64,000 nucleotides of DNA from Alphaproteobacteria bacterium (lineage in GTDB: Bacteria; Pseudomonadota; Alphaproteobacteria; Rhizobiales; Beijerinckiaceae): contig JAJPHH010000001.1 in NCBI GenBank assembly GCA_021325385.1, forward strand, positions 1 through 64,000, in the 5' to 3' direction. Shown in pieces: positions 1 through 64,000 of this stretch (the stretch's first letter is position 1; each line of letters begins with the position of its first letter). The notes beneath the pieces were generated by a model. The model searched no databases. It was not told the origin of the DNA and was given only the letters and a program-made list of their open reading frames with translations. Made by a program: the position numbers and the translations under genes.

Positions 1-86
1 CCGGTTTCGGCAGCAAAACGTCTTGGTCGCCAATAGCCACGCCGAGCGGTCGCCGTCACCCGGAAGGGGCGGAGCGCAAGCGGAGC

Positions 87-150
87 ACCCGCCATGGCGC
101 CGCGCGGATAGACATCGTGTTGCGCGTACCTTCGAGGCGCCATGGCGGGT
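87..150. repeat. 15-bp inverted repeat in gene-free leader
   Basis: Two perfectly complementary 15-base arms, ACCCGCCATGGCGCC at 87-101 and its reverse complement at 136-150, face each other across 34 bases. The first 283 bases hold no convincing gene, so this is probably a stem-loop repeat unit. It does not match the three repeat families seen elsewhere in the window. Confidence 0.6.
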
Positions 151-234
151 TGACGGCGATCGGGCGGCGTGGCCCCGCGAAAAGCAAGCCAAATCGCCGG
201 ACCGAGGCGCAGTCCTTTTCCCCGGACAGCCCTG

Positions 235-251
235 CGCTTTCGCGGGAATGA
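235..251. repeat. Solitary half-unit of family A repeat
   Basis: The 17-mer CGCTTTCGCGGGAATGA is identical to the 3' arm of the family A palindromes and to the units of the tandem array near 58 kb. No left arm is visible nearby, so this is an isolated half-copy just upstream of the methyltransferase gene. Confidence 0.7.
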
Positions 252-283
252 CAATAGGATTTACTCAAGAACGGGAAATGCAA

Positions 284-1258
284 ATGAGCGGTCTCCCCAA
301 CGCAAAACAGATTGAAGAGTGGAACGGCGAGAAGGGCAAACGCTGGCTTGAGGAATATGAGAGAGTCGAGTGGCAGCTCATCCCCTTCGGTCGGCGGGCG
401 ATGGACCAGGCGGCGCTGCGGACGGGCGAGCGGGTCCTCGACATCGGCTGCGGAAGCGGCGAGACGACGCTCGAGCTTGCGCGGCGCGTCGGCCCCTCCG
501 GCGCCGCGATTGGCGTCGACATTTCGCGCCTTCTCCTCGATTCGGCGCGAGAACTCGCGCGACAAGCTGAGTTGCCGAACGTGAGTTTCCAGGAGGCGGA
601 CGCGCAGACTTATCCGTTCGCGCCGGCAAGCTTCGACGTCGTCTTCTCGCGCTTCGGCGTCATGTTTTTCGAAAATCCCGACGCGGCGTTTCGAAATCTA
701 AAGGCGGCGCTGCGGCCGGGCGGCCGCTTGTCTTTCGTATGCTGGCGCTCGCTTCAGGAAAGCGAGTTCTTTGCGCTGCCCATGGCGGCCGCACTCCGGC
801 GCGTTCCGCCGCCGGCCCCGATCGATCCCGACGCGCCTGGGCCGGGCGCGTTCGCCAATCCTGATCGCATGCGCGGCGTACTGTCGCGATCCGGCTTTAC
901 AGACATCGTCATCGAGCCGCTCGACGAGAAGGTCGGCGGCTGGACGCTCGACGAGACCGTCGAGACGCTGACGCGGATGGGCCCGGCGAGCGCCTTAATC
1001 GGCGGGGCGCCGCAAGAGGTACAGCAAGCGATCGCGGCGGATGTCAGGGAGGCGCTGAAGCCGCTGCGGGACCGTGTTCCTCAGCGCCGCCGTCTGGCTC
1101 GCGAGCGCGCGCTCTTAGTTCCGGCCTGCGGCCGCCCCGCTTTCGTCCCTGTCATTCCGCGCAAGCGGGAATCCAGTGCGGTCTATCCTTCAAGCGCAGC
1201 GGTTCTCTGGATTCCCGCTTGCGCGGGAATGACACTGTTGGATGATTGGCGGGTTTAG
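284..1258 (+). CDS. Class I SAM-dependent methyltransferase, C-terminus frameshifted
   Basis: Residues 1-250 form a Rossmann-type methyltransferase: motif I VLDIGCGSGETTLELA near residue 45, the acidic GVDIS at the end of strand 2, then FDVVFSRFGVMFF and LRPGGRLSFVCWR. This resembles class I enzymes annotated as UbiE-like; the substrate is unknown. ATG 284 is chosen because GGGAA lies about 7 bases upstream. Around base 1073 the reading frame appears broken: the +1 frame continues as VFLSAAVWLASARS and stops at 1116-1118, which is how this family normally ends. The literal frame instead runs on through the palindromic repeat at 1151-1233 to 1258. One extra or two missing bases would explain it, as a real mutation or a sequencing error. 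Confidence 0.75.
   Translation: MSGLPNAKQIEEWNGEKGKRWLEEYERVEWQLIPFGRRAMDQAALRTGERVLDIGCGSGETTLELARRVGPSGAAIGVDISRLLLDSARELARQAELPNVSFQEADAQTYPFAPASFDVVFSRFGVMFFENPDAAFRNLKAALRPGGRLSFVCWRSLQESEFFALPMAAALRRVPPPAPIDPDAPGPGAFANPDRMRGVLSRSGFTDIVIEPLDEKVGGWTLDETVETLTRMGPASALIGGAPQEVQQAIAADVREALKPLRDRVPQRRRLARERALLVPACGRPAFVPVIPRKRESSAVYPSSAAVLWIPACAGMTLLDDWRV
1151..1233. repeat. Family A palindromic repeat
   Basis: The left arm GTCATTCCGCGCAAGCGGGA and a right arm ending GCGCGGGAATGAC pair across a short variable middle. The element lies between the convergent methyltransferase and uppP genes, where the long hairpin could act as a bidirectional transcription barrier. Related full copies lie at 36392, 40941 and 57928. 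Confidence 0.85.
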
Positions 1259-1259
1259 C

Positions 1260-2084
1260 TCACGTCAGCGCGATGAGCGCCACGCTCACCGCTCCCGCCG
1301 CCCAGCAATAATAGGCGAACGGGTTCAGCGCCTCGAATTCATGCCTGTTGAAATAGCGCATCAGGATCGCCGTCGAGATATAGGCCACGATCCCGGCGAC
1401 CACGCCTGAGAGCAAAGCCGCGCCGCCGAGCGTCGCGCCCTGTTTGAGCAAAGCCGGCGCTTCGTGCACGGTTGCGCCGAGGATAATCGGCGTCGCCATC
1501 AGGAAGGAGAAGCGCGCGGCGTCCTTATGCTGCAGGCCGGCGACGACGCCGGCGACGATGGTCGCGCCAGAGCGCGAAACGCCGGGAATTAACGCCAGGC
1601 ATTGCGCGACGCCGATCGCCAGCGCGCCTTTCCAATTGAGCTGGTCGAGCACGCCAACTGATTGGCCCGCGATCTTGTCGCCGGCGAACAGGATAAAGCC
1701 GTTGACGATCAAAAAGATAGCGGCGGTCATCGGCGAGCCGAACGCGTCGCCGAGAATCTTGCGGGCGACGGTTCCGACGATCACCGCCGGGATCGTCGCC
1801 AGTACGACCATCAGGAAGACGCGGCGATCGGCCGACGAGCGCGGGCTCGACGGGCTGACGATCGACATCAGGAACGACAGCCAGTCGCGCCAAAAGAACA
1901 GGAAAAGCGCGATCGCCGTGCCGAGATGCATGACGACGAGATAGGGCAGGTAGTCCGGCGCCTTCTGGTCGATTGGCCAATGGAGCAGGCGCGGCAGGAT
2001 GACGGCGTGGCCAAGGCTGCTGACCGGAAAGAGCTCGGTCAACCCTTGCAGCACGGCCATGACGATCGCTTGCAATGTGGTCAC
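1260..2084 (-). CDS. uppP: Undecaprenyl-diphosphatase UppP (BacA family)
   Basis: Integral membrane phosphatase that recycles undecaprenyl pyrophosphate to the monophosphate carrier used for peptidoglycan and other surface glycans. The 274-residue length is normal for the family. Both signature regions are present: E17 in LTELFPVSSLGH (residues 15-26) and PGVSRSGAT (167-175) with the conserved Arg/Ser. Several hydrophobic segments follow, consistent with a polytopic inner-membrane protein. It is on the same strand as the DsbA-like gene upstream, but an intrinsic terminator between them suggests separate transcription. Loss of this enzyme generally increases bacitracin sensitivity. Confidence 0.95.
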   Translation of the reverse strand: MTTLQAIVMAVLQGLTELFPVSSLGHAVILPRLLHWPIDQKAPDYLPYLVVMHLGTAIALFLFFWRDWLSFLMSIVSPSSPRSSADRRVFLMVVLATIPAVIVGTVARKILGDAFGSPMTAAIFLIVNGFILFAGDKIAGQSVGVLDQLNWKGALAIGVAQCLALIPGVSRSGATIVAGVVAGLQHKDAARFSFLMATPIILGATVHEAPALLKQGATLGGAALLSGVVAGIVAYISTAILMRYFNRHEFEALNPFAYYCWAAGAVSVALIALT

Positions 2085-2101
2085 GCGAAAGGCCCCTCTT
2101 T

Positions 2102-2139
2102 AAAAAACGGGCCTGGCTCGGCGAGGAGCCAGACCCGTT
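2102..2139 (-). terminator. Intrinsic terminator after the DsbA-like gene
   Basis: On the minus strand, arms AACGGG..TGGCTC and GAGCCA..CCCGTT form a stem with one internal 2-base mismatch and a 6-base loop, followed directly by a run of T (plus-strand A at 2102-2107). It lies about 46 bases past the stop of the gene ending at 2186 and before uppP. Confidence 0.88.
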
Positions 2140-2185
2140 CAAAATCATACTTTCGAAAGCCGGCTCAAATCCGGCCAGCGCGCCG

Positions 2186-2947
2186 TCAGCAGACCGCGCG
2201 CCCGCATTTATGGACGCTGTCAATCTTGTCCTTGAGTTGGTCGTAGCCCACCGCGCCGATCACCACGTCCTGGCCGACAACGAAGCTCGGCGTGCCGTTG
2301 ATCTGCAGAGCGTCGGCCATCTGCATCACTTCCTGGATGCTGGTCTTCGCCTCGGGGCTCGCCATGTCCTTGTTCAAGCGATCCATGTCGACGCCCATCT
2401 CCTTGGCGACGGCCAGCGCCTGGTCCTTGCCGACCACGCCGCGCATGCCGAGCAGCTTCTGATGGAACTGCCAGAACTTGTCGCCGGCCAGTTGGTTGCG
2501 CGCCGCAATCGCGACTCGCGCGGCTTCGACGGAATCCGGCCCGAGGACTGGGAAGTCCTTGAGCACCACTTTGAGATTGGGATCGTCCTTCATCAGCTTG
2601 GCGATATCGGGCAGCGCGCCTTTGCAATAATGGCAATTGTAGTCGAAGAACTCGACCAGCGTCGCGCCGCCTTTCGGATTGCCGACCGTCGCCTGATGCG
2701 GCGAGGAGAATAAGAGGCTGGCTTGGTCGGCGACAATCTTCTCGCGCGCCTCCGCCGCCGCCTCTTTTTCGTGCTTGTCGAGCGCGTCGAGCGCCGCACG
2801 CAAGACTTCCGGATGAGCGACGAGGTAATCCTTCACCACGGCGCCGATCTCGTCCTTTTGGGCCGGCGTGAACTCCGCCGCCGAGGCGGCGGCGATTCCG
2901 AACAGCGCGAGCGCCGCAGCGGCGGCCAGGGCGAAGAAGTTCTTCAT
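2186..2947 (-). CDS. Periplasmic DsbA/Com1-like thiol-disulfide oxidoreductase
   Basis: A 253-residue thioredoxin-fold protein. Residues 1-23 form a signal peptide (MKNFF, hydrophobic core, ASA-A cleavage region), so it acts in the periplasm. A helical N-terminal segment (about 28-75) precedes the thioredoxin domain, with the redox motif C105-H-Y-C108 in FDYNCHYCKG. The cis-Pro loop appears in NGTPSFVVG near the C-terminus. This layout matches the Com1/DsbA branch that introduces or shuffles disulfides in exported proteins. ATG 2947 is preferred over longer starts because AAGAGAGG lies just upstream and it begins the signal peptide. The gene ends at a strong hairpin terminator. Confidence 0.9.
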   Translation of the reverse strand: MKNFFALAAAAALALFGIAAASAAEFTPAQKDEIGAVVKDYLVAHPEVLRAALDALDKHEKEAAAEAREKIVADQASLLFSSPHQATVGNPKGGATLVEFFDYNCHYCKGALPDIAKLMKDDPNLKVVLKDFPVLGPDSVEAARVAIAARNQLAGDKFWQFHQKLLGMRGVVGKDQALAVAKEMGVDMDRLNKDMASPEAKTSIQEVMQMADALQINGTPSFVVGQDVVIGAVGYDQLKDKIDSVHKCGRAVC

Positions 2948-3089
2948 ATCGACCTCTCTTGGGCGTCCGGCGCTACCGACAGCGACGGCGTTAGCACTGC
3001 GATGCAAAGACCTGTCTAACGCCTCAATACGGCGAGAATCGCGCCGGGCCAAGCCTCAGGCGCGATTTCAATTTTCGCGGGATGAACGC

Positions 3090-5954
3090 TCAGTCGCCGA
3101 CAAAGGTTGCGCGCGCCCGCTGCCACCAGCCGGATCGCTTGGGCCGCGGCTGCTGCGCCTCGGTCGGCTCCGCCGCCTCCGGTTGCTCGGCTTCGCGCTG
3201 AGGCTCGGCTTCGGCCGCCGCGGCGGGCTCGGCCGGACTGGGCTCGCGCTGCAAGGCCGGGGGCTCAGCCGGCGCAGGCGGGCCTCCGACCGGCTCGCGC
3301 GCCTCGCCGGAGATCGCCGCGCTCGGCGGTTCGGCTTCGTCGGGCTCGACGGACGTGGGCGCCTCGGCGCCCTCCGCCGGCCCATCGTAATGGCGCGGCG
3401 GACGCCGATCGCGCCCGTGACGCCATCCCCGTCGGCCGAATTCGCCGCGATGGCCTGACCCTTCAGCGCTTTCGCGTGGACGGACGCCCTGTTCGGCTTC
3501 GATTTGGGCGACAGCGGCAAGGCCGTCGTCAGTCGGCTGCGGCGCATCGGCGCTGGCGACGTCGGCCGCCTCGCCGCGGGCGCCGCGTCGCCGTCGCCTG
3601 CGTCGGCGCCGCCGCCCGCCTTCGCCGTCTTCGCGCCGCCCGCCCTCGCGCGCCTCGGGCCCGGCCTCTTCGGCCGAGATCTCGGCTTCGTCCTCGCGGC
3701 CGTCGGCCTCGTCCTCTTCGGCCTCCGCCTCGGCTTCGCTCTCCTCGAACTCCTCGACTGGCGCGGGCGGGGCTTGGCGCGCCTCCGCCTCGCCGAGCTT
3801 GGTGCCGGTCGCCGGCTCGCCGCGATCAATTGCGTGATACGTCGCCCCGGCAAGCGAATCGTCGGCCAGGACCATGATCGTCACGCCGAAGCGGCGCTCG
3901 AGCTCGCGCAGATGCGAGCGCTTCTGATTGAGAATGTAGAGCGCGACTTCGCTGCGGGTGCGCACGTTCAAATCATGCGTCGCGCTCTTGATCAGCGCGT
4001 CTTCGAGCACGCGCAGAACATGCAGCGCGATCGAGGCGGTCGAGCGGACAACCCCCGCGCCCATGCAATGCGGGCAGATCACGGTCGAGCCTTCGAGCAC
4101 GCCGGTTCGGATGCGCTGACGCGACATTTCGAGCAGGCCGAAATGCGAGATGCGGCCGACCTGGATGCGGGCGCGATCGTTCTTCAGCGCGTCCTTGATG
4201 CGGCGCTCGACCGCGCGGTTGTTGCGGCCTTCCTCCATATCGATGAAGTCGACGACAATCAGGCCGGCAAGGTCGCGCAGACGCAATTGCCGCGCGATTT
4301 CGTCGGCGGCTTCGAGATTGGTGCGGAGCGCCGTGTCCTCGATATTGTGCTCGCGGGTCGAGCGGCCGGAATTGACGTCGATCGCCACCAACGCCTCGGT
4401 CTGGTTGATGACGAGATAGCCGCCTGACTTCAGCGTCACTTGATTGGAGAACAGAGCGTCCAGCTGCGCCTCGACGCCGGCTTTGGCGAAGACCGGCTGC
4501 GGATCGCGATAGAGCGTCACATTTTTGGCGTGGCTCGGCATGAGGAGCCGCATGAACTCCTTGGCTTCGCGATAGCCCTCTTCGCCGGCGACCGTTACTT
4601 CGTCGATGTCCTTGTTATAGAGATCGCGGATGGCGCGCTTGATCAGCGAGCCTTCCTCGTAGACGAGGGTCGGCGCGGTCGAGGCGAGGGTCTTCTCGCG
4701 CACCGTCTCCCACATGCGCAGGAGATATTCGAAATCCCGCTTCACCTCCGCCTTGGTGCGCAAGGCGCCGGCGGTGCGCAGGATCACGCCCATGCCTTCG
4801 GGAACGTCGAGCTCCTGGGCGATGGACTTCAAGCGGCTGCGGTCGGCGCTGTTGGTAATCTTCCGCGAAATGCCGCCGCCGCGCGCGGTGTTGGGCATCA
4901 GCACCGAATACCGGCCGGCAAGCGAAAGATAGGTCGTCAGCGCCGCGCCCTTATTGCCGCGCTCTTCCTTGACCACCTGGACCAGCAGCACCTGCCGGCG
5001 CTTGATGACCTCCTGGATTTTGTATTGCCGGCGCAGCCGCGGCGGTCGGCGCGGCAATTCCTCCATCGCGTCGCCGCCGACCTGCTCGACCGGCTCGCCT
5101 TCCTCGTCGCGATCCTCGCCGGATTGACGGGCGCGCGGCGCAAACTCTTCGCCGCCGTCGAGCGTCGTCACTTCGCTGCGGTCGTCCTCATGCTGGTCGT
5201 CCGTCTCGGCCGCTTCTTCTTCTCGCGCGACTTCCTCCGGCGCGGACCCGGCGAACGCCTCGGCCGGCGCTTCGCGTTCGACGGCGATAATCTCGTCGGC
5301 GGCGTTGATTTCTCCGCCTGTTTCGAGCGGCTCGCCGGGCGCCGCTTCGACAGGCTGCGGCTCGGCGTCCGCCGCGTCGGCTGAGTCGGCCGCAATCGGC
5401 TCGGCTGGGGCGGCGTCTTCGTAAGGACCGGGCGAAATCCCGCCGACGGCCGCCTCGGCTTCAGCCGTCGCCGGCCGGTCGAAACTCGGCTCGGGCGCCG
5501 CGGCCTCGTCCTCCTCCGGCGCGGCCTCGGCGGCGCCTTCGCCATCCGTCGGTTCGGAAATGCGTTCGTCGTTCTGCGCTCTGAACTCGGCCTCATGCGA
5601 GCGCGGGCGGCGATGACGACGGCTGCGCCTCTCGCTCCGGTAAGACTCCTCGCTCTCCTCCTCCTGGGCGCGCTGTTCCTCTTCGAGCAGCGCCTGCCGA
5701 TCGGCCACCGGGATTTGATAGTAATCCGGATGGATTTCGGAGAAGGCGAGGAAGCCGTGGCGATTGCCGCCGTAATCGACGAACGCGGCTTGCAGGGAGG
5801 GTTCGACTCGGGTGACTTTGGCGAGATAGATGTTGCCGCGCAGCGGCTTCTTGTTCGCGGATTCGAAGTCAAACTCTTCGACGCGGGCGCCCCGCAGGAC
5901 CACCACCCGGGTCTCTTCCGGGTGGGACGCGTCGATGATCATTTTGTTGGCCAT
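3090..5954 (-). CDS. rne: Ribonuclease E
   Basis: A 954-residue endoribonuclease that initiates mRNA decay and processes rRNA and tRNA. MANKMIIDASHPEETR is the usual alphaproteobacterial start, and AAAGAG lies upstream of ATG 5954. The S1 domain (about 38-80 and resuming near 310) is split by roughly 220 residues of Glu/Ala-rich, probably disordered sequence; alphaproteobacterial RNase E is known to carry such an insert. The catalytic DNase I-like core shows VAIDVNSG (about 525) and VVDFIDME (about 570), giving the two metal-binding Asp residues. The Zn-link CPHCMGAG is near 626. The C-terminal 240 residues are acidic and Arg-rich, including a long Arg run, consistent with a degradosome and RNA-binding tail. 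Confidence 0.95.
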   Translation of the reverse strand: MANKMIIDASHPEETRVVVLRGARVEEFDFESANKKPLRGNIYLAKVTRVEPSLQAAFVDYGGNRHGFLAFSEIHPDYYQIPVADRQALLEEEQRAQEEESEESYRSERRSRRHRRPRSHEAEFRAQNDERISEPTDGEGAAEAAPEEDEAAAPEPSFDRPATAEAEAAVGGISPGPYEDAAPAEPIAADSADAADAEPQPVEAAPGEPLETGGEINAADEIIAVEREAPAEAFAGSAPEEVAREEEAAETDDQHEDDRSEVTTLDGGEEFAPRARQSGEDRDEEGEPVEQVGGDAMEELPRRPPRLRRQYKIQEVIKRRQVLLVQVVKEERGNKGAALTTYLSLAGRYSVLMPNTARGGGISRKITNSADRSRLKSIAQELDVPEGMGVILRTAGALRTKAEVKRDFEYLLRMWETVREKTLASTAPTLVYEEGSLIKRAIRDLYNKDIDEVTVAGEEGYREAKEFMRLLMPSHAKNVTLYRDPQPVFAKAGVEAQLDALFSNQVTLKSGGYLVINQTEALVAIDVNSGRSTREHNIEDTALRTNLEAADEIARQLRLRDLAGLIVVDFIDMEEGRNNRAVERRIKDALKNDRARIQVGRISHFGLLEMSRQRIRTGVLEGSTVICPHCMGAGVVRSTASIALHVLRVLEDALIKSATHDLNVRTRSEVALYILNQKRSHLRELERRFGVTIMVLADDSLAGATYHAIDRGEPATGTKLGEAEARQAPPAPVEEFEESEAEAEAEEDEADGREDEAEISAEEAGPEAREGGRREDGEGGRRRRRRRRRRGARGEAADVASADAPQPTDDGLAAVAQIEAEQGVRPRESAEGSGHRGEFGRRGWRHGRDRRPPRHYDGPAEGAEAPTSVEPDEAEPPSAAISGEAREPVGGPPAPAEPPALQREPSPAEPAAAAEAEPQREAEQPEAAEPTEAQQPRPKRSGWWQRARATFVGD

Positions 5955-6608
5955 GATGAACTCTTTGCGGCCGCGCGCGCGCTGCAGGCAGCGCTTCAAG
6001 GAAGCGTCCGCCGGCGCTGAGGGAGCGGCCTCGGTTGGATCTGGATCGGATTGAAGGAAGGCGAGGGGACAGGCTGACGGCGTCGGCCGACCGGGCCGCG
6101 CCGCTGCGCCGCTCCATCCGGCGAGAAAGCGATCCGTCGCGCGCTGGGTCAAGCGCGGGAGCGGGGCCTTCCATGAGTCGGACGGGCATTGCGCACCAAT
6201 TCACTGGCGGAGCCTTGTCCTCGTCGCCAATCGAGGGGCGCTTCAAAAAACGCCGTCGCTTCGCGGGCCGAAGCGCAAAACCCCAAAAAGGAGAGGCGCT
6301 TGAGGCGACGGGCGCGACGCCCGCCGATTTTGAAGTCCCGCATCGGCTTAATCCAACGCTCCGCAGCCGTTTCCTTTCGCCGACAAAGCGACGGGGGAAG
6401 GCGTCGGAGCAGATTCGAGCCGCGTCGAAGCGATGATTTACATATGGAAGAGCGATAAGCTTGGCAAGGTTTTTCCGCCGCTGTGGCCGCGCTGCAACAG
6501 GGCGAACGATTGCGCCTCGACCTGGTTATTGGTCGTTAACCCTCGCGGCCTTATGGCTTAGGCATCGAGCGCTGGGCGGCGGCGCCGCCGATTTTGATCG
6601 GTTCGAGA
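5955..6608. other. Gene-free divergent region between rne and the amidase gene
   Basis: About 650 bases without a convincing gene in any frame. It must hold the promoters of both divergent genes. Long rne leaders that mediate autoregulation are known in other bacteria, so part of this stretch may be the rne 5' untranslated region. I see no clear -35/-10 pair and no strong hairpin. Confidence 0.5.
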
Positions 6609-7982
6609 ATGGCTCAAGAAGGGCGTGTGCGCGAGGCGACGCGGCAGGCGATAGGGCGAACCGGCGCGGCGCTGCTCGGCCTGTTGACCCTCGCCAGCGC
6701 CGTTATCCTCGGCTTCACCCAGGCCGACGCCGCGCCCTCCGCCGAGGACCAGGCCGCCGCAATTCCGGTCGCGGTGGCCGCGCGGCTTGTAGAATATGAT
6801 AGCGGGGCGCGGCTCACATTCGACCTCTCCGCTCCGGTCGAAGGCCGGGCCTTCGCGCTCGCCGATCCCGACCGCATCGTCGTCGACGTTCCGGAGGTCA
6901 ACTTCCAGATCGATCCGGCGGTCGGTCGGCCGCAACCGGGGCGGGCGCTGGGCGGGATCGTCAAATCGTTCCGTTTCGGGCTGCTCGGCCCGGGCAAATC
7001 GCGGATTGTCATCGATCTCAACGGTCCGGCCCGGATCGAGCGGCTGTCGACCGTCGCCATCGCCAAGGGAGCTCAGGCGGCGCGGCTCCAGATCGACCTC
7101 GGCCGTTGCGAGCCTGCGGTCTTCCTCCAATCGGTCAAAGAGGCCGAGCAGGCGCCGCCGCCCGCCGAGACGCCGGCGCCGATCGACGGCGCCGCCCCGT
7201 CCGGGCCGCCGGTCATCGTGCTCGATCCTGGCCATGGCGGCGTCGACGGCGGCGCTTACGGCCCTCCCGGCGTGGTCGAGAAAACGCTGGTCTACGACTT
7301 TTCAGACGAGCTCAGGAAAAAGCTCGAAGCAGAGCATCGCTACAAGATCGTCATGACCCGCAAGGGCGACGAATTCGTCTCGCTGGGCGATCGCGTCCGC
7401 ATCGCCCGCGACGCCAACGCCGCTTTGCTCATCTCGATCCACGCCGACAGCCTGCCGGAAACGGCGGACGTGTCCGGCGCGACCGTCTATACGCTCGCCG
7501 ACCGCGCTTCCGACGCCGAGGCCGCCCGCGTCGCCGAACATGAAAACGCCGCGGACAAGGCCGCCGGCCTCCAGCAAGCGCCCGACGATCCGGGCGTCGC
7601 CGACATCCTGTTCGATTTGAAGCGGCGCGAGTCGCGCGTTTACGCCCATATGTTTTCGCGCGGCGTGATCGGCGAGTGGCGAATGGCGGGGCGGCTCAAT
7701 CGCAATCCCGAGCGCTCCGCCGGCTTCATGGTGTTGAAGGCGCCGGATTTTCCCTCCGTGCTTTTGGAGCTCGGCTATCTGTCCAATCCCCAGGACGTCA
7801 AGGCGTTGACCTCGCCGGAATGGCGGGATAAGGCCACCAACGCTTTGGTTGCGGCGATCGACCATCTCTTCGCCGCGCAAACCGCGCCCGACCCTAAGGC
7901 GCAAGCGGTCGCGGGCGCCCCGGCTCAGCCGGCGGCGGTCGCGCTCCCGGCGCCGCAGGCCGACGACAAGAGCGGCCATTGA
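6609..7982 (+). CDS. N-acetylmuramoyl-L-alanine amidase (Amidase_3 with AMIN domain)
   Basis: A 457-residue periplasmic zinc amidase that splits septal peptidoglycan between MurNAc and L-Ala. ATG 6609 gives a basic N-terminus and hydrophobic signal segment (about 18-40). An AMIN domain (about 50-150) precedes the catalytic domain (about 198-425). Zinc and catalytic residues are all visible: H in VLDPGHGG (about 208), E in VEKTLVYDF (about 224), H in LISIHADS (about 277), and E in LLELGYLSN (about 387). The tail is Ala/Pro-rich. The gene lies 116 bases before PBP1A, an arrangement common in this order, so hydrolase and synthase are probably co-expressed. Confidence 0.93.
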   Translation: MAQEGRVREATRQAIGRTGAALLGLLTLASAVILGFTQADAAPSAEDQAAAIPVAVAARLVEYDSGARLTFDLSAPVEGRAFALADPDRIVVDVPEVNFQIDPAVGRPQPGRALGGIVKSFRFGLLGPGKSRIVIDLNGPARIERLSTVAIAKGAQAARLQIDLGRCEPAVFLQSVKEAEQAPPPAETPAPIDGAAPSGPPVIVLDPGHGGVDGGAYGPPGVVEKTLVYDFSDELRKKLEAEHRYKIVMTRKGDEFVSLGDRVRIARDANAALLISIHADSLPETADVSGATVYTLADRASDAEAARVAEHENAADKAAGLQQAPDDPGVADILFDLKRRESRVYAHMFSRGVIGEWRMAGRLNRNPERSAGFMVLKAPDFPSVLLELGYLSNPQDVKALTSPEWRDKATNALVAAIDHLFAAQTAPDPKAQAVAGAPAQPAAVALPAPQADDKSGH

Positions 7983-8098
7983 AAAGACGCCGAAAGGCGC
8001 TTTGATCGGCTTGCCGCGATCGCAACACAAATCGATCGTTTGATGGGGCGAGGGGATTTGAGTCGAAGGCGAACGCCGACGGGGAAGGGTAGGATTGA

Positions 8099-10522
8099 AT
8101 GATAAGGCGGTTCGCCCGGCTGATCGGCTTCCTGTTCGCCACCGCCGCGATTATCTTCGTCATCGCCGCCGCGGCCGTCGCCGCGGTGATCTGGAAATAC
8201 GAACAGGATCTGCCCGACTACAGCCAGTTGCAGAATTACGAGCCGCCGGTGATGACGCGCGTACACGCCGCCGACGGCAGCCTGATCGCCGAATATTATC
8301 GCGAACGGCGCCTTTACCTCCCGTCGAGCGCCATTCCGCCTTTGGTCAAGCACGCCTTCATCGCGGCCGAGGATAAGAATTTCTACACCCATCACGGCTT
8401 CGATCCGGAAGGAATCGTGCGCGCGGCGCTGGTCTTCCTGCAAGGCTCGAAGCACGTCCAGGGCGCTTCGACCATCACGCAGCAGGTCGCCAAGAACTTC
8501 CTTCTGAACAACGAGCGCACATTCGACCGCAAGATCCGCGAAATCCTTCTGTCGATGCGGATCGAGCAAGCCTATTCGAAGGACAAGATTCTCGAACTCT
8601 ATCTCAACGAGATCTATCTCGGCCTCTCCAATTACGGCGTCGCCGCCGCCGCGCTGAATTATTTCAACAAATCGGTCAACGAGCTGACGATCTCGGAGGT
8701 CGCCTATCTCGCGGCGCTGCCCAAGGAGCCGAGCGCTCTGCATCCGTTCCGCAATCACGAGCGCGCCGTCGACCGGCGCAATTACGTGATCGGCCGAATG
8801 GAGGAGGACGGCTACATCACGGCCGAGCAGGCCCGAAAAGCGCGCGCCGAGCCGCTCAACGTCAATCCGCGCGTGCTGACGCCGGATTCGATCGCCGCCG
8901 GCTATTTCGCCGAAGAGGTGCGCCGCGAGCTGCTCGAGCGCTACGGCGAGCAGAAGCTCTACGAGGGCGGCCTCTCGGTCCGCACCACGCTTGACCCGAA
9001 ATTGCAGTTGACGGCGCGCAAGGCGCTGGTCGACGGCCTCGTCCATTACGACGAGGCGCATGGCTGGCACGGCGTCGTCAAGTCGATCGATCTTGGCCAG
9101 GATTGGGGTCTGGCGCTGGCCGAGATTCCGCAGCTCGGCGACGTCAAGCCCTGGCGCTTGGCGGTCGTGCTCGACGCCAACGACGCCTCGGCCCGCATCG
9201 GCCTGCAGCCGGAGCGCGATAAAGCGGGCGCAGTCGGCCCGGCGCGCGAGACCGGCTACATCACCATCGAAGGCTCCAAATGGACCGGCCGGCGGCCGAA
9301 CAAGCTGGTGAAGCCAGGCGACGTCGTCTATGTCGAGCCAGTCGCCGGCAAGGCCGGCGAATATCGCTTGCGCCAGATTCCGGAAGTCTCAGGCGCCTGC
9401 GTCGCGATGGATCCGTTCACCGGCCGCGTCCTCGCCATGGTCGGCGGCTTCTCCTTCGACCAGTCGGAATTCAATCGCGCGACGCAGGCTATGCGGCAGC
9501 CGGGCTCGTCGTTCAAGCCCTTCGTCTACGCTGCGGCGATCGACAACGGCTACACGCCGTCCTCGATCGAGCTCGACGAGCCGATCGAGATCGACCAGGG
9601 CAACGGGCAGGTCTGGCGGCCGGAAAACTTCGAAGGCAAATCGTCCGGTCCGCATACGCTGCGTTTCGGCATCGAACATTCGATCAATCAGATGACGGTG
9701 CGGCTCGCCCGCGACATCGGCATGCCGTTGATCGTCGAATACGCCAAGAAATTCGGCATCTACGACGAAATGCCGCCGCTCCTCGCCATGTCGCTCGGCG
9801 CCGGCGAGACGACGGTGCTGCGCATGGTCACCGCCTATTCGATGTTCGACAACGGCGGCAAACGCATCAAGCCGACCCTGATCGACCGCATCCAGGACCG
9901 GTGGGGCCATACAATTTACCGGCACGACGATCGCATCTGCCAGGGCTGCGACGCCGAGAAATGGGATAATCAGGACGAGCCCAGGCTGATCGACAAGCGC
10001 GAGCAAGTGATCGATCCGCTGACCGCGTACCAGATCACCCATATCATGGAAGGCGTGATCCAGCGCGGCACCGGCGTCGCGATTTCCGAACTTCACCGCA
10101 CCCTCGCCGGCAAGACCGGCACGACCAACGAGGCCAAGGACCTCTGGTTCGTCGGCTATTCGCCCGATTTGGCTTTCGGCGTCTTCATGGGCTACGACCA
10201 TCCGCGCTCGCTCGGCGGCTCGGCTCAGGCCGCTCTTTATACGGCGCCGATCTTCCGCGAATTCATGCGCATGGCGTTGAAGGACAAACCGGATACGCCG
10301 TTCCGCGTGCCGCCGGGCATCAAGCTGGTCTCCGTCGACGTCCATACCGGCATGCGGTCGACCGGAGCGGGCTCGATTCTCGAAGCCTTCAAGCCTGGCA
10401 CTGCGCCGCCCGACGGCTATATAGGCGGAGGCGGCGAAGACCAGGCCGCCAACGCCAAGGTGCTGACCGTCTCGCCGGATGTGGAGAAGGCGATCGGATC
10501 GGGGACTGGCGGACTTTATTAA
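8099..10522 (+). CDS. mrcA: Penicillin-binding protein 1A (bifunctional transglycosylase/transpeptidase)
   Basis: An 807-residue class A PBP that polymerises lipid II and crosslinks the stem peptides. One N-terminal transmembrane helix (about 8-32) anchors it. The GT51 domain (about 55-235) contains AAEDKNFYTHHG with the catalytic Glu, and GASTITQQVAKN. The transpeptidase domain has the S-x-x-K box as SSFK with Ser about 470, a S-x-N box in EHSINQM, and GKTGTTN near 672. A GGGAAGGGTAGGA tract precedes the ATG. A long stretch between the two domains (about 290-430) is the usual OB-like linker of 1A proteins. Length and architecture are normal. Confidence 0.95.
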   Translation: MIRRFARLIGFLFATAAIIFVIAAAAVAAVIWKYEQDLPDYSQLQNYEPPVMTRVHAADGSLIAEYYRERRLYLPSSAIPPLVKHAFIAAEDKNFYTHHGFDPEGIVRAALVFLQGSKHVQGASTITQQVAKNFLLNNERTFDRKIREILLSMRIEQAYSKDKILELYLNEIYLGLSNYGVAAAALNYFNKSVNELTISEVAYLAALPKEPSALHPFRNHERAVDRRNYVIGRMEEDGYITAEQARKARAEPLNVNPRVLTPDSIAAGYFAEEVRRELLERYGEQKLYEGGLSVRTTLDPKLQLTARKALVDGLVHYDEAHGWHGVVKSIDLGQDWGLALAEIPQLGDVKPWRLAVVLDANDASARIGLQPERDKAGAVGPARETGYITIEGSKWTGRRPNKLVKPGDVVYVEPVAGKAGEYRLRQIPEVSGACVAMDPFTGRVLAMVGGFSFDQSEFNRATQAMRQPGSSFKPFVYAAAIDNGYTPSSIELDEPIEIDQGNGQVWRPENFEGKSSGPHTLRFGIEHSINQMTVRLARDIGMPLIVEYAKKFGIYDEMPPLLAMSLGAGETTVLRMVTAYSMFDNGGKRIKPTLIDRIQDRWGHTIYRHDDRICQGCDAEKWDNQDEPRLIDKREQVIDPLTAYQITHIMEGVIQRGTGVAISELHRTLAGKTGTTNEAKDLWFVGYSPDLAFGVFMGYDHPRSLGGSAQAALYTAPIFREFMRMALKDKPDTPFRVPPGIKLVSVDVHTGMRSTGAGSILEAFKPGTAPPDGYIGGGGEDQAANAKVLTVSPDVEKAIGSGTGGLY

Positions 10523-10611
10523 CGCGGCGATCGGCTTTAAGCAGTCGGCGGTCGGGAGCGTACCGGCTGCCGATTGCTCGTGTCGACGGCCGAGCCTATG
10601 GAAGGTTCAAA

Positions 10612-11740
10612 ATGCGCGCCGAAGCTGAAGCGCTGATCGAAAACATCAAGCAGTCGGTGGGACTGCTGAGGAGGCATCTTTGACGTCGACGCCGCGACGC
10701 GCCGCCTCGCCGAACTGAACGCGAAATCCGAAGATCCTTCGCTCTGGAACGATCCCGACGCCGCGCAAAAGGTGATGCGCGAGCGCAACATGCTCGAGGA
10801 TCGTTTACAGTCGCTGGCCAAGCTCGAACGCGAACTCGAAGACGCGGCGACGCTGGTCGAACTTGGCGAGAGCGAAGGCGACGCTTCGACCGAAGAGGAA
10901 GGAATCGCCCTGCTCAAGGCGCTGCAGGCGGAGGGCGAGCGGCGCCAACTCGAAGCCTTGCTGTCGGGCGAGGCCGACGCCAACGATACATACGTCGAAA
11001 TCCATTCCGGCGCCGGCGGCACCGAAAGCTGCGATTGGGCGCGGATGTTGCTGCGCATGTATATGCGCTGGGCCGAGCGCCGCGGCTTTTCGGTCGAGTT
11101 GATCGAAGAGACGGACGGCGAAGAGGCCGGCATCAAATCGGCGACGATCATGGTCAAGGGCCACAACGCCCATGGCTGGCTGAAGACCGAATCCGGCGTG
11201 CACCGGCTGGTGCGCATCTCGCCCTTCGATTCCAACGCCCGCCGGCACACCAGCTTCGCCTCGGTCTGGGTCTATCCGGTCGTCGACGACCGGATCAATG
11301 TCGAGGTCAACGAGAGCGATTGCCGCATCGATACGTACCGCGCCTCGGGCGCCGGCGGTCAGCACGTCAACAAGACGGAATCGGCGGTGCGCATCACCCA
11401 TATCCCGACCGGCATCGTCGTCGCCTGCCAGTCGGAGCGCTCGCAGCATAAGAACCGCGCCACCGCCTGGAACATGCTCCGCGCCCGGCTCTACGAAATG
11501 GAGCTGGAGAAGCGCGAGGCCAAGGCCAACGCCGACGCCGCCTCGAAGACCGATATCGGCTGGGGCCATCAGATCAGGTCCTACGTGCTGCAGCCGTACC
11601 AGATGGTGAAGGACCTGCGCACGGGCCATGTTTCCGGCACGCCGGGCGACGTGCTCGACGGCGATCTCGACGCCTTCATGGAGGCCTCGCTCGCCCAGCG
11701 CTTGTCGGGGCGGACGGTCGAGGTGGAGGACGTGGAATAG
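10612..11740 (+). CDS. prfB: Peptide chain release factor 2, with programmed +1 frameshift
   Basis: RF2 ends translation at UGA and UAA. The gene starts at ATG 10612, reads 23 codons ([16 protein letters not shown]...) and meets an in-frame TGA at 10681-10683. Skipping one base continues as [20 protein letters not shown] to 11740, giving a normal 375-residue RF2. The stop-recognition tripeptide SPF (ISPFDS) and the catalytic GGQ ([13 protein letters not shown]) are present. An annotation starting at the later ATG 10772 would lose the N-terminal helix and hide the frameshift. It lies about 90 bases after mrcA on the same strand. Confidence 0.95.
10669..10684 (+). promoter_or_regulatory. prfB: prfB programmed frameshift site
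   Basis: AGGAGG, three bases (CAT), then CTT TGA C. This matches the spacing of the E. coli RF2 site, where an internal Shine-Dalgarno-like sequence three bases before CUU UGA C promotes slippage. Low RF2 stalls the ribosome at UGA and favours frameshifting, which makes more RF2, so the gene should autoregulate. Confidence 0.93.
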
Positions 11741-11925
11741 GCGAGTACGTGATAAACGCCGTTTCGACGGATCACGGATTTCATCGCCGAAAGGGAGAAA
11801 GCCGCCGATCCAGTCAGCGGACCGGAAACCACGCCGCGAATTCGCGGCAAGTTTTCCGGCGATGTTGACGGCTGATAAAGACCTGCGCTGTCAGGGTCGG
11901 GGAGAGGACGCCGCGAGGCCCCGCC

Positions 11926-12513
11926 ATGACTCGCATTTTGCGAATTCTCCTGCCGATCGCTGTCCTGTTTCTCGGGCGGCGGATCTACGTTTCCATGATC
12001 TCTGGCCCGTCGGAGGGGTCAACCGCCAGCGCCGCCGCAGGAAAGCCGCACCAGCCCGGCTGGATCACGCAAAAATTCGCCGGTCTGCTGCAAACCTTCA
12101 CCGGAAGCGAAATGTCGCCGCAGGATATGCGGCTGTTCTCCGCCCTTGTTTTCGTCTATAGCTTTGCGCTTGGCCTGATCGCCCATTTCGTCCTTGGCGA
12201 TCGCGCTTTCGGCCGGGCGCTCAATGGCTTGATCGCGCTGCTCGGCGCCGCGGCGGCGCTGTTTTGCCTCGGCTGGCTGGCCCCCGAGAGCGGTTGGGAT
12301 AGCATCGGCTGGATGGCCTTTGCGACGGTTTTATCCTCGTTCCTGTTCCTCGGCGCGGCCGTGGCGTTGAAAGCCTTCGTCGTCCGGGAGGCGGAGGACT
12401 TCGCCATCGGCGGCGGCACTCGAACGGGCGATGCGCTCAAGAGGCTGACGGGAGAGTCGTCCCACGGCCGGGCGACTCAAGACAGAATTCAACGCGCCCT
12501 GCGTCGCCCATAG
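11926..12513 (+). CDS. Hypothetical membrane protein
   Basis: Not recognised. The 195 residues contain an N-terminal hydrophobic segment (about 5-25), then three further hydrophobic stretches (about 70-90, 100-120 and 130-150), and a hydrophilic Arg-rich tail. This suggests four membrane passes with the tail outside the bilayer. There are no catalytic motifs. It lies 185 bases after prfB on the same strand and 22 bases before the end of the convergent MFS gene. Confidence 0.7.
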   Translation: MTRILRILLPIAVLFLGRRIYVSMISGPSEGSTASAAAGKPHQPGWITQKFAGLLQTFTGSEMSPQDMRLFSALVFVYSFALGLIAHFVLGDRAFGRALNGLIALLGAAAALFCLGWLAPESGWDSIGWMAFATVLSSFLFLGAAVALKAFVVREAEDFAIGGGTRTGDALKRLTGESSHGRATQDRIQRALRRP

Positions 12514-12535
12514 GCGGCGCGGGCCGACAATCGCA

Positions 12536-13762
12536 TCACGCCGTTGCAGACGCTTTTGCGGATTTTTCGTTCGAACAGGGCAACGATTCAGCTTCGGCGC
12601 GCCGCATCGACTTAAGCTGCGCGCTCGTCGCGACAAGGAGAACCAGCGCCGCCGCTTCGAACAGCGCGCCCGCCCAGCCGATCGCGAGGATCGACCATTG
12701 CCGAATGGCGAGGCCGCCAAAGACCGAGCCGGCGGCGGCCCCGAAATAGATCGCCGACGTGTTGAGCGAAAGCGTGATCGGCGCGAGGGTCGGATCGAGC
12801 GAGACGATCCGCGCCTGCTGGGTCGACGGAAAGGCCCAGCCGAACAATCCCCACAAGACCAAGCCGGCCAGGATCGCTGCGCCGCCGCCGAGCCCGCCGA
12901 GCGCCGCGCCGAACGAAATCAGGGCGAAGGCGCCGACGAGGACCGTCAAAATCCCGGCGAGGAAGCGTTCGCGATTCCAATGATCGGCGCCATAGCCGCC
13001 GAGAAGGTTGCCGAAGAAGCTCACCAAGCCGAGAACCATCAATACGCCGGCAAGGCCTTGCGCGCCGACGCCCAGCGCCTTTTCGACGAGGACGCCGACA
13101 TAGGTGTTGATAGCGAACGCGCCGGCAAGGGCGAGCGTCGTCAGGCCGAGCAGAGCCAGGACGTCCGGACGGCGGCCGACCGCGAGGCGCTCGCGCAGAC
13201 CGATCGAGGCGATGCCGGCGAGCCGCGGCAGGACCGCTGCGACGCCGAGGGCGGCGACGGCCGCCAGAGCGGCGACGCAGAGGAAGGTCGCGCGCCAAGT
13301 GGCGGCGGCGGCGACGAGAGTGCCGGCTGGCACGCCGATCACGATCGCGCCGGTCATGCCGGCATAGACAAGGGCCACGGCGCGGCCGCGATGGGCGGCG
13401 TCATGCGCGGCGGTGGCGAAAGCGACGGCCGCCGGCATGAACGCGCCTGCCGCAAGAGCCAAGCCGACTCGCGCCGCCATGAGCCAGGCGAAGCTCGGCG
13501 CGAAGGCAGCGAGGGCGTTGGCCAAGACGAAACCGGCCATCGCGAAGGTCAGGAGCCGCTTGCGTTCAATTCCGGCCGTCGCGACCGCGAGAATGGGCGA
13601 GCCGAGCGCATAGGAGAGCGAAAAGGCCGTCACCAGCGCGCCGGCCGCGGCCGGCGTCACCCGGAGGTCGGCGGCGATATCCGGCAGGACGCCGACAATC
13701 ATGAATGTCTCGGTCCCAATGGTGAAAGCGCCCAGAATGAGGGGCAGGAGACGCGTCAACAT
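12536..13762 (-). CDS. MFS drug/sugar efflux transporter (DHA1/AraJ-like)
   Basis: A 408-residue polytopic protein with about twelve hydrophobic segments. Near the start it has PLILGAFTIGTETFMIVGVLP, typical of DHA1-family exporters (AraJ, chloramphenicol and purine exporters). The loop 2-3 region carries ALGSPILAVATAGIERKRLL, the family's motif A equivalent. It probably exports a small compound by proton antiport; the substrate cannot be read from sequence. It is transcribed divergently from an ArsR-like regulator, with two near-identical 20-bp palindromes in the shared control region, so it is very likely repressed by that protein. Confidence 0.88.
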   Translation of the reverse strand: MLTRLLPLILGAFTIGTETFMIVGVLPDIAADLRVTPAAAGALVTAFSLSYALGSPILAVATAGIERKRLLTFAMAGFVLANALAAFAPSFAWLMAARVGLALAAGAFMPAAVAFATAAHDAAHRGRAVALVYAGMTGAIVIGVPAGTLVAAAATWRATFLCVAALAAVAALGVAAVLPRLAGIASIGLRERLAVGRRPDVLALLGLTTLALAGAFAINTYVGVLVEKALGVGAQGLAGVLMVLGLVSFFGNLLGGYGADHWNRERFLAGILTVLVGAFALISFGAALGGLGGGAAILAGLVLWGLFGWAFPSTQQARIVSLDPTLAPITLSLNTSAIYFGAAAGSVFGGLAIRQWSILAIGWAGALFEAAALVLLVATSAQLKSMRRAEAESLPCSNEKSAKASATA

Positions 13763-13774
13763 GGCCGCTCCATC

Positions 13775-13794
13775 AGTTCAAGATGTCTTGAACT
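13775..13794. promoter_or_regulatory. Palindromic operator 1 for the ArsR-like regulator
   Basis: AGTTCAAGA and TCTTGAACT are perfect 9-base inverted arms around a 2-base centre, 12 bases upstream of the MFS start codon. A second site of the same total length follows at 13822. A dimeric winged-helix repressor is the expected ligand. Confidence 0.8.
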
Positions 13795-13821
13795 AAGCGA
13801 GCGGAGTCCGGCTTGTCAATG

Positions 13822-13841
13822 AGTTCAATAAATGTTGAACT
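13822..13841. promoter_or_regulatory. Palindromic operator 2 for the ArsR-like regulator
   Basis: AGTTCAA and TTGAACT arms with a 6-base centre, 20 bases in total like operator 1. The two sites are centred 47 bases apart. The site overlaps a possible upstream ATG (13832), which argues that the regulator really starts at 13871. Confidence 0.75.
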
Positions 13842-13870
13842 TGCGCGCATTCCGGTCTATCTGCTCGGCG

Positions 13871-14212
13871 ATGGCCAAGGAGCTGCATCACCCCGATCGG
13901 GATCAGATCGACCTTTCCGCCGTGCTTGAGGCGCTGAGCGAGCCGATCCGGCGCGAGATCGTCCTGCGCCTGCTCGAACAGGGCGAGGCGCCCTGCCAGA
14001 TTTTCGACGGCGCGCCGAAGACCAATCTGAGCTATCACTACGCCCGGCTGCGCGAGGCCGGCGTGACGCGGACGCGCATCGCCGGGCCATACCGGATGCT
14101 GTCGGTGCGGGTCGAGGACCTCGCGGCGCGCTTTCCGGGATTGCTCGAAGCGGTCGTCGCGGCTGCGCGCGCAGAGGCGGCGAAGAACCCGGCCGAGAAT
14201 CAGAGCGCCTGA
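13871..14212 (+). CDS. ArsR-family winged-helix transcriptional regulator
   Basis: A 113-residue single-domain regulator. The helix-turn-helix is VLEALSEPIRREIVLRLLEQ followed by KTNLSYHYARLREAGVTRTR, the typical ArsR pattern in which the recognition helix reads SYHYARLREAG. No metal-binding CXC is seen in the HTH, so it more likely senses an organic ligand or protein state than a metal. ATG 13871 (MAKELHHPDRD) is chosen because the longer start at 13832 sits inside an operator. It is divergent from the MFS exporter, with which it probably forms a repressor-pump pair. Confidence 0.85.
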   Translation: MAKELHHPDRDQIDLSAVLEALSEPIRREIVLRLLEQGEAPCQIFDGAPKTNLSYHYARLREAGVTRTRIAGPYRMLSVRVEDLAARFPGLLEAVVAAARAEAAKNPAENQSA

Positions 14213-14276
14213 CCACAGCGCTATTGCCGGGCCCTAGCCGCCTGGTAGATACGCGGCTGCAGGAGAAGCGGCCGCC

Positions 14277-14894
14277 ATGATCACCGTCCACCATCTCGAA
14301 GACTCGCGTTCGCAGCGCGTCCTATGGCTGCTCGAGGAGCTCGAGATCGATTACGAAGTGCGTCGCTACAAGCGCGACCCTGTGACCCGGCTCGGTCCGG
14401 CGGAGTTGCGCGCCGTGCATCCGCTCGGCAAGTCGCCGATCGTCGTCGACGGCGATTTGGTGATCGCCGAGACGGGCGCGATCGTCGAATATCTGATCGA
14501 CCGATATGGCGACGGCCGGCTACGGCCGCCGGCGGGAACGCCGGAGCGGATGCGATACACGTATTGGCTGCATTACGCCGAGGGCTCGGCTATGCCGCCG
14601 CTGCTGGTCGCTCTGGTTGCGGCGCGGCTCGGCGAAGCCGCTAAGCCGGCGCTGCCCTATGTGTCGGCGCAGATCAAACTGCATTTCGACTATGTCGAGG
14701 CCGAACTCGCCAAATCGCCCTGGTTCGCCGGCGACGAGCTGACCGGCGCCGATGTCATGATGAGCTTTCCGCTGTCGCGCGCGGCTCGGCTGAAAGAGGC
14801 CGCCGCGTGGCCTCGCATTCGCGACTTCGTCGATCGGATAAAATCGCGTCCCGCCTATCGCCGTGCGGCGGCGCGCGGCGACGGAGAGGAATGA
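14277..14894 (+). CDS. Glutathione S-transferase family protein
   Basis: A 205-residue cytosolic GST. The N-terminal thioredoxin-like domain begins ITVHHLEDSRSQRVLWLLEELE, with Ser in the usual catalytic position (about 10-12). It has the cis-Pro region LGKSPIVVDGD and the glutathione-contacting ETGAIVEYLIDRYG near 63-76. The C-terminal helical domain includes LTGADVMMSFPL, the N-capping box motif of GSTs. The substrate is unknown; general glutathione conjugation or peroxide reduction is likely. It lies 64 bases after the ArsR-like gene on the same strand and may or may not be co-transcribed. Confidence 0.88.
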   Translation: MITVHHLEDSRSQRVLWLLEELEIDYEVRRYKRDPVTRLGPAELRAVHPLGKSPIVVDGDLVIAETGAIVEYLIDRYGDGRLRPPAGTPERMRYTYWLHYAEGSAMPPLLVALVAARLGEAAKPALPYVSAQIKLHFDYVEAELAKSPWFAGDELTGADVMMSFPLSRAARLKEAAAWPRIRDFVDRIKSRPAYRRAAARGDGEE

Positions 14895-14963
14895 GGATCA
14901 CGGCGTCGCCGTGTTCTCCCAGTATTTCGGCGACCCGTTCGAGCCGGGACCTTCACGCGCGCA

Positions 14964-15599
14964 ATGGACCGAGCGAATAGCCTCAAGTCTGGCCGCCGCA
15001 AGGGCGGGCGCCGGCCCGTCGCTCGCATCGAGCTGCCGACCGATACGGTCTCTCTCGCCCGCTATCTCATCGGCAGGTTATTGGTGCGCGAGTTGCCCGA
15101 AGGCGTGGTCAGCGGTCGCATTGTGGAGACGGAGGCGTATGTCGTCGGCGACGCCGCTGGGCACGCCTACCGGGGAATGACCCTTCGTAATCGCTCGCTC
15201 TTTCTCGAGCGCGGGCGCGCCTATGTTTATCTCGCCTATGGCAGCTCGTACATGCTGAACGTATCGAGCGAGGCGCCCGGAATCGGGGCCGGCGTGCTCA
15301 TCAGGGCGCTCGAGCCGATCGAAGGCGTCGAGATCATGCAGCGGAATCGCGGCGCCGAGCGCTTGCGCGACCTGGCGCGAGGACCCGGAAGGCTCGCGGC
15401 GGCATTGCGGATCGATCGCCGGCTCGATGGGCTCGATCTTTGCTGCGAAGGCCCTTTGTGGCTGGGGCGCGGCGATGACGAAGCCGCAGATATTGGGCGG
15501 AGCACGAGGATCGGCATTACGCGCGAAGCGGCCCGCCTGCTCCGATTCTACCTTCGAGGCAGCCCGTTCGTCAGCGGGCCAAGATTGCTCAACGAATAA
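14964..15599 (+). CDS. mpg: DNA-3-methyladenine glycosylase (AAG/MPG family)
   Basis: A 211-residue base-excision repair enzyme that removes alkylated and deaminated purines. Motifs typical of the AAG fold are present: LIGRLLVRELPEG, GRIVETEAYV with the catalytic Glu, the H-x-YRG loop in GHAYRGMTLRN, YVYLAYGSSYMLNV with the intercalating Tyr region, and ARGPGRLAAALRI. The tail RLLRFYLRGSPFVSG is also conserved. ATG 14964 leaves about 18 basic residues before the first conserved block. It lies 69 bases after the GST gene on the same strand. Confidence 0.92.
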   Translation: MDRANSLKSGRRKGGRRPVARIELPTDTVSLARYLIGRLLVRELPEGVVSGRIVETEAYVVGDAAGHAYRGMTLRNRSLFLERGRAYVYLAYGSSYMLNVSSEAPGIGAGVLIRALEPIEGVEIMQRNRGAERLRDLARGPGRLAAALRIDRRLDGLDLCCEGPLWLGRGDDEAADIGRSTRIGITREAARLLRFYLRGSPFVSGPRLLNE

Positions 15600-15617
15600 A
15601 ACAGCCACGATGCAGCG

Positions 15618-15654
15618 AAAAAAATCGGCGCCGAAACTGCTGCGCCGGCGCCGA
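15618..15654 (-). terminator. Intrinsic terminator of phaC
   Basis: On the minus strand, TCGGCGCCG and CGGCGCCGA (9-base perfect arms, 12-base loop) are followed by seven T residues (plus-strand A at 15618-15624). It lies about 65 bases past the phaC stop codon and also just after the convergent glycosylase gene. Confidence 0.88.
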
Positions 15655-15719
15655 CGATTCCGCGTCAGCCGCCGCGAAGCCCTTTCGCGCGGCGGCGCGA
15701 TCCGATGGCGGGGATGGGC

Positions 15720-17777
15720 TCAGACCCTCACCCGCACATACTCGCCCGGCGCGTCGGCGAGCGCCTTCAGCTTGCCGTCGCCGGGAATGCGCGCCGGGAC
15801 CTTTTCAGGCGCCTGCTTGGCGAGCCATTGGATCCAGTCGCGCCACCAGCTGCCCGGCGTCTCCTTGGCGTTGGCGAGCCAGTCGTCGAACTCGCCCTGA
15901 GGCGGCCCGCCGGCCCAATATTGGTATTTCGCCTTGTCGGCCGGGTTGACGACGCCGGCGATATGGCCGGAGCCGGCGAGCACGTAGCGGACCGGGCCGC
16001 CGAAATATTGCGAGCCAAGAAAGACCGACTTGGCCGGCGCGATATGGTCCTCGCGGGCGGCGAGGCTGTAGATCGGGATCGTCACCTTGGACAAATCGAG
16101 CCTGACATTGGCGATCGTGAGGCGGCCCTGGGTGAGGTTGTTCTCGAGATAAAAATTCCTCAGATAATACATATGGTTGGCGGCTGGCATTCGAGTCGAA
16201 TCTGAATTCCAGACGAGAAGATCGAAGGCCGGCGGCTCCTTGCCCTTCATGTAATTGTTCACGAAATACGACCAGATCAGATCATTCGGCCGCAACATAT
16301 TGAAGGCGTTCGCCATTTGCATGCCTTCAAGATAGCCTTTGGCGGCCATCTGCTCGGCGATCGTCTTGAGCTGCAATTCGTCGACGAACACTTTGAGGTC
16401 GCCGGGATCGCGGAAATCGACCTGGGCTGCGAACAGCGTCGCGCTGGCGATCCGGTCGTCGCGGGTCCCCGCCATATAGGCGAGGGCGACGGCGAGCAGC
16501 GTGCCGCCGACGCAATAGCCGATCGCCGACACTTGCCGCTCGCCGGTCGCCTGCTCGATCGCCTCCAGCGCCGCAAAAATCCCCTCGCGCATATAGGCTT
16601 CGAAGTCCTTGTCGGCGTGGCGCTCATCCGGATTGACCCAGGAAATGACGAACACGGTCAGGCCTTGCGCGACCGCCCAGCGGATGAAGGACTTTTCCGG
16701 ATTGAGATCGAGCACGTAGAACTTGTTGATCCAGGGCGGCACGATCAGCAGCGGCCGCTTGAACACGGTCTCCGTCGACGGCGCGTATTGGATGAGCTCC
16801 ATCAGCTCGTTGCGGTACACGACCTTGCCCGGCGTCGCCGCCATGTTCTTGCCGAGTTCGAATTTCGACGCGTCGGTTTGGCGGATGCGCAACTGGCCGC
16901 GCCCGGCGGCGACGTCTTCGGCCATCATCTGCAGGCCGCGAACCAGATTCTCGCCGCTCTCGGCCAGGGTCGCGCGCATCAACTCGGGATTGGTCGGCAG
17001 GAAATTGGTCGGCGACAGGGCCGCGGCGAGCTGGCGCATGTAGAATTGCGCCTTGTCGCGGGTATGCGGATCGACGCCTTCGGCGCTCTTGATGAGATCG
17101 CCGGCCCAGCGGGTCGTCAGCACATAGGCCTGCCTGAGAAAATCGTAATAGGGATTGTCCCGCCATTCCGGATCGGCGAAGCGCTTGTCGGCCGGGTCCG
17201 GCGGCGCGACCGGCGCGACCTCTTCGCCTTGCAGACGCTGTAGCGTCGCCGCCCAGAGATCGACGAATTGCTTGGACAGCGTCGATTGCGCCTGAAGGGC
17301 GCGCTGCGGGTCGGCGAAATAGGGTTCGGCGATTTTGCCGAACGTCGTCACCGCGTCGGCGACCATGTTGGCGAGCGGCGATTTGGTTTCGCCGCCGCGG
17401 GACTGGAGATAGGCCGCAGTCAGCTTGCCGCTCTCCTCGAAGAGACGGGCGACGTTGCGCGACAGCGCCTCGAAATCGGGCAGCGGCGCCTTGGCCGGCT
17501 CGGCGGGGCTTGGTCCCTGAGCGGCGGCGGCCGGCGGCGCGACTTTTTCTGGCTCTGCCGGCGGCGCCGCGCCGGCGACTGGCGCGGCGAGCAGCGCCTC
17601 GGCTTCGCGCGCGAAATCGTTGACGGCGGCGTTCTTGGCGACGCGCTCCTTTTTCGGCTTCGCCGCGCGCTTGTTGGCGGCGGCCGGCTTGGCGCTCTGC
17701 GCCTCGGGCGCGTCGTCCGCGGCGGGGGCGCTCCGCGCAGGGCGCCGCGGCGCGCGCGCTACCGGATCGGTGGACAT
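15720..17777 (-). CDS. phaC: Class I polyhydroxyalkanoate synthase
   Basis: A 685-residue cytoplasmic enzyme that polymerises (R)-3-hydroxyacyl-CoA into PHB-type granules. The alpha/beta-hydrolase core shows [15 protein letters not shown], the lipase-like box GYCVGGT with the catalytic Cys (about 420), and the Asp and His of the triad in [12 protein letters not shown] and [12 protein letters not shown]. The first 110 or so residues are Ala/Pro/Lys-rich and look disordered, making the protein about 90 residues longer than typical class I enzymes. No phaA, phaB or phasin gene is adjacent. It ends at an intrinsic terminator and is divergent from a small secreted protein gene. Confidence 0.95.
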
Positions 17778-17909
17778 GGCGCTTCCTCAAAGCTCTGACC
17801 CGCGCCGCCTCGGCTCAGGGTCCCGTTTCCGACATAATAGAAGGATAAAGGCAAAACGGGTATCGAAAGGGCGGCCGGCGCAAAATGCGTAACGGCCAGG
17901 GGCCATGCA

Positions 17910-18380
17910 ATGTTTGTGCTGCGTTGCTGTGACAGGGTTGCGATCTTGAGAATGGCGAGCCTCGGGGCCGCGCTTTTGGCCGCGCCCCTGGTCGCGTCCG
18001 CGGCCCTGGCCGGCGACAACGCCCCGCCGGCGGCGAGCGCGCCCGCGGACCAAGACGATGGCCTGCTCAAGAGCGTGCTGAAAAAGGCCAATATGGCCAC
18101 CGACGATCTCGGCCATCCGCAGGACTTCGTCGTCAAGTCGCGGCCGGCGACGACGGATTACGTGCCGGTCTTTCGCAACAACGAGGAGCATAAGACCAAG
18201 GTGCTCACGCCCGACCAGTTGAAGGCGATGGAGGCCGATCTCGACGCCGCCGGCGCCCGCAACGCCCATATCCGCGACGCCTTTCCGCCGGCCCGCCGCG
18301 CCTATCTCGAAGAGGAGCGGCAGAAGGCGGCCAAGGCCGCGGCGAAAAAGGCCAAGGCGCCGGCGACCGCCGCGCAATAG
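17910..18380 (+). CDS. Hypothetical secreted protein
   Basis: A 156-residue protein, not assigned to a characterised family. A signal-like hydrophobic segment occupies about residues 12-35 and ends ASAALAGD, so it is probably exported. The mature part includes LKSVLKKANMATDDLGHPQDFVVKSRP, a PVFRNNEEHKTKVLTPDQLK segment and a Lys/Ala-rich helical tail. An internal ATG at 17952 (MASLGAALLA) is an alternative start that gives a cleaner signal peptide. It lies 83 bases upstream of the aminotransferase gene on the same strand. Confidence 0.7.
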   Translation: MFVLRCCDRVAILRMASLGAALLAAPLVASAALAGDNAPPAASAPADQDDGLLKSVLKKANMATDDLGHPQDFVVKSRPATTDYVPVFRNNEEHKTKVLTPDQLKAMEADLDAAGARNAHIRDAFPPARRAYLEEERQKAAKAAAKKAKAPATAAQ

Positions 18381-18463
18381 ATTTGCGGTTCGCCGCCGCG
18401 GTGCTAAACCGGTCCGCCGCGGGCGTTGGAGAATCCGCCGGGCAAGGGGATGGACTGCCGAAA

Positions 18464-19681
18464 ATGACCGACTTTCACCGCGTGCGGCGCCTGCCGCCTT
18501 ACGTCTTCGAGCAGGTCAACAAGCTCAAGGCCAAGGCCCGCGCCGCCGGGGCCGATATTATCGATCTCGGCATGGGCAATCCCGACCTTCCGGCGCCCAA
18601 GCATGTGCTGGAGAAGCTGGTCGAGACCGTCGGCAAGCCGCGCACCGACCGATATTCCGCCTCCAAGGGCATTCCCGGCCTCCGCCGCGCCCAGGCCGGC
18701 TACTACGCGCGACGGTTCGGCGTGAAGCTCGATCCCGAAACTCAGGTCGTCGCCACGCTCGGCTCGAAAGAGGGCTTCGCCAACATGGCCCAGGCGATCA
18801 CCGCGCCGGGCGACGTCGTGCTGGTGCCCAATCCGTCGTACCCGATCCACGCTTTCGGCTTTCTGATGGCCGGCGGCGTCATCCGCTCGGTTCCGGCCGA
18901 TCCGACGCCGGATTTCTTCGTCGCGATGGAGCGGGCGGTCAATCACTCGATTCCGAAGCCGATCGCGGTCGTCGTCTGCTATCCGTCCAACCCGACCGCG
19001 CAGGTCGCCTCGCTCGATTTCTATAAGGACCTGGTCCTCTTCGCCAAGAAGCACGAGATTTTCGTCCTTTCCGATCTCGCTTACGGCGAAGTCTATTTCG
19101 ACGACGAACCGCCGCCCTCGGTGCTGCAGGCGCCGGGCGCGTTCGACGTCGCGGTCGAATTCACCTCGATGTCGAAGACCTTCTCGATGGCCGGCTGGCG
19201 CATGGGCTTCGCCGTCGGCAACGAAAGGCTGCTCGCCGCCTTGGCGCGGGTCAAATCGTACCTCGATTACGGCGCCTATACGCCGATCCAGGTCGCCGCC
19301 GCGGCGGCGCTCAACGGGCCGGAGGACTGCGTCAAGGAGATGCGGGCGACGTATAAGCGCCGGCGCGACGTGATGGTCGAGAGCTTCGCCCAGGCCGGCT
19401 GGCCGATCGTCGCGCCGCGCGCCTCGATGTTCGCCTGGACGCCGGTGCCGGAAAAGTTCCGCCATCTCGGCAGCCTCGAATTCTCGAAACTGCTGATCGA
19501 GAAGGCGGAAGTCGCGGTCGCGCCGGGAATCGGCTTCGGCGAGCACGGCGACGATTATGTCCGGCTGGCGCTGGTCGAGAACGAACAGCGCATCCGCCAG
19601 GCCGCGCGCGGGATCAGGCGATTCTTCGAGAGCGCCGATGCGACGCTGCATAATGTGGTGCAACTGAAGAAGAAGGCGTAA
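18464..19681 (+). CDS. PLP-dependent aminotransferase (AlaC/LL-DAP aminotransferase-like)
   Basis: A 405-residue fold-type I class I/II aminotransferase. Conserved features: DLGMGNPDLPAP near 35, RYSASKGIPGLRRA near 65, VATLGSKEGFANM (cofactor phosphate region), VVCYPSNPTAQ with the conserved Asn, VLSDLAYGEVYFD with the PLP-N1 Asp and Tyr, and SMSKTFSMAGWRMGF with the Schiff-base Lys. The pattern is closest to the AlaC alanine/glutamate transaminase and LL-diaminopimelate aminotransferase group; the substrate cannot be settled here. ATG 18464 (MTDFHRVRRLPPYVF) fits the family start. In related genomes a homoserine dehydrogenase gene often follows; here none does. Confidence 0.88.
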   Translation: MTDFHRVRRLPPYVFEQVNKLKAKARAAGADIIDLGMGNPDLPAPKHVLEKLVETVGKPRTDRYSASKGIPGLRRAQAGYYARRFGVKLDPETQVVATLGSKEGFANMAQAITAPGDVVLVPNPSYPIHAFGFLMAGGVIRSVPADPTPDFFVAMERAVNHSIPKPIAVVVCYPSNPTAQVASLDFYKDLVLFAKKHEIFVLSDLAYGEVYFDDEPPPSVLQAPGAFDVAVEFTSMSKTFSMAGWRMGFAVGNERLLAALARVKSYLDYGAYTPIQVAAAAALNGPEDCVKEMRATYKRRRDVMVESFAQAGWPIVAPRASMFAWTPVPEKFRHLGSLEFSKLLIEKAEVAVAPGIGFGEHGDDYVRLALVENEQRIRQAARGIRRFFESADATLHNVVQLKKKA

Positions 19682-19789
19682 GGGCGCGAGCGGCGCGGCC
19701 GCGCTAACGCTCGGGGCGCCACGCCGGCCCGACCGCCGTTTACCCGCCCCACCGGGGGCGCGCCGGCGGTTGCAAATCTCGAAAAGATC

Positions 19790-19814
19790 GAAACCTTCGC
19801 AGGCGAAAGGCGTT
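19790..19814 (+). promoter_or_regulatory. Candidate EcfG-type general stress promoter
   Basis: GAAAC (19790-19794), 16 bases, CGTT (19811-19814). The alphaproteobacterial general-stress sigma factor recognises GGAAC-N16/17-CGTT, so this is a one-mismatch match with correct spacing, about 37 bases before the SDR start codon. The downstream genes fit a stress regulon. Confidence 0.45.
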
Positions 19815-19851
19815 GGCGGTCGGGTTCACCCGACGGAGCGAGCGACTCGCC

Positions 19852-20712
19852 ATGAACAAGCCTTTTCCGAAACCGCCTTTCGCAGAGCAGCAGCAGCCGA
19901 TTCCCGGCCATAGCGCCAAGATGGATCCGCAGCCTGATTATGGCGAGGCGACCTATCGCGGCGCGGACAAGCTCAAAGACAAGAAGACGCTCATCACCGG
20001 CGCGGATTCCGGCATTGGTCGCGCCGTGGCGCTCGCTTTCGCGCGCGAGGGGGCCGATGTCGTGGTCTCCTATTTGAACGAGGAGGAGGATGCGAAGGAG
20101 ACCAAGCGCCTGGTCGAGGAGGCCGGCCGCAAATGCGTGCTCGCTCCAGGCGACGTCTCCTCGGCCGATCATTGCCGCAAGCTGGTTCAGAAAGCGGTCG
20201 ACGCATTCGGCCGGATCGACGTGCTCGTCAACAACGCCGCCCATCAGACGAGCTTCGAGTCGATCGAGGATATTTCCGACGAGGAATGGGACAAGACCTT
20301 CGCGACCAATATCTCGGCGATGTTCTACATCGCCAAGGCCGCGATCCCGCATATGAAGGAGGGCGGATCGATCATCAACACCGCTTCGGTCAACGCCGAC
20401 GCGCCCAGCCCGCATTTGCTCGCCTACGCGACGACAAAAGGCGCAATTCAGAATTTCACCGGCGGCCTCGCCCAGATGCTGGCGGAGAAGGGAATCCGAG
20501 TGAACTGCGTCGCGCCGGGGCCGATCTGGACGCCGTTGATTCCATCGACCATGCCGAAGGAAAAGGTCGCCCATTTCGGCGAACAGGTTCCGATGAAGCG
20601 GCCGGGTCAACCTTGCGAGGTCGCGCCCGCTTATGTGCTGCTCGCGAGCGACGAAGCGAGCTACGTCTCGGGCGCGACGATCGCCGTCACCGGCGGCAAG
20701 CCGATCATCTGA
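19852..20712 (+). CDS. SDR-family oxidoreductase (YdaD/general-stress type)
   Basis: A 286-residue classical short-chain dehydrogenase. The N-terminus MNKPFPKPPFAEQQQPIPG and the extra YGEATYRGADKLKDKK before the fold are characteristic of the YdaD/YghA branch. The cofactor motif is TGADSGIGRAVALAF; NNAA is in VLVNNAAHQTSF; the catalytic Ser is in INTASVNADAPS; and Tyr/Lys are in AYATTKGAIQNF. The second glycine-rich region reads VAPGPIWTPLIP. NADP(H) versus NAD(H) and the substrate are unknown. ATG 19852 fits the family and follows a candidate EcfG promoter. Three tiny hydrophilic genes follow at short intervals, suggesting one stress operon. Confidence 0.9.
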   Translation: MNKPFPKPPFAEQQQPIPGHSAKMDPQPDYGEATYRGADKLKDKKTLITGADSGIGRAVALAFAREGADVVVSYLNEEEDAKETKRLVEEAGRKCVLAPGDVSSADHCRKLVQKAVDAFGRIDVLVNNAAHQTSFESIEDISDEEWDKTFATNISAMFYIAKAAIPHMKEGGSIINTASVNADAPSPHLLAYATTKGAIQNFTGGLAQMLAEKGIRVNCVAPGPIWTPLIPSTMPKEKVAHFGEQVPMKRPGQPCEVAPAYVLLASDEASYVSGATIAVTGGKPII

Positions 20713-20741
20713 TCGGCTGAGCCCGTAGAACGGAGGAGAAT

Positions 20742-20921
20742 ATGAGCCACAAACCGCCGCCGGCGCCGCCGGCCAATCGCAGTCCGAAAGGTCCGGGCGA
20801 CGAGAAGCGCGCGCCGGTCGAGCAAGGCAAGCCCGAGCCTCGCGCGGGCGCCGAGCGGCGCGGCCAAGAGGCGAACGTCAAGCAGAACACGACCAATCAG
20901 GGATACCAGCAGGATCGCTAG
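20742..20921 (+). CDS. Small hydrophilic protein (59 aa)
   Basis: Starts MSHKPPPAPPANRSPKGPG and ends KQNTTNQGYQQDR. A perfect AGGAGG lies five bases before the ATG, 29 bases after the SDR stop. The sequence is Pro/Gly/Lys/Gln-rich with no hydrophobic core, so it is probably intrinsically disordered. Similar short proteins ending NTTNQGYQQDR occur widely in rhizobia, from memory, without known function. Its position suggests a stress-protective or hydrophilin-like role; that is inference. Confidence 0.8.
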   Translation: MSHKPPPAPPANRSPKGPGDEKRAPVEQGKPEPRAGAERRGQEANVKQNTTNQGYQQDR

Positions 20922-20931
20922 GAGCTCATCG

Positions 20932-21162
20932 ATGTCGACCGCGACGAAGAATCCGGCGAGCATTCGCCAAGGCGGGCCGGGCGCTTCGCACGAAAACGCC
21001 CAGGCGCCGCTCGAGATCAAGAAGCCGACCGCCGATACCGACAAGCGCCGCCACAGCCGCGTCTCGGGCGGCGGCGGCGAAAAGGACGCCCATCATAGCC
21101 ATGCTCCGGAACGCAAAGGCGGCCATCCGCCGCCGCAAAAGCGCGCGGGGCGGGGAGGTTGA
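20932..21162 (+). CDS. Small hydrophilic His/Lys-rich protein (76 aa)
   Basis: A 76-residue protein beginning MSTATKNPASIRQGGPGASHE, with a Gly/His/Lys-rich second half (GGGGEKDAHHSHAPERKGG) and a basic tail. AGGAG lies six bases upstream of the ATG, partly inside the stop region of the preceding gene. No domain is recognised; composition suggests disorder. The tight spacing (10 bases after the previous stop, 3 bases before the next start) indicates a single transcript. Confidence 0.7.
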   Translation: MSTATKNPASIRQGGPGASHENAQAPLEIKKPTADTDKRRHSRVSGGGGEKDAHHSHAPERKGGHPPPQKRAGRGG

Positions 21163-21165
21163 GCC

Positions 21166-21408
21166 ATGCCGCGCCACCCGAAATCGGACCATCCGACTGA
21201 CGCCGACCTGAAGGGCAATCCGCTGATCGGCGGCGCGAAAGGCGCGACAAGGGCTGGCGTCGCCGCCGACGAATTGGAGGAGGCGGAGGGGGAGAACACG
21301 ATCGAAGGCGACGTCGAAAACGACGTCAACGCCCAAGGCGGAGTCGACAAAACCGTCGCGCGCGCGGCCAAGAGGTCATCGGGACGGACGAGGAAAGAGA
21401 ACCGCTGA
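21166..21408 (+). CDS. Small hydrophilic acidic protein (80 aa)
   Basis: An 80-residue protein beginning MPRHPKSDHPTDADLKGNP, with a central acidic stretch (ADELEEAEGENTIEGDVEND) and a basic tail ending RTRKENR. GGAGG lies 8 bases before the ATG. No known domain. It is the last gene of the SDR-led cluster, after which a hairpin separates it from a convergent gene. Confidence 0.7.
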   Translation: MPRHPKSDHPTDADLKGNPLIGGAKGATRAGVAADELEEAEGENTIEGDVENDVNAQGGVDKTVARAAKRSSGRTRKENR

Positions 21409-21444
21409 ACCTGCGGTACGGTCTGGCGGAGGTGAATTGCGGCG

Positions 21445-21471
21445 GGAGGCGAAGCGATGCTTCGCGCCTCC
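21445..21471. terminator. Stem-loop between convergent genes
   Basis: GGAGGCGAAGC pairs with GCTTCGCGCCTCC (2-base bulge, 3-base loop) midway between two convergent genes. There is no T tract on either side, so it is only a candidate bidirectional terminator. Confidence 0.5.
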
Positions 21472-21477
21472 TCGCAC

Positions 21478-22140
21478 TTAAGCCCAGCTTTCGATCACTT
21501 CTTCGGTCGTCGCCGCCTCGATCTGCTGACCAAAGCGCGTCTCGTAAAGCGCGATCAGCGCGTCATGGGTCTCGTCGGAGGAGCTGCACAGCGCGTCCGT
21601 GGCGATCGCGACGCGGTAGCCATAGTCGATTGCGCCGAGCACGGTCGCGAGCACGCAGACATCGGTCTCGCCGCCGGAAATCACGAGCGTATCGATTGAA
21701 CTGCGTCGCAACTCCTCATGAAGCGCGCCGCCGCGCCAAGGCGAATAGATCCGCTTGTCGAAGACCTGCGCCGGCGGAACGAAGATCGCCAATTCCGGCA
21801 CGAGGTCGACCATGTCGCGGCCGAGATTTTCCAAGGTCATCGAGGACCACCGCTCGTAGTAGCGCCGCCATGCTCCGACGCCCTCGCCCGGCCGCTCGGC
21901 GGGAATGAACCGCGTGAAAATCGTCTGAGCCGGACGCGCTTCGACGAGGCGAACGATCGTCGGCAGGACGCGGCGCAGCCACGGCGTTCGCCATTCTGTA
22001 TCTTCGGCGAACATGCGCTGCATGTCGACGCAAAGATGGACGCAATGCCGGCCGAGCGGGCCAAAGCGCAACCCGCCGCTTTTGATCGGCGCGTCCGCAG
22101 CCTTGGCGCGGATGTCGTCAGGCGAGGGCGGCAGGGACAA
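21478..22140 (-). CDS. Isochorismatase-like cysteine hydrolase
   Basis: A 220-residue protein of the isochorismatase/nicotinamidase superfamily. The catalytic triad is readable: Asp in HLCVDMQRMF (about 39), Lys in VFDKRIYSPWRG (about 129), and Cys in ISGGETDVCVLATVLGAIDYGY (about 161). Such enzymes hydrolyse amides or ethers of small metabolites; the substrate is not predictable here. The first 30 residues are a variable extension. It lies 104 bases after ycjF on the same strand. Confidence 0.88.
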   Translation of the reverse strand: MSLPPSPDDIRAKAADAPIKSGGLRFGPLGRHCVHLCVDMQRMFAEDTEWRTPWLRRVLPTIVRLVEARPAQTIFTRFIPAERPGEGVGAWRRYYERWSSMTLENLGRDMVDLVPELAIFVPPAQVFDKRIYSPWRGGALHEELRRSSIDTLVISGGETDVCVLATVLGAIDYGYRVAIATDALCSSSDETHDALIALYETRFGQQIEAATTEEVIESWA

Positions 22141-22244
22141 GGGCGATCTCAGGACGGCGGCGGGACCGGCAGCGGCCCGCCCCCAACTGCGTCAATCGAT
22201 GGAGGTTCCGCTCGCGCCTCGGCGCGCCCGGCCCGTCCTCGGCC

Positions 22245-23324
22245 TTATCGCTCCCTGCCGCTGCTGAGCACAAACGGCGCAACGTCGGCGACGCCGGGCG
22301 GCTTCTCGGCGCCGAAGGGCGCGGGCCGGCAAACGGCCAGCGCGGAGAGTCCGACCCGCGCGGTCAGGAGCCCGTTGAGCACGCCTTCGCCGAGCCGCGC
22401 CGAGAGTTTCGAGGCGAGGCCATGGCCGACGATTTGTTGCAATAGGCTGTCGCCGACCGCCATCCCGCCGGTGATCGCGACATGCGCGGCGACCGAGCGG
22501 GCCAGCTTGAAGAAGCCGAGCAGGCCAGGCCGCCCGCCATAGATTTCGGCGACGCGGCGGATCAGCCGAATGATTTGCGCGACAACGAAGAGCATGTCGA
22601 GCAAGGCGCGGGGACTGATCGCCGTGACCATCGAAACACGCTTTGCCGCCAGCGCGATCTCGCTTTGCGCCCTCTGATCCAGGGGCCGCAGCAAGGCGCG
22701 TTCGGCGATGTCGATGAGGTCGCGCCCGTCGATGATCTGGCCCATCGCTTCGGCGACCTCGGCGCGCCCGCGCGCGGTTTCGCTGCGCCTCTCGTAAAGC
22801 GAGCAGAGCCGCGCCGCCAGATTGCGGGCGGCGTCGCGGTCGTCTGTGGCGCGAGCCAGGGCGAGGTCCGCATGGAGCTTGGCGATCGCGCTTTGGCGGA
22901 GAATCGCCGCGATCTCGCGCATCGCCAGCGCCAGCGCGGCGAAGAGGGTCAAAGCCGCGAACGCGAGGCCGATCCAACCCAGCGCCTGCGCCTTTTCGAA
23001 CAAGGCTCCAATAAGCTGCGACGCCCACAACCCCAGGCCGAGCGAGACGAGGCCGCCGAGGCCGGACCAGAACAGAGTCGAAAGTTTCAGCCGCCAGCGC
23101 GTCCGCATGCCGGCCCGCTGCGCTTCTTCGATCTCCTGCTCGCTCGCCTCGATCGGCGGCGGGCGATCGGGAATGGGCGCGGCTTGCGGCTCGATCACAA
23201 CGCTGGCGCCGCGCGTCGGCGCCTCGGAATCGGCCATGGCGACGCGCGCGTCGTCGAGACGGAACGCGCGAGGCCGCGGCCGATGCTCGTCCTTGCTCTC
23301 GCGGTCCTTGCGGCTCTCGCTCAC
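22245..23324 (-). CDS. ycjF: YcjF/TIGR01620-family inner-membrane protein
   Basis: A 359-residue protein with a hydrophilic Arg/Pro-rich N-terminus (1-85), two strong hydrophobic hairpin segments (about 95-120 and 130-155), and a C-terminal DUF697-type domain containing RVSMVTAISPRALLDMLFVVAQ and a Gly-rich region HVAITGGMAVGDSLLQQIVG. Its start codon overlaps the ycjX stop by 4 bases (ATGA), so translation is coupled. YcjX-YcjF pairs are widespread envelope-stress-linked genes; the molecular role is not established. Confidence 0.88.
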   Translation of the reverse strand: MSESRKDRESKDEHRPRPRAFRLDDARVAMADSEAPTRGASVVIEPQAAPIPDRPPPIEASEQEIEEAQRAGMRTRWRLKLSTLFWSGLGGLVSLGLGLWASQLIGALFEKAQALGWIGLAFAALTLFAALALAMREIAAILRQSAIAKLHADLALARATDDRDAARNLAARLCSLYERRSETARGRAEVAEAMGQIIDGRDLIDIAERALLRPLDQRAQSEIALAAKRVSMVTAISPRALLDMLFVVAQIIRLIRRVAEIYGGRPGLLGFFKLARSVAAHVAITGGMAVGDSLLQQIVGHGLASKLSARLGEGVLNGLLTARVGLSALAVCRPAPFGAEKPPGVADVAPFVLSSGRER

Positions 23325-24763
23325 GCCAAACGGTCTCCGATCAGGAATTGCAGCGCCCGGTCGAGACGAATATGGGGCGGCGCTTGGCCGGCCGCGAGCT
23401 TGGGCGGGCGGAAGCGCAGGAAGCGGACGTCGCTTTCGGCTTCGCTGAGGGCCAGCGCGTCGCCGGAGAAGACGACGGCCGGGTCCTCCGGCAGTTGGCC
23501 GGGAAAGATCGCCGCTTCGCTCTCGCCGTCGAAAATTTCCTCGCCGAGGCGTTCGCCCCGCTCGGGGGCGCCGATGATCGCGTCTAGAGTTTCGCCGCCC
23601 TGGCGGATTTTCGCTTCGCGAGTCGCGCGGATCGCGGCGAGCGCGACGACGTCGATCTCGGCGCCAAGGCCTTCGGCGCGGGCGATGGCCTTGGCGGTCA
23701 AGCGGCGCAGAATGTTTTCGAGCCGGTCGTGGCTCGCGTGATGGAGATGATCCGCCTTGGTTGCAGCGAAAAGAATGCGGTCGACGCGCGGCCGAAAAAT
23801 GGTCGAAAGCAGCGAGGCTCTTCCGGCGCGGAACGCGCGCAAGACTTCGGTCAGCGCATGTTCGAGATCGCGCACCGCGGCCGGCCCGGAATTCAGCGCA
23901 GCCAGCGCGTCGACAAGGACGATCTGGCGATCGAGCCTGGCGAAATGGTCGCGAAAGAACGGCCGCGCCACATGCGCCTTGTACGATTCGTAGCGCCGCT
24001 CCATCATCGCGGCGAGCGAATGGCTCGAATATGCCGCGTCCTCGCCCAGGCGAAGCGGCGCGAAAGTCAGGGCCGGCGAGCCTTCGAGATCGCCCGGCAT
24101 GAGAAATCGCCCCGGCGGCAGGGTCGACAATGCGTAGGTCGCCTCGCGCGCTTGGCGCAAATACGCCGTAAACAGGGCGGCGCTCTTGCGCGCCAGGTCC
24201 TCGTCAGCCGCGGCGGCGGGATCGAGGCCGCCGGTGAAGCTCAGCCATTCGGCGGCGAGCGGCCTGCGGGCCGGCGTGTCGCTGATCGACAGCGTCTCGG
24301 CCGACCATTGCCCATAAGTTTTGTCGAGCAACGACAGGTCGAGCAGCCACTCGCCCGGATAATCGACAATGTCGAGGACCAGGCTCGCCGCGCGGCCGCC
24401 CCAGCCATGGGCGCGCTCGAATTCGATCGTCAGGCGCAATTCCGATATCCGTCGGGTGGATTGCGGCCAGCGTCGGTCGGGCCCGGCCAGCGCAGCGAGA
24501 TGGTCCTCATAGGCGAAGCGCGGCACCGCGTCGTCGGGCTGCGGCTCGAGCCTGGCGCGAGCGATGCGCCCCTCCGCCGAGGCGCGGAGCACAGGCAGCC
24601 GGGCGCGGGCGACGAGATTGTTGACGAGCGCGGTGATGAACACCGTCTTGCCGGCGCGGGAAAGGCCGGTCACGCCGAGGCGCAGCGCGCCGCCAGCGAA
24701 ATATTCGGCGAGGCTCCGCGCCGCGGCGCCGGCTTCATGGAAGAGATCATCGAAGAGCGGCAA
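23321..24763 (-). CDS. ycjX: YcjX-family (DUF463) P-loop NTPase
   Basis: A 480-residue cytoplasmic protein with a Walker A motif GLSRAGKT (33-40), followed by VFITALVNNL, and a likely Walker B in SLVLDIVDYPGEW (about 131), where DYPG resembles the DxxG of GTPases. Other family blocks are VDALAALNSG and RILFAATKADHLH, the latter close to a T/NKxD base-recognition motif. Length is normal. It lies 51 bases downstream of the PEBP-like gene and overlaps ycjF. Confidence 0.9.
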   Translation of the reverse strand: MPLFDDLFHEAGAAARSLAEYFAGGALRLGVTGLSRAGKTVFITALVNNLVARARLPVLRASAEGRIARARLEPQPDDAVPRFAYEDHLAALAGPDRRWPQSTRRISELRLTIEFERAHGWGGRAASLVLDIVDYPGEWLLDLSLLDKTYGQWSAETLSISDTPARRPLAAEWLSFTGGLDPAAAADEDLARKSAALFTAYLRQAREATYALSTLPPGRFLMPGDLEGSPALTFAPLRLGEDAAYSSHSLAAMMERRYESYKAHVARPFFRDHFARLDRQIVLVDALAALNSGPAAVRDLEHALTEVLRAFRAGRASLLSTIFRPRVDRILFAATKADHLHHASHDRLENILRRLTAKAIARAEGLGAEIDVVALAAIRATREAKIRQGGETLDAIIGAPERGERLGEEIFDGESEAAIFPGQLPEDPAVVFSGDALALSEAESDVRFLRFRPPKLAAGQAPPHIRLDRALQFLIGDRLA

Positions 24764-24814
24764 AGGCGGGCCGGGCTTGTTGAAGGTCCGCGTTCAGGAC
24801 CGCTCCTAATCTTC

Positions 24815-25207
24815 TCATTTTACTGGGAAGGCGCCAGTAGCCTTTCCCTCGGCGAGCACATTTTTATTCGCGTCGAGGGCTTCGACGGTCCATACATAGG
24901 TATGAACTTGGCCAGCCGGCGGGCACGGCCCTTGATAAGCTCCGCCAAATGAGCCTGCCGGGATATTGCCCGAGCCTCGATAAGCGACTTCTCCGCCGCC
25001 ATGATTGAACGCGGCGTTCTCGTCGGCCAGCCGGAATGAAAGATATTTCGTTCCCTTCGGGATATTGGCGACCTTGAAGGCTGGCGGCGTCGTCGAACAC
25101 GCCTTTGTTCCGCTCCAACTGAACTGCAGCCTCAAGGCGCCGGCGGCGTGCGACGCGACTGGGACGATTAGGGACATCGTCAAGGCGAGCGCCGTTTTCA
25201 GCCTCAT
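24815..25207 (-). CDS. Secreted PEBP (YbhB/YbcL-like) family protein
   Basis: A 130-residue protein with a signal peptide (MRLKTALALTMSLIVPVASHAA, cleavage after about 22). The mature part has the phosphatidylethanolamine-binding-protein-like pattern: FSWSGTKACSTTPPAF, IPKGTKYLSFRLAD, a loop around NAAFNHGGGEVAYRG, and YQGPCPPAGQVHTYVWTVEALD. The ligand and role are unknown. ATG 25207 starts the signal peptide; longer starts would bury it. It lies 32 bases after sixA and 51 before ycjX, so all four genes probably share a transcript. Confidence 0.82.
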   Translation of the reverse strand: MRLKTALALTMSLIVPVASHAAGALRLQFSWSGTKACSTTPPAFKVANIPKGTKYLSFRLADENAAFNHGGGEVAYRGSGNIPAGSFGGAYQGPCPPAGQVHTYVWTVEALDANKNVLAEGKATGAFPVK

Positions 25208-25239
25208 CACGCCCTCGTATCGCTCTCTCGCGACCCTTC

Positions 25240-25761
25240 CTAATCGGCTCCGTCGAGACTCGCCGGCGTGACGAAAGCCACGAGGCGGCCGGAGGCGGCT
25301 GAAATTTCCGCCCAATGCGCGAGATCGAAATCGATCGCCGCCAGGCTGCAAGTCGAGAATTTCGTCGCCATTCGCCGCATCGCGTCTTTGTCGCCGCCGT
25401 CGGCCAATAGGTGCGCCGCTTCGGCGAGGCTCGGATTATGGCCGACGACGAGAACGGTCTTCGCCGCCTCCGGCAGATCGCGAAGCGCTTCGATGAATCC
25501 GGCCGTCGTCGCCTCATAGAAGCGGGGCTCCACCGAGACCGGAACCTTTATCGGCAATTCGGCCAGGACGATCTGCGCTGTCTCCTTCGCCCGCCGCGCG
25601 CCGGAATGGACCGCCGCCTCGACCGCGCGCTTTTCGCGAGCGATGAATTTGCCCATTCGTTTCGCATCGTCCCGGCCGCGACCAACCAACCCGCGACCAT
25701 GATCGTGGGCCGGGTCGTGCGGCGCGGCTTTGGCGTGACGGAGCAAGAGAAGGCGAAGCAT
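25240..25761 (-). CDS. sixA: SixA-like histidine phosphatase
   Basis: A 173-residue member of the histidine phosphatase superfamily. The N-terminal LRLLLLRHAKAAP holds the RH(G/A) phosphate-binding His, and VLVVGHNPSLAEAAHLL carries the second catalytic His. Arg residues in SGARRAKETAQIV complete the phosphate pocket. SixA dephosphorylates phosphohistidine on signalling or phosphotransferase proteins in E. coli; the partner here is unknown. It leads a four-gene minus-strand operon and is divergent from the YfgM-like gene. Confidence 0.88.
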   Translation of the reverse strand: MLRLLLLRHAKAAPHDPAHDHGRGLVGRGRDDAKRMGKFIAREKRAVEAAVHSGARRAKETAQIVLAELPIKVPVSVEPRFYEATTAGFIEALRDLPEAAKTVLVVGHNPSLAEAAHLLADGGDKDAMRRMATKFSTCSLAAIDFDLAHWAEISAASGRLVAFVTPASLDGAD

Positions 25762-26065
25762 TGGACGATTGTCTCACTCGGCTGGCGGCCGGCCAAGGCG
25801 GAGGTCGCGCCCCCGCCGCCCGCCGCGCCGCCGTCTCAATACGTGGAGCCGCGACGGTCGTTCCGTCAATGTTGGGACAGCGCCGTGGCGCGCGCCAAGC
25901 TCCGTCCGTGACCGCGCCGGCGACGCCTCATCGCCGCTAGAGCCAAAAAAGCGCGACGCTTTCGCGCAAGCGCCGCGCCGCCGGCCCTCGCTTTCGTTGC
26001 GCGGCCATGCTAACGGCTCCGCGAGCTTAAGGGAGCGGCGCAAGAGCGGCCGCAAGAAGTTTGAA
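25762..26065. other. Divergent intergenic region between sixA and the YfgM-like gene
   Basis: About 300 bases. Open frames here are GC-rich shadows with Pro/Arg-rich translations and no ribosome-binding site. It should contain the promoters for both operons; I see no confident -35/-10 elements. Confidence 0.4.
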
Positions 26066-26725
26066 ATGAGCGATATTTTTCGCGAAGTCGACGAAGAGGT
26101 CCGGCGCGACCAGGCGCTCGAATTCTGGAAGAAATACCAGAACTACATCATCGCCGCTGTCGTTCTGATCCTCTTCGCCACGGCCGGCTGGCGCTTTTAT
26201 GATTGGCGGCGCACTCAGGCGGCCGAGGCCGCGGGCGCCCGTTTCGAAGACGCCCTCGCCCTCGAACGGGCCGGCAAGGACGCCGACGCGGCCGCCGCTT
26301 TCGCCAAGCTCGCGAGCGACGCGCCGAGAGGCTACGCCGTCCTCGCCCGCCTGGCCGACGCGGCCAGCCTCGCCAAGAGCGATCCCGATCGCGCCATCTC
26401 GGCCTATGACACACTGGCCGACGACGCCTCGATCAGCCCCCTGTTCCGCGACGCGGCGCGGCTCAGGGCCGCGATTCTGCGTTTGGACAACGGGCAAACC
26501 GAAAAAGCCAAGACGGCGCTCGAAAGCCTGTCGACGCCGGGCGGCTCGTTTCGTTCGACCGCTCGCGAATTGCTCGGCGCAAATGCGCTCGCCGCCGGCG
26601 ATTACGACGCGGCTGGAAAATGGCTTGATATGATCGTCGCCGATCCGGAAGCGCCGGCGAGCGCGCGGCAAAACGCCGAGATGATGCTCGGGCTTGTCCG
26701 TTCGGGAAAACCCGCTTCCAAGTGA
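26066..26725 (+). CDS. YfgM-like TPR membrane protein
   Basis: A 219-residue protein with a short cytoplasmic N-terminus (MSDIFREVDEEVRRDQALEFWKK), one transmembrane helix (about 28-45, YIIAAVVLILFATAGW), and an Ala-rich region of helix pairs typical of tetratricopeptide repeats (ARFEDALALERAGKDADAA, AISAYDTLADDAS, AARLRAAILRLDNGQTEKA). YfgM-type proteins associate with SecYEG and periplasmic chaperones in E. coli. It lies 33 bases upstream of der; in E. coli and many alphaproteobacteria bamB sits between them, but not here. Confidence 0.85.
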   Translation: MSDIFREVDEEVRRDQALEFWKKYQNYIIAAVVLILFATAGWRFYDWRRTQAAEAAGARFEDALALERAGKDADAAAAFAKLASDAPRGYAVLARLADAASLAKSDPDRAISAYDTLADDASISPLFRDAARLRAAILRLDNGQTEKAKTALESLSTPGGSFRSTARELLGANALAAGDYDAAGKWLDMIVADPEAPASARQNAEMMLGLVRSGKPASK

Positions 26726-26758
26726 GTCTGCCGCGGCCTCGCTTGAGGGATTGAAGCT

Positions 26759-28159
26759 TTGAGCGCCAAGGTCGCGATTATCGGCCGCCCGAATGTCGGC
26801 AAATCGACGCTGTTCAACCGGCTGGTCGGCAAGAAGCTGGCTTTGGTCGACAATGCGCCTGGCGTGACCCGCGATCGGCGCGAAGGCGAGGCGCGGCTTG
26901 GCGATCTTGCCTTCACCGTCATCGATACGGCGGGCCTGGAAGAAGGCGAAGCGGCGACGCTGGCCGGCCGCATGCGCGCTCAGACCGAGGCGGCGCTCGC
27001 CGATTGCGACGCGATCCTGTTCATGATCGACGCGCGGGCCGGGCTCACGCCGACGGACCGCTATTTCGCCCAGCTCGTGCGGCGCGCCGGCAAGCCGATC
27101 GTGCTGGTCGCCAACAAGGCTGAGGGGAAAGCGGGCGAAGCCGGCGCGTACGAGGCGTTCAGCCTCGGCCTCGGCGAGCCGCTGGCGCTTTCGGCCGAGC
27201 ACGGCGAAGGCCTCGGCGAGCTCTATGACGCGCTCGCCGCTGTGCTGCCGGCCGAGGCGCGAGCCGAGGAGAGCGAAGACGACGACGCGCCGCTCGAATT
27301 GGGCGAGGAGGAAGACGGAAGCGAAGTCGATCGCGCCAAGCCGCTGCGCATCGCGGTGCTCGGCCGGCCCAATGCCGGCAAATCGACGCTGCTCAATCGC
27401 ATCCTCGGCGAAGAACGGCTGCTGACCGGGCCCGAGCCTGGCCTTACCCGCGACTCGATCGGCGTCGAGACGGTCTGGCGCGACCGCCGGCTCAAATTGT
27501 TCGACACGGCGGGTTTGAGGCGGCGCGCCCGCGTGGTCGAGAAACTCGAGAAACTCGCCGCCGCCGACGCTTTGCGCGCGGTGCGTTTCGCCGAAGTCGC
27601 AATCCTGCTGCTCGACGCGACGATCCCGTTCGAGAAGCAGGATTTAACCTTGGCGGATCTGGTCGAACGCGAGGGCAGGGCGCTCGTCATCGGCCTCAAC
27701 AAATGGGACCTGGTCGCAGACAAGAGCCAAGCGGCCAAGACTTTGCGTGAGGAGGCCGATCGGCTGTTGCAGCAATTGCGCGGCGTGCGGGTCGTCCCGG
27801 TTTCCGGCCTAACCGGCGCGCATCTCGATCGGCTGATCGAGGCGGTCGTCGCGGCGCAGGAAACTTGGAGCAAACGGATCGCGACCGGACGACTGAACCG
27901 CTGGCTCGCCCCAGTCGTCGACGCGACGCCGCCGCCTGCGGTCGCGGGCCGCCGGATCAAAATCCGCTATATGACCCAGCCCAAGGCGCGGCCGCCGCAT
28001 TTCGTGCTGTTCGGCAACCAGCTCGCCGAATTGCCGCAGAGCTATCGGCGCTTCCTCGTCAATGGCTTGCGCGAGACATTCGATCTGCCGGGGACGCCGA
28101 TAAGGTTGACCATGCGCACGTCCGACAATCCCTACGAGCCGAAGAAGCGGCGAGGGTAG
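26759..28159 (+). CDS. der: GTPase Der (EngA), 50S ribosome assembly
   Basis: A 466-residue tandem-GTPase needed for large-subunit maturation. The first G domain has GRPNVGKST (about 9-17), [10 protein letters not shown] and VANKAEG; the second has GRPNAGKST (about 202-210), [10 protein letters not shown] and GLNKWD. A KH-like C-terminal domain (about 375-460) ends with [20 protein letters not shown]. An acidic linker with [17 protein letters not shown] separates the G domains. The start is a TTG at 26759 reading [12 protein letters not shown], with GAGGGA upstream; no ATG or GTG fits. Confidence 0.95.
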
Positions 28160-28204
28160 CGCCGTACTATCCTTCCGAATCGCGGTGCGAGGACGCGACG
28201 CGTA

Positions 28205-28993
28205 CTACGCCGCGCTTTGGCCGACGATTCCGGCCGGCCTGCCCAGTTGCTGGGCGTAGTCGACATAGAGTCGCGAGGCGGCCGCGGCGGTCGCCGCGAC
28301 GATGAATACGCCGAAAGCCGCTTGAATGGCGGCGACAATGATCCATCCGATCAAGGGGAGGAGAAAGAAGATCGCCATGAGAATGGCGGCGACGATTCCG
28401 GCCGGAACTGTGACGCAAAGCAGAATGAAGAAGATGCGCCAGGAATGGCCCTTGCTGTCGGCCATGGCGTTGCGCCAATCGGCGCCCGGCGCGTCGACTG
28501 CCACGGCCGGAAAGAGAATGACGTTGCGCACCAGGATCACCGCCGCGACGACGCTAAGGATCAGGCCGACCAAGCGACCAAAGCCGGAAGCCCCATATGG
28601 CGAGCTGAAGAGATCGCCGACGAGCCTCGGGACAAACAAGACGACGGCGAGCCCGCCGAGGAAGGTGAAAAATTTCATGAAGCGCGGATCTTGCGTGTCC
28701 AGCCGGTAGGAATCGTTGACTTCGCCGAGCAGCAAGAAGCGATGCGCCGCGATGGCGAGGGGAGTGAGCAGGAAGCCTTCCGCGACGGCGTAGATCAGCC
28801 CGATAATGAAACCGAAAATGCTGGGCCCGATCGAAAAGAGGCCAAATAAAAGGACGAAATAGACGACGTTCAGAGCGGCCAGGGCGGCGATCGCCATCAA
28901 GAAGAGATTGGGCGCCCGTCCGCGTAAGGCGAGCGCGTCCTGCCAGGCGGCGACCGCAGCGTTGACGATAGATGTTTGCGCGCCGTTCGCCAT
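28205..28993 (-). CDS. Hypothetical polytopic membrane protein
   Basis: A 262-residue protein with about six hydrophobic segments (around 30-75, 118-140, 145-165, 195-220 and 225-245) and no catalytic motif. A soluble-looking N-terminus (MANGAQTSIVNAAVAAWQDA) is followed by LFLMAIAALAALNVVYFVLL. The pattern resembles unassigned membrane proteins common in Rhizobiales. It is convergent with der (45-base gap) and isolated on its 5' side by 535 gene-free bases. Confidence 0.75.
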   Translation of the reverse strand: MANGAQTSIVNAAVAAWQDALALRGRAPNLFLMAIAALAALNVVYFVLLFGLFSIGPSIFGFIIGLIYAVAEGFLLTPLAIAAHRFLLLGEVNDSYRLDTQDPRFMKFFTFLGGLAVVLFVPRLVGDLFSSPYGASGFGRLVGLILSVVAAVILVRNVILFPAVAVDAPGADWRNAMADSKGHSWRIFFILLCVTVPAGIVAAILMAIFFLLPLIGWIIVAAIQAAFGVFIVAATAAAASRLYVDYAQQLGRPAGIVGQSAA

Positions 28994-29528
28994 GACGTCC
29001 CCCCCAAGATTTGCGAGCGCCCCTCCGCCCCGGCCTATCCCGGATAGGCCATCGCCCGAACGTTGGTCCCGTAAGGGGAGCGCGGCGATCAGCCCCTGTC
29101 AAGCGGCCGCGACCTCGAGGCGCGATTGACTTGCTTCGATCGCCGGCCGAACCGTTTCTTTGGAAGAGCGCGGCCCGTTTTAGAGCTTCGGAGATCATTG
29201 CGCCGCGTTCTTCCATCGCCGCTGGCGGCCGCCGCGACAGATCCTGATCAAACGCTCTTTTGGGTCGGCTGACGCGTTCCCGGGCGAGACTCAAATCTCG
29301 GCGAACTTGGAGGCCAATATCCAAGTCTCTCCAAACAGCGGATACGGCCGGACCTTGCCCGAGCCTGGCCTCAAAGCGTCCGCCTCACGGCGCGGGCCGA
29401 CGGCAAACCCGCAAGCTCGTTCTTGCCGGCGTCGGTCTAGGCCCGTCGCGCCGGGCATCCTACAATTTTGAATGGAGGCGCGAAGGACCGTCGGTCTTTC
29501 ACGTCAGCTAGGGAGGACGGCTCGAACC
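28994..29528. other. Gene-free region before the lyase/ligase cluster
   Basis: About 535 bases separating divergent genes. Open frames here have Arg/Ser/Pro-rich translations and no ribosome-binding sites. The only discrete structure I see is the palindrome at 29032-29050. A TACAAT at 29461-29466 could be a -10 element for the downstream cluster, but no matching -35 is apparent. Confidence 0.5.
29032..29050. promoter_or_regulatory. Perfect palindrome upstream of the membrane-protein gene
   Basis: GGCCTATCC and GGATAGGCC, nine bases each, flank a single C. It sits 39 bases upstream of the start at 28993, a plausible operator position, though a simple hairpin is possible. No regulator gene is adjacent. 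Confidence 0.45.
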
Positions 29529-30329
29529 ATGTTGATCGGCAAGCGCGGCGACGCGAGGACGGCGATCGCGACGGCCGAAGCCGACCGTATCCTGGTGCGC
29601 GGGCGCGATCTCGCTCACGACTTGATGGGAGCGATCAGTTTCACCTCGTTCTATTTCCTCCTGTCGACAGGACGCGATCCGACGGCCGACCAGCGCTTCT
29701 TTCTCGACGCTTGCCTTGTCGCGCTCGCGGAGCACGGCTTGACGCCGTCGGTCCAAGCCGCGCGGATGACGCTCGCCGCTGATCCGGCGGCGCTGCAGGG
29801 CGCGGTTGCGGCGGGAATTCTCGGCTGCGGCTCGGTCGTTCTCGGCACGGCGGACCTTTGCGCGCAGGCGCTCGACGACATAACGCGACGGGCCAACGCC
29901 GGCGTCTCTCTGGACGACGCCGCAGCCGAATGGGCGCGCGGATGTCGCGCCGCCGGCCTGCCGGCGCCCGGCTATGGACATCCGCTGCACAAGCCGGTCG
30001 ATCCGCGGGCCGAGCGGCTGATCGGCTTGGCGAAGGCGCGAAGGGCGGCTGGACGCTCGGTCGAATGCGCGGAGCGATTGACCAAAATCGTCGCCCAGGT
30101 CTGGGGCAAGCCCTTGCCGATGAACGTCTCGATGGCGATCGCCGCGGTTCTCAAGGATGTCGGCGTTCCTGCGCCGGTCATCCGCGGCCTGCCGATCCTG
30201 GCCCGCACGGCCGGCCTCATCGCCCATCTCGTGGAAGAAGCGCAGGCGCCGATCGGTTTTTTCATGGCGTCGCAAGCCGAGGCCGCCATCGATCATTCCG
30301 GCGCAGCGCAAAAGGAGACGGATCGGTGA
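29529..30329 (+). CDS. Citryl-CoA lyase-like protein (citrate synthase superfamily)
   Basis: A 266-residue protein resembling the C-terminal catalytic half of citrate synthase, like stand-alone citryl-CoA lyases. GYGHPLHKPVDPRAERL (about 155-170) contains the His expected in the active site, and MNVSMAIAAVLKDVGVP follows. LAHDLMGAISFTSFYFLLSTGR is the typical N-terminal block. The true substrate may be citryl-CoA or another 3-hydroxyacyl-type CoA ester. ATG 29529 is favoured by AGGGAGG upstream; ATG 29472 has no ribosome-binding site. The stop overlaps the next start by four bases (GTGA), coupling it to the ligase. Confidence 0.75.
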   Translation: MLIGKRGDARTAIATAEADRILVRGRDLAHDLMGAISFTSFYFLLSTGRDPTADQRFFLDACLVALAEHGLTPSVQAARMTLAADPAALQGAVAAGILGCGSVVLGTADLCAQALDDITRRANAGVSLDDAAAEWARGCRAAGLPAPGYGHPLHKPVDPRAERLIGLAKARRAAGRSVECAERLTKIVAQVWGKPLPMNVSMAIAAVLKDVGVPAPVIRGLPILARTAGLIAHLVEEAQAPIGFFMASQAEAAIDHSGAAQKETDR

Positions 30330-31636
30330 GCCTCGTCGATCCGGACATCGAAACCGCTCCCTGGGAACGCCAGAGGGAGATGGACGCGCCGCTTTACGAG
30401 CGGCAGATCGCCTATCTCTTCGCTCATTCGCGGTTCTACGCTCGCAAGCTCGCCGAAGCTGGATTTTCCGACCCGAAATCGGTCGGCGGGCTCGACGACA
30501 TAGCGCGGCTGCCGTTCACCGAAAAAGACGAGTTGCGGCGCAGCCGGTCGACCGACGAGCCGATCGGGACTCATCTGACCGCGCGGCCGGACGAGATCGT
30601 GCGCATCTATTCGACGAGCGGGACAACCGGGACGCCGAGCTATATTCCGCTCACCGCCCACGACCTCGACGTCTGGGTGCGGACCTCGGCGCGCAGCTAC
30701 GGCGCGTCGGGCGTGAGTCGGGGCGAAAGGCTGGTCTCCACGTACAATGCCGGGCCCTTCGTCGCCGGCGCGGCGATCGACGCTTTCGCGCGGCTCGGCC
30801 TCTGCCACATTCCGATCGGCACCGGAAATACCGAGCGCCTCGCGGCGGCGATCGAACTGTTGAAGCCGACCGCGGCGACGACGACGCCGTCCTACGCGCT
30901 CCATTTCATCGAATGGACCCGCGCCCGCAGCGTCGACCTCGCGCGCTCCAGCGTCAAGCGGCTGATGGTCGCCGGCGAGCCCGGCGGCGGCGAGCCGGCG
31001 ATGCGCGCCAAGCTGGAAGAAGGCTGGGGCGCAAGCGTTACCGAGGCCATGGGCATCGGCGACATTTCGATCTCGATGTGGGGCGAGTGCGAGGCCAAGC
31101 AGGGCATGCATTTCTGCGGCCGCGGCTTCATCCATTTCGAACTGATCGATCCGGCCAGCGGCGAGGCGAAGGAGATCGTCGACGGCGCCGAAGGCGAACT
31201 CGTCTTGACCCATCTCGTCAACCGCTCGGCGCCGCTCTTGCGCTTCCGCACCCGCGACCATGTGCGGGTCTCGGTCGGACCTTGCCTTTGCGGGCGCACG
31301 GCGCCGCGCGTGCGCTGCATCGGCCGCACCGACGACATGCTGATCGTGCGCGGGGTCAATGTCTTTCCCTCCGCGATTCGCGAAGTCGTCAACGAATTCG
31401 CGCCGCTGACCACCGGCGCGCTGGTCATCCGGCCGCGCGCGTCCGGCGTTCGCCAAGACCCGCCGCTGCCGGTCGTGGTCGAAGCCGCGGAAGCGGCCGA
31501 TACTGCCGGGCTCGCCGAAAAAATCCGGGCCCGCATCCGGGACAAGCTCATCGTCGCCACGGAGGTGACCATCGCGCCGCCAGGCGCGCTGCCGCGTAGC
31601 GAGTGGAAATCGAAGCTCGTCGAGAAAGTCCAATAG
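30326..31636 (+). CDS. PaaK-like acyl/aryl-CoA ligase
   Basis: A 436-residue ANL-superfamily adenylate-forming enzyme. Features of the phenylacetate-CoA ligase type: FYARKLAEAGFSDPKSVGGL near 40, the P-loop YSTSGTTGTPSYIPLT (about 92-107), the Cys-containing block GPCLCGRTAPRVRC, GRTDDMLIVRGVNVFPSAIREV, and a Lys near the C-terminus in PRSEWKSKLVEK where PaaK has PRSEGKA. It should form a CoA thioester from a carboxylate via an acyl-adenylate; the substrate is unknown. GTG 30326 is chosen because AAAGGAGA precedes it and it overlaps the lyase stop. It lies 11 bases before the VOC gene. Confidence 0.82.
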   Translation: MSLVDPDIETAPWERQREMDAPLYERQIAYLFAHSRFYARKLAEAGFSDPKSVGGLDDIARLPFTEKDELRRSRSTDEPIGTHLTARPDEIVRIYSTSGTTGTPSYIPLTAHDLDVWVRTSARSYGASGVSRGERLVSTYNAGPFVAGAAIDAFARLGLCHIPIGTGNTERLAAAIELLKPTAATTTPSYALHFIEWTRARSVDLARSSVKRLMVAGEPGGGEPAMRAKLEEGWGASVTEAMGIGDISISMWGECEAKQGMHFCGRGFIHFELIDPASGEAKEIVDGAEGELVLTHLVNRSAPLLRFRTRDHVRVSVGPCLCGRTAPRVRCIGRTDDMLIVRGVNVFPSAIREVVNEFAPLTTGALVIRPRASGVRQDPPLPVVVEAAEAADTAGLAEKIRARIRDKLIVATEVTIAPPGALPRSEWKSKLVEKVQ

Positions 31637-31647
31637 GAGGCGCGACG

Positions 31648-32232
31648 ATGGAGAAAATTCAGGTCCAGGGCGTTCATCACATCACGCTCGTCGGCGCCGA
31701 CCGCCAGACCTCGATCGACTTTTGGGAGGGCGTGCTCGGCATGCCCTTCGTCTTCGAGCAGCCCAATCTCGACAATCCGCGCGAGAGTCATATCTATTTC
31801 GATCCCGGCGACGGTAGGCTGATCACCATCTTCACGCACGAGGAGCGCAAGCCGGACCCGCGGCGTACGCCGACGGAGCCGGGCTGCGTCCATCACATCG
31901 CCTTCAACGTGTCGCGGGCCGTCTATATGCAGGCGGAGAAGCGGCTGAAGGAGCGCGGCGTGACCCCGGCGATCCGCGACCGATTCATTTTCGACGCGAT
32001 GTATTTCACCGATCCGCTCGGCCTGCTGATCGAGCTTTCCTGCTACAAGTTCGAGCCGCCGGCCGGCGCGACGCATGTCGACGTGCTGTTCGAAGCGCAT
32101 AAGCTGCGCGTCGAGCGCGGCGCGCGGCAGATCGAGGAAGCGCATGTCGCCGATGCGATCGAGAATTTGCGCGCTCGCGCGAGCCGGACGTTGTCGAGCG
32201 ACCGCTCGGCGAAGAATCCGTATCGGCGCTGA
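31648..32232 (+). CDS. VOC-superfamily metalloenzyme (glyoxalase/extradiol-dioxygenase fold)
   Basis: A 194-residue protein. A His-His-Glu metal triad is readable: His in VQGVHHITLVG (about 8), His in GCVHHIAFNVS (about 76), and Glu in GLLIELSCYKF (about 130). IYFDPGDGRLITIF is the intervening strand. These ligands suit a glyoxalase, epimerase or type I extradiol dioxygenase; the reaction is not settled. A C-terminal extension of 60 residues is helical and hydrophilic. AGGAGG lies just upstream of ATG 31648. Same operon as the ligase and lyase. Confidence 0.8.
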   Translation: MEKIQVQGVHHITLVGADRQTSIDFWEGVLGMPFVFEQPNLDNPRESHIYFDPGDGRLITIFTHEERKPDPRRTPTEPGCVHHIAFNVSRAVYMQAEKRLKERGVTPAIRDRFIFDAMYFTDPLGLLIELSCYKFEPPAGATHVDVLFEAHKLRVERGARQIEEAHVADAIENLRARASRTLSSDRSAKNPYRR

Positions 32233-32265
32233 CGCGCTTAGTTTTCAAAGGCAAGGGAGGAAGCG

Positions 32266-32958
32266 ATGGCTGCGATCAAACTGCACATCTTGAAGCCGAG
32301 CGTGAACAACATGTCGGCGCGCGTCTTTATCCGCGCGGCGAAGCTTGACTTCGCCGAAGACGACGCCTGGGGCAAGACGCGCTCGCCGGATTTTCTGACG
32401 CGCAACCCCGCGCATCTGACGCCGATGATGGAGTTCGATCATCTGCCGAAGGGCGTGATGTGGGAGAGCTGCGCGATCATGCAGTATCTCTGCAACAAGC
32501 ACCATCTCGATAAATTCTATCCGACCGCGCCGGAAGCGCGGGCGATGATCGACAGCGCGATGTTCTATATTATCGGCACGCTCTATCCGTACATCGCCCG
32601 CGCCACCTATCCGGCGCTGGGCTTCCCGCAATATGCCGGCGAAGTCGGCGCGAGCGACGCCAGCCCGGAAGCGAAAGCGGCCGCGCAGAAGGCGGCGGCG
32701 GCCGCGCTGGAGGAGCCGCTCAGCGTGTTCCACAAGTTCTACATGGACGGCAAGCCGTTCATTGGCGGGCATGAGCCGTCGATCGCCGATATCCGCCTCG
32801 CCGCCTCGCTCGAATTTCTGGCCGCGATAGACTACGACCTCCCCGCCTGGGCGAAAACCTATATGGCGGCGATCGAGAAAGCGCTCGGCTCGGCTTATAC
32901 GGAGCCGGCGGCGGACGTGCGCGGCTATATCGCGCATGTGAAGTCGCAGAAGAAATGA
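32266..32958 (+). CDS. Glutathione S-transferase-like protein
   Basis: A 230-residue GST-fold protein. The N-terminal part begins IKLHILKPSVNNMSARVFIRAA, lacking the usual Ser/Cys at the common catalytic position but with Ser/Asn residues nearby; LTPMMEFDHLPKGVMWESCAIMQYLCNKH includes the usual cis-Pro and glutathione gamma-Glu contact region (ES). The C-terminal helical domain carries SIADIRLAASLEFLAAID. GST-fold enzymes in catabolic operons include maleylpyruvate isomerases and dehalogenases. It follows the VOC gene by 33 bases and is probably the last gene of the cluster. Confidence 0.82.
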   Translation: MAAIKLHILKPSVNNMSARVFIRAAKLDFAEDDAWGKTRSPDFLTRNPAHLTPMMEFDHLPKGVMWESCAIMQYLCNKHHLDKFYPTAPEARAMIDSAMFYIIGTLYPYIARATYPALGFPQYAGEVGASDASPEAKAAAQKAAAAALEEPLSVFHKFYMDGKPFIGGHEPSIADIRLAASLEFLAAIDYDLPAWAKTYMAAIEKALGSAYTEPAADVRGYIAHVKSQKK

Positions 32959-33143
32959 CAAGCGCGCGCTTCGGCTGCGTTCGCCGAAGCGCGCTCGTCG
33001 CGATCCGCGCCGGCGCCTTCCTGGGGCCGGCTACACGGCCTCGTCCGGCTCTAAGGCGCAGAGCGAGTTCGGATTGGTTTCGATTTGCAGGGTCGGGTGG
33101 CCGATCTCGAGCGACGGCCTCGCAGGCGTCTTGGCCCGCGAAC

Positions 33144-33500
33144 TTAGCTGCCGCGATAGGTCGAATAGCTCCAGGGGCTCGCCAGCAGCGGCACGTGATA
33201 ATGCGCCTTGGGATCCGCGATCGCGAAGCGGATCGGGATCACGTCGAGAAAGGGCGGCTCCGCCATGGCGGCGCCGGCGGCGCGGAAATAGGCGCCGATA
33301 TGGAAGGCGATTTCGAACCGGCCGATTCTGGCTTCTCCGGCGGGGATAAGCGGCGCGTCCGTGCGCCCGTCGGCGTTGGTGACGGTCCGCTTGAGCAAGG
33401 ACCGGCCGCCCGCCGCGTCGAGCTCGAACAATTCGATCGCGACGCCATGCGCCGGCCCGCCGCGCACCGTGTCGAGAACATGGGTCGAAAGGCCGGCCAT
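33144..33500 (-). CDS. uraH: 5-hydroxyisourate hydrolase (transthyretin-like)
   Basis: A 118-residue enzyme of purine catabolism that opens 5-hydroxyisourate to OHCU. Signatures: [14 protein letters not shown] at the N-terminus with the active-site His, an Arg in [13 protein letters not shown], and the C-terminal [19 protein letters not shown], whose final YRGS is the diagnostic tetrapeptide. Length is typical. No uricase, OHCU decarboxylase or allantoinase gene is adjacent, so the gene is detached from its pathway here. It is convergent with the GST-like gene. Confidence 0.92.
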
Positions 33501-33693
33501 CGCTGATCCTCCGCTGAGACCCCCGCTTCAAACATAGGTGGCGACCAGGCGCAATCGCCGGGCGGTGAGCCTTGCAGGCCTGGCATGGCCGAGGCGATCA
33601 TGGCCGGATTGCTATATTGACACGCCCGTGACATGACACGCGCGAGTGAAATTCCGCGTCGGAGCGGCGCGAAATAGGACGGGTGGAGACTCC

Positions 33694-36369
33694 ATGGCCG
33701 AAGCTGACAACGCCATCGCCAACGGCGCCGACGCCGAAACCGAAGAATGGCTCGAAGCGCTTGATTCGGTAGAGGCTTTCGAGGGCTTAGACCGCGTCGA
33801 CGCGCTGCTCGAGAATGTCGTCACCTCGGCCCGCCGCAAGGGCGCGCGGCTCCCCTTCGCCGCCAACACCGCTTACGTCAACACGATCCACACGAAGGAT
33901 CAGCCGCCCTATCCCGGCGACGCCGAACTCGAGGCGCAGATCCGCCACGCCGTGCGCTGGAACGCGGCCGCGATGGTCGTCAAAGCCAACAAGGAATCCT
34001 CCGAACTCGGCGGCCATATCGCCAGCTTCCAATCCGCCGCGACGCTCTATGAGACGGGCTTCACTCACTTCTGGCGCGCCGCCGGCGACAAGCATGGCGG
34101 CGATCTCGTTTATTTCCAGGGCCACAGCTCGCCCGGCATCTACGCCCGCGCTTTTGTCGAAGGCCGATTGAGCGAGGAGCAGCTTCTGAATTTTCGCCAA
34201 GAAGTCGGCGGCAAGGGGCTGTCGTCCTACCCCCATCCGTGGCTGATGCCGGATTTCTGGCAGTTTCCGACCGTCTCGATGGGCCTCGGGCCCCTCATGG
34301 CGATCTACCAGGCCCGGTTCCTGCGCTATTTGCATGGCCGCGGCATTGTCGACACGTCGGATCGCAAAGTCTGGTGCTTCTGCGGCGACGGCGAGATGGA
34401 CGAGCCGGAATCGCTCGGCGCGATCTCGCTCGCCGGCCGGGAGAGGCTCGATAACCTGATTTTCGTCGTCAATTGCAATCTGCAGCGGCTCGACGGACCG
34501 GTACGCGGCAACGGCAAGATCGTCCAAGAGCTCGAAGCCGATTTCCGCGGCGCCGGCTGGAACGTGATCAAATGCCTCTGGGGCTCGAATTGGGACCCGC
34601 TGCTCGAAAAAGATAAAAGCGGCAAGTTGCGCCAGTTGATGGAAGAGTGCGTCGACGGCGAATACCAGGACTTCAAATCGAAGAACGGGGCGTATATCCG
34701 CGAGCATTTCTTCGGCCGCTATCCCGAAACCGCCGCTCTGGTCGCGGATTGGACCGACGATCAGATTTGGTCCTTGACCCGCGGCGGCCACGACCCGGTA
34801 AAAGTCTACGCCGCCTATAAAGCCGCATCGGACCATAAAGGCTCGCCGATCGTCATCCTCGCCAAGACGATCAAAGGCTACGGCATGGGCGAGGCCGGCG
34901 AAGGCCAGATGATCGCCCATCAGCAGAAGAAGCTTGGCGATCATGCGCTGAAGGCTTTCCGCGATCGTTTCAACGTGCCGATTTCCGACGAGGAGATCGG
35001 CAAGGTGCCGTTCCTCAAATTGCCGGAAGACAGCCCGGCGATGAAATATCTGCGCGACAGGCGCGCCGCGCTCGGCGGCTACCTGCCGGCGCGCCGCCGC
35101 CAATGCGAGCCTTTGCAAATCCCCGAACTCTCGGCTTTCGAGCCGCTGCTCAAAGCGACCGCGGAAGGCAGAGAGATTTCGACGACGATGGCGTTCGTAC
35201 GGATCTTGACGACGCTGCTGCGCGACAAGAACATCGGCTCGCGCATCGTGCCGATCGTGCCGGACGAAAGCCGCACGTTCGGCATGGAGGGCCTGTTCCG
35301 GCAATTCGGCATTTTCAGCCAGCAAGGCCAGCTCTATCGGCCGCAAGACGCCGACCAGTTGATGTACTATCGGGAGGACGTGAAGGGTCAGATCCTGCAA
35401 GAAGGCATCAACGAGCCTGGCGCCATGGCCTCCTTCATCGCCGCGGCGACCTCGTACTCGACGTCGAACGCGCCGATGATCCCGTTTTACATCTATTACT
35501 CCATGTTCGGCTTCCAGCGCGTCGGCGATCTCTGCTGGGCGGCCGGCGACATGCGGGCGCGCGGCTTCTTGATCGGCGGCACGTCCGGCCGCACGACGCT
35601 GAACGGCGAGGGGCTGCAGCACGAAGACGGTCACAGCCACATCCTGGCGGCCACCGTTCCCAATTGCCTGGGCTACGATCCGACCTACGCTTACGAGGTG
35701 GCGGTCATCATCCAGAACGGCCTCAAGCGCATGTATGTCGACAATGAGGACGTCTACTATTACATCACCACGCTGAACGAGAATTATCCGCATCCGGCGA
35801 TGCCGGAAGGCGTCGAGGAAGGCATTCTTCGCGGCATGTACCTCTTGCGCAAGGTCGAGGCGGAGAAGCCTGGCCTGCGCGTCAGGCTGCTCGGTTCGGG
35901 CTCGATTTTGCGCGAAGTCGAGGCGGGCGCCGATCTTCTCGCCAAGGATTTCGGCGTGTCGAGCGAGATCTGGAGCGTGACCAGCTTCACCCAGCTTCGC
36001 CGCGACGGGCTCGAAGTCGAGCGCTGGAACATGCTCCATCCCGAAGAGAAGCCGCGCAAGTCCTATATCGAGCAGTGCCTCGAGAAGGGCTCGGGGCCGG
36101 TCGTCGCCTCGACGGACTATATCAAGCTGTTCGCGGACGGCGTCCGGCCGTTCGTGCCGGCGCGCTATAAGGCGCTCGGCACGGACGGTTTCGGCCGTTC
36201 GGATTACCGTCGGCGGCTGCGCTCCTTCTTCGAAGTCGACCGCCGCCATGTCGCCCTGGCGGCGCTGAAATCGCTCGCCGACGATCAGATGCTGCCGTCC
36301 CGGACGGTGAGCGAAGCGATCAAGCACTACGAAATCGACCCGGACCGCGCCAGTCCGGCCTTGACGTGA
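33694..36369 (+). CDS. aceE: Pyruvate dehydrogenase E1, homodimeric type
   Basis: An 891-residue thiamine-diphosphate enzyme that decarboxylates pyruvate and acetylates E2 lipoyl groups. ThDP/Mg-binding is visible in WCFCGDGEMDEPES and NLIFVVNCNLQRLDGPV (about 226-270), the GDG...NCN pattern. Other AceE blocks: FQGHSSPGIYARAF, SYPHPWLMPDFWQFPTVSMGLG, EGLQHEDGHSHILAATVPNC and YIEQCLEKGSGPVVASTDY. ATG 33694 (MAEADNAIANGAD) follows GGTGGAGA. Most alphaproteobacteria use a two-subunit E1 (PdhA/PdhB), so this fused single-chain type is notable. It leads the aceE-aceF-lpd operon. Confidence 0.96.
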   Translation: MAEADNAIANGADAETEEWLEALDSVEAFEGLDRVDALLENVVTSARRKGARLPFAANTAYVNTIHTKDQPPYPGDAELEAQIRHAVRWNAAAMVVKANKESSELGGHIASFQSAATLYETGFTHFWRAAGDKHGGDLVYFQGHSSPGIYARAFVEGRLSEEQLLNFRQEVGGKGLSSYPHPWLMPDFWQFPTVSMGLGPLMAIYQARFLRYLHGRGIVDTSDRKVWCFCGDGEMDEPESLGAISLAGRERLDNLIFVVNCNLQRLDGPVRGNGKIVQELEADFRGAGWNVIKCLWGSNWDPLLEKDKSGKLRQLMEECVDGEYQDFKSKNGAYIREHFFGRYPETAALVADWTDDQIWSLTRGGHDPVKVYAAYKAASDHKGSPIVILAKTIKGYGMGEAGEGQMIAHQQKKLGDHALKAFRDRFNVPISDEEIGKVPFLKLPEDSPAMKYLRDRRAALGGYLPARRRQCEPLQIPELSAFEPLLKATAEGREISTTMAFVRILTTLLRDKNIGSRIVPIVPDESRTFGMEGLFRQFGIFSQQGQLYRPQDADQLMYYREDVKGQILQEGINEPGAMASFIAAATSYSTSNAPMIPFYIYYSMFGFQRVGDLCWAAGDMRARGFLIGGTSGRTTLNGEGLQHEDGHSHILAATVPNCLGYDPTYAYEVAVIIQNGLKRMYVDNEDVYYYITTLNENYPHPAMPEGVEEGILRGMYLLRKVEAEKPGLRVRLLGSGSILREVEAGADLLAKDFGVSSEIWSVTSFTQLRRDGLEVERWNMLHPEEKPRKSYIEQCLEKGSGPVVASTDYIKLFADGVRPFVPARYKALGTDGFGRSDYRRRLRSFFEVDRRHVALAALKSLADDQMLPSRTVSEAIKHYEIDPDRASPALT

Positions 36370-36391
36370 CGGGTGCGCGTGGAAAGAAACT

Positions 36392-36474
36392 GTCATTCCC
36401 GCGAAGGCGGGAATCCAGACTGAGCCAGCGCTCAGGCGCGGCGGCTCCTGGATTCCCGCTTTCGCGGGAATGAC
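36392..36474. repeat. Family A palindromic repeat between aceE and aceF
   Basis: The left arm GTCATTCCCGCGAAGGCGGG and a right arm ending TTTCGCGGGAATGAC enclose a variable middle containing ATCCAG and CTGGAT. It can form a long stem within the aceE-aceF transcript. Confidence 0.9.
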
Positions 36475-36548
36475 ACGCTCAAACAAGGTACGGTCTGCCG
36501 CTGCGACCGAACTGAACGAAACGAAAATAGCGCCAAGGAGAAGCGCTC

Positions 36549-37838
36549 GTGGCCAATACGACCGACGTAAAAGTGCCGGATATCGGCGATTTCAAGGACG
36601 TGCCGATCATCGAAATCCTGGTCAAGCCCGGCGATACGGTCAAAGCCGACGATCCGCTGGTGACGCTCGAATCCGACAAGGCGACGATGGACGTGCCCGC
36701 GCCGAGCGCCGGCAAGGTCGCCGAGATTCTCGCCAAGGTCGGCGACAAGGTCTCGATGGGCTCGCTGTTGCTGCGCTTGGACCAAGCAGGCGACGGCGCG
36801 GCGGCGGCCGAAAAGCCGGCGGCCCAGCCGGCTAAGGCGGGGAGCGCCAAGAAAGCCGCCGCGAAAGAGGCGCCGGCTGAGGCCAAGTCGCCGCCGGATC
36901 GGCCAGCGCCTGCCGAAAAGGCGGCCGCGCCGGCTGCCGATTTCTCCGGCGTGTTCGCCGGGCCGGCGGTCCGCCGCTTGGCGCGCGAACTCGACATCGA
37001 TTTGACGAGCCTTCGCGGCACTGGCGAGCATGGCCGCATCACCAAGGAGGACGTCAAAGCCGCGCTGACCGGTCGCGGCGGCGGGGGCGGCGGCGCCCTG
37101 CCGGACGTTCCCGCCGTGGACTTCGCCAAATTCGGGCCGGTCGAGGTCAAGCCGCTGTCGCGGATCAAGCGCATTTCTGGCCCGCGCCTGCACGCCTCCT
37201 GGGTCAATGTCCCGCATGTCACCCATTGCGATGAAGCCGACATCACCGAGCTCGAGGCCTTCCGCAAGACGCTCGATGAGGAGGGCAAGGCCGACAAGCA
37301 GGCGCCGTACCGCGTCTCGCTTTTGCCGTTGTTGATGAAGGCGTCGGTCGCGACGTTGAAGGCGTATCCGACTTTCAACGCGGCGCTGACGCCGGCCAGG
37401 GATGCGCTGGTGATGCGCAATTACTGGCATATCGGCGTCGCCGTCGACACGCCTGAAGGCCTCGTCGTGCCGGTGATCAAGGACGTCGACAAAAAGGGCG
37501 TGATCGAACTCGCGCGCGAACTCGGCGCGATCTCGGCCAAGGCGCGCGAGGGCAAGCTGTCGCCGGCCGAAATGCAGGGCGCGTCGTTCACCATCTCCTC
37601 GCTCGGCGGCATCGGCGGCACGGCTTTCTCGCCGATCGTCAACGCGCCGGAAGTGGCGATCCTCGGCGTGGTCCGTTCGAAAATGGCGCCGGTCTGGGAC
37701 GGCAAGGCTTTCGTCCCGCGCCTGATGCTGCCGCTCTGCCTTTCGTACGATCACCGAGTCATCGACGGGGCCGCGGCGGCGCGTTTCATGCGCAAGTTGG
37801 CGAGCGTGATCGAAGACATGCGTCGCGTCTTGCTGTGA
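36549..37838 (+). CDS. aceF: Dihydrolipoamide acetyltransferase (PDH E2)
   Basis: A 429-residue E2 core subunit. One lipoyl domain occupies 1-80 with the lipoylated Lys44 in ESDKATMDVP. A 50-residue Ala/Pro/Lys linker follows, then the peripheral-subunit-binding domain (GPAVRRLARELDIDLTSLRG...GRITKEDV, about 138-175) and the catalytic domain. The active-site motif DHRVIDGAAAARF (about 400-412) is intact, as are FTISSLGGIGGTAFSPIVN and PEVAILGV. GTG 36549 is the start, with CAAGGAGAAG upstream. A single lipoyl domain contrasts with E. coli's three. Confidence 0.96.
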   Translation: MANTTDVKVPDIGDFKDVPIIEILVKPGDTVKADDPLVTLESDKATMDVPAPSAGKVAEILAKVGDKVSMGSLLLRLDQAGDGAAAAEKPAAQPAKAGSAKKAAAKEAPAEAKSPPDRPAPAEKAAAPAADFSGVFAGPAVRRLARELDIDLTSLRGTGEHGRITKEDVKAALTGRGGGGGGALPDVPAVDFAKFGPVEVKPLSRIKRISGPRLHASWVNVPHVTHCDEADITELEAFRKTLDEEGKADKQAPYRVSLLPLLMKASVATLKAYPTFNAALTPARDALVMRNYWHIGVAVDTPEGLVVPVIKDVDKKGVIELARELGAISAKAREGKLSPAEMQGASFTISSLGGIGGTAFSPIVNAPEVAILGVVRSKMAPVWDGKAFVPRLMLPLCLSYDHRVIDGAAAARFMRKLASVIEDMRRVLL

Positions 37839-37857
37839 CGCCTTCGCGTTTCTCGGC

Positions 37858-37942
37858 GTCATGCCCCGCCTCGCGCCGGGCATCCACGCCGTGGTGTGCT
37901 TCATCGCGGCGTGGATGGCCGGGACAAGCCCGGCCATGACGC
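37858..37942. repeat. Family C palindromic repeat between aceF and lpdA
   Basis: CGTCATGCCC at the left pairs with the right arm GGCCGGGACAAGCCCGGCCATGACG; an inner pair CATCCACGCCG and CGGCGTGGATG also complements. It is the only copy of this family seen in the window and lies inside the PDH operon. Confidence 0.85.
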
Positions 37943-37966
37943 TCAAAGGTTCAAGGGAAAGTTCCC

Positions 37967-39739
37967 ATGGCGCGTGAGATCAGGCTGCCCGATATCGGCG
38001 ACTTCAAGGACGTGCCGATCATCGAGATTCACGTCAAGCCCGGCCAGAAAGTCGCGCCGGAGGACGTGCTGCTGACGCTCGAATCCGACAAGGCGACGAT
38101 GGACGTGCCGTCGCCGGCCGCCGGAACGATCGGCGAGGTCAAGGTCAAGGTCGGCGACAAGGTCAGCGAAGGCTCGCTGCTGGCGACGCTCGAGGAGGTG
38201 GGCGCGGCGGAGGCGAAAGCTGCGTCGGCCGCGCCCGCCAAGGCCGAGGCGCAGGCGGCCAAGCCCGCGCCCGCCGGACCGGCGTCGCCGGCCAAGCCGC
38301 AGCCGGCCGCGGCCGCGCCCGGCCCGAAGGCGGATATCGAATGCGACGTTGTCGTGATCGGCGCCGGCCCGGGCGGCTATACCGCCGCGTTCCGCGCCGC
38401 CGATCTCGGCCAGAAAGTCGCGCTGGTCGAGAAGGACCCCTATCTCGGCGGCGTCTGCCTCAACGTCGGCTGCATTCCATCCAAGGCGCTGCTGCACGCC
38501 GCCAAGATCATCGACGAGGCGAAGGATTTCGCAGCGCATGGGCTCGAGTTCGGCGCGCCGAAAATCGGGCTCGATCCGCTGCGCGCCTGGAAGGAAAGCG
38601 TGGTCAAGCGCCTGACCGGCGGCCTCAACGTCCTGGCCAAGCAGCGTAAAGTGACCGTCGTCACCGGCGCGGCGAAATTCTCTTCGCCCAACACGCTCAG
38701 CGTCGCGACCGCGGAAGGCGCGAAAACCTTGCTTTTCAAGAACGCGATCATCGCCGCCGGCTCCGAGCCGATCGCGCCGGGTTTCATTCCGAAGGACCCG
38801 CGCATCGTCGATTCGACCGGCGCGCTCGAAATCAAGTCAGTACCGAAGCGGATGCTGGTCCTTGGCGGCGGCATTATCGGCTTGGAGATGGCCACCGTGT
38901 ACAACGCGCTTGGCGCGAAGATCACGGTCATCGAGCTGTTGGATCAACTCATTCCGGGCGCGGATCGCGACATCGTCGCCCCGCTCGCCAAGCGGATCGA
39001 GAAAAGGTACGAGAAAATCCGGCTGAAGACCAAGCTGACCGCGGTCGAAGCCAAGCCGGACGGCTTGCACGCGGTCTTCGAAGGGCCGGACGGCGAGGGC
39101 AGGGACGTTTTCGACCTCATGCTGGTCTCGGTCGGCCGCAAGCCGAACGGCCGCATGGTCGGCGCGGAGGCGGCGGGGGTCCATGTCGACGAGCGCGGCT
39201 ATATTCCGGTCGACAAGCAGCAGCGCACCAACGTGCCGCACATTTTCGCGATCGGCGACGTTGTCGGCCAGCCGATGCTCGCGCACAAGGCGACGCACGA
39301 AGGCAAGGTCGCGGCCGAAGTTGCGGCGGGCCACAAGTCCTTCTTCGACGCGAAGGCGATCCCCTCGGTCGCCTATACCGATCCCGAAGTCGCCTGGGTC
39401 GGCCTCACCGAGGCCGAGGCCAACGCGAAAGGGGTGAAATTCGGCAAGGCGGTCTTTCCCTGGGCGGCGAGCGGCCGCTCGCTGTCGCTCGGCCGCGACG
39501 AAGGCCAGACCAAGACGCTGTGGGACGAAGCGACCGGCCGTCTGATCGGCTGCGGCATTGTCGGCCCCAACGCCGGCGACCTCATCGCCGAGGCGGCGCT
39601 GGCGATCGAGATGGGCGCGGAAGCGGAGGATATCGGCCTGACCATCCATCCGCACCCGACGCTGTCGGAGACGTTCGCCTTCTCGGCGGAGGCGTTCGCC
39701 GGGACGCTGACGGATCTCTATATTCCCGAGAAGAAGTAG
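37967..39739 (+). CDS. lpdA: Dihydrolipoyl dehydrogenase with N-terminal lipoyl domain (PDH E3)
   Basis: A 590-residue FAD enzyme that reoxidises dihydrolipoyl groups. It carries its own lipoyl domain (1-80, Lys42 in ESDKATMDVP) and an Ala/Pro linker before the oxidoreductase part. FAD-binding GAGPGGYTAAFRAADLG is near 130; the redox disulfide is CLNVGC (about 164/169); the NAD site is LGGGIIGLEMATVYN; and the catalytic His-Glu pair is in IHPHPTLSE (about 560). Lipoyl-E3 fusions occur in beta- and some gammaproteobacterial PDH operons. The lipoyl domain closely resembles that of aceF (shared DIGDFKDVPIIEI), suggesting duplication within the operon lineage. ATG 37967 follows AAGGGAAAG. Confidence 0.96.
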   Translation: MAREIRLPDIGDFKDVPIIEIHVKPGQKVAPEDVLLTLESDKATMDVPSPAAGTIGEVKVKVGDKVSEGSLLATLEEVGAAEAKAASAAPAKAEAQAAKPAPAGPASPAKPQPAAAAPGPKADIECDVVVIGAGPGGYTAAFRAADLGQKVALVEKDPYLGGVCLNVGCIPSKALLHAAKIIDEAKDFAAHGLEFGAPKIGLDPLRAWKESVVKRLTGGLNVLAKQRKVTVVTGAAKFSSPNTLSVATAEGAKTLLFKNAIIAAGSEPIAPGFIPKDPRIVDSTGALEIKSVPKRMLVLGGGIIGLEMATVYNALGAKITVIELLDQLIPGADRDIVAPLAKRIEKRYEKIRLKTKLTAVEAKPDGLHAVFEGPDGEGRDVFDLMLVSVGRKPNGRMVGAEAAGVHVDERGYIPVDKQQRTNVPHIFAIGDVVGQPMLAHKATHEGKVAAEVAAGHKSFFDAKAIPSVAYTDPEVAWVGLTEAEANAKGVKFGKAVFPWAASGRSLSLGRDEGQTKTLWDEATGRLIGCGIVGPNAGDLIAEAALAIEMGAEAEDIGLTIHPHPTLSETFAFSAEAFAGTLTDLYIPEKK

Positions 39740-39747
39740 GAAGCCCG

Positions 39748-40929
39748 CTACGCGGCGTAGAGCCATTCGTACCTGCTGAGCAACCTCTCTGGCCCGAGCG
39801 CGCGCATGCCGAAATCGCGGGCGAGCGCCAGCGGTCCCGCCATATGGTACAACCGGGCCTGCGCTTCCGACTCCATCTGCACCCGTGCGACGCGGGGCGC
39901 GCGGCGTCGAGAATAAGAGGCGAGGGCTTGCGCGACGTCCTCGGCGCCGGCGAGGGATTCGGCCAGAACGCCGGCGTCCTCGATCGCTTGGCCGGCGCCC
40001 TGCGCCAAGAACGGCAGCATGGGATGGGCGGCGTCGCCGACCAGGGCGATGCGGCCGATCGCGACGGCGGGCAAAGGCGGTCGGAGCCGCAGCGGCCAGG
40101 CTCGCCATGCAGCGGCTGCGCCGAGCAGGGCGTGTGCATCTTTCGACCAGCGGGCGAAGGCCGCGTCGAGCGCGGCGCGGTCGGCTTCGCCGTCCCAAGG
40201 GTCTTCGCCCGGCCGTTCGCGCCAGCCGGCCTCGATCACCGCGACGATGTTGATCTTGGCGCCGCCGGCGACCGGATAATGGACCAGATGGGCCTTGGCG
40301 CCGAGATGGAGCGACACGTCGGGCTCGGCGCACCAGGCCGGCGCGTCCTTGGCGGCGATCGTCGCGCGAAAGGCGACGCGGCCGGAGAAGCGCGCCGCCT
40401 CGCGGCCGCCGAGGCCGAGCCTTTCGCGTATCGCCGACTTCAGCCCGTCGGCGCCGATCAGCACGTCGCCGCGCTCGGCGAGGCGGATCGCGCCGCGCGT
40501 GAGGCCGACCGAAGCGCTCGCTGCGTCCTGGCCGCAGCCGGCGACCTCAACGCCGAGCGCAAGCTTGATCCGCGGCTCGGCCGCGACCTGTTCGGCCAGA
40601 GCGCTTTGCAAATCCGCCCGGAGCAGCGCCAGATAAGGCGCGCCCCATCGCTCGCGCGCCTTCAGCGGCAGGCGAGCGAGTTCCGCGCCGTCACGGCTGC
40701 GGAAAATGCGGATCGCGCGCGGGGCCGTGGCCCGGGGCTCGATCGCCGGCAGCAGGCCGAGTCTGTCGAGGACCCGCGTGGCGTTGGGCGTGAGCTGCAG
40801 GCCGGCGCCGACTTCGTCCAGCCGCTCGGCGCGTTCGAAAATCGCGACGTCGAAACCGATCCGAGCCAGCGCGATCGCCGTGATCAGCCCGCCGATCCCC
40901 GCGCCCGCGATCAGCGCGCGCCGGCTCAC
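39748..40929 (-). CDS. FAD-dependent aromatic monooxygenase (salicylate hydroxylase-like)
   Basis: A 393-residue group A flavin monooxygenase. The N-terminal Rossmann motif is ALIAGAGIGGLITAIALARIG; the DG motif is in DVLIGADGLKSAIRERL; and the GD motif is IALVGDAAHPMLPFLAQGAGQAIEDA. The GAGLQLTPNATRVLDRLGL block is typical of the salicylate/3-hydroxybenzoate hydroxylase branch. The substrate is unknown. The gene is convergent with lpdA (8-base gap). A family A repeat lies immediately upstream, between it and the zinc-finger gene. Confidence 0.88.
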   Translation of the reverse strand: MSRRALIAGAGIGGLITAIALARIGFDVAIFERAERLDEVGAGLQLTPNATRVLDRLGLLPAIEPRATAPRAIRIFRSRDGAELARLPLKARERWGAPYLALLRADLQSALAEQVAAEPRIKLALGVEVAGCGQDAASASVGLTRGAIRLAERGDVLIGADGLKSAIRERLGLGGREAARFSGRVAFRATIAAKDAPAWCAEPDVSLHLGAKAHLVHYPVAGGAKINIVAVIEAGWRERPGEDPWDGEADRAALDAAFARWSKDAHALLGAAAAWRAWPLRLRPPLPAVAIGRIALVGDAAHPMLPFLAQGAGQAIEDAGVLAESLAGAEDVAQALASYSRRRAPRVARVQMESEAQARLYHMAGPLALARDFGMRALGPERLLSRYEWLYAA

Positions 40930-40940
40930 GGCGCGACGCT

Positions 40941-41024
40941 GTCATTCCCGCGCAAGCGGGAATCCAGCAACGCCTCTCCTCCACGCGGTGCGCGCCTCTG
41001 GATTCCCGCTTTCGCGGGAATGAC
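40941..41024. repeat. Family A palindromic repeat
   Basis: The left arm GTCATTCCCGCGCAAGCGGG and a right arm ending TTTCGCGGGAATGAC lie 11 bases upstream of the monooxygenase start codon, so the hairpin would fall in its leader or in a transcript arriving from the zinc-finger gene. Confidence 0.9.
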
Positions 41025-41071
41025 AAGGAGGTCTAAGTCGAACCTCGCCACGCGGCCTCTCCCCGCGCACC

Positions 41072-41311
41072 CTACGCATCGGTCAATTCGCATTCCTTCG
41101 GCGAGCAATGTGGCCCGAGCGACGGATCGTAGACGAAGCGCGTTGAGCAATAAGGGCAGACAGTTTCGTCGGAATCGCCCATATCGATGAAAATATGCGG
41201 ATGGTCGAAGGGCGGCTTGGCGCCGACGCACATGAACTCCTTGACGCCGACCTTGATGACCGGAACGCCAAGGTCGTTATGGAAATGCGGCGTCGCGTGA
41301 TCCTCGGCCAT
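41072..41311 (-). CDS. Small zinc-finger (CHCC, NDUFS6-like) protein
   Basis: A 79-residue protein. HPHIFIDMGDSDETVCPYCSTRFVYD contains His, then CPYC, giving the C-x2-C part of a zinc site; an upstream Cys/His in FMCVGAKPPFDHPH supplies the others. This is the CHCC/NDUFS6-like zinc-finger family, whose eukaryotic relative is a complex I assembly subunit; a bacterial role is not established. It lies on the same strand as the alpha/beta hydrolase (92 bases upstream). Confidence 0.88.
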   Translation of the reverse strand: MAEDHATPHFHNDLGVPVIKVGVKEFMCVGAKPPFDHPHIFIDMGDSDETVCPYCSTRFVYDPSLGPHCSPKECELTDA

Positions 41312-41403
41312 GAAGCGCTCCGACGGGTTTGGCTTGCGCCGCCCATATAGGCGAGGCGGTCCAGCTTGAATAGCGGTTTTTGCCGCCCGCCTCGCCGGGC
41401 CCG

Positions 41404-42288
41404 TCAGGTCTCCTCGACAAAGGCCAGGATGTCCGCATGCAGGCGGTCGACATGCGTGTACATCAGGCCATGCGGCCCGCCCTCATAGACTTTCAGCCGG
41501 CAATCCGGGAGCAGCGCGGCGGACGGCTGCCCGGACATTTCGAGCGGGGCCGAGGCGTCGCGATCGCCATGCAGGATCAGGACCGGGATTTTGACCTTGG
41601 TCATCTCGGCGCGGAAATCGGTCTCGGTCACGGCGCGGTTGACGGCGATCGCGACCGGCAGCGATATGCGGAGCAGGATATCGACCGCCCATTGCATCAA
41701 GGCCGGCGAGGTTTCCGGCGTGAAGAACGGGGCCGTGTTGTCGGCGACCCATTTCGGGAAATCGCGCCGCCACATGGCGCGGACCGCCTCGTAATTTTCT
41801 CTCGGAAGTCCGAGCGGATTGTCGTCCGTCCTGAGCGGGAAAGGCGTGGTCGGCGCGATAAACACGGCGCGGGCGATCCGCTTGTCGCCACGGCGGTTCA
41901 GATAGCGCACGATCTCGCCCCCCGCCATCGAATGGCCGATCAAAGTAAGATCGCGCAGATCGAGCGCCTCGACGATCGCGGCGAGATCGTCGGCGAACGT
42001 ATCATAGTCGTACCCTTCCGCCGGCTGGTCGGAGCGGCCATGACCGCGTCGATCATAGCAGATGCAACGAAAGCCTTGCTCGGCGAAAGCCGCGACTTGC
42101 AAGTCCCACATCTGGTTGGTCATCGCCCAACTGTTGAGAAAGAGGAGAGGACGGCCGCGGCCGGTCTCGGCCCAGTAGAGCCGCGTTCCGTCGCGCGCTT
42201 CGATGTATCGCGTCTCCGTGCCTCGGCGCGGCGCGGCGAAAGGAGCGATATCGGCGGCGAGCGCCGTGAATTGTTCTTGCATGCGCAT
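41404..42288 (-). CDS. Alpha/beta hydrolase (haloperoxidase/esterase-like)
   Basis: A 294-residue hydrolase. The nucleophile elbow is LIGHSMAGGEIVRYL (Ser about 117), preceded by CYDRRGHGRSDQPAEGYDYDTFADDLAAIV, typical of the non-heme chloroperoxidase/esterase group. The Asp is in LILHGDRDASAPLEMSG and the His in EGGPHGLMYTHVDRL. An oxyanion-type FLNSWAMTNQMW follows strand 3. The physiological substrate is unknown. No signal peptide is apparent. Confidence 0.88.
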   Translation of the reverse strand: MRMQEQFTALAADIAPFAAPRRGTETRYIEARDGTRLYWAETGRGRPLLFLNSWAMTNQMWDLQVAAFAEQGFRCICYDRRGHGRSDQPAEGYDYDTFADDLAAIVEALDLRDLTLIGHSMAGGEIVRYLNRRGDKRIARAVFIAPTTPFPLRTDDNPLGLPRENYEAVRAMWRRDFPKWVADNTAPFFTPETSPALMQWAVDILLRISLPVAIAVNRAVTETDFRAEMTKVKIPVLILHGDRDASAPLEMSGQPSAALLPDCRLKVYEGGPHGLMYTHVDRLHADILAFVEET

Positions 42289-42372
42289 CGTGTCTCTCCA
42301 TCAGCTTTGCGGAGGGACTATGCGAAGCGGCGCGGCGCTAAGCGATTACGCCCGAGGTAAAGAAGACTTTGT

Positions 42373-43266
42373 TCAGCTCGCCAAAGCTTCCGCGACCGCC
42401 CGGGCGACGGCGGCGTGCGCGGCGTTCTTCTTTTCGTCGGACGCCGCGGTCTCGGTCAGATAGGAGGCGATGACGATGGGCGGCCGGCCTGCCGGCCAGA
42501 TCGCCGCGACGTCGTTGCTCGATCCATGCCCGCCCGATCCGGTCTTGTCGCCGACCCGCCAGGCTTTCGGCAGGCCGGCGCGGAGCTTGGCGCCGCCGGT
42601 CTTGCAGGCGACGAGCCAGTCGACGAGTTGGTCGCGCGAAGCCGCGGCGAGGGCGTCGCCGGTCGCGAGCTTGGCGAGGTCCTTGGCCATCGCGCTCGGA
42701 AGGGTCGTGTCGCGCGGATCGCCGGGCTCGCCGCTATTGAGGTCCGGCTCGACCCGGTCGAGCCTTGTGAATTCGTCGCCGAGCGAGCGGGCGAATTGCG
42801 TCACCGCTTGCGGGCCGCCAAGGCTCGCGACCAGCAGATTGGCGGCGGTGTTGTCGGAAAGGGTGATCGCCGCCTCGCAGAGCTCGCCGACCGACATCTC
42901 GCCGCCGGCATGCTGTTTCGTGATCGGCGCGTAGGAGAGAATGTCGCTCGGCTTGACCGCGATTCGCCTGGCGAGCTGCTCCTTGCCGGAATCGATGTTG
43001 GCCAAGGTTGCAGCGGCCGCGAGCAGCTTGAAGGTCGAGCACATCGGGAAGCGCTCGCCGGCGCGATGGCCCGCTGAGGCGCCGCTCTTCGTATCGAGGA
43101 CAAAGACGCCGAGCCGGCCGCCGCTCTCCTGTTCGATCTTGGCGAAAGATTCGGACAACGATCCGAACGCGTCGTCCTCCGCGCCAGCGAGACCGCCTCG
43201 GCCGAGCGTCGAGCCGGCGACGAGAGACGCGACAGAGGCTTGCGCGAACCGGCGGCGGGTCAACAT
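42373..43266 (-). CDS. Class A beta-lactamase
   Basis: A 297-residue serine beta-lactamase. All class A boxes are intact: S-x-x-K as CSTFK in RFPMCSTFKLLAAA, SDN in ITLSDNTAANLL, the omega-loop Glu in DRVEPDLNSGEPGDPRDTT, and the KTG box as DKTGSGGHGSSND. The N-terminus MLTRRRFAQASVASLVAGS has a twin-arginine consensus, indicating Tat export. ATG 43266 is chosen so that the signal peptide starts the protein. No ampR-like regulator is adjacent. It is divergent from an alpha/beta hydrolase (239 bases). Spectrum cannot be inferred. Confidence 0.93.
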   Translation of the reverse strand: MLTRRRFAQASVASLVAGSTLGRGGLAGAEDDAFGSLSESFAKIEQESGGRLGVFVLDTKSGASAGHRAGERFPMCSTFKLLAAAATLANIDSGKEQLARRIAVKPSDILSYAPITKQHAGGEMSVGELCEAAITLSDNTAANLLVASLGGPQAVTQFARSLGDEFTRLDRVEPDLNSGEPGDPRDTTLPSAMAKDLAKLATGDALAAASRDQLVDWLVACKTGGAKLRAGLPKAWRVGDKTGSGGHGSSNDVAAIWPAGRPPIVIASYLTETAASDEKKNAAHAAVARAVAEALAS

Positions 43267-43505
43267 GCGGGGTCGGGCTCCGATTGTAAAAGAAAGCGAT
43301 CGCTGACGGGCGATCACAGGGCAGGGGGACGGCGAATAAACGCCGCTTACGACGGAAACAAGGCTTGGCCGCATCGCTGGGCCAATGCAGCGAAAATCGC
43401 CCTGCTTCTGAAGACAGCAGCTTCGTGTTCTGAAATGAATACCGTTGCGTTATCTAACCAGTCCTTGCGCAGTTCCATGTTCAACGCAATCGGACCCGGA
43501 AAATC

Positions 43506-44273
43506 GTGAAGGCGTTTTCATCCTCTGGCGTGCGCATCGCCTATGCCGAATTTCCCGCCAAAGGCGACGATCGCGGCGAGCCGATTCTGCTCATCCACGG
43601 CTTTGCGTCGAGCCATGTCTTCAATTGGGTCAATCCGAGCTGGATCAGGACGCTGACCGAAGCTGGCCGGCGGACGATCGCCGTCGACAATCGCGGCCAT
43701 GGCCAAAGCGACAAGCTGTACCGTCCCGAAGATTACGCGAGCGGCGTCATGGCCGAGGACGCGCGGCGGCTGCTGGACGAGCTCGCGATCGAGCGCGCCG
43801 ACGTGATGGGCTATTCGATGGGCGCGCGGATTTCGGCCTTTCTTGCGCTTGCGCATCCTGCGCGCGTGCGCTCGCTCATTCTCGGCGGGCTCGGCCATCG
43901 TCTCTTCGAAGGCGTTGGCCTGCCGTTCGGCATCGCCGATGCGATGGAGGCCCGATCGATCGACGAGTTGACGGATCCGCAGCAGCGCGCCTTTCGCGCT
44001 TTCGCCGACCAGACCAAGAGCGACCGCGTCGCGCTCGCCGCCTGCATTCGCGGCTCGCGCCAGACGATGAGCCGAGAGGAGGTCGCGGGAATCGCCTGCC
44101 CGGCGCTGGTCGCGGTCGGAACGCGCGACGATGTGGCCGGCGATCCGCATCGGCTTGCGGCGCTCTTGCCAAGAGGGGAGGCGCTCGCCATTCCCAACCG
44201 GGATCACATGCTGGCGGTCGGCGACAAGGTCTTCAAAGCCGGGGCGCTCGCGTTCCTCGAGCGACGGCCGTAA
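43506..44273 (+). CDS. Alpha/beta hydrolase
   Basis: A 255-residue hydrolase. Oxyanion motif HGFASSHVFNW (about 31), strand 4 AVDNRGHGQSDKLYRPEDY, nucleophile elbow VMGYSMGARISAFL (Ser about 101), Asp in ALVAVGTRDDVAGD, and His in PNRDHMLAVGDK. It resembles the 3-oxoadipate enol-lactonase and esterase group, though the substrate is open. GTG 43506 is the start; the ribosome-binding site is weak (CGGA). A family B repeat lies just after the stop. Confidence 0.85.
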   Translation: MKAFSSSGVRIAYAEFPAKGDDRGEPILLIHGFASSHVFNWVNPSWIRTLTEAGRRTIAVDNRGHGQSDKLYRPEDYASGVMAEDARRLLDELAIERADVMGYSMGARISAFLALAHPARVRSLILGGLGHRLFEGVGLPFGIADAMEARSIDELTDPQQRAFRAFADQTKSDRVALAACIRGSRQTMSREEVAGIACPALVAVGTRDDVAGDPHRLAALLPRGEALAIPNRDHMLAVGDKVFKAGALAFLERRP

Positions 44274-44284
44274 CGAACCAACCC

Positions 44285-44370
44285 CGTCCTTGCGGGCGAA
44301 GCGAAGCAACCCATTCGCGGGGCGGCGCTTAAGAATGGATTGCCTCGTCGCTGCGCTCCTCGCAATCACG
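44285..44370. repeat. Family B palindromic repeat (degenerate)
   Basis: The left arm CGTCCTTGCGGGCGAAGCG and a right arm with GGATTGCCTCGTCGC...CGCAATCACG pair imperfectly. It lies between the hydrolase stop and the TauE/SafE start and matches the better-preserved copy at 49293. Confidence 0.75.
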
Positions 44371-44402
44371 ATCGCTGCGCTACCTGAGAAAAGCCTCCTA
44401 AC

Positions 44403-45149
44403 ATGCCGCCGCTCGTCATTTTATTCGTAGCGTCCCTTTGGGCGGGCGCGCAGAACGCTCTGGCCGGCGGGGGCTCGTTCCTGACCTTGCCGGCTTTGAT
44501 CGCCGCCGGCATGGACGCGCGGGCCGCGAACGTCACTTCGACTGTCGCGCTGTTTCCCGCTCAGATCATCACAGGCTATGCCGGCCGCCGCGGCGCTTCC
44601 GGCCTGCCGGAGCTTTCGCTCAAGAGCTTGTTCGCCGTCAGCCTAATCGGCGGCGGGTTGGGCGGCGTCATTCTGCTGGCGACGCCGCCAAGCTTCTTCG
44701 AAAGGCTCGTGCCGTGGCTGGTCTTGTTCGCGACCGCGATTTTCGCGTGGGGCAGCTTCCTGCGGCGGCCGCCAAAATCGGCCGAAAAGCGGCTGCCGCG
44801 TTGGGCGGCCGGCTTGGCGCAATTCGTCATCGCCGTCTATGGCGGCTATTTCGGCGGCGGCATCGGCTTTCTGATGATGGCGGCCCTGACTGCGGCCGGG
44901 CAGAATGTCCGCATCGCCGGCGCGACCAAGAACATATTGGCCGGCGTGATCAACGCCGCGGCGGTCGCGATTTTCGTCTTCTCGCCCGACGTTCATTGGC
45001 GGCAGGCCGTCGTCACGGCGCTCGGCGCTTCGCTTGGCGGCGTCGCCGGCGCCTTGATGCTTCAACGCGTTAACGAAAAAGCCTTACGCATTTTCGTCGT
45101 CGCCCTCGGCCTTGCCTTGACGGTGGGCCTCTTCTTGCGGGCGGCTTAG
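44403..45149 (+). CDS. TauE/SafE-family (TSUP) anion permease
   Basis: A 248-residue polytopic protein with about eight hydrophobic segments. Both copies of the family's repeated Gly-rich signature are visible: AGGGSFLTLPALIAAGMDARAANVTS near 21-46, and YGGYFGGGIGFLMMAALTAAG near 143-163. TSUP proteins move sulfite, sulfoacetate and similar anions. No sulfonate or thiosulfate genes are adjacent, but cysE (sulfur assimilation) follows 81 bases downstream on the same strand, which is at least thematically consistent. Confidence 0.88.
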   Translation: MPPLVILFVASLWAGAQNALAGGGSFLTLPALIAAGMDARAANVTSTVALFPAQIITGYAGRRGASGLPELSLKSLFAVSLIGGGLGGVILLATPPSFFERLVPWLVLFATAIFAWGSFLRRPPKSAEKRLPRWAAGLAQFVIAVYGGYFGGGIGFLMMAALTAAGQNVRIAGATKNILAGVINAAAVAIFVFSPDVHWRQAVVTALGASLGGVAGALMLQRVNEKALRIFVVALGLALTVGLFLRAA

Positions 45150-45230
45150 CGCCGACGGCGCGCCTCCCTATATTTCGACGGCGGCTTGGTGTAAGAGAGC
45201 CGCCCGTTTCGCTTCTTTGAGGAGAGCGTC

Positions 45231-46061
45231 ATGGCGCAGACCCAGATCGCGCGCGTCGTCGGCCTTGGCCGCAATGACCCCTTGTTCGCGCGCGTCTGCG
45301 CCGAAGCGGAAGAGGCGGCGCGCCGCGAGCCGGAGCTGGCCGCTTTCCTGATGACGAACATCCTTAATCACGAGACGTTCGAGGACGCCGTCGTCCACCG
45401 CGTCGCCGCGCGGCTCGATCACGCCGACGCGCCAAGCGCGTTGATCCGCCAGACTTTCGCCGATTTCGTCTCGCGCGATCCTTCGCTCGGCGAAGCCTTC
45501 AGAGCCGACCTGCTGGCCGTCGCAGATCGCGATCCGGCCTGCCATCGGATGATGGAGCCCTTGCTCTATTTCAAAGGCTTTCATGCGCTGCAGGCCTATC
45601 GTCTCGCGCACGCGCTCAACCGCGCCGGCCGCCGCGATTTCGCCCTCTATCTGCAGAGCCGGTCGTCGGCGGTGTTCCAGACCGACATCAATCCGGCGGC
45701 CAAGATCGGCAAGGGCATTTTCCTCGACCATGCGACCGGCCTCGTCGTCGGCGAAACTTGCGTCATCGAGGACGATTGCTCGATCCTCCAGGGCGTGACG
45801 CTCGGCGGCACCGGCAAGGAGACCGGCGACCGCCATCCCAAGATTCGCCGGGGCGTGCTGATCGGCGCCGGCGCAAAAATCCTCGGCAATATCGAGGTCG
45901 GCCATTGCGCCCGGGTGGCGGCGGGCTCGGTCGTGCTCGCGCCGGTGCCGCACAACAAGACGGTCGCCGGCGTGCCGGCGCGCATCGTCGGGGAAGCCGG
46001 CTGCGCCGAGCCGGCCCGCACGATGAACCAGATCATTGCCGAGAAGCTGATCGAGCCTTGA
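45231..46061 (+). CDS. cysE: Serine O-acetyltransferase
   Basis: A 276-residue enzyme that makes O-acetylserine from serine and acetyl-CoA, the first step of cysteine synthesis. The N-terminal helical SAT domain (about 5-140) is followed by the left-handed beta-helix with hexapeptide repeats: AKIGKGIFLDHATGLVVGET, IEDDCSILQGVTLGGTG, RRGVLIGAGAKILGNIEVG. Catalytic His/Asp lie in FLDHATG and near DRHPKI. GGAGAG precedes ATG 45231. A DUF3126 gene follows, a common arrangement in alphaproteobacteria. Confidence 0.95.
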   Translation: MAQTQIARVVGLGRNDPLFARVCAEAEEAARREPELAAFLMTNILNHETFEDAVVHRVAARLDHADAPSALIRQTFADFVSRDPSLGEAFRADLLAVADRDPACHRMMEPLLYFKGFHALQAYRLAHALNRAGRRDFALYLQSRSSAVFQTDINPAAKIGKGIFLDHATGLVVGETCVIEDDCSILQGVTLGGTGKETGDRHPKIRRGVLIGAGAKILGNIEVGHCARVAAGSVVLAPVPHNKTVAGVPARIVGEAGCAEPARTMNQIIAEKLIEP

Positions 46062-46165
46062 GGCAGGCGAGCCTGGGTCGCTGACGACGCCGGACGCTTG
46101 CCGCGCCCGGCGCTTCATGGCAAGCCTCGCGTGCGGGCTTCGCCCGCCAAAAAGAGCAGAGGCCG

Positions 46166-46561
46166 ATGGAAAAAACCGAAATTCTGAAACTACAAACGCA
46201 TCTGCGCCGCTGCTTCGGCGCGCCGGGCATCAAGGTGACGCCGAGCTCGAAATCGAAGGACGCCGCGGACGTTCAGCTCGGCGAGCGCAAGCTTGGCGTG
46301 ATCACGGTCGACGACGAGGATGGCGATCGCTCGTTCTCCTTCGAGATGAAGGCGCCGGTGCAACGCCACGTTCTGCAGGACTACCTTCGTCGTCTCTTCG
46401 AGAACGACAAGCTCAAAGTCCTGGCGCGGGCGCGCAAGACCGATTCAGTCGAACTCGCCAATGGCGACGACTTTCTCGGCGTGCTGTCGGCGGACGACGC
46501 CAAAGGCGCGACCTTCACATTGCAAATGGCGATCCTCGATTTCGACCTCGAAGATTTATGA
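46166..46561 (+). CDS. DUF3126 protein with tandem-duplicated domain
   Basis: A 131-residue protein. DUF3126 proteins are normally about 70 residues. Here the pattern appears twice: residues 1-64 (TEILKLQTHLRRCFGAPGIKV ... LGVITVDDEDGDRSFSFEM) and 65-131 (VLQDYLRRLFENDKLKV ... LGVLSADDAKGATFTLQM). Shared positions include LRR.F, KV, LGV, DD..G and the F...M strand. The second copy keeps the conserved tail AILDFDLEDL. Function is unknown. It lies 104 bases after cysE, where the single-domain gene is usually found. Confidence 0.85.
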   Translation: MEKTEILKLQTHLRRCFGAPGIKVTPSSKSKDAADVQLGERKLGVITVDDEDGDRSFSFEMKAPVQRHVLQDYLRRLFENDKLKVLARARKTDSVELANGDDFLGVLSADDAKGATFTLQMAILDFDLEDL

Positions 46562-46598
46562 GGCGAAGGCGCGGCGCTGAGGGGAGCGCGAAACGCCG

Positions 46599-47024
46599 AT
46601 GTCCGACACCGTCCTCCATGTTTTCGCGTCGATCGTTTACTTCGTTCTTTATGGGATTCTGCTGGTCTACGCCTTCCGATATTTGCTGACTGGGCGCTAC
46701 ATGCCGGTCCATGCCCAAGCGGCGGGCCATGAATGGGGCGCGCTCGATCCCAAGACCCAGGCGATCGCCTCGGCCATGGCGCGGGTCGTCGGCGCCGGCA
46801 TGCTGACCACCGCCGTGACCGGCGGCCTGCTCACGCTCGGCGCGGCGGCGACCGGCCTCGCCTGGCTCAAATATCTTGCGCCGATCCCGGCCATCGTCTT
46901 TTGTGCGCCGACGCTGCACGCCTCCTACGTCCTGAGGAGATCGGCTGGCGCGGCGACGCCGATGGCGCCGTCGCTGATCGCGCTGATCCTCGCGGTCGGC
47001 GGCTTCGTCTTGTGGCGAATGTGA
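46599..47024 (+). CDS. Hypothetical membrane protein
   Basis: A 141-residue protein with four hydrophobic segments (about 8-28, 62-82, 86-106 and 118-138); no family recognised. The loop RYMPVHAQAAGHEWGALDPKTQA between segments 1 and 2 is hydrophilic. GGGGAGCG is present upstream of ATG 46599. It lies 37 bases after the DUF3126 gene and 61 before DUF427, on the same strand. Confidence 0.72.
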   Translation: MSDTVLHVFASIVYFVLYGILLVYAFRYLLTGRYMPVHAQAAGHEWGALDPKTQAIASAMARVVGAGMLTTAVTGGLLTLGAAATGLAWLKYLAPIPAIVFCAPTLHASYVLRRSAGAATPMAPSLIALILAVGGFVLWRM

Positions 47025-47085
47025 GGCGAACCTTTCCGAGCGGCGGCGCGTTGGAGCGGGGCAGACGGAAAGGAGCAAGACCGCC

Positions 47086-47433
47086 ATGCCGGATGACCAC
47101 AGGATCGTCGTTTCGCCGGCTCCGCGCCGGGTGAGAGTGATGTGGCGCGGCCATATTATCGCCGATTCGGCCGGCGCTTTGTCTTTGCAGGAGCACGTCT
47201 ATCCGCCGGTCCTCTACATCCCGCGCGACGACGTCGAGATGATGTTTCTTGAACGCACCGACTCGCACACGACCTGCCCCTATAAGGGGGAGGCGAGCTA
47301 TTACTCGCTCGCCGCGGACGGCGAGGTCGAGGAGAACGCCGTCTGGTGCTACGAGGCGCCCAAGCCTCAGGTCGCTCCGATCAAGGACCACCTTGCTTTT
47401 TATCCGGATAAGGTCGAGATTTTGGAAGGATGA
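47086..47433 (+). CDS. DUF427 domain protein
   Basis: A 115-residue protein spanning one DUF427 domain: RVRVMWRGHIIADSAGALSLQE, YPPVLYIPRDDVEMMFLER, THTTCPYKG-like TTCPYKGEASYYSL, and AVWCYEAPKPQVAPIKDHLAFYPDKVEI. The Cys-Pro-Tyr-Lys and WCYE positions are the conserved core. Members occur across bacteria and fungi without a firmly established reaction. GGAAAGGAG lies upstream of ATG 47086. Confidence 0.9.
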   Translation: MPDDHRIVVSPAPRRVRVMWRGHIIADSAGALSLQEHVYPPVLYIPRDDVEMMFLERTDSHTTCPYKGEASYYSLAADGEVEENAVWCYEAPKPQVAPIKDHLAFYPDKVEILEG

Positions 47434-47603
47434 GAGCGAAAAGGCGAACGCAAAAAAGGTGAGCGCAAGTCCGTCCCGAGGCTGTACCTGCTCCCTGACC
47501 CTCCTCCGCTTCGCGGGAGAGGGGACGGCGAGCGCCGCGACTCGTACCCAGACTGATCCGATTATCATCCACGGCGAAGGATGGACGACGCGCGAGGACG
47601 ATC

Positions 47604-49283
47604 ATGTCGCTCGCTGAGTTCAAAGCCGCGCGCGATTTTCTCCTCGCCCATGGAGCCGACTACGAAGCCGCCTATCGCGGCTTCCGCTGGCCGGTTCTGA
47701 CCGAGTTCAATTGGGCGCTCGATTGGTTCGACGGCGAGCTCGCAGCCGATGGCGGCGATCGCCTTGCGCTGCGCATTCTCGGCGACAAGATCGAGGACTA
47801 CACGTTCGGCGAGCTTTCAATCGCATCCTCGCGCATCGCCAACGGCCTCGGCGCGCTCGGCGCGAAGCGCGGCGATCGGCTGCTGCTGATGCTCGGCAAT
47901 GTCGGCCCGCTCTGGCAGACGATGCTGGCGGCGATGAAGCTCGGCCTCGTCGTCATCCCGGCCACGACCTTGCTTGCGCCTGCCGATATCGAGGATCGCC
48001 TCGATCGCGGCAAGGCGCGCTTCATCGTCGCCGAAGCGGCCGACGCTGGAAAGTTCAAGGGACTCGCGGACGGCGTGATCCGGATCGCGGTCGGCGACGC
48101 CCCCCCAGGCTGGCTGAGCTTCGACAGCCTTCTCCAAGCGGGCGCGTCCTTTGCGCCAAGCGGGCCGACGAAGGCGGACGATCCGCTGCTGCTTTATTTC
48201 ACCTCGGGCACGACGGCGCGGCCCAAGCTGGTGCTGCACAGTCATCAATCGTACCCGGTCGGGCATCTTTCGACCATGTACGGCCTCGGCCTCAAGCCCG
48301 GCGACATTCATTTGAACATTTCTTCGCCCGGCTGGGCCAAGCACGCCTGGTCGAGCTTCTTCGCCCCATGGAACGCCGGCGCCGCGATCGTCGCGTTGAA
48401 CAAGCGCTTCGAGCCGCGCGCGGCCTTGGACGATCTTGTCCGCCACGAGGTGACGAGCTTCTGCGCGCCGCCGACCGTTTGGCGGCATCTGATCCAATTC
48501 GACCTCAAGCAATGGAAGATCAAATTGCGCGAGGTCAATTCTGCGGGCGAACCGCTCAATCCCGAAGTGATCGATCAGGTGCGCCGCGCCTGGGGCCTGA
48601 CCGTCCGCGATTCCTACGGCCAGACCGAGACGACGATGATGGTCGGCAATTCGCCGGGACAAGAGATCAAGCCCGGCTCGATGGGTCGGCCGCTGCCGGG
48701 CTATCGCATCGTCCTCGCCGACCCCGACGGTGCGGAGAGCGATCAGGGCGAGATCTGCGTTGCGCTCGATCCGCGTCCGACCGGCCTGATGCGCGGCTAT
48801 CAGGGAGATTCCGGCGCGATCCTACCGCTGGACGGCGCGCTTTATCGGACTGGCGACGTCGCCGGCCGCGACGGCGATGGCTACATCGCCTATATCGGCC
48901 GCGCCGACGACGTGTTCAAATCCTCAGACTATCGCCTGAGCCCGTTTGAACTGGAGAGCGCGCTGGTCGAGCACGACGCGGTGGCCGAAGCCGCGGTCGT
49001 GCCGGCGCCGGACCCGCTCCGCCATACGGTCGCCAAAGCGTATATCGCGCTCGCCGCCGGACACGCGGCGGATCGCGCGACCGCGGCCGCGATCTTCAAA
49101 CATATCCGTGAGCGCCTCGCGCCGTTCAAGCGCGTGCGCCGCATCGAATTCGCCGAATTGCCGAAGACGATCTCCGGCAAGATCAGGCGGGTCGAGCTGC
49201 GCGGCCGCGAAAACGAGCTGGCGCAAAAGAATAAGCGCGCCGAGGGCGAGTACAGGATCGAGGATTTTCCGGAGCTTACCTGA
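47604..49283 (+). CDS. AMP-dependent acyl-CoA synthetase
   Basis: A 559-residue ANL-superfamily ligase that makes acyl-CoA through acyl-adenylate. The P-loop is YFTSGTTARPKLVLHSH (about 198), with Ala where SGTTGxPK usually has Gly. The A5-type motif is DSYGQTETTMMVGNS, A7-A8 are YRTGDVAGRDGDGYIAYIGRADDVFKSSDYRLSPFELES, and the catalytic Lys is in LPKTISGKIRRVEL. The layout resembles medium-chain or propionyl-type synthetases. It lies 170 bases after DUF427 and is convergent with the HpnL-like gene; a family B repeat separates them. Confidence 0.9.
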   Translation: MSLAEFKAARDFLLAHGADYEAAYRGFRWPVLTEFNWALDWFDGELAADGGDRLALRILGDKIEDYTFGELSIASSRIANGLGALGAKRGDRLLLMLGNVGPLWQTMLAAMKLGLVVIPATTLLAPADIEDRLDRGKARFIVAEAADAGKFKGLADGVIRIAVGDAPPGWLSFDSLLQAGASFAPSGPTKADDPLLLYFTSGTTARPKLVLHSHQSYPVGHLSTMYGLGLKPGDIHLNISSPGWAKHAWSSFFAPWNAGAAIVALNKRFEPRAALDDLVRHEVTSFCAPPTVWRHLIQFDLKQWKIKLREVNSAGEPLNPEVIDQVRRAWGLTVRDSYGQTETTMMVGNSPGQEIKPGSMGRPLPGYRIVLADPDGAESDQGEICVALDPRPTGLMRGYQGDSGAILPLDGALYRTGDVAGRDGDGYIAYIGRADDVFKSSDYRLSPFELESALVEHDAVAEAAVVPAPDPLRHTVAKAYIALAAGHAADRATAAAIFKHIRERLAPFKRVRRIEFAELPKTISGKIRRVELRGRENELAQKNKRAEGEYRIEDFPELT

Positions 49284-49292
49284 GTCGCTTGC

Positions 49293-49380
49293 CGTCATTG
49301 CAAGAAGCGAAGGCGACGAAGCAATCCATTCATGGGGCCCAGCCGTACGAATGGATTGCTTCGCTTCGCTCGCAATGACG
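49293..49380. repeat. Family B palindromic repeat (best copy)
   Basis: The left arm begins CGTCATTGCAAGAAGCGA and includes GAAGCAATCCATTC; the right arm GAATGGATTGCTTC runs to CGCTCGCAATGACG. Near-perfect long stem between convergent genes. Confidence 0.88.
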
Positions 49381-49450
49381 ATTGGGTCAACCCAAAAGCA
49401 ACTCGCTTAGCTCGCAATAACGGCGGAGCGCTTTGCACTCGCGATACGCC

Positions 49451-50413
49451 TCACCGCCGCCTGAGCATCCGCATCGCCTCGGCTCGCTGCCACAACAGCA
49501 AGGTCGGCGCGCCGATGACGATGTCGCGGGCGCGCTTGACCAGCGACAGCGCCAGCGCTTCCGTCACGTTCAGCCCGACCAGCGGCGCGAGCAGAGCATA
49601 GGCGCCTTCCTGGACCCCGACCGCATTCGGCGCGAAAAAGCCGAGGCTGCGCGCGGCGTAAAGCAAGCTCTCGAGGATCAAGGCGGCGTAATAGGGGATC
49701 GGCGCGCCGAGCAACCGGAGCGCCAGCCAGGCTTCCGCCGCGACGCCGAGCCAGCCGACGAGGTGCAGGAGGAGAGCCGCGGCGATTTGGCCGCGCTCGC
49801 GCGTGATCGCGCCCATGATCGCGAAGGCCTTCTCCGTATCGCCGAACAGCACGAACCAGCGGCGGATCGCGGCTCGCGCCGGCGCGACGAATTTGACGCT
49901 GCGCTCGGCGAACAAAGCCGCGAAGGCGACGACGCCGATCAGCACGGCGACGACGACGGCGGTGGGGCGAAGCACGGCGGCGTCGGGGCGCAGTTGATAG
50001 AGGGCGGCGAGCCCGAGCGCGACGAAGCCGAGCTGCGCCACGGCTTCGGTGGTCAGGTCGAGCAGCATCGAGGCTGCGGCTTCCAAGCTGGTCGCGCCGG
50101 CGAGAACCGCCGCGCGCGCGCCGAGGACATAGCCGCCCAATTCCGAGAGCGGCAGGACTTCCGCGCCGGCGTCGCGCAGCATGCGCGCCGCGATGACGCC
50201 CGGCGCGCGGACAGTCGACCATTTCGGCAAGCAGAACCGCCACGCCAAGCCGAGCACGGCGACCACCGGGGCGTGCGCGGCGCACAGAACGAGAAAGCCG
50301 GCGGGGCCGAGCCGCCAGAAGGCGCCGACGATTTCGTGGACGCCGTAGGAGACGACCACTGCGACGCTGACCGCGACGCCGACAATCAAGGCTACGATGG
50401 TGAAAGGTTTCAC
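49451..50413 (-). CDS. HpnL-like/UPF0104 lysylphosphatidylglycerol synthase-type membrane protein
   Basis: A 320-residue polytopic protein with about eight hydrophobic segments. LPLSELGGYVLGARAAVLAG, LDLTTEAVAQLGFVALGL, and GFFAPNAVGVQEGAYALLAPLVGL are the hallmark blocks of the UPF0104/LPG_synthase_TM family; the last is the most diagnostic. Within that family the arrangement is close to HpnL-type proteins associated with hopanoid biosynthesis, but no hpn gene is adjacent, so this sub-assignment is tentative. It lies 13 bases after the amidase on the same strand. Confidence 0.82.
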   Translation of the reverse strand: MKPFTIVALIVGVAVSVAVVVSYGVHEIVGAFWRLGPAGFLVLCAAHAPVVAVLGLAWRFCLPKWSTVRAPGVIAARMLRDAGAEVLPLSELGGYVLGARAAVLAGATSLEAAASMLLDLTTEAVAQLGFVALGLAALYQLRPDAAVLRPTAVVVAVLIGVVAFAALFAERSVKFVAPARAAIRRWFVLFGDTEKAFAIMGAITRERGQIAAALLLHLVGWLGVAAEAWLALRLLGAPIPYYAALILESLLYAARSLGFFAPNAVGVQEGAYALLAPLVGLNVTEALALSLVKRARDIVIGAPTLLLWQRAEAMRMLRRR

Positions 50414-50426
50414 GTTGTTTTCGGTT

Positions 50427-51803
50427 TCAAGCCAGCGCCAAGGCGCCGCGATCGGCTTCGAGGGCCGCGCCGACCTCCAGGGCGCGGGGTTCTCTCAAGC
50501 CCGGAACGACGACCTGCATGCCGATTGGCAACCCGTTCTCCGTGGCGCCCATCGGCAGCGACAGCGCGGCGAGATCGAGATAGTTGACGAACCGGGTGAA
50601 AAGGGCGGGCGAGGTCGCCTCGTCATAGTCGCTGAGCAGCGGCGCCGGGAACGGCGTCGTCGGCGTCAGCAGCGCGTCGAAACGATCGAAAATCAGCGCA
50701 AAGGCGCGCTTCACCGTCTGTCGATGCTCGAGAATTGCGTTGAAACGGTGGGCGGTAATGTCGCGGCCGGCCAGCGTGCGGCTGCGCACGGCGCTGTCCA
50801 TGCGCATCGACTGGTTTTCAGCGAAGCGGCCGTTGAGGCGATAGGCTTCGGCGGCCAGGATTTCGCCGAGCGGCGCGGAAAGGGCGGCGAGCGTCTCGGG
50901 AAGCAATATCTCCTCGAGGTGAGCGCCGAGCTTCGTCAAGCGCGCCCGCGTCTCGGCGAAAACCCGCGCCGTGTCGGCGTGGAGCGGAACGCCGGCATTG
51001 CCGATGACCGCAACGCGCAGGCCGTCGACCTGGCCGACGGCGCCGCGCGCGATCGCGGCGAGGCGGTCGCTCCAGCCCGGCGAACGTTCGTCCTGGGCCG
51101 GGGCCATGACGGCGAGCAGCGCGGCGGCGTCCGCGACATTGTTGGTCAGCGGGCCGATCGTGTCGAACATCGGCGCGAGCGGGATCGCGCCGGCGATATC
51201 GACGAGGCCGATCGTCGTCTTCAGGCCGACGCAGCCGCAGAACGATGCGGGCAGGCGCACCGAGCCGCCGGTGTCGCTGCCAAGAGCGGCCGGAACCAGG
51301 CCTGCCGCGACCGCGACGCCGGAGCCGCTGGACGAGCCGCCCGGCGCGCGCGGATGGGCGCGGTCGCGCGGATTGAGCGGCGCGCCGGTCGTCTCGTTCG
51401 TTCCCCAGCCGCCGAAAGCGTATTCGACGGTGTGAGTCTTGCCGAGAATGATCGCGCCGGCCGCCCGCAGCCGGGCGACGACCGGCGCGTCGGTCGCGGC
51501 GGCCGGCGCGCCGGCCCTGGAGGGCGAGCCGGCTTTGGTCGGCAGGCCGGCAACGTCGATCAAGTCCTTGATCCCGATCGGCATGCCGGCGAGCGGGCCA
51601 GGCGACGCCCCGGCCGCGATCAGCGCGTCGACATGGGCGGCGTCGAGCAGCGCCCGCTTTGCGTCGAGGGCGACGAAAGCGTTCAGCGCGCTGTTTTCGC
51701 GCTCGATCGCGGCCAAAGCGCGCCGCGCGATGTCGACGGCGCTGGCCGCGCCGCTGATCAGCGCCTCGCGCGCCTCTTTGAAGGTGAACAACCTGTCAGC
51801 CAT
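50427..51803 (-). CDS. Amidase-signature family hydrolase
   Basis: A 458-residue enzyme with the Ser-cisSer-Lys triad: Lys in GMPIGIKDLIDVAG (about 81), cis-Ser in PGGSSSGSGVAVAAG (about 155), and the nucleophile Ser in ALGSDTGGSVRLPASFCG (about 179). The family includes GatA, allophanate hydrolase and many aryl- or alkyl-amidases; the absence of gatB/gatC neighbours and the divergent C-terminal half argue against GatA. The substrate is unknown. It is upstream of the HpnL-like gene (13-base gap), so the two are likely co-transcribed. Confidence 0.88.
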   Translation of the reverse strand: MADRLFTFKEAREALISGAASAVDIARRALAAIERENSALNAFVALDAKRALLDAAHVDALIAAGASPGPLAGMPIGIKDLIDVAGLPTKAGSPSRAGAPAAATDAPVVARLRAAGAIILGKTHTVEYAFGGWGTNETTGAPLNPRDRAHPRAPGGSSSGSGVAVAAGLVPAALGSDTGGSVRLPASFCGCVGLKTTIGLVDIAGAIPLAPMFDTIGPLTNNVADAAALLAVMAPAQDERSPGWSDRLAAIARGAVGQVDGLRVAVIGNAGVPLHADTARVFAETRARLTKLGAHLEEILLPETLAALSAPLGEILAAEAYRLNGRFAENQSMRMDSAVRSRTLAGRDITAHRFNAILEHRQTVKRAFALIFDRFDALLTPTTPFPAPLLSDYDEATSPALFTRFVNYLDLAALSLPMGATENGLPIGMQVVVPGLREPRALEVGAALEADRGALALA

Positions 51804-51869
51804 GAGCCCCGGCCTTTGTCAAAACGACCGTGGCCGATCACGGCGCGGCAGGCAAGGGAAAGGTTGGCG

Positions 51870-52613
51870 CTATTTCCGCGCTTGCTCGACGAGGCCGCGC
51901 GCCCCGGCCAGCAGCCGCTCCCATTCGGACAGCAAATTGGCGGAGAAACGCAACTCGACGTTGAGGTCGTCGAGGCGAAAATCCTCGATGCAGAAATTCG
52001 GCGTCGAGCGATGCTGATCCGGCTTGCCGCAGCGAGCGGCGAAAGCGCGGCCCTCCGGCGCGGCGAAATAGAGCTCTTCGCCCTCGAAAGGGCTGCCCGG
52101 GAGAAAGCCGCGGGCGATCAGACCGCCGGGATGAGTCCATTCGTTCGGATCGAGGAACCGCGCGTAAAGCTTGACCGGCCGATCGGCGGGATCGAGCGTG
52201 GAATCGGCTGCGCTGATCGTGACAAAGACAAGCCGGTCGTGCCGCTCGGATAGGTCTGTCGCGCCGACAATGTCGCGGAGATCGCCGGCCGGCGCAAAAT
52301 CCGGATAGAAGGCGGCGAGGCCGAGCGCGTCGAGGCGACCGCCGGCGCGCGATTCCGGCCGGAAATAACCGCTCGGCAGAACGAAGGTCGACGCGCCGAC
52401 CATCGCTTCGACGGGGGCTGCGTCGCGGTTAGAATGCAACGTCCGCCACAAAGCATAGCCGCCGGCGAGCGGCAATGGCGCCGCGCTCAAGCCCAACAGA
52501 ACGGCGGCGACCCGAACGGGCAGAGGCGTCGGCACTGAACCTTTGTCCAGCGAATCAAGGCGTTCGCAGCAGATTAGCGCAGGAGCGGAGCTTGGTCGAC
52601 GCGCGCCAGGCAC
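51870..52613 (-). CDS. Hypothetical membrane-anchored protein
   Basis: Not recognised. From the first possible ATG it has 247 residues; a GTG at 52535 (VPTPLPVRVAAVLLGL) gives 221 and starts directly with a hydrophobic anchor, which may be the true start. After the anchor the protein looks periplasmic: FVLPSGYFRPESRAGGR, DLSERHDRLVFVTISAAD, KLYARFLDPNEWTHPGGLIARGF and a C-terminal amphipathic helix. It contains PDQHRSTPNFCIEDF with one Cys. It lies 66 bases upstream of the amidase gene on the same strand. Confidence 0.7.
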   Translation of the reverse strand: MPGARRPSSAPALICCERLDSLDKGSVPTPLPVRVAAVLLGLSAAPLPLAGGYALWRTLHSNRDAAPVEAMVGASTFVLPSGYFRPESRAGGRLDALGLAAFYPDFAPAGDLRDIVGATDLSERHDRLVFVTISAADSTLDPADRPVKLYARFLDPNEWTHPGGLIARGFLPGSPFEGEELYFAAPEGRAFAARCGKPDQHRSTPNFCIEDFRLDDLNVELRFSANLLSEWERLLAGARGLVEQARK

Positions 52614-52635
52614 AGTAAATAATCGATTGATTCAG

Positions 52636-52655
52636 TTCAAATTTACTCAATTGAA
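52636..52655. promoter_or_regulatory. Candidate operator upstream of ldtR
   Basis: TTCAA and TTGAA are inverted across 10 bases within an AT-rich stretch (about 52614-52740) that contrasts with surrounding DNA. It lies about 120 bases before the ldtR start. MarR-family regulators often bind AT-rich inverted repeats near their own gene; this one is only a candidate. Confidence 0.35.
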
Positions 52656-52772
52656 GAAACCATAGATTCAGCCTGACTTTTAAACTCGTCTTCATCGGCG
52701 AATGTTACTGTTCATCGCATCGTAAGACCGAAATAAATAACGGTCACGGGCAGTCGAACAGGCAGGTGTTCA

Positions 52773-53285
52773 ATGAGGAACGCGGTTAAACTTGAGGAAA
52801 CCACAAGACGATCCGATCGAATTGCTGAGGTCGCCCCAGTTTATCTTGAGGCGCTCGGCATGGTGGAGCGGCTGCATCGCCGCCTGCTCGACGTCATTAA
52901 AGACGAATTCGACCGCAGAGGCCGCTCTGACGTCAACGCCGTGCAAGCATTGTTGCTCTATAATATTGGCGACAAAGAATTGACGGCGGGCGAATTGCGC
53001 ACGCGCGGCTATTATCTCGGCTCGAACGTCTCGTACAACGTCAAGAAAATGGTCGAGATGGGCTATCTCCATCACGCGCGCTCGCGCATCGACCGTCGCT
53101 CGGTGCGGATCAGCCTGACCGAGAAAGGCCAAGAGGTTCACAAGATCGTCGCCGCGCTCTACGAAAAGCACGCGCGCACGGTCGAGCAGATCGGCGGCGT
53201 CTCGGTGGACGACTTCGTCCGCATGAACCAATCGCTCGCGCGGCTCGAGCGGTTCTGGACGGATCAGATCAAATACCGCCTCTGA
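52773..53285 (+). CDS. ldtR: MarR-family regulator, LdtR-like
   Basis: A 170-residue winged-helix regulator. The HTH region is VNAVQALLLYNIGDKELTAGELRTRGYYLGSNVSYNVKKMVEMGYLHHARSRIDRRSVRISLTEKG: the recognition helix and wing Asp-Arg-Arg are clear. The N-terminal helix VYLEALGMVERLHRRLLDVIKDEF and the GYYLGSNVSYNVKKM stretch resemble LdtR of Sinorhizobium and Liberibacter, which controls an L,D-transpeptidase gene. In those genomes ldtR adjoins ldtP; here ldtP lies 3.3 kb downstream with two genes between. Symbol by similarity from memory. Confidence 0.8.
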   Translation: MRNAVKLEETTRRSDRIAEVAPVYLEALGMVERLHRRLLDVIKDEFDRRGRSDVNAVQALLLYNIGDKELTAGELRTRGYYLGSNVSYNVKKMVEMGYLHHARSRIDRRSVRISLTEKGQEVHKIVAALYEKHARTVEQIGGVSVDDFVRMNQSLARLERFWTDQIKYRL

Positions 53286-53664
53286 TCCGGTTCCCCAGGT
53301 TACGGCGAGGCCGGGCGTCGAACGCCCGGCCGCGGCGCGATTGACCGCGACGCCGGTGCGCAAATTTGAACAACCATGTTCATGGTAACCTAATTTAAAC
53401 GTCCGGCCCGCAAGCTGAACTTGCGATAGGTCCGCGACCTTTCATCCAGGGCGCAGAAGGCATCACGCCGCTCCGTCGCGTCGGCGCGATCCGACATGTC
53501 TCCGCATCGTCGAGCCGGCCCGCATTTCAGGCGCCGCCCATCGGGCGCTGAAGCCCATTCGGCGGCGCGAACGAACGCCGTCTCGAGTCGATCCGGAACT
53601 CCACGCCTCGCAGCGACTAAACGGCAGAACGACGCCGCGCGGGCAAGACTGGAAGGGGGGAGCA
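53286..53664. other. Gene-free region between ldtR and the chemoreceptor
   Basis: About 380 bases with no convincing gene. It contains the strong hairpin at 53309-53331 just after ldtR, then an AT-richer patch around 53360-53400 (CAAATTTG, and GTTCATGGTAACC) that may be part of the chemoreceptor promoter. Confidence 0.5.
53309..53331 (+). terminator. Hairpin after ldtR
   Basis: GGCCGGGCGT and ACGCCCGGCC, ten perfect pairs around a CGA loop, start 24 bases after the ldtR stop. No T tract follows, so termination is possible but not certain. Confidence 0.55.
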
Positions 53665-55578
53665 ATGTTGCACCGCTTGAAAATCGCGGCCAAGCTTTTC
53701 ATCGGATTTGGCGCGCTGTTGTTGCTGCTCGTCGGCGGCTTCAGCTTTTGGACGTATAGCAGCGTCGCATCCAAGAGTACGATCGAAAGGTTGGCGCGGT
53801 TCAAAGCCAATGAGGTGCAGCAAGAGCGCTTTCAGAAGGCGGTCCAAACCGGACGCATGCACGTTTGGATGGCGCTCGGGTCGGGCGATCAGGCGCATTG
53901 GCAAGACGCCGAAGCGTCTTTCAAGGCCGCGGCTCAGCAGCTCGACGACCTGTCGAAAGACACGCTCGATCCGGCGCGGCGCGCGCAAGCCCAGCAAATG
54001 GCGCCGCTGCTTCAGAATTTCAGAGAGATCGTCGACAAGTTTCGCGCTTTCGGCGGCAAGAACCAGGCGTTCGATACGCCGGAAGCCAAGGCCATATTCG
54101 CCGATGCGCTCAAGGCGGGCGCCGATATTTCGAGAGTCGGCGAAACGCTCGGCAAGGATTACAGCGACGCGGCGCAAAAAGTCGAAGGGGAGGCGAAGGA
54201 TTCGGCCGATTTCGCCGTCGCGATGGCGATCGGCGCCGGCGTGACCAGCCTGCTGATCGGCCTCGGCCTCGCTTTTGTCACCGCGCGCAGCATCAAGGAT
54301 CCGATCGTCGCCTTGACCGGCGCGATGGGCGCGCTGGCGAGAGGCGATTTGTCCGCGGCGATTCCATACGCGGACGATCCCAACGAGATCGGCGAAATGG
54401 CGCGCAGCGTCGCCGTGTTCAAGGACAATGCGATCGAGAGGCAGCGTCTCGAGGCGGACGCGGCCGCCAATCGCGCCGCGGCCGAAGCCGAGCGCGAGCG
54501 CCGCGCGGCCGAGCAGGCGCGCATCGCCGCCGACCAAGCCGAGGCGGTGCGCCGTCTCGGCGCGGCGTTGAAGAATCTCGCCGCCGGCGATCTCACGGTA
54601 CGTTTGAGCGACGGCTTCGCCGAGGCGTACGCCCAGATCCGGGACGACTTCAACGAGTCGATCGACAAGCTGAAGGAGACAATGCTCGCCGTCGTCGCCT
54701 CGAGCGGCGCGATCGCTTCGGGCACGCGCGAGATTTCGACCGCCTCCGACGATTTGTCGAAGCGCACCGAGCAACAGGCCGCGAGCTTGGAGGAGACCGC
54801 CGCCGCGCTCGACGAGATCACCGCCACCGTCAAGAAATCGGCCGAGGGCGCGAGCCATGCGCGGTCGATCGCCGCCGAGGCCGACGAGGACGCCAAGAAG
54901 AGCGCGATCGTGGTGCGCGAAGCCGTCGACGCAATGCAGGCCATCGCCAAATCGTCTCAGCAGATCAATCAGATCATCGGCGTCATCGACGAGATCGCCT
55001 TCCAGACCAACCTGCTCGCTCTAAACGCCGGCGTCGAGGCGGCGCGCGCCGGCGAAACCGGCCGCGGCTTCGCCGTCGTCGCGTCGGAAGTACGCGCGCT
55101 GGCGCAGCGCTCCGCCGAAGCGGCCAAGGAGATCAAGGGGCTCATCTCCGCTTCGACAATCCAGGTCGACCACGGCGTGAAGCTCGTCGCCGAGACCGGC
55201 GAATCGCTGGGGCGGATCATGGCCAAGGTCGCGGAGGTCAACAGCGTCGTCGCCCAGATCGCCGCCGGCGCGCAGGAGCAGGCGACCGGCCTGCAGCAGG
55301 TCAATACCGCGATCAATCAGATGGATCAGGTGACGCAGCAGAACGCGGCGATGGTCGAAGAATCGACCGCGGCCAGCCATTCGCTCTCGAAGGAGACGAC
55401 GCAGCTTTCCGGCCTGATCGGCCAGTTCCAAGTCGGCGCGAGCGCGGAGGCGTCGCCGCGGCGGCAATTGCAGAAGGCCGCGCCGCACGCCTTCCGTCAA
55501 ATGGCCGAGGCGCCGGCTAAGCCTGAGCGCCCGCGGCGGGTCGCCGCCGCCGGCGCGGGCGCCTGGGAGGAGTTCTGA
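53665..55578 (+). CDS. Methyl-accepting chemotaxis protein
   Basis: A 637-residue transmembrane chemoreceptor. TM1 spans about 11-32 (LFIGFGALLLLLVGGFSFW), a mostly helical periplasmic sensor about 33-185, TM2 about 188-208, a HAMP domain about 211-265, a further HAMP-like stretch near 295-345, and the coiled-coil signalling domain to about 600. The conserved hairpin tip is IDEIAFQTNLLALNAGVEAARAGETGRGFAVVASEVRALAQR (about 445-487). The C-terminus ends WEEF, like the NWETF/WEEF tether for CheR/CheB. The ligand is unknown; no che genes are adjacent. Confidence 0.95.
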   Translation: MLHRLKIAAKLFIGFGALLLLLVGGFSFWTYSSVASKSTIERLARFKANEVQQERFQKAVQTGRMHVWMALGSGDQAHWQDAEASFKAAAQQLDDLSKDTLDPARRAQAQQMAPLLQNFREIVDKFRAFGGKNQAFDTPEAKAIFADALKAGADISRVGETLGKDYSDAAQKVEGEAKDSADFAVAMAIGAGVTSLLIGLGLAFVTARSIKDPIVALTGAMGALARGDLSAAIPYADDPNEIGEMARSVAVFKDNAIERQRLEADAAANRAAAEAERERRAAEQARIAADQAEAVRRLGAALKNLAAGDLTVRLSDGFAEAYAQIRDDFNESIDKLKETMLAVVASSGAIASGTREISTASDDLSKRTEQQAASLEETAAALDEITATVKKSAEGASHARSIAAEADEDAKKSAIVVREAVDAMQAIAKSSQQINQIIGVIDEIAFQTNLLALNAGVEAARAGETGRGFAVVASEVRALAQRSAEAAKEIKGLISASTIQVDHGVKLVAETGESLGRIMAKVAEVNSVVAQIAAGAQEQATGLQQVNTAINQMDQVTQQNAAMVEESTAASHSLSKETTQLSGLIGQFQVGASAEASPRRQLQKAAPHAFRQMAEAPAKPERPRRVAAAGAGAWEEF

Positions 55579-55597
55579 GGCGAAGCAGTTCCCGTTT

Positions 55598-56266
55598 CTA
55601 TTTCCGCTGATCGCCGGCGATCGCGGCGGTCAGGCCAAGCCCGACCAGCAGCGCGCCGCTGACATAGCGCTCCACATGGCGATAAGCGGCGCCGCGTTTG
55701 AGCCAGCCGCCGACGGCGCTGGCGAGGAGCGCGTAACAGCCGTCGGTGACGAAGCCGAGGGCGGCGAAGGTCAGGCCCAGAAAGGCGATCTGCATGGCGA
55801 GATGGCCGCGGCCAATCTCGGCGAATTGCGGCAAGAAGGCGAAGAAGAACAAGGCCGTCTTCGGATTGAGCAGGTTGACGATGAAGCCGTCGCGGAACAG
55901 ACGGCCATATGAATAGCGCTTCAGCGGCGAATCCGCGTCGGCTTCGCCGCCGCCGAGGATTTTCTTGAGGCCGAGCCAGATCAGATAAGCCGCGCCGGCA
56001 TATTTGACCGCGCTGAAGGCGAGCGCCGAGGAGGCGAGCAGCGCAGACAGGCCGACCGCCGCCGCGAGCGCGTGGACGAGCGTCGCCGTATGGATGCCGA
56101 GGTCCGAGACGAATCCGGCCAGTCGCCCCTGCTCGGCGGAGCGGGCGACGATGTAGAGAACCGCCGGCCCGGGGATCAGCAGCAGGACCAAAGCCGCGCC
56201 CACGAACAGCCCGATGCTGGGCGCGCTCGGGATGACGATGACCATGCTTGGAATGACGATCTCCAT
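55598..56266 (-). CDS. LysE/RhtB-family translocator
   Basis: A 222-residue exporter of amino acids or similar small metabolites. The N-terminal block IGLFVGAALVLLLIPGPAVLYIVARSAEQGRLAGFVSDLGIHTA carries the family's PGP motif. FIVNLLNPKTALFFFAFLPQF is the second conserved NPK region, and about six hydrophobic segments are visible. ATG 56266 is chosen because GAGGAGAG lies upstream; a longer frame adds 15 unlikely residues. The substrate is unknown. Confidence 0.9.
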   Translation of the reverse strand: MEIVIPSMVIVIPSAPSIGLFVGAALVLLLIPGPAVLYIVARSAEQGRLAGFVSDLGIHTATLVHALAAAVGLSALLASSALAFSAVKYAGAAYLIWLGLKKILGGGEADADSPLKRYSYGRLFRDGFIVNLLNPKTALFFFAFLPQFAEIGRGHLAMQIAFLGLTFAALGFVTDGCYALLASAVGGWLKRGAAYRHVERYVSGALLVGLGLTAAIAGDQRK

Positions 56267-56558
56267 GCGGACTCTCCTCGCTCGACCCGGCAAGCCAGCC
56301 TCAACCCCCATGGACTGTCAACGCCTGACAAAGCCGGCTGACATATATGCAACGCCTCGGCGCAATTTCGCGTGATCGCGCCCGCCGAGGCTTTTCGCAT
56401 AGGCCAAGACATAATATCGCCAAGCTGCTCGGTTTTTTAACCACAGCGCGATAGGAATCGCTTGCATCGACTGGTTCGGGAGGGCGGTCGGCGTTTGCAA
56501 GCGATCAGCGGCCTTGGCCGCGTTTCGCTGAAATGAGTCTGATGGGGCCCGCCTGCCG
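56267..56558. other. Divergent intergenic region between the LysE-type gene and ldtP
   Basis: About 290 bases holding promoters of both genes. It contains a hairpin followed by T residues at 56354-56395 and an AT-rich patch with CATATAT near 56341. No conventional promoter pair is certain. Confidence 0.45.
56354..56395 (+). terminator. Hairpin with short T tract in the lysE/ldtP divergent region
   Basis: GCCTCGGCG and CGCCGAGGC, nine perfect pairs with a 20-base loop, are followed by TTTT on the plus strand. A plus-strand terminator upstream of ldtP with no gene before it suggests a leader attenuator or the end of a short unannotated transcript. Confidence 0.45.
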
Positions 56559-57845
56559 ATGAGAGATTTTCAACCGTCGCGCGTCCGTCGTCGCGCGCTT
56601 GTTTCCGCTGTCGCTGCTTTCGCGTTGACGGCTTGCGCCGGCTGGGGCGCTTTCGCCCAGCAGCAATTCGCCGACCAGGCCGAATGGCGGCAGAGCTACG
56701 AAGCTTCCGATCGCCTCACCGTGCCGCGCGAGTCGACGCCGGTTCTGTCGCAAGCGACTCTCGCCGCGACCGAAGCGGCGATCCAGCAATATCAGGGCAT
56801 CGTCGAGCGCGGCGGCTGGCAGCCCGTGCCCTCCGGGGCGGAATTGAAGCTCGGCAGCAAGTCCAAGGCCGTCCAGGCGCTGAGGCAGCGGCTGGTCGTT
56901 TCCGGCGATCTTGATCCGGTAGCCGGCAGCGGACCTGTCTTCGACTCCTTCGTCGTCGCAGCGGTCAAGCGCTTTCAGGCCCGCCACGGCATCAACCCGA
57001 CGGGCGTAGTCAATGACGAAACCTTCACCGAGCTGAACGTTCCGGCCGAAGCGCGGCTTAGGCAATTGCAAATCAACGTGGTGCGCTTGCGCGCCTTTTC
57101 CGGCGATCTCGGCGACCGCTTCGTGATGGTCAACATCCCGGCCGCGGCAGTCGAGACGGTCGAGAACGGCGTCGTCTATTCGCATCATGTCGCCGGCGTC
57201 GGCAAGATCGATCGCCAGTCGCCGATCATGCAGGCCAAGGCGGTCGAGATCAATTTCAACCCGTTCTGGACGGTGCCGGCTTCGCTGATCAAGAAAGACT
57301 TGATCCCGAAAATGCAGGCCGATCCCAATTATCTGACCGAGGAGAAAATCCGCGTCTTCAACAAGGAAGGCCAGGAAGTCTCGCCGAGCTCGATCAATTG
57401 GAATTCGACCGAAGCGACGCAGTTCAAATATCGCCAGGATACGGGCGCCGACCTCAATTCGCTCGGCTCGGTGCGCATCAACATCCCGAATCCTTACGGC
57501 GTCTATATGCACGATACGCCGTCCAAGGGCATTTTCGGCGACGATTTCCGCTTCGTCTCGTCGGGCTGCGTGCGCGTGCAGGACGTGCGCGACTATGTCG
57601 CCTGGCTGCTCAAGGATACGCCCGGCTGGTCGCGCGACCAGATCGATCAGGTGATCGATTCCGGCCAGCGGCTCGACGTGAAGCTGGTCAAGCCGGTCAA
57701 CGTCTATTGGGTCTATATCACCGCCTGGGCGACGCCTGACGGCGTCGTGCAGTTCCGCCCCGACGTCTATCAGCGCGACGGCCAGGGTCCGGGCCCGATG
57801 GCGACGGCGGTGCCGGCGGAGCCGATGGCGACGGTGCAGGAATAG
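56559..57845 (+). CDS. ldtP: L,D-transpeptidase with peptidoglycan-binding domain (LdtP-like)
   Basis: A 428-residue periplasmic enzyme that makes 3-3 crosslinks or attaches proteins to peptidoglycan. A signal peptide covers about 1-33 (RRRALVSAVAAFALTACAGWGAFAQ). A peptidoglycan-binding domain (about 90-155) contains LKLGSKSKAVQALRQRLVVSGDL and VKRFQARHGINPTGVVNDETF. The YkuD catalytic domain (about 180-350) has YMHDTPSKGIFG with His (about 318) and SSGCVRVQDVRDYVAWLL with the nucleophile Cys (about 336). Architecture and sequence resemble the LdtP of Liberibacter and rhizobia that LdtR controls. The ribosome-binding site is weak. Confidence 0.92.
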   Translation: MRDFQPSRVRRRALVSAVAAFALTACAGWGAFAQQQFADQAEWRQSYEASDRLTVPRESTPVLSQATLAATEAAIQQYQGIVERGGWQPVPSGAELKLGSKSKAVQALRQRLVVSGDLDPVAGSGPVFDSFVVAAVKRFQARHGINPTGVVNDETFTELNVPAEARLRQLQINVVRLRAFSGDLGDRFVMVNIPAAAVETVENGVVYSHHVAGVGKIDRQSPIMQAKAVEINFNPFWTVPASLIKKDLIPKMQADPNYLTEEKIRVFNKEGQEVSPSSINWNSTEATQFKYRQDTGADLNSLGSVRINIPNPYGVYMHDTPSKGIFGDDFRFVSSGCVRVQDVRDYVAWLLKDTPGWSRDQIDQVIDSGQRLDVKLVKPVNVYWVYITAWATPDGVVQFRPDVYQRDGQGPGPMATAVPAEPMATVQE

Positions 57846-57927
57846 GCGCGGCCCTTCGCGCCTCCGGCTCCCGGTTTGACAAACGGCGCGAAGAGCCTTC
57901 TCTAGCGCCGTTTTCTTTTTGAGATGT

Positions 57928-58011
57928 GTCATTCCCGCGAAAGCGGGAATCCAGGGAACGACCGCGCTTTCGGACGAGCTCAGCCTGGATTCCCGCTTTC
58001 GCGGGAATGAC
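57928..58011. repeat. Family A palindromic repeat
   Basis: The left arm GTCATTCCCGCGAAAGCGGG and a right arm ending TTTCGCGGGAATGAC. The right arm is also the first unit of the tandem array that continues to 58061. Confidence 0.92.
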
Positions 58012-58061
58012 ACTTCCGCGGGAATGACGCTTCCGCGGGAATAACGCTTTCGCGGGAATGA
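57994..58061. repeat. Four tandem 17-bp units derived from the family A arm
   Basis: CGCTTTCGCGGGAATGA at 57994 is followed without gaps by CACTTCCGCGGGAATGA (58011), CGCTTCCGCGGGAATAA (58028) and CGCTTTCGCGGGAATGA (58045). The first and last are identical; the middle two carry three or fewer changes. The array ends 52 bases before the kdsA start codon. Confidence 0.95.
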
Positions 58062-58113
58062 CAATGGCGGGCGGTGGGCGAGCGCCCGCGTTGTTCTTAT
58101 TGTCGATGGGGCG

Positions 58114-58962
58114 ATGGACAATCATTCAGCGGTCGAGATCGGGCAGGGGGCGGGCGCGGCGCGCTTCGGCGCGAAGCTGCCGCTCGCCGTCATCGCCGGG
58201 CCGTGCCAGCTCGAAAGCCGCGCCCATGCGCTGGAAATGGCGAGCGCGCTGAAGGCGATCGCCGAGAAGCTCGGCTTCGGCCTCGTCTTCAAGACCTCCT
58301 TCGACAAGGCGAACCGCACTTCGGGGACGGCGGCGCGGGGCGTGGGCCTCGGCCAGGCTTTGCCGATCTTCGCCGAGATCAGGGAGCGTTTGCGACTTCC
58401 GGTCCTGACGGATGTCCACGAGGCCGGTCAATGCGCGATCGTGGCCGAGGCGGTCGACGTGCTGCAAATTCCCGCCTTCCTTTGCCGGCAGACCGACCTG
58501 CTGGTCGCCGCGGCGCGGACCGGGCGGGCGGTCAATGTGAAGAAAGGTCAGTTCCTGGCGCCCTGGGACATGAAGCACGTCGTCGCCAAGCTCGCCAGCG
58601 CCGGCGGCCGCGACGTCCTCGTCACGGAGCGCGGCGCCAGCTTCGGCTACAATACGCTCGTCTCCGACATGCGGGCGCTGCCGATCATGGCGGCGGAGAC
58701 TGGCGCGCCGATCATTTTCGACGCCACGCATTCGGTGCAGCAGCCCGGCGGGCAGGGGGCCGCTTCCGGCGGCCAGCGCGAATTCGTCGCGGTCCTGGCC
58801 CGGGCGGCGGTCGCGGTCGGCGTCGCCGGCGTGTTCATCGAGACGCATCAAGACCCGGACCGCGCCCCCTCGGACGGGCCGGCCATGCTGCCGCTCAGCC
58901 AATTCGAAAGCCTGATCGGCGAACTGATGGCTTTCGACCGGCTCGCCAAATCGCGCGGCTGA
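58114..58962 (+). CDS. kdsA: 3-deoxy-8-phosphooctulonate synthase (Kdo-8-P synthase)
   Basis: A 282-residue TIM-barrel enzyme that condenses phosphoenolpyruvate and arabinose 5-phosphate for lipopolysaccharide Kdo. Conserved blocks: VIAGPCQLESRAHALEMA, VFKTSFDKANRTS, PVLTDVHEAGQCA, DVLQIPAFLCRQTDLLVAAA, NVKKGQFLAPWDM, TERGASFGYNTLVSDMRAL, FDATHSVQQPG and IETHQDPDRAPSDGP. GGQREFV is the second phosphate region. In many relatives kdsA sits between pyrG and eno; here it is elsewhere, preceded by the repeat array and followed 48 bases later by an acyltransferase. Confidence 0.96.
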   Translation: MDNHSAVEIGQGAGAARFGAKLPLAVIAGPCQLESRAHALEMASALKAIAEKLGFGLVFKTSFDKANRTSGTAARGVGLGQALPIFAEIRERLRLPVLTDVHEAGQCAIVAEAVDVLQIPAFLCRQTDLLVAAARTGRAVNVKKGQFLAPWDMKHVVAKLASAGGRDVLVTERGASFGYNTLVSDMRALPIMAAETGAPIIFDATHSVQQPGGQGAASGGQREFVAVLARAAVAVGVAGVFIETHQDPDRAPSDGPAMLPLSQFESLIGELMAFDRLAKSRG

Positions 58963-59010
58963 GCCCGACGCCGTCATCAATCTTTCACGGGCGAAGGCTA
59001 CCGCGGCGCG

Positions 59011-59862
59011 ATGGACGATTACCTTTTCTCCTATGCGGAGCGGTCGGACCCGCCGCTCAAGCGCGGCGTCATTCGGCTGGTCGAGCGGGCGACCGGCCAG
59101 CCGCATTTGAAGCGGCTCTATCTCCAAAACCAGCGCAAGCCGCGGCCGGCCGAGAGCTTCTGGCAGGCGGCGGTGCGCTCGCTCGACCTCGACATACGCT
59201 ACGAAGCCGCGGCTCTCGCCCGCGCGCCGCGAACCGGGCCGGCGATCTTCGTCGCCAACCATCCCTATGGCGTGCTCGACGGCATCGTCATGTCCTGGCT
59301 CGTCGAGAAGGTGCGGCCGGACTTCCTGGTCCTCACCCATTCGGTCCTGCTGCGCGCCCGTGAAGTCCGCGACTTCGTCCTGCCGGTCGACTTCACGGAC
59401 ACGACGGAGGCGCGGGAAACCAATCTCAGGACCCGCGCCGCCGCCCGAGCGCATCTGGCGCGGGGCGGCGCGGTGGTCGTCTTTCCGGCCGGCGCAGTCT
59501 CGACCGCGCCCGATCGGCTTGGCCGGCGGCCGGCGGTCGACGCGCGCTGGCGGCCTTTCGTCGCCCAGCTCATCCAGAGGACCGAGGCGATCGTGACGCC
59601 GATCTATTTCGGCGGCCAGAACAGCCGGCTGTTCCAGATCGCCAGCCATCTGAGCCTCACCTTGCGGCTGTCGCTGATTTTCCACGAAGTGAAGAGCCGG
59701 ATCGGTACGACGCTGCCGGTCGCGATCGGCGCGCCGATCCCGTTCGAGGAGATCGCCCATATCAAGGACCGTCAGGCGCTCGCCGACCAACTCAGGGCGG
59801 CGACCTATGCGCTGGCCGGCTGGGCGCCGCGCACCCGCAAGGACCGGCGGACACGCTGCTGA
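59011..59862 (+). CDS. Lysophospholipid/glycerol-3-phosphate acyltransferase-like protein
   Basis: A 283-residue PlsC-superfamily protein. The acyltransferase core motif is VANHPYGVLDG (about 87-97), an HP-x4-D form seen in the putative-hemolysin/ornithine-lipid branch rather than the classic H-x4-D. A second block VVVFPAGAVSTAPD replaces FPEGTRS. The region VTPIYFGGQNSRLFQIASHL is also typical of that branch. It probably transfers acyl chains to a lyso-lipid at the inner membrane. It is likely co-transcribed with kdsA (48-base gap), linking it to envelope lipid synthesis. Confidence 0.83.
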   Translation: MDDYLFSYAERSDPPLKRGVIRLVERATGQPHLKRLYLQNQRKPRPAESFWQAAVRSLDLDIRYEAAALARAPRTGPAIFVANHPYGVLDGIVMSWLVEKVRPDFLVLTHSVLLRAREVRDFVLPVDFTDTTEARETNLRTRAAARAHLARGGAVVVFPAGAVSTAPDRLGRRPAVDARWRPFVAQLIQRTEAIVTPIYFGGQNSRLFQIASHLSLTLRLSLIFHEVKSRIGTTLPVAIGAPIPFEEIAHIKDRQALADQLRAATYALAGWAPRTRKDRRTRC

Positions 59863-60363
59863 GCAAGCTGCGGCGACTGAAAGCGGCGTGAGCGCGCCGC
59901 GGGTACGTTTCTCAGGCAACTGACGTAAGGGAAAGTACGTCTTCCTGGTTGGGCGGGCTCGTACGCCGACGCCAAATTTCTCCAAATCCATATTTCCGCG
60001 AATCGGGGAATTTCAAAGGGTTACGAGGCGAAAAATTTGGATTCCGTTTTATACGAGTTGCTTTCGGATGATTTTTGTTCTTCCTATGGTCGTCGCATTC
60101 CGAAGCGACGTCAACAATTTGTTTCCGATGGAGCCCGGACTCGCTACGTACTGCGTTGATTCTACTGATAAATAACCTGCTTCATCAAAACACCGCGGGT
60201 CGTAAGGCCACAACGGGCCGATGGTGCCTGTGGAGCGAGGAAAAATCGTAAGGTACGTGTGCGCGGTGGTCTTATCGGCCCCGCTTCGCGGGGCGGATAG
60301 CAGCGCCGCGACTGGACGCAGCTTCGCGCCTGCGCCATTCTCGCCGCCCCCTCGGAGCCCGCC
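59863..60363. other. Gene-free, AT-richer region upstream of the RraA-like gene
   Basis: About 500 bases whose central part (roughly 59960-60200) is visibly AT-richer than its surroundings. CCAAATTT at 59972-59979 and AAATTTGG at 60033-60040 are inverted copies. A G/C hairpin, GCCCCGC-TTC-GCGGGGC, lies at 60278-60294. No gene is convincing on either strand. The base composition suggests an acquired or decayed segment. Confidence 0.5.
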
Positions 60364-61068
60364 ATGCCGCTCGATCCTGCGATCGCCGCCGAACTCTCCG
60401 CCATCTCCACCGCGACGCTGACCACCGTTCTCCTGAAGAAGGGCCTGCGCCGGGTCGCGATGCGCGGGCCGAAGCCGTTCGGCGCGGCGGCGGGGAAGCG
60501 CGTCGCCGGCCGCGCCTTCACGCTGCGCTTCGTTCCGGCGCGGGAGGACCTCGCCACGCCGGAATCCTGGTCGTCGCCGCGCTCGACCCGGGCGGCGATC
60601 GAGGCGATGGCGCCGGGCGACGTCGCCGTGGTCGACGCGATGGGCGTAACCAGCGCCGGCATATTCGGCGACATTCTCTGCGCGCGGATGGAGAAGCGCG
60701 GCCTTGCCGGCCTCGTCACGGACGGCGCGGTGCGCGACGGCGCCGGCGTCGCGGCGACGGGCCTGCCGGTCTGGTGCGCCGGCGTCGCGGCGCCGCCTTC
60801 GGTGGCGGAATTGACCTTTGTCGGCTGGGGCGAGCCGATCGGCTGCGGCGGCGTCGCGATCATGCCCGGCGACGTCGTCGTCGCCGATGGCGACGGCGCC
60901 GTGCTGATCCCCGACGCGCTGCTCGCCGCGATCGTCGCCGAGGCGCGCGAACAGGAGAAGCTCGAAGCCTGGATCATGGCCGAGGTCGAGAAAGGGACGG
61001 CGCTGCCCGGCCTCTATCCGCCCAACGCCGAGACCCGAGCGCGCTACGAAGCGGAGAAAAGCGAATGA
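60364..61068 (+). CDS. RraA-like/4-hydroxy-4-methyl-2-oxoglutarate aldolase family protein
   Basis: A 234-residue member of the RraA/HMG-aldolase family. LSAISTATLTTVLLKKGLRRVAMRG starts the fold, AGRAFTLRFVPAREDL follows, and the G-x-R-D active-site arrangement is in GLAGLVTDGAVRDGAGVAATGLPV (Arg/Asp near 122-123). PGDVVVADGDGAVLIPD is the C-terminal block. The set of active-site residues is compatible with either an aldolase/decarboxylase or an RNase E regulator, and sequence alone does not decide. The stop overlaps the next start (ATGA). Confidence 0.85.
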   Translation: MPLDPAIAAELSAISTATLTTVLLKKGLRRVAMRGPKPFGAAAGKRVAGRAFTLRFVPAREDLATPESWSSPRSTRAAIEAMAPGDVAVVDAMGVTSAGIFGDILCARMEKRGLAGLVTDGAVRDGAGVAATGLPVWCAGVAAPPSVAELTFVGWGEPIGCGGVAIMPGDVVVADGDGAVLIPDALLAAIVAEAREQEKLEAWIMAEVEKGTALPGLYPPNAETRARYEAEKSE

Positions 61069-61856
61069 GCGCGGCTGCGCCGCTCGTGACCGCCGGAGGC
61101 GCGCGCGTTCCGGCGCTCGGCCTCGGCACATGGAATTTGCGCGGACGCGAATGTGCGGAAGCCGTCGTCAATGCGCTGAGGCTCGGCTACCGCCATGTCG
61201 ACACCGCGGCGATGTACGGCAATGAGCGCGAGGTCGGCGAGGGGCTTCGCGCCGCCGGCGTTCCGCGCGACGAGGTCTTCGTCACCACGAAAGTGTGGAG
61301 CAGCGATATCGGCCAGGGCGATCTGCAGCGCTCTGCCGAGGCGAGCCTGGCGCGGCTGCAATTGCCGATCGTCGACCTGCTGCTGATCCATTGGCCCAAT
61401 CCGTCGATCCCGCTGAAGGACTCGATCGCCGCGCTCTGCGAGGCGAAGCGTCGCGGCCTGACCCGCCATATCGGCGTGTCGAACTTCTCGATCGAGCTGC
61501 TGCGCGAAGCGGCCGCGCTGTCGAGCGAGCCGATCGTCGCCAATCAATGCGAATGCCATCCGAGGTACGATCAATCGGCGCTGGTCGAGGAGTGCCGCAA
61601 GCTGGGCGTCGCTTTCGTCTCGCATCGCCCGCTCGGCAAGGGCGCGCTGGCGAGCGATCCTCTGCTCAGGCGGGTCGGCGCCGCGCATGGCAAGAGCGCC
61701 GCGCAAGTCGCGCTGCGCTGGCACATCCAAAGAGGGCTGGTCGCGATCCCGAAGGCGGCGCGGCGGGCGCATCTCGAGGAGAATTTCGCGATCTTTGATT
61801 TCGAGGTGAGCGAACGCGATATGGCGGAGATTTCGGCCATGAGTCGCGGTGCATGA
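61065..61856 (+). CDS. Aldo/keto reductase
   Basis: A 263-residue NADPH-dependent TIM-barrel reductase. The catalytic tetrad is complete: Asp and Tyr in HVDTAAMYGNEREVG (about 45-50), Lys in FVTTKVWSSD (about 71), and His in DLLLIHWPNPSIP (about 104). Cofactor-end motifs are IGVSNFSIELLREA, NQCECHPRYDQ and VAIPKAARRAHLEENFAIFDF. It is most like the 2,5-diketo-gluconate reductase/methylglyoxal reductase group. ATG 61065 overlaps the RraA-like stop by four bases, so the two proteins are made together and may act in one small pathway. Confidence 0.93.
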   Translation: MSAAAPLVTAGGARVPALGLGTWNLRGRECAEAVVNALRLGYRHVDTAAMYGNEREVGEGLRAAGVPRDEVFVTTKVWSSDIGQGDLQRSAEASLARLQLPIVDLLLIHWPNPSIPLKDSIAALCEAKRRGLTRHIGVSNFSIELLREAAALSSEPIVANQCECHPRYDQSALVEECRKLGVAFVSHRPLGKGALASDPLLRRVGAAHGKSAAQVALRWHIQRGLVAIPKAARRAHLEENFAIFDFEVSERDMAEISAMSRGA

Positions 61857-61918
61857 GTCGCGGCGGCGTTGTCGCCATGGCGTAGCCAGGGCGCGCCGCT
61901 TGGCGTTAGGGTTTGGCA

Positions 61919-62446
61919 ATGGAACTCCCTGACGAAGACGCCCTGGGCGGCCAATTATACAAGGCGGTGGCGCTCTACTATCACGGAGGAACGCCCGAAA
62001 ATAAGCTCATAGCCAAGAGCAGACTGGAGAGCTTGGCCGCCTCTGGAGACCTCGAAACCAATCTCAGATTGGCTGTCATCGAATTGGGCGAGTCCGACAT
62101 GCGGGGCGTCAACCGGCTGCGGAATCTTGCCGCGAAGAAATATATGCCGGCCTTTTATGAACTCGGCAACGTCTACTACTTTGGCTTCGGTGACTTAGGG
62201 GATAAGGATGAGGGGCTGTCTTATTGGCGAAAAGCTGCAGAGTTTGGGCATATCTATTCAAAGCTTAACGTCCTGAAAATTGGATCTCAAAATGCGGCCT
62301 TTCCCGTACGAGTCATGAATGTGTTCAAAATCTGGGGACTTTTACCAAAGCTACTCTACTTAATGCTCAGAAATAAGAATGATCAGCGAATCCTCGGCGT
62401 CACGCCGTCGTATTGGTTCTCGTTCTGGGCGATTAATGCCTCTTGA
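61919..62446 (+). CDS. Sel1/TPR-like repeat protein
   Basis: A 175-residue helical-repeat protein. Two Sel1-type units are recognisable: ALYYHGGTPENKLIAKSRLESLAASGD, and LGNVYYFGFGDLGDKDEGLSYWRKAAEFGH. The C-terminal third has hydrophobic aromatic stretches (VFKIWGLLPKLLYLML, YWFSFWAINAS) that could associate with the membrane. Base composition is noticeably more AT-rich than neighbouring genes, hinting at transfer. No partner gene is evident. ATG 61919 is used; a TTG two codons earlier is possible. Confidence 0.75.
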   Translation: MELPDEDALGGQLYKAVALYYHGGTPENKLIAKSRLESLAASGDLETNLRLAVIELGESDMRGVNRLRNLAAKKYMPAFYELGNVYYFGFGDLGDKDEGLSYWRKAAEFGHIYSKLNVLKIGSQNAAFPVRVMNVFKIWGLLPKLLYLMLRNKNDQRILGVTPSYWFSFWAINAS

Positions 62447-62499
62447 GGGAAAAGCGCTGCAATTTTAATTCCGCCAGATTTTCTAGCTAAACTGCGCCC

Positions 62500-62757
62500 A
62501 TGAGCAAGACGTTCTGGTCGATTCAAGACGCCAAGAGCCGATTCAGCGAGGTCGTCGAGGCGGCGCGTCGACGGCCGAAGATTGTCACCAAACACGGCAA
62601 GCCCGCCGTGGTCGTGGTCGCCGCCGACGAGTACGAGCGTCTGCGCCGGCTGGAGCGCCTCGAGGCGCCGAGCTTTGCCGAAATGCTGCTTGCCATGCCG
62701 ACCGATGGCGAAGAGTTCGAACGTCTTGACGGCCGCTTTCGGGACTTTGACTTCTGA
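62500..62757 (+). CDS. Phd/YefM-family antitoxin
   Basis: An 85-residue antitoxin. The N-terminal DNA-binding part is WSIQDAKSRFSEVVEAARRRPKIVTKHGKPAVVVVAADEYERLRRLE, the standard Phd/YefM fold with the family's KSRFSEVV and GKPAVVVV blocks. The C-terminal third (SFAEMLLAMPTDGEEFERLDGRFRDFDF) is the acidic toxin-binding tail. Normally a VapC/FitB-type toxin follows; here its gene is broken. The stop TGA overlaps the next ATG by one base (TGATG). Confidence 0.92.
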   Translation: MSKTFWSIQDAKSRFSEVVEAARRRPKIVTKHGKPAVVVVAADEYERLRRLERLEAPSFAEMLLAMPTDGEEFERLDGRFRDFDF

Positions 62758-62876
62758 TGTTCCTGCCGGACACGGTGGTCTTATCGGAACTGCGCAAGCC
62801 GCCGCGGTTCAGCGACGTGCGCTCCTCGAATATGTATCTCAGCGTGCTCACGATCGCTGAAGGGTCGCGGTCCTGA
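62757..62876 (+). pseudogene. Truncated PIN-domain toxin (VapC/FitB-like) relic
   Basis: Only 39 codons remain before TGA at 62874: MFLPDTVVLSELRKPPR followed by SNMYLSVLTIAEGSRS. Intact relatives start with a MFLLDTNVVSELRKP-like sequence and contain LYLSVLTIGE-like text further along. So the first catalytic Asp and the later Glu region survive but about 20 residues between them, plus the whole C-terminal half, are lost. A possible C-terminal remnant, NAMIAVAAEG, is readable from about 63012. A family B repeat occupies the gap. Confidence 0.8.
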
Positions 62877-62916
62877 ATCCTTTCGAGCCGAAGCCGTTGT
62901 GAAATTCGCCGTCGAC

Positions 62917-62998
62917 CTCATTCGCGAGGAGCAATGCGACGAAAGCAATTCAGGAACCTCGGAGTGTCCTGGATTGCTTCGCTTCGCTCGCAATGACG
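62917..62998. repeat. Family B palindromic repeat within the toxin relic
   Basis: A degenerate left arm (about 62917-62954, with GAGCAATGCGACGAAAGCAA) and an intact right arm CCTGGATTGCTTCG...CGCTCGCAATGACG (62969-62998). The right arm matches the copy at 49293. Confidence 0.75.
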
Positions 62999-63089
62999 GT
63001 TGGATCTCGTAAACGCAATGATCGCCGTGGCGGCGGAGGGCGACTGCCCGTTCATCGTTTCGTCTCGATGTCGACCCGCCTGGCGAACC

Positions 63090-63305
63090 TCAAGACTTCT
63101 TCAGCCGCCAGAGCTGGAACCCGTTGTCGGCGATGCCTTGCTCGATCGCCGCACGCGGAAAATTGTGCGGCGGCGCTCGGTCGGGACGCACGACGCCGAT
63201 GGCGCGCCAGGGCCGAAACCGATCCGGCAGCTTTGCGCCTGACGACTCGTCGCAAAACGCTCTGAGGTCGGTCCGCGTCTCGGACTTGAAGATGTAAAGT
63301 TTCAT
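63090..63305 (-). CDS. Conserved hypothetical small protein (71 aa)
   Basis: A 71-residue protein, MKLYIFKSETRTDLRAFCDE... ending GFQLWRLKKS. Proteins of this size starting MKLYIFKSE and ending FQLWRLKK occur in rhizobia, from memory, with no assigned function. The ATG at 63305 lies 7 bases from the rpsU stop on the same strand, so the pair probably shares a transcript. Confidence 0.75.
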   Translation of the reverse strand: MKLYIFKSETRTDLRAFCDESSGAKLPDRFRPWRAIGVVRPDRAPPHNFPRAAIEQGIADNGFQLWRLKKS

Positions 63306-63312
63306 GATGGCC

Positions 63313-63597
63313 TCACATGCCGTCGCCGGCCTGCGCCGGCCGAGGCGATGGCGCAGGCTTGGCCCGCGCGGCTCTCCCTCTGCTTGGCGCCGCGATCAGC
63401 CCTTCGCGGATCGCCTGCTTTCGGGCAAGCTTACGGGCGCGGCGCTTCGCTTCGGATTTTTCGCGCGCCGTCTTCTCGGAGGGCTTCTCGTAAAAGCGTC
63501 GCCGCTTCATTTCCCGAAAAACGCCTTCTCGCTGCAGCTTCTTTTTCAGAGCGCGGAGCGCCTGATCGACATTGTTGTCACGTACGAGCACTTGCAA
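63313..63597 (-). CDS. rpsU: 30S ribosomal protein S21
   Basis: A 94-residue S21: [46 protein letters not shown] is diagnostic. It assists 30S initiation by base-pairing interactions with 16S rRNA. The start is a TTG at 63597 (MQVLVRDNN), with GGAG about 9 bases upstream; no ATG or GTG gives the full family N-terminus. The C-terminus is extended with an Arg/Ala/Pro-rich tail of about 25 residues ([17 protein letters not shown]) beyond the usual end. Confidence 0.92.
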
Positions 63598-63984
63598 GCG
63601 GGGACTCCAGACCGACAGAAGCGGCAGCCTTGAAAAGGTCGCGCGCTGTCGGCGCGCGATTGGCGATGGGAGCGGCGAACTCCCGTAAGCGAGGCGGGAC
63701 GGCAACCGACCTCCCGGCCGGCCGCCGAGCGCGCGGCGCGGACAATGAGTTCTATATGGGATCGACAGCGCGAAATAGCCAGCCGAGTTGGAGAATTTTC
63801 AGAAGCGAGCCATTTCTGCCTTGCAATTCGAAGCAAACGAGGCTATCTGCGGGCGATCGAGCTTCGGCCGAACGACTTGGCCTCGCCGCTTTTGCGTCGG
63901 ACTGACGAATTTCTACCAAATCTCGGAGAAGTGGGCCGCGCCCGGTAGCGGGCGGCCTCAACACGTACGCAAGGAAGTAAGCAT
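63598..63984. other. Gene-free region upstream of rpsU and the terminal gene
   Basis: About 390 bases between divergent starts. Short frames here have no ribosome-binding site or recognisable domain. Probable promoter region for both flanking genes. Confidence 0.4.
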
Positions 63985-64000
63985 ATGCGAGGAACCGTAA
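63985..64000 (+). CDS. Start of a gene, possibly a cold-shock protein (partial)
   Basis: ATG CGA GGA ACC GTA A at the window end reads MRGTV followed by a codon beginning with A, consistent with MRGTVK, the start of many CspA-type cold-shock proteins (GTVKWFN). AAGGAAG lies about 7 bases upstream. A cold-shock gene beside rpsU is common in this order. Only five codons are visible, so this is a guess. Confidence 0.35.

Follow-up and report, generated by a model that had tools for sequence, protein, structure and literature searches.

What does an operon do that opens with a citryl-CoA-lyase-like protein and continues with a PaaK-like ligase, a vicinal-oxygen-chelate protein and a GST-fold protein? 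We addressed this question for four + strand genes, here called CIT, PAAK, VOC and GST, which are arranged as a single operon within the 64,000-nt stretch of DNA that was analysed (the window).

Operon layout and gene families

The features of the operon are as follows.

29529..30329, + strand: CIT, 266 aa, citrate-synthase fold, citryl-CoA-lyase-like, with V104 and S201 at the canonical catalytic His and Asp positions
30326..30329, + strand: GTGA, overlap of the CIT stop and the PAAK start, read from the sequence
30326..31636, + strand: PAAK, 436 aa, GTG start, PaaK-like AMP-forming acyl-CoA ligase with conserved adenylate-forming motifs
31635..31640, + strand: AGGAGG, ribosome-binding sequence of VOC, overlapping the PAAK stop, read from the sequence
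31648..32232, + strand: VOC, 194 aa, single-domain vicinal-oxygen-chelate protein with a PcpA/MhqO-like pattern
32266..32958, + strand: GST, 230 aa, GST fold, with E67-S68, N14-N15 and M16
32964..32994, strand unassigned (the scan lists the - strand): stem-loop of 12 perfect pairs just 3' of the GST stop

The original prediction had described a four-gene CoA pathway, with the first genes forming one unit. The open reading frames and their family matches confirmed the genes and their coordinates, and the layout, with its GTGA overlap and an AGGAGG sequence in front of VOC, is seen in the sequence. The PAAK stop and the VOC ATG are 11 bases apart, and VOC and GST are separated by 33 bases. The stem-loop lies between the convergent GST and hydroxyisourate hydrolase genes and is possibly the end of the operon, terminator-like sites in the region being no more frequent than chance (4 versus 3.0 expected). 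The same regional scan found no promoter-like sites, and zero Rfam families reached the gathering threshold in the window.

Profile searches assigned CIT to the citrate synthase C-terminal domain and to the "citryl-CoA lyase" subfamily NF004868 (294.2 bits, above the cut-off of 193); the citryl-CoA-lyase equivalog models NF004864, NF004865 and NF004867 were not reached. PAAK belongs to the AMP-binding, PaaK-like family. Its SxSGTxG core, GRTDDM and terminal Lys are each conserved in 80 or more of 81 rows, the Lys in all 80 rows that are filled at this position, and it scored 212.6 bits against the PaaK equivalog TIGR02155, below the cut-off of 646.3. Three PaaK sequences come first among its solved relatives, followed in fourth place by 6hdw, a 2-hydroxyisobutyryl-CoA synthetase.

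VOC falls in the glyoxalase/dioxygenase superfamily. Eight of its residues (H10, H11, T13, H82, H83, R112, Y119 and E129) are invariant in 32 VOC rows and align in register with MhqO (3oaj) and with PcpA (4huz), of which we take LinE to be kin; the roles of the matching PcpA residues are assumed from general knowledge. The accessible part of PMC3222310 gives no PcpA residue numbers. The predicted structure of VOC is poor (mean pLDDT 65.9). We considered methylmalonyl-CoA epimerase as its identity and rejected it, no such model being among the profile matches listed. Separately, a degenerate motif scan for PcpA-like genes in the window's genome returned two matches, which were kept out of the evidence.

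GST carries GST_N and GST_C domains, and E67-S68, which we take to be the glutathione gamma-Glu (ES) site, is invariant in 27 GST rows. N14, N15 and M16 occupy the positions at which, in the motif and register that we assume for zeta-class GSTs, Ser (N14-N15) and Cys (M16) are found, so the zeta motif is not present. Similarly, the protein scored 28 bits against the maleylacetoacetate isomerase model maiA, whose cut-off is 171.05.

A conserved gene pair with variable partners

Clustering of the four genes across genomes had been suggested as a check on the idea of a four-gene pathway. The comparison covered 80 PAAK orthologue loci, kept as the best of 231 relatives and drawn from Alpha- and Gammaproteobacteria and Actinomycetota. 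CIT is at most 4.5 kb away from PAAK at 77 of them, more often than chance would give, and directly upstream of it at 71. All four genes occur together at 20 of the 80; six more have another GST, which gives 26 loci of either type. At 27 loci, a TRAP or Liv transporter stands beside CIT-PAAK without VOC or GST. The conserved core is CIT-PAAK, and the four-gene set is one version of it: clustering was upheld for the pair, but not for a fixed set of four. There are PAAK copies without an adjoining CIT (L053, L159 and the second copy in G237), and a broken or partial CIT lies beside PAAK at L158, L162 and L183. Several G-numbered genomes are the same records as some of the genome-contig loci.

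The looser attachment of VOC and GST raises the question of whether they form a detoxification pair of their own that only happens to lie downstream of CIT-PAAK, an explanation that we regard as somewhat unlikely. VOC is present in 8 of 10 PAAK genomes, the window's own included, versus 28 of 239 genomes of the same order without PAAK (Fisher p = 3e-6), and it is close to PAAK in five of those eight (G000, G048, G237, G272 and G401) and at 28 of the 80 loci, in Proteobacteria and Actinomycetota alike. These associations speak against an accidental neighbour. Pointing the other way, the stretches examined around VOC in genomes without PAAK share no common context, and VOC-GST occurs without adjoining CIT-PAAK in Ensifer and S. 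sojae; on Ensifer/Sinorhizobium plasmids, the pair adjoins propionyl-CoA carboxylase and methylmalonyl-CoA mutase. Moreover, of 14 genomes with CIT-PAAK but no local VOC, hand-picked among the 52 loci without a local VOC, 10 gave no VOC match at E <= 1e-30; L059, the fifteenth genome chosen, carries VOC at the locus.

Active site and neighbourhoods of the CIT clade

By fold and sequence, CIT is closest to citryl-CoA lyase. Its nearest structure is 6hxp (E 1.5e-45; Z 23.9, rmsd 3.9, 241 residues), in which the GxHGG loop carries the catalytic His and the NVDG motif the catalytic Asp; CIT has V104 and S201 instead. In citrate synthase, this His/Asp pair stabilises and protonates the acetyl-CoA enolate. 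CIT does have H69, H151, R160 and R226, the set of the oxo-acid (oxaloacetate) site, which presumably hold the oxo-acid as in citrate synthase.

The same state extends well beyond the window. From 170 reading frames, 153 were usable and yielded 139 distinct segments: 108 have neither His nor Asp, 25 have both (20 citryl-CoA-lyase-like and 5 citrate synthase) and 6 are citrate synthases with His and Glu. In the tree, the 108 are set apart from the rest by a branch with SH-aLRT 99. Their Asp position is S in 79, T in 14, N in 10, A in 3 and Q in 2, and never Asp. For the His position, 74 of 86 CIT hits were tallied by the four commonest residues per position, omitting partial hits and those numbered above L083, and gave V in 33, I in 29, L in 7 and Y in 5; outside the clade, the 20 citryl-CoA-lyase-like rows have His. 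Since the 108 lie together on one side of the branch and all of them keep the four oxo-acid-site residues, the alignment indicates a different active site that is maintained across the clade, rather than decay. The original prediction had named a catalytically dead lyase as its undoing: the two residues are indeed replaced, but clade-wide and in a maintained state.

To characterise the clade away from PAAK, we examined 31 non-canonical CIT loci, 11 on plasmids and 20 others (9 + 11). The 20 were chosen from two lists of scored matches before the adjoining genes had been inspected; the list that supplied the 9 had further places that were not used, such as two from a genus already represented and those with less than 40% identity, and related loci occur more than once. 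A CIT match is present on 135 plasmid records, 13 of which we inspected: L143 and L153 have PAAK, whereas in the other 11, the plasmid loci used here (L144-L150, L154-L157), PAAK does not adjoin CIT. VOC was the reason for inspecting L151 and L152. Genes of the intradiol, LigB or PcpA type lie within 5.5 kb at 17 of the 31 loci versus 0 of 16 His/Asp-bearing loci, all of that type in the relatives list (L248 is divergent); the Fisher p of 1e-4 overstates independence, given the kinship among many of these loci, and the ring-cleaving queries, taken from non-canonical loci, may favour those loci. The clade is repeatedly found beside these three well-matched ring-cleaving kinds. A CaiB-type CoA-transferase or AMP-forming ligase lies within 3 kb at 27 of the 31; as a CaiB-type gene is equally close at 10 of the 16 His/Asp-bearing loci, CoA activation alone fails to distinguish the clade. 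At the other 14 loci, none of the three kinds of ring-cleaving gene is present, and 9 of them are without a VOC match as well. The surroundings of L154 and L156 look isoprenoid- or fatty-acid-like.

Two loci illustrate the aromatic context. At L223, a compact row comprises an AMP ligase, CIT, a PcpA-like gene, a hydrolase (named by eye) and an iron-ADH/maleylacetate-reductase-like gene, and the PcpA-like protein is 39% identical to the PcpA homologue of G237. G237 has a PAAK copy within ~15 kb of GST2, VOC, a MetE-like gene, an FAD monooxygenase and an iron-ADH, and the same stretch contains the PcpA homologue, a clear one (4huz, E 9e-80), and a hydroxyquinol 1,2-dioxygenase (1tmx, E 1e-84). 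Overall, the neighbourhoods lend support to the earlier idea of a CoA-dependent pathway and to its guess at an aromatic fragment.

A non-aromatic pathway is an alternative. An imported hydroxy- or polycarboxylic acid, of the citramalate, methylcitrate or alkyl-malate type, would be activated by PAAK and split by CIT into acetyl- or propionyl-CoA and an oxo-acid, with VOC as an acyl-CoA epimerase and GST as an accessory. Besides the 27 transporter loci, it could draw on an isocitrate-lyase/PEP-mutase protein downstream in seven transporter loci (L008, L011, L018, L029, L030, L052 and L143), LeuC/LeuD-like genes near CIT at L147, L149, L213 and L220, the place of 6hdw among the relatives of PAAK and the propionyl-CoA genes beside VOC-GST in Ensifer. 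We nonetheless consider it unlikely, given the ring-cleaving genes that set the CIT clade apart and the matches of VOC to MhqO and PcpA, with methylmalonyl-CoA epimerase absent from those listed.

Proposed pathway and known systems

We tentatively favour, at a little short of even confidence, CoA-dependent catabolism of an aromatic-derived carboxylic acid via a non-canonical lyase. Judging by its family and conserved motifs, PAAK would turn the acid into a CoA thioester with ATP, and CIT would break a C-C bond of this thioester to give an acyl-CoA and an oxo compound. Because the His/Asp pair is replaced and the oxo-acid residues are kept, the leaving carbanion would probably draw its stabilisation from the substrate or from other CIT residues. 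At loci that have them, VOC may be a PcpA/MhqO-like dioxygenase that opens a (hydro)quinone-type ring, and GST may isomerise the resulting fission product in a glutathione-dependent step.

With the catalytic pair lost, CIT could instead have no C-C-cleaving activity and serve as a hydrolase or isomerase on a CoA ester, or as a subunit or sensor. The clade-wide replacements would fit such a role, as would human ACLY D1026A, which PDB titles among the CIT structure matches name with substrates and products; this mutant reportedly blocks cleavage. The oxo-acid site kept in 108 of 108 and the pairing with CoA-activating genes (27 of 31 and 77 of 80 loci) argue for a working enzyme on a CoA ester, and we judge a non-lyase role improbable. 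An ordinary citryl-CoA lyase acting on citryl-CoA, as the database name, the NF004868 score and 6hxp would have it, is extremely improbable, with the catalytic pair replaced throughout the clade, citryl-CoA synthetase absent among the four operon genes and the clade's neighbours pointing elsewhere.

A bolder form of the favoured pathway, which we hold to be quite unlikely, is that the clade constitutes a new class of CoA-dependent C-C lyase. It would strip an acetyl-like side chain, with a self-stabilised leaving group, from a hydroxylated or quinol-type aromatic acyl-CoA or its ring-fission product, and feed (hydro)quinones or oxo-acids to ring-cleaving dioxygenases. If true, aromatic-acid catabolism would have an entry route that has yet to be described, databases would be mis-naming its enzyme "citryl-CoA lyase", and the annotation of many genomes would be corrected. 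The proteins annotated in this way are a widespread group lacking two of the residues on which the textbook chemistry depends, and their pairing with CoA-activating genes, together with their ring-cleaving and VOC neighbours, makes for a specific claim on an undescribed catabolic step.

Our searches of open-access literature, homarine included, listed no paper on the CIT-PAAK-VOC-GST set; PMC2864759, which turned up in that search, concerns autotrophy in its accessible part. The iad indole-3-acetate locus of Variovorax is similar in that an acyl-CoA synthetase step is followed by a proposed removal of the acetyl side chain, but the removal is assigned to IadG, of the acetyl-CoA acetyltransferase type (PMC12633357, accessible part). 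We rejected this match: in the accessible parts of the sources, "citrate synthase" is absent from the main text of PMC12633357 and "citrate" from PMC9613470, and a citrate-synthase-type gene was not seen in either.

The individual proteins have closer counterparts. PAAK shares its family and adenylate-forming motifs with the PaaK ligases (4r1l, 2y4o, 2y27) and 6hdw, but is far below the PaaK equivalog cut-off, and the other phenylacetate pathway genes are absent from the operon. VOC has the HHxT and HH...R...Y...E pattern in common with PcpA, a hydroquinone-cleaving VOC dioxygenase, and with MhqO; these two are proteins of 320-335 aa with two matched domains, whereas VOC is one domain with a helical tail. 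CIT shares its fold and the four oxo-acid-site residues with citryl-CoA lyase of Hydrogenobacter thermophilus (6hxp) and the ATP-citrate lyase module, but differs in its V and S for the catalytic His and Asp and in its partner, a PaaK-like ligase here and a CaiB transferase or another AMP ligase in relatives.

The four-gene operon and its conservation

The main interest of this locus lies in the conserved clade of its citrate-synthase-fold, citryl-CoA-lyase-like protein (CIT), which lacks the textbook catalytic pair, more than in the four-gene set itself. The set comprises:

29529-30329, + strand, CIT
30326-31636, + strand, PaaK-like AMP-forming acyl-CoA ligase (PAAK)
31648-32232, + strand, vicinal-oxygen-chelate protein (VOC)
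32266-32958, + strand, GST-fold protein (GST)

The four-gene finding is real, and the original prediction read it correctly in part. Pfam and NCBIfam place the proteins in the families it had named, and the layout it described is seen in the sequence: CIT and PAAK overlap by GTGA, and an 11-base gap with AGGAGG separates PAAK from VOC. VOC and GST are 33 bases apart, and a stem-loop with 12 perfect pairs lies 3' of the GST stop. Upstream of CIT are a gene recognised by eye as encoding a Der-type GTPase and an opposite-strand protein without a Pfam or NCBIfam match. Downstream, an opposite-strand 5-hydroxyisourate hydrolase gene (33144-33500, - strand, convergent with the operon; assigned by Pfam/NCBIfam, with TIGR02962 above cut-off) is followed by pyruvate dehydrogenase genes (named by eye).

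We scanned GTDB genomes with PAAK and kept the best 80 of 231 relatives, which belong to Alpha- and Gammaproteobacteria and Actinomycetota. Among these best 80 loci, CIT lies within 4.5 kb of PAAK in 77: immediately upstream in the same orientation at 71, upstream but in the opposite orientation at five, and downstream at one (L063). It was not found within this distance in L027, L053 and L065, the last on a contig that starts at PAAK. Within the same 4.5 kb we found VOC at 28 loci, the window's GST type at 23, a second type (GST2) at six, and a MetE-type gene at 13, some of these matches being weak. A GntR regulator gene, mostly divergent upstream, was near PAAK at 35 of the 80 loci; the window shows none 5' of the operon (29529).

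VOC accompanies the window's GST type at 20 of the 80 loci and GST2 at six, one of them also with a TRAP transporter gene; GST occurs alone at three and VOC alone at two. A transporter without VOC or GST is found at others (TRAP at 21, Liv at six), and 22 loci, several with short flanking DNA, have none of VOC, GST, TRAP and Liv. These counts indicate a downstream slot filled by VOC-GST or a transporter. The conserved core is thus CIT-PAAK rather than a fixed set of all four genes, with VOC-GST as an optional addition.

Of 249 sampled genomes of the order, 10 carry a PAAK orthologue, 36 VOC, and eight both (Fisher p = 3e-6, window's own genome included); VOC is close to PAAK in five of these eight. 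CIT is directly upstream of PAAK, intact or contig-cut, in six of the 10 PAAK genomes and broken or partial in three (L158, L162, L183), where the frames may reflect decay or assembly error. No CIT lies directly upstream of PAAK in L159 or at the second PAAK copy of genome G237. A CIT relative lies at another site in five of these genomes (G048, G272, G274, G304, G397). When 14 chosen CIT-PAAK genomes without a local VOC were searched at E <= 1e-30, VOC was found elsewhere in four and was absent at this threshold in 10.

The closest solved relatives of PAAK are three PaaK ligases, followed by 2-hydroxyisobutyryl-CoA synthetase. Its score is far below the PaaK equivalog cut-off. At least 80 of 81 rows share the SxSGTxG core, GRTDDM and the terminal Lys (for Lys, all 80 rows that are filled at its position), and this motif conservation makes a working ligase likely.

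An altered active site in the CIT clade

The top match of the CIT profile (42 rows) was the Hydrogenobacter citryl-CoA lyase 6hxp (E 1.5e-45), which also gave the best superposition of the predicted structure (mean pLDDT 86.3; Z 23.9, rmsd 3.9, 241 residues). Where 6hxp has GSAHGG and NVDG, CIT has GSVVLG and NVSM, so that the catalytic His and Asp positions are occupied by V104 and S201; we take these to correspond to H274 and D375 of pig citrate synthase. Across 74 rows, position 104 is V33, I29, L7 and Y5; at position 201 the four most frequent residues are S61, N4, T4 and A3.

Among 139 distinct CIT-related segments, 108 have neither His nor Asp, 25 have both, and six are citrate synthases with His and Glu, the Glu replacing the catalytic Asp; no other row keeps only one of the pair. 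Position 201 in the 108 is S79, T14, N10, A3 and Q2, while H69, H151, R160 and R226, presumably oxo-acid holders by their citrate synthase roles, are kept in all 108. By a quick tree method, these segments form one side of a branch (SH-aLRT 99); their nearest neighbour, the divergent His/Asp-bearing L198, sits on a long branch, to which the long-branch warning applies. These results read as one origin of an altered yet maintained active site.

Separately, we observed divergent citrate-synthase-like gene pairs with matched parts 1.1-1.5 kb apart in G000 (C102:630-1196, - strand, and 2335-2832, + strand), G068, G115, G125, G149 and G174.

Neighbourhoods and possible pathway

We compared 31 non-canonical (His/Asp-less) loci without PAAK adjoining CIT to 16 His/Asp-bearing loci. 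An intradiol, LigB or PcpA-like gene lay within 5.5 kb at 17 of the 31 versus none of the 16, leaving 14 non-canonical loci without one: five with a VOC-type match only (0/16 among His/Asp-bearing loci) and nine with neither (16/16). CoA-activating genes within 3 kb were found at 27/31 versus 10/16. Ring-cleaving neighbours therefore set the His/Asp-less clade apart, CoA-activating neighbours less so.

Annotated plasmids provide examples. Clade members accompany CaiB CoA-transferase and LigB-type dioxygenase genes in Sinorhizobium sp. B11, Aminobacter MSH1 and Martelella; an intradiol dioxygenase, FAD hydroxylase, CaiB and LeuCD in Burkholderia glumae; and an AMP ligase and intradiol dioxygenase in Cupriavidus necator N-1. 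On a Bosea plasmid, the CIT-PAAK form is joined by a Liv transporter and an isocitrate-lyase/PEP-mutase protein. Further plasmid genes lie in acyl-CoA dehydrogenase/carboxylase/HMG-CoA-lyase clusters, in other settings, or beside insertion sequences. Two alphaproteobacterial plasmid loci (L154, L156) place the gene within a biotin-carboxylase/HMG-CoA-lyase/acyl-CoA-dehydrogenase cluster, possibly for isoprenoid-like acids, with a distant PaaK-like ligase (39-40%).

At locus L223, an AMP ligase, CIT, a PcpA-like dioxygenase, a hydrolase (named by eye) and a reductase-like gene stand in one compact row. One G237 PAAK copy neighbours GST2, VOC, a MetE-type gene, a clear PcpA homologue, an FAD monooxygenase, hydroxyquinol 1,2-dioxygenase and an iron-ADH; the last may be a maleylacetate reductase, NCBIfam placing it only near iron-containing alcohol dehydrogenases. 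A short MetE-type protein (~340 aa, 59-78% alike) recurs beside the clade or PAAK (L009, L040, L058, L075-L077, L080, L146, L163, L184, L214, L216, L224, L225, L230), perhaps for a methyl- or C-S-transferring step.

Overall, the CoA-activating partner of CIT varies (PaaK-like ligase, other AMP ligase or CaiB transferase), as does the ring-cleaving one (of the intradiol, LigB or PcpA type; other loci have VOC-type proteins). This partner-for-partner replacement suggests a role for CIT in aromatic catabolism, with a CoA ester as its substrate. CIT may act after ring cleavage and split the fission product, which the kept oxo-acid site favours, or before it and remove a side chain; the order of genes in L223 and the presence of FMN-reductase or WrbA-like genes around some clade members are compatible with the latter.

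The VOC and GST proteins

GST keeps the ES pair and has N14-N15-M16 at the positions where zeta-class GSTs carry a Ser/Cys motif; it falls below the maleylacetoacetate isomerase cut-off. On plasmids of Ensifer adhaerens, S. sojae and S. fredii NGR234 (L151-L153), VOC-GST is flanked by methylmalonyl-CoA mutase on one side and a selenium-binding/methanethiol-oxidase-like protein on the other (names by eye); CIT-PAAK precedes VOC in the NGR234 stretch and not in the other two.

The best solved relatives of VOC are MhqO (3oaj), a 182-residue glyoxalase (9u42), a two-domain VOC protein (1zsw) and PcpA (4huz); FosA-type thiol transferases match more weakly. Its invariant residues (H10, H11, T13, H82, H83, R112, Y119, E129) align with HHIT of the first domain and HH...R...Y...E of the second domain of MhqO and PcpA. 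In PcpA, we take the aligned residues to be the iron ligands and active-site residues. PMC3222310 mentions that work of this kind exists. VOC has one domain, whereas two are matched in MhqO and PcpA, and it is thus a relative bearing their residue pattern rather than a proven dioxygenase.
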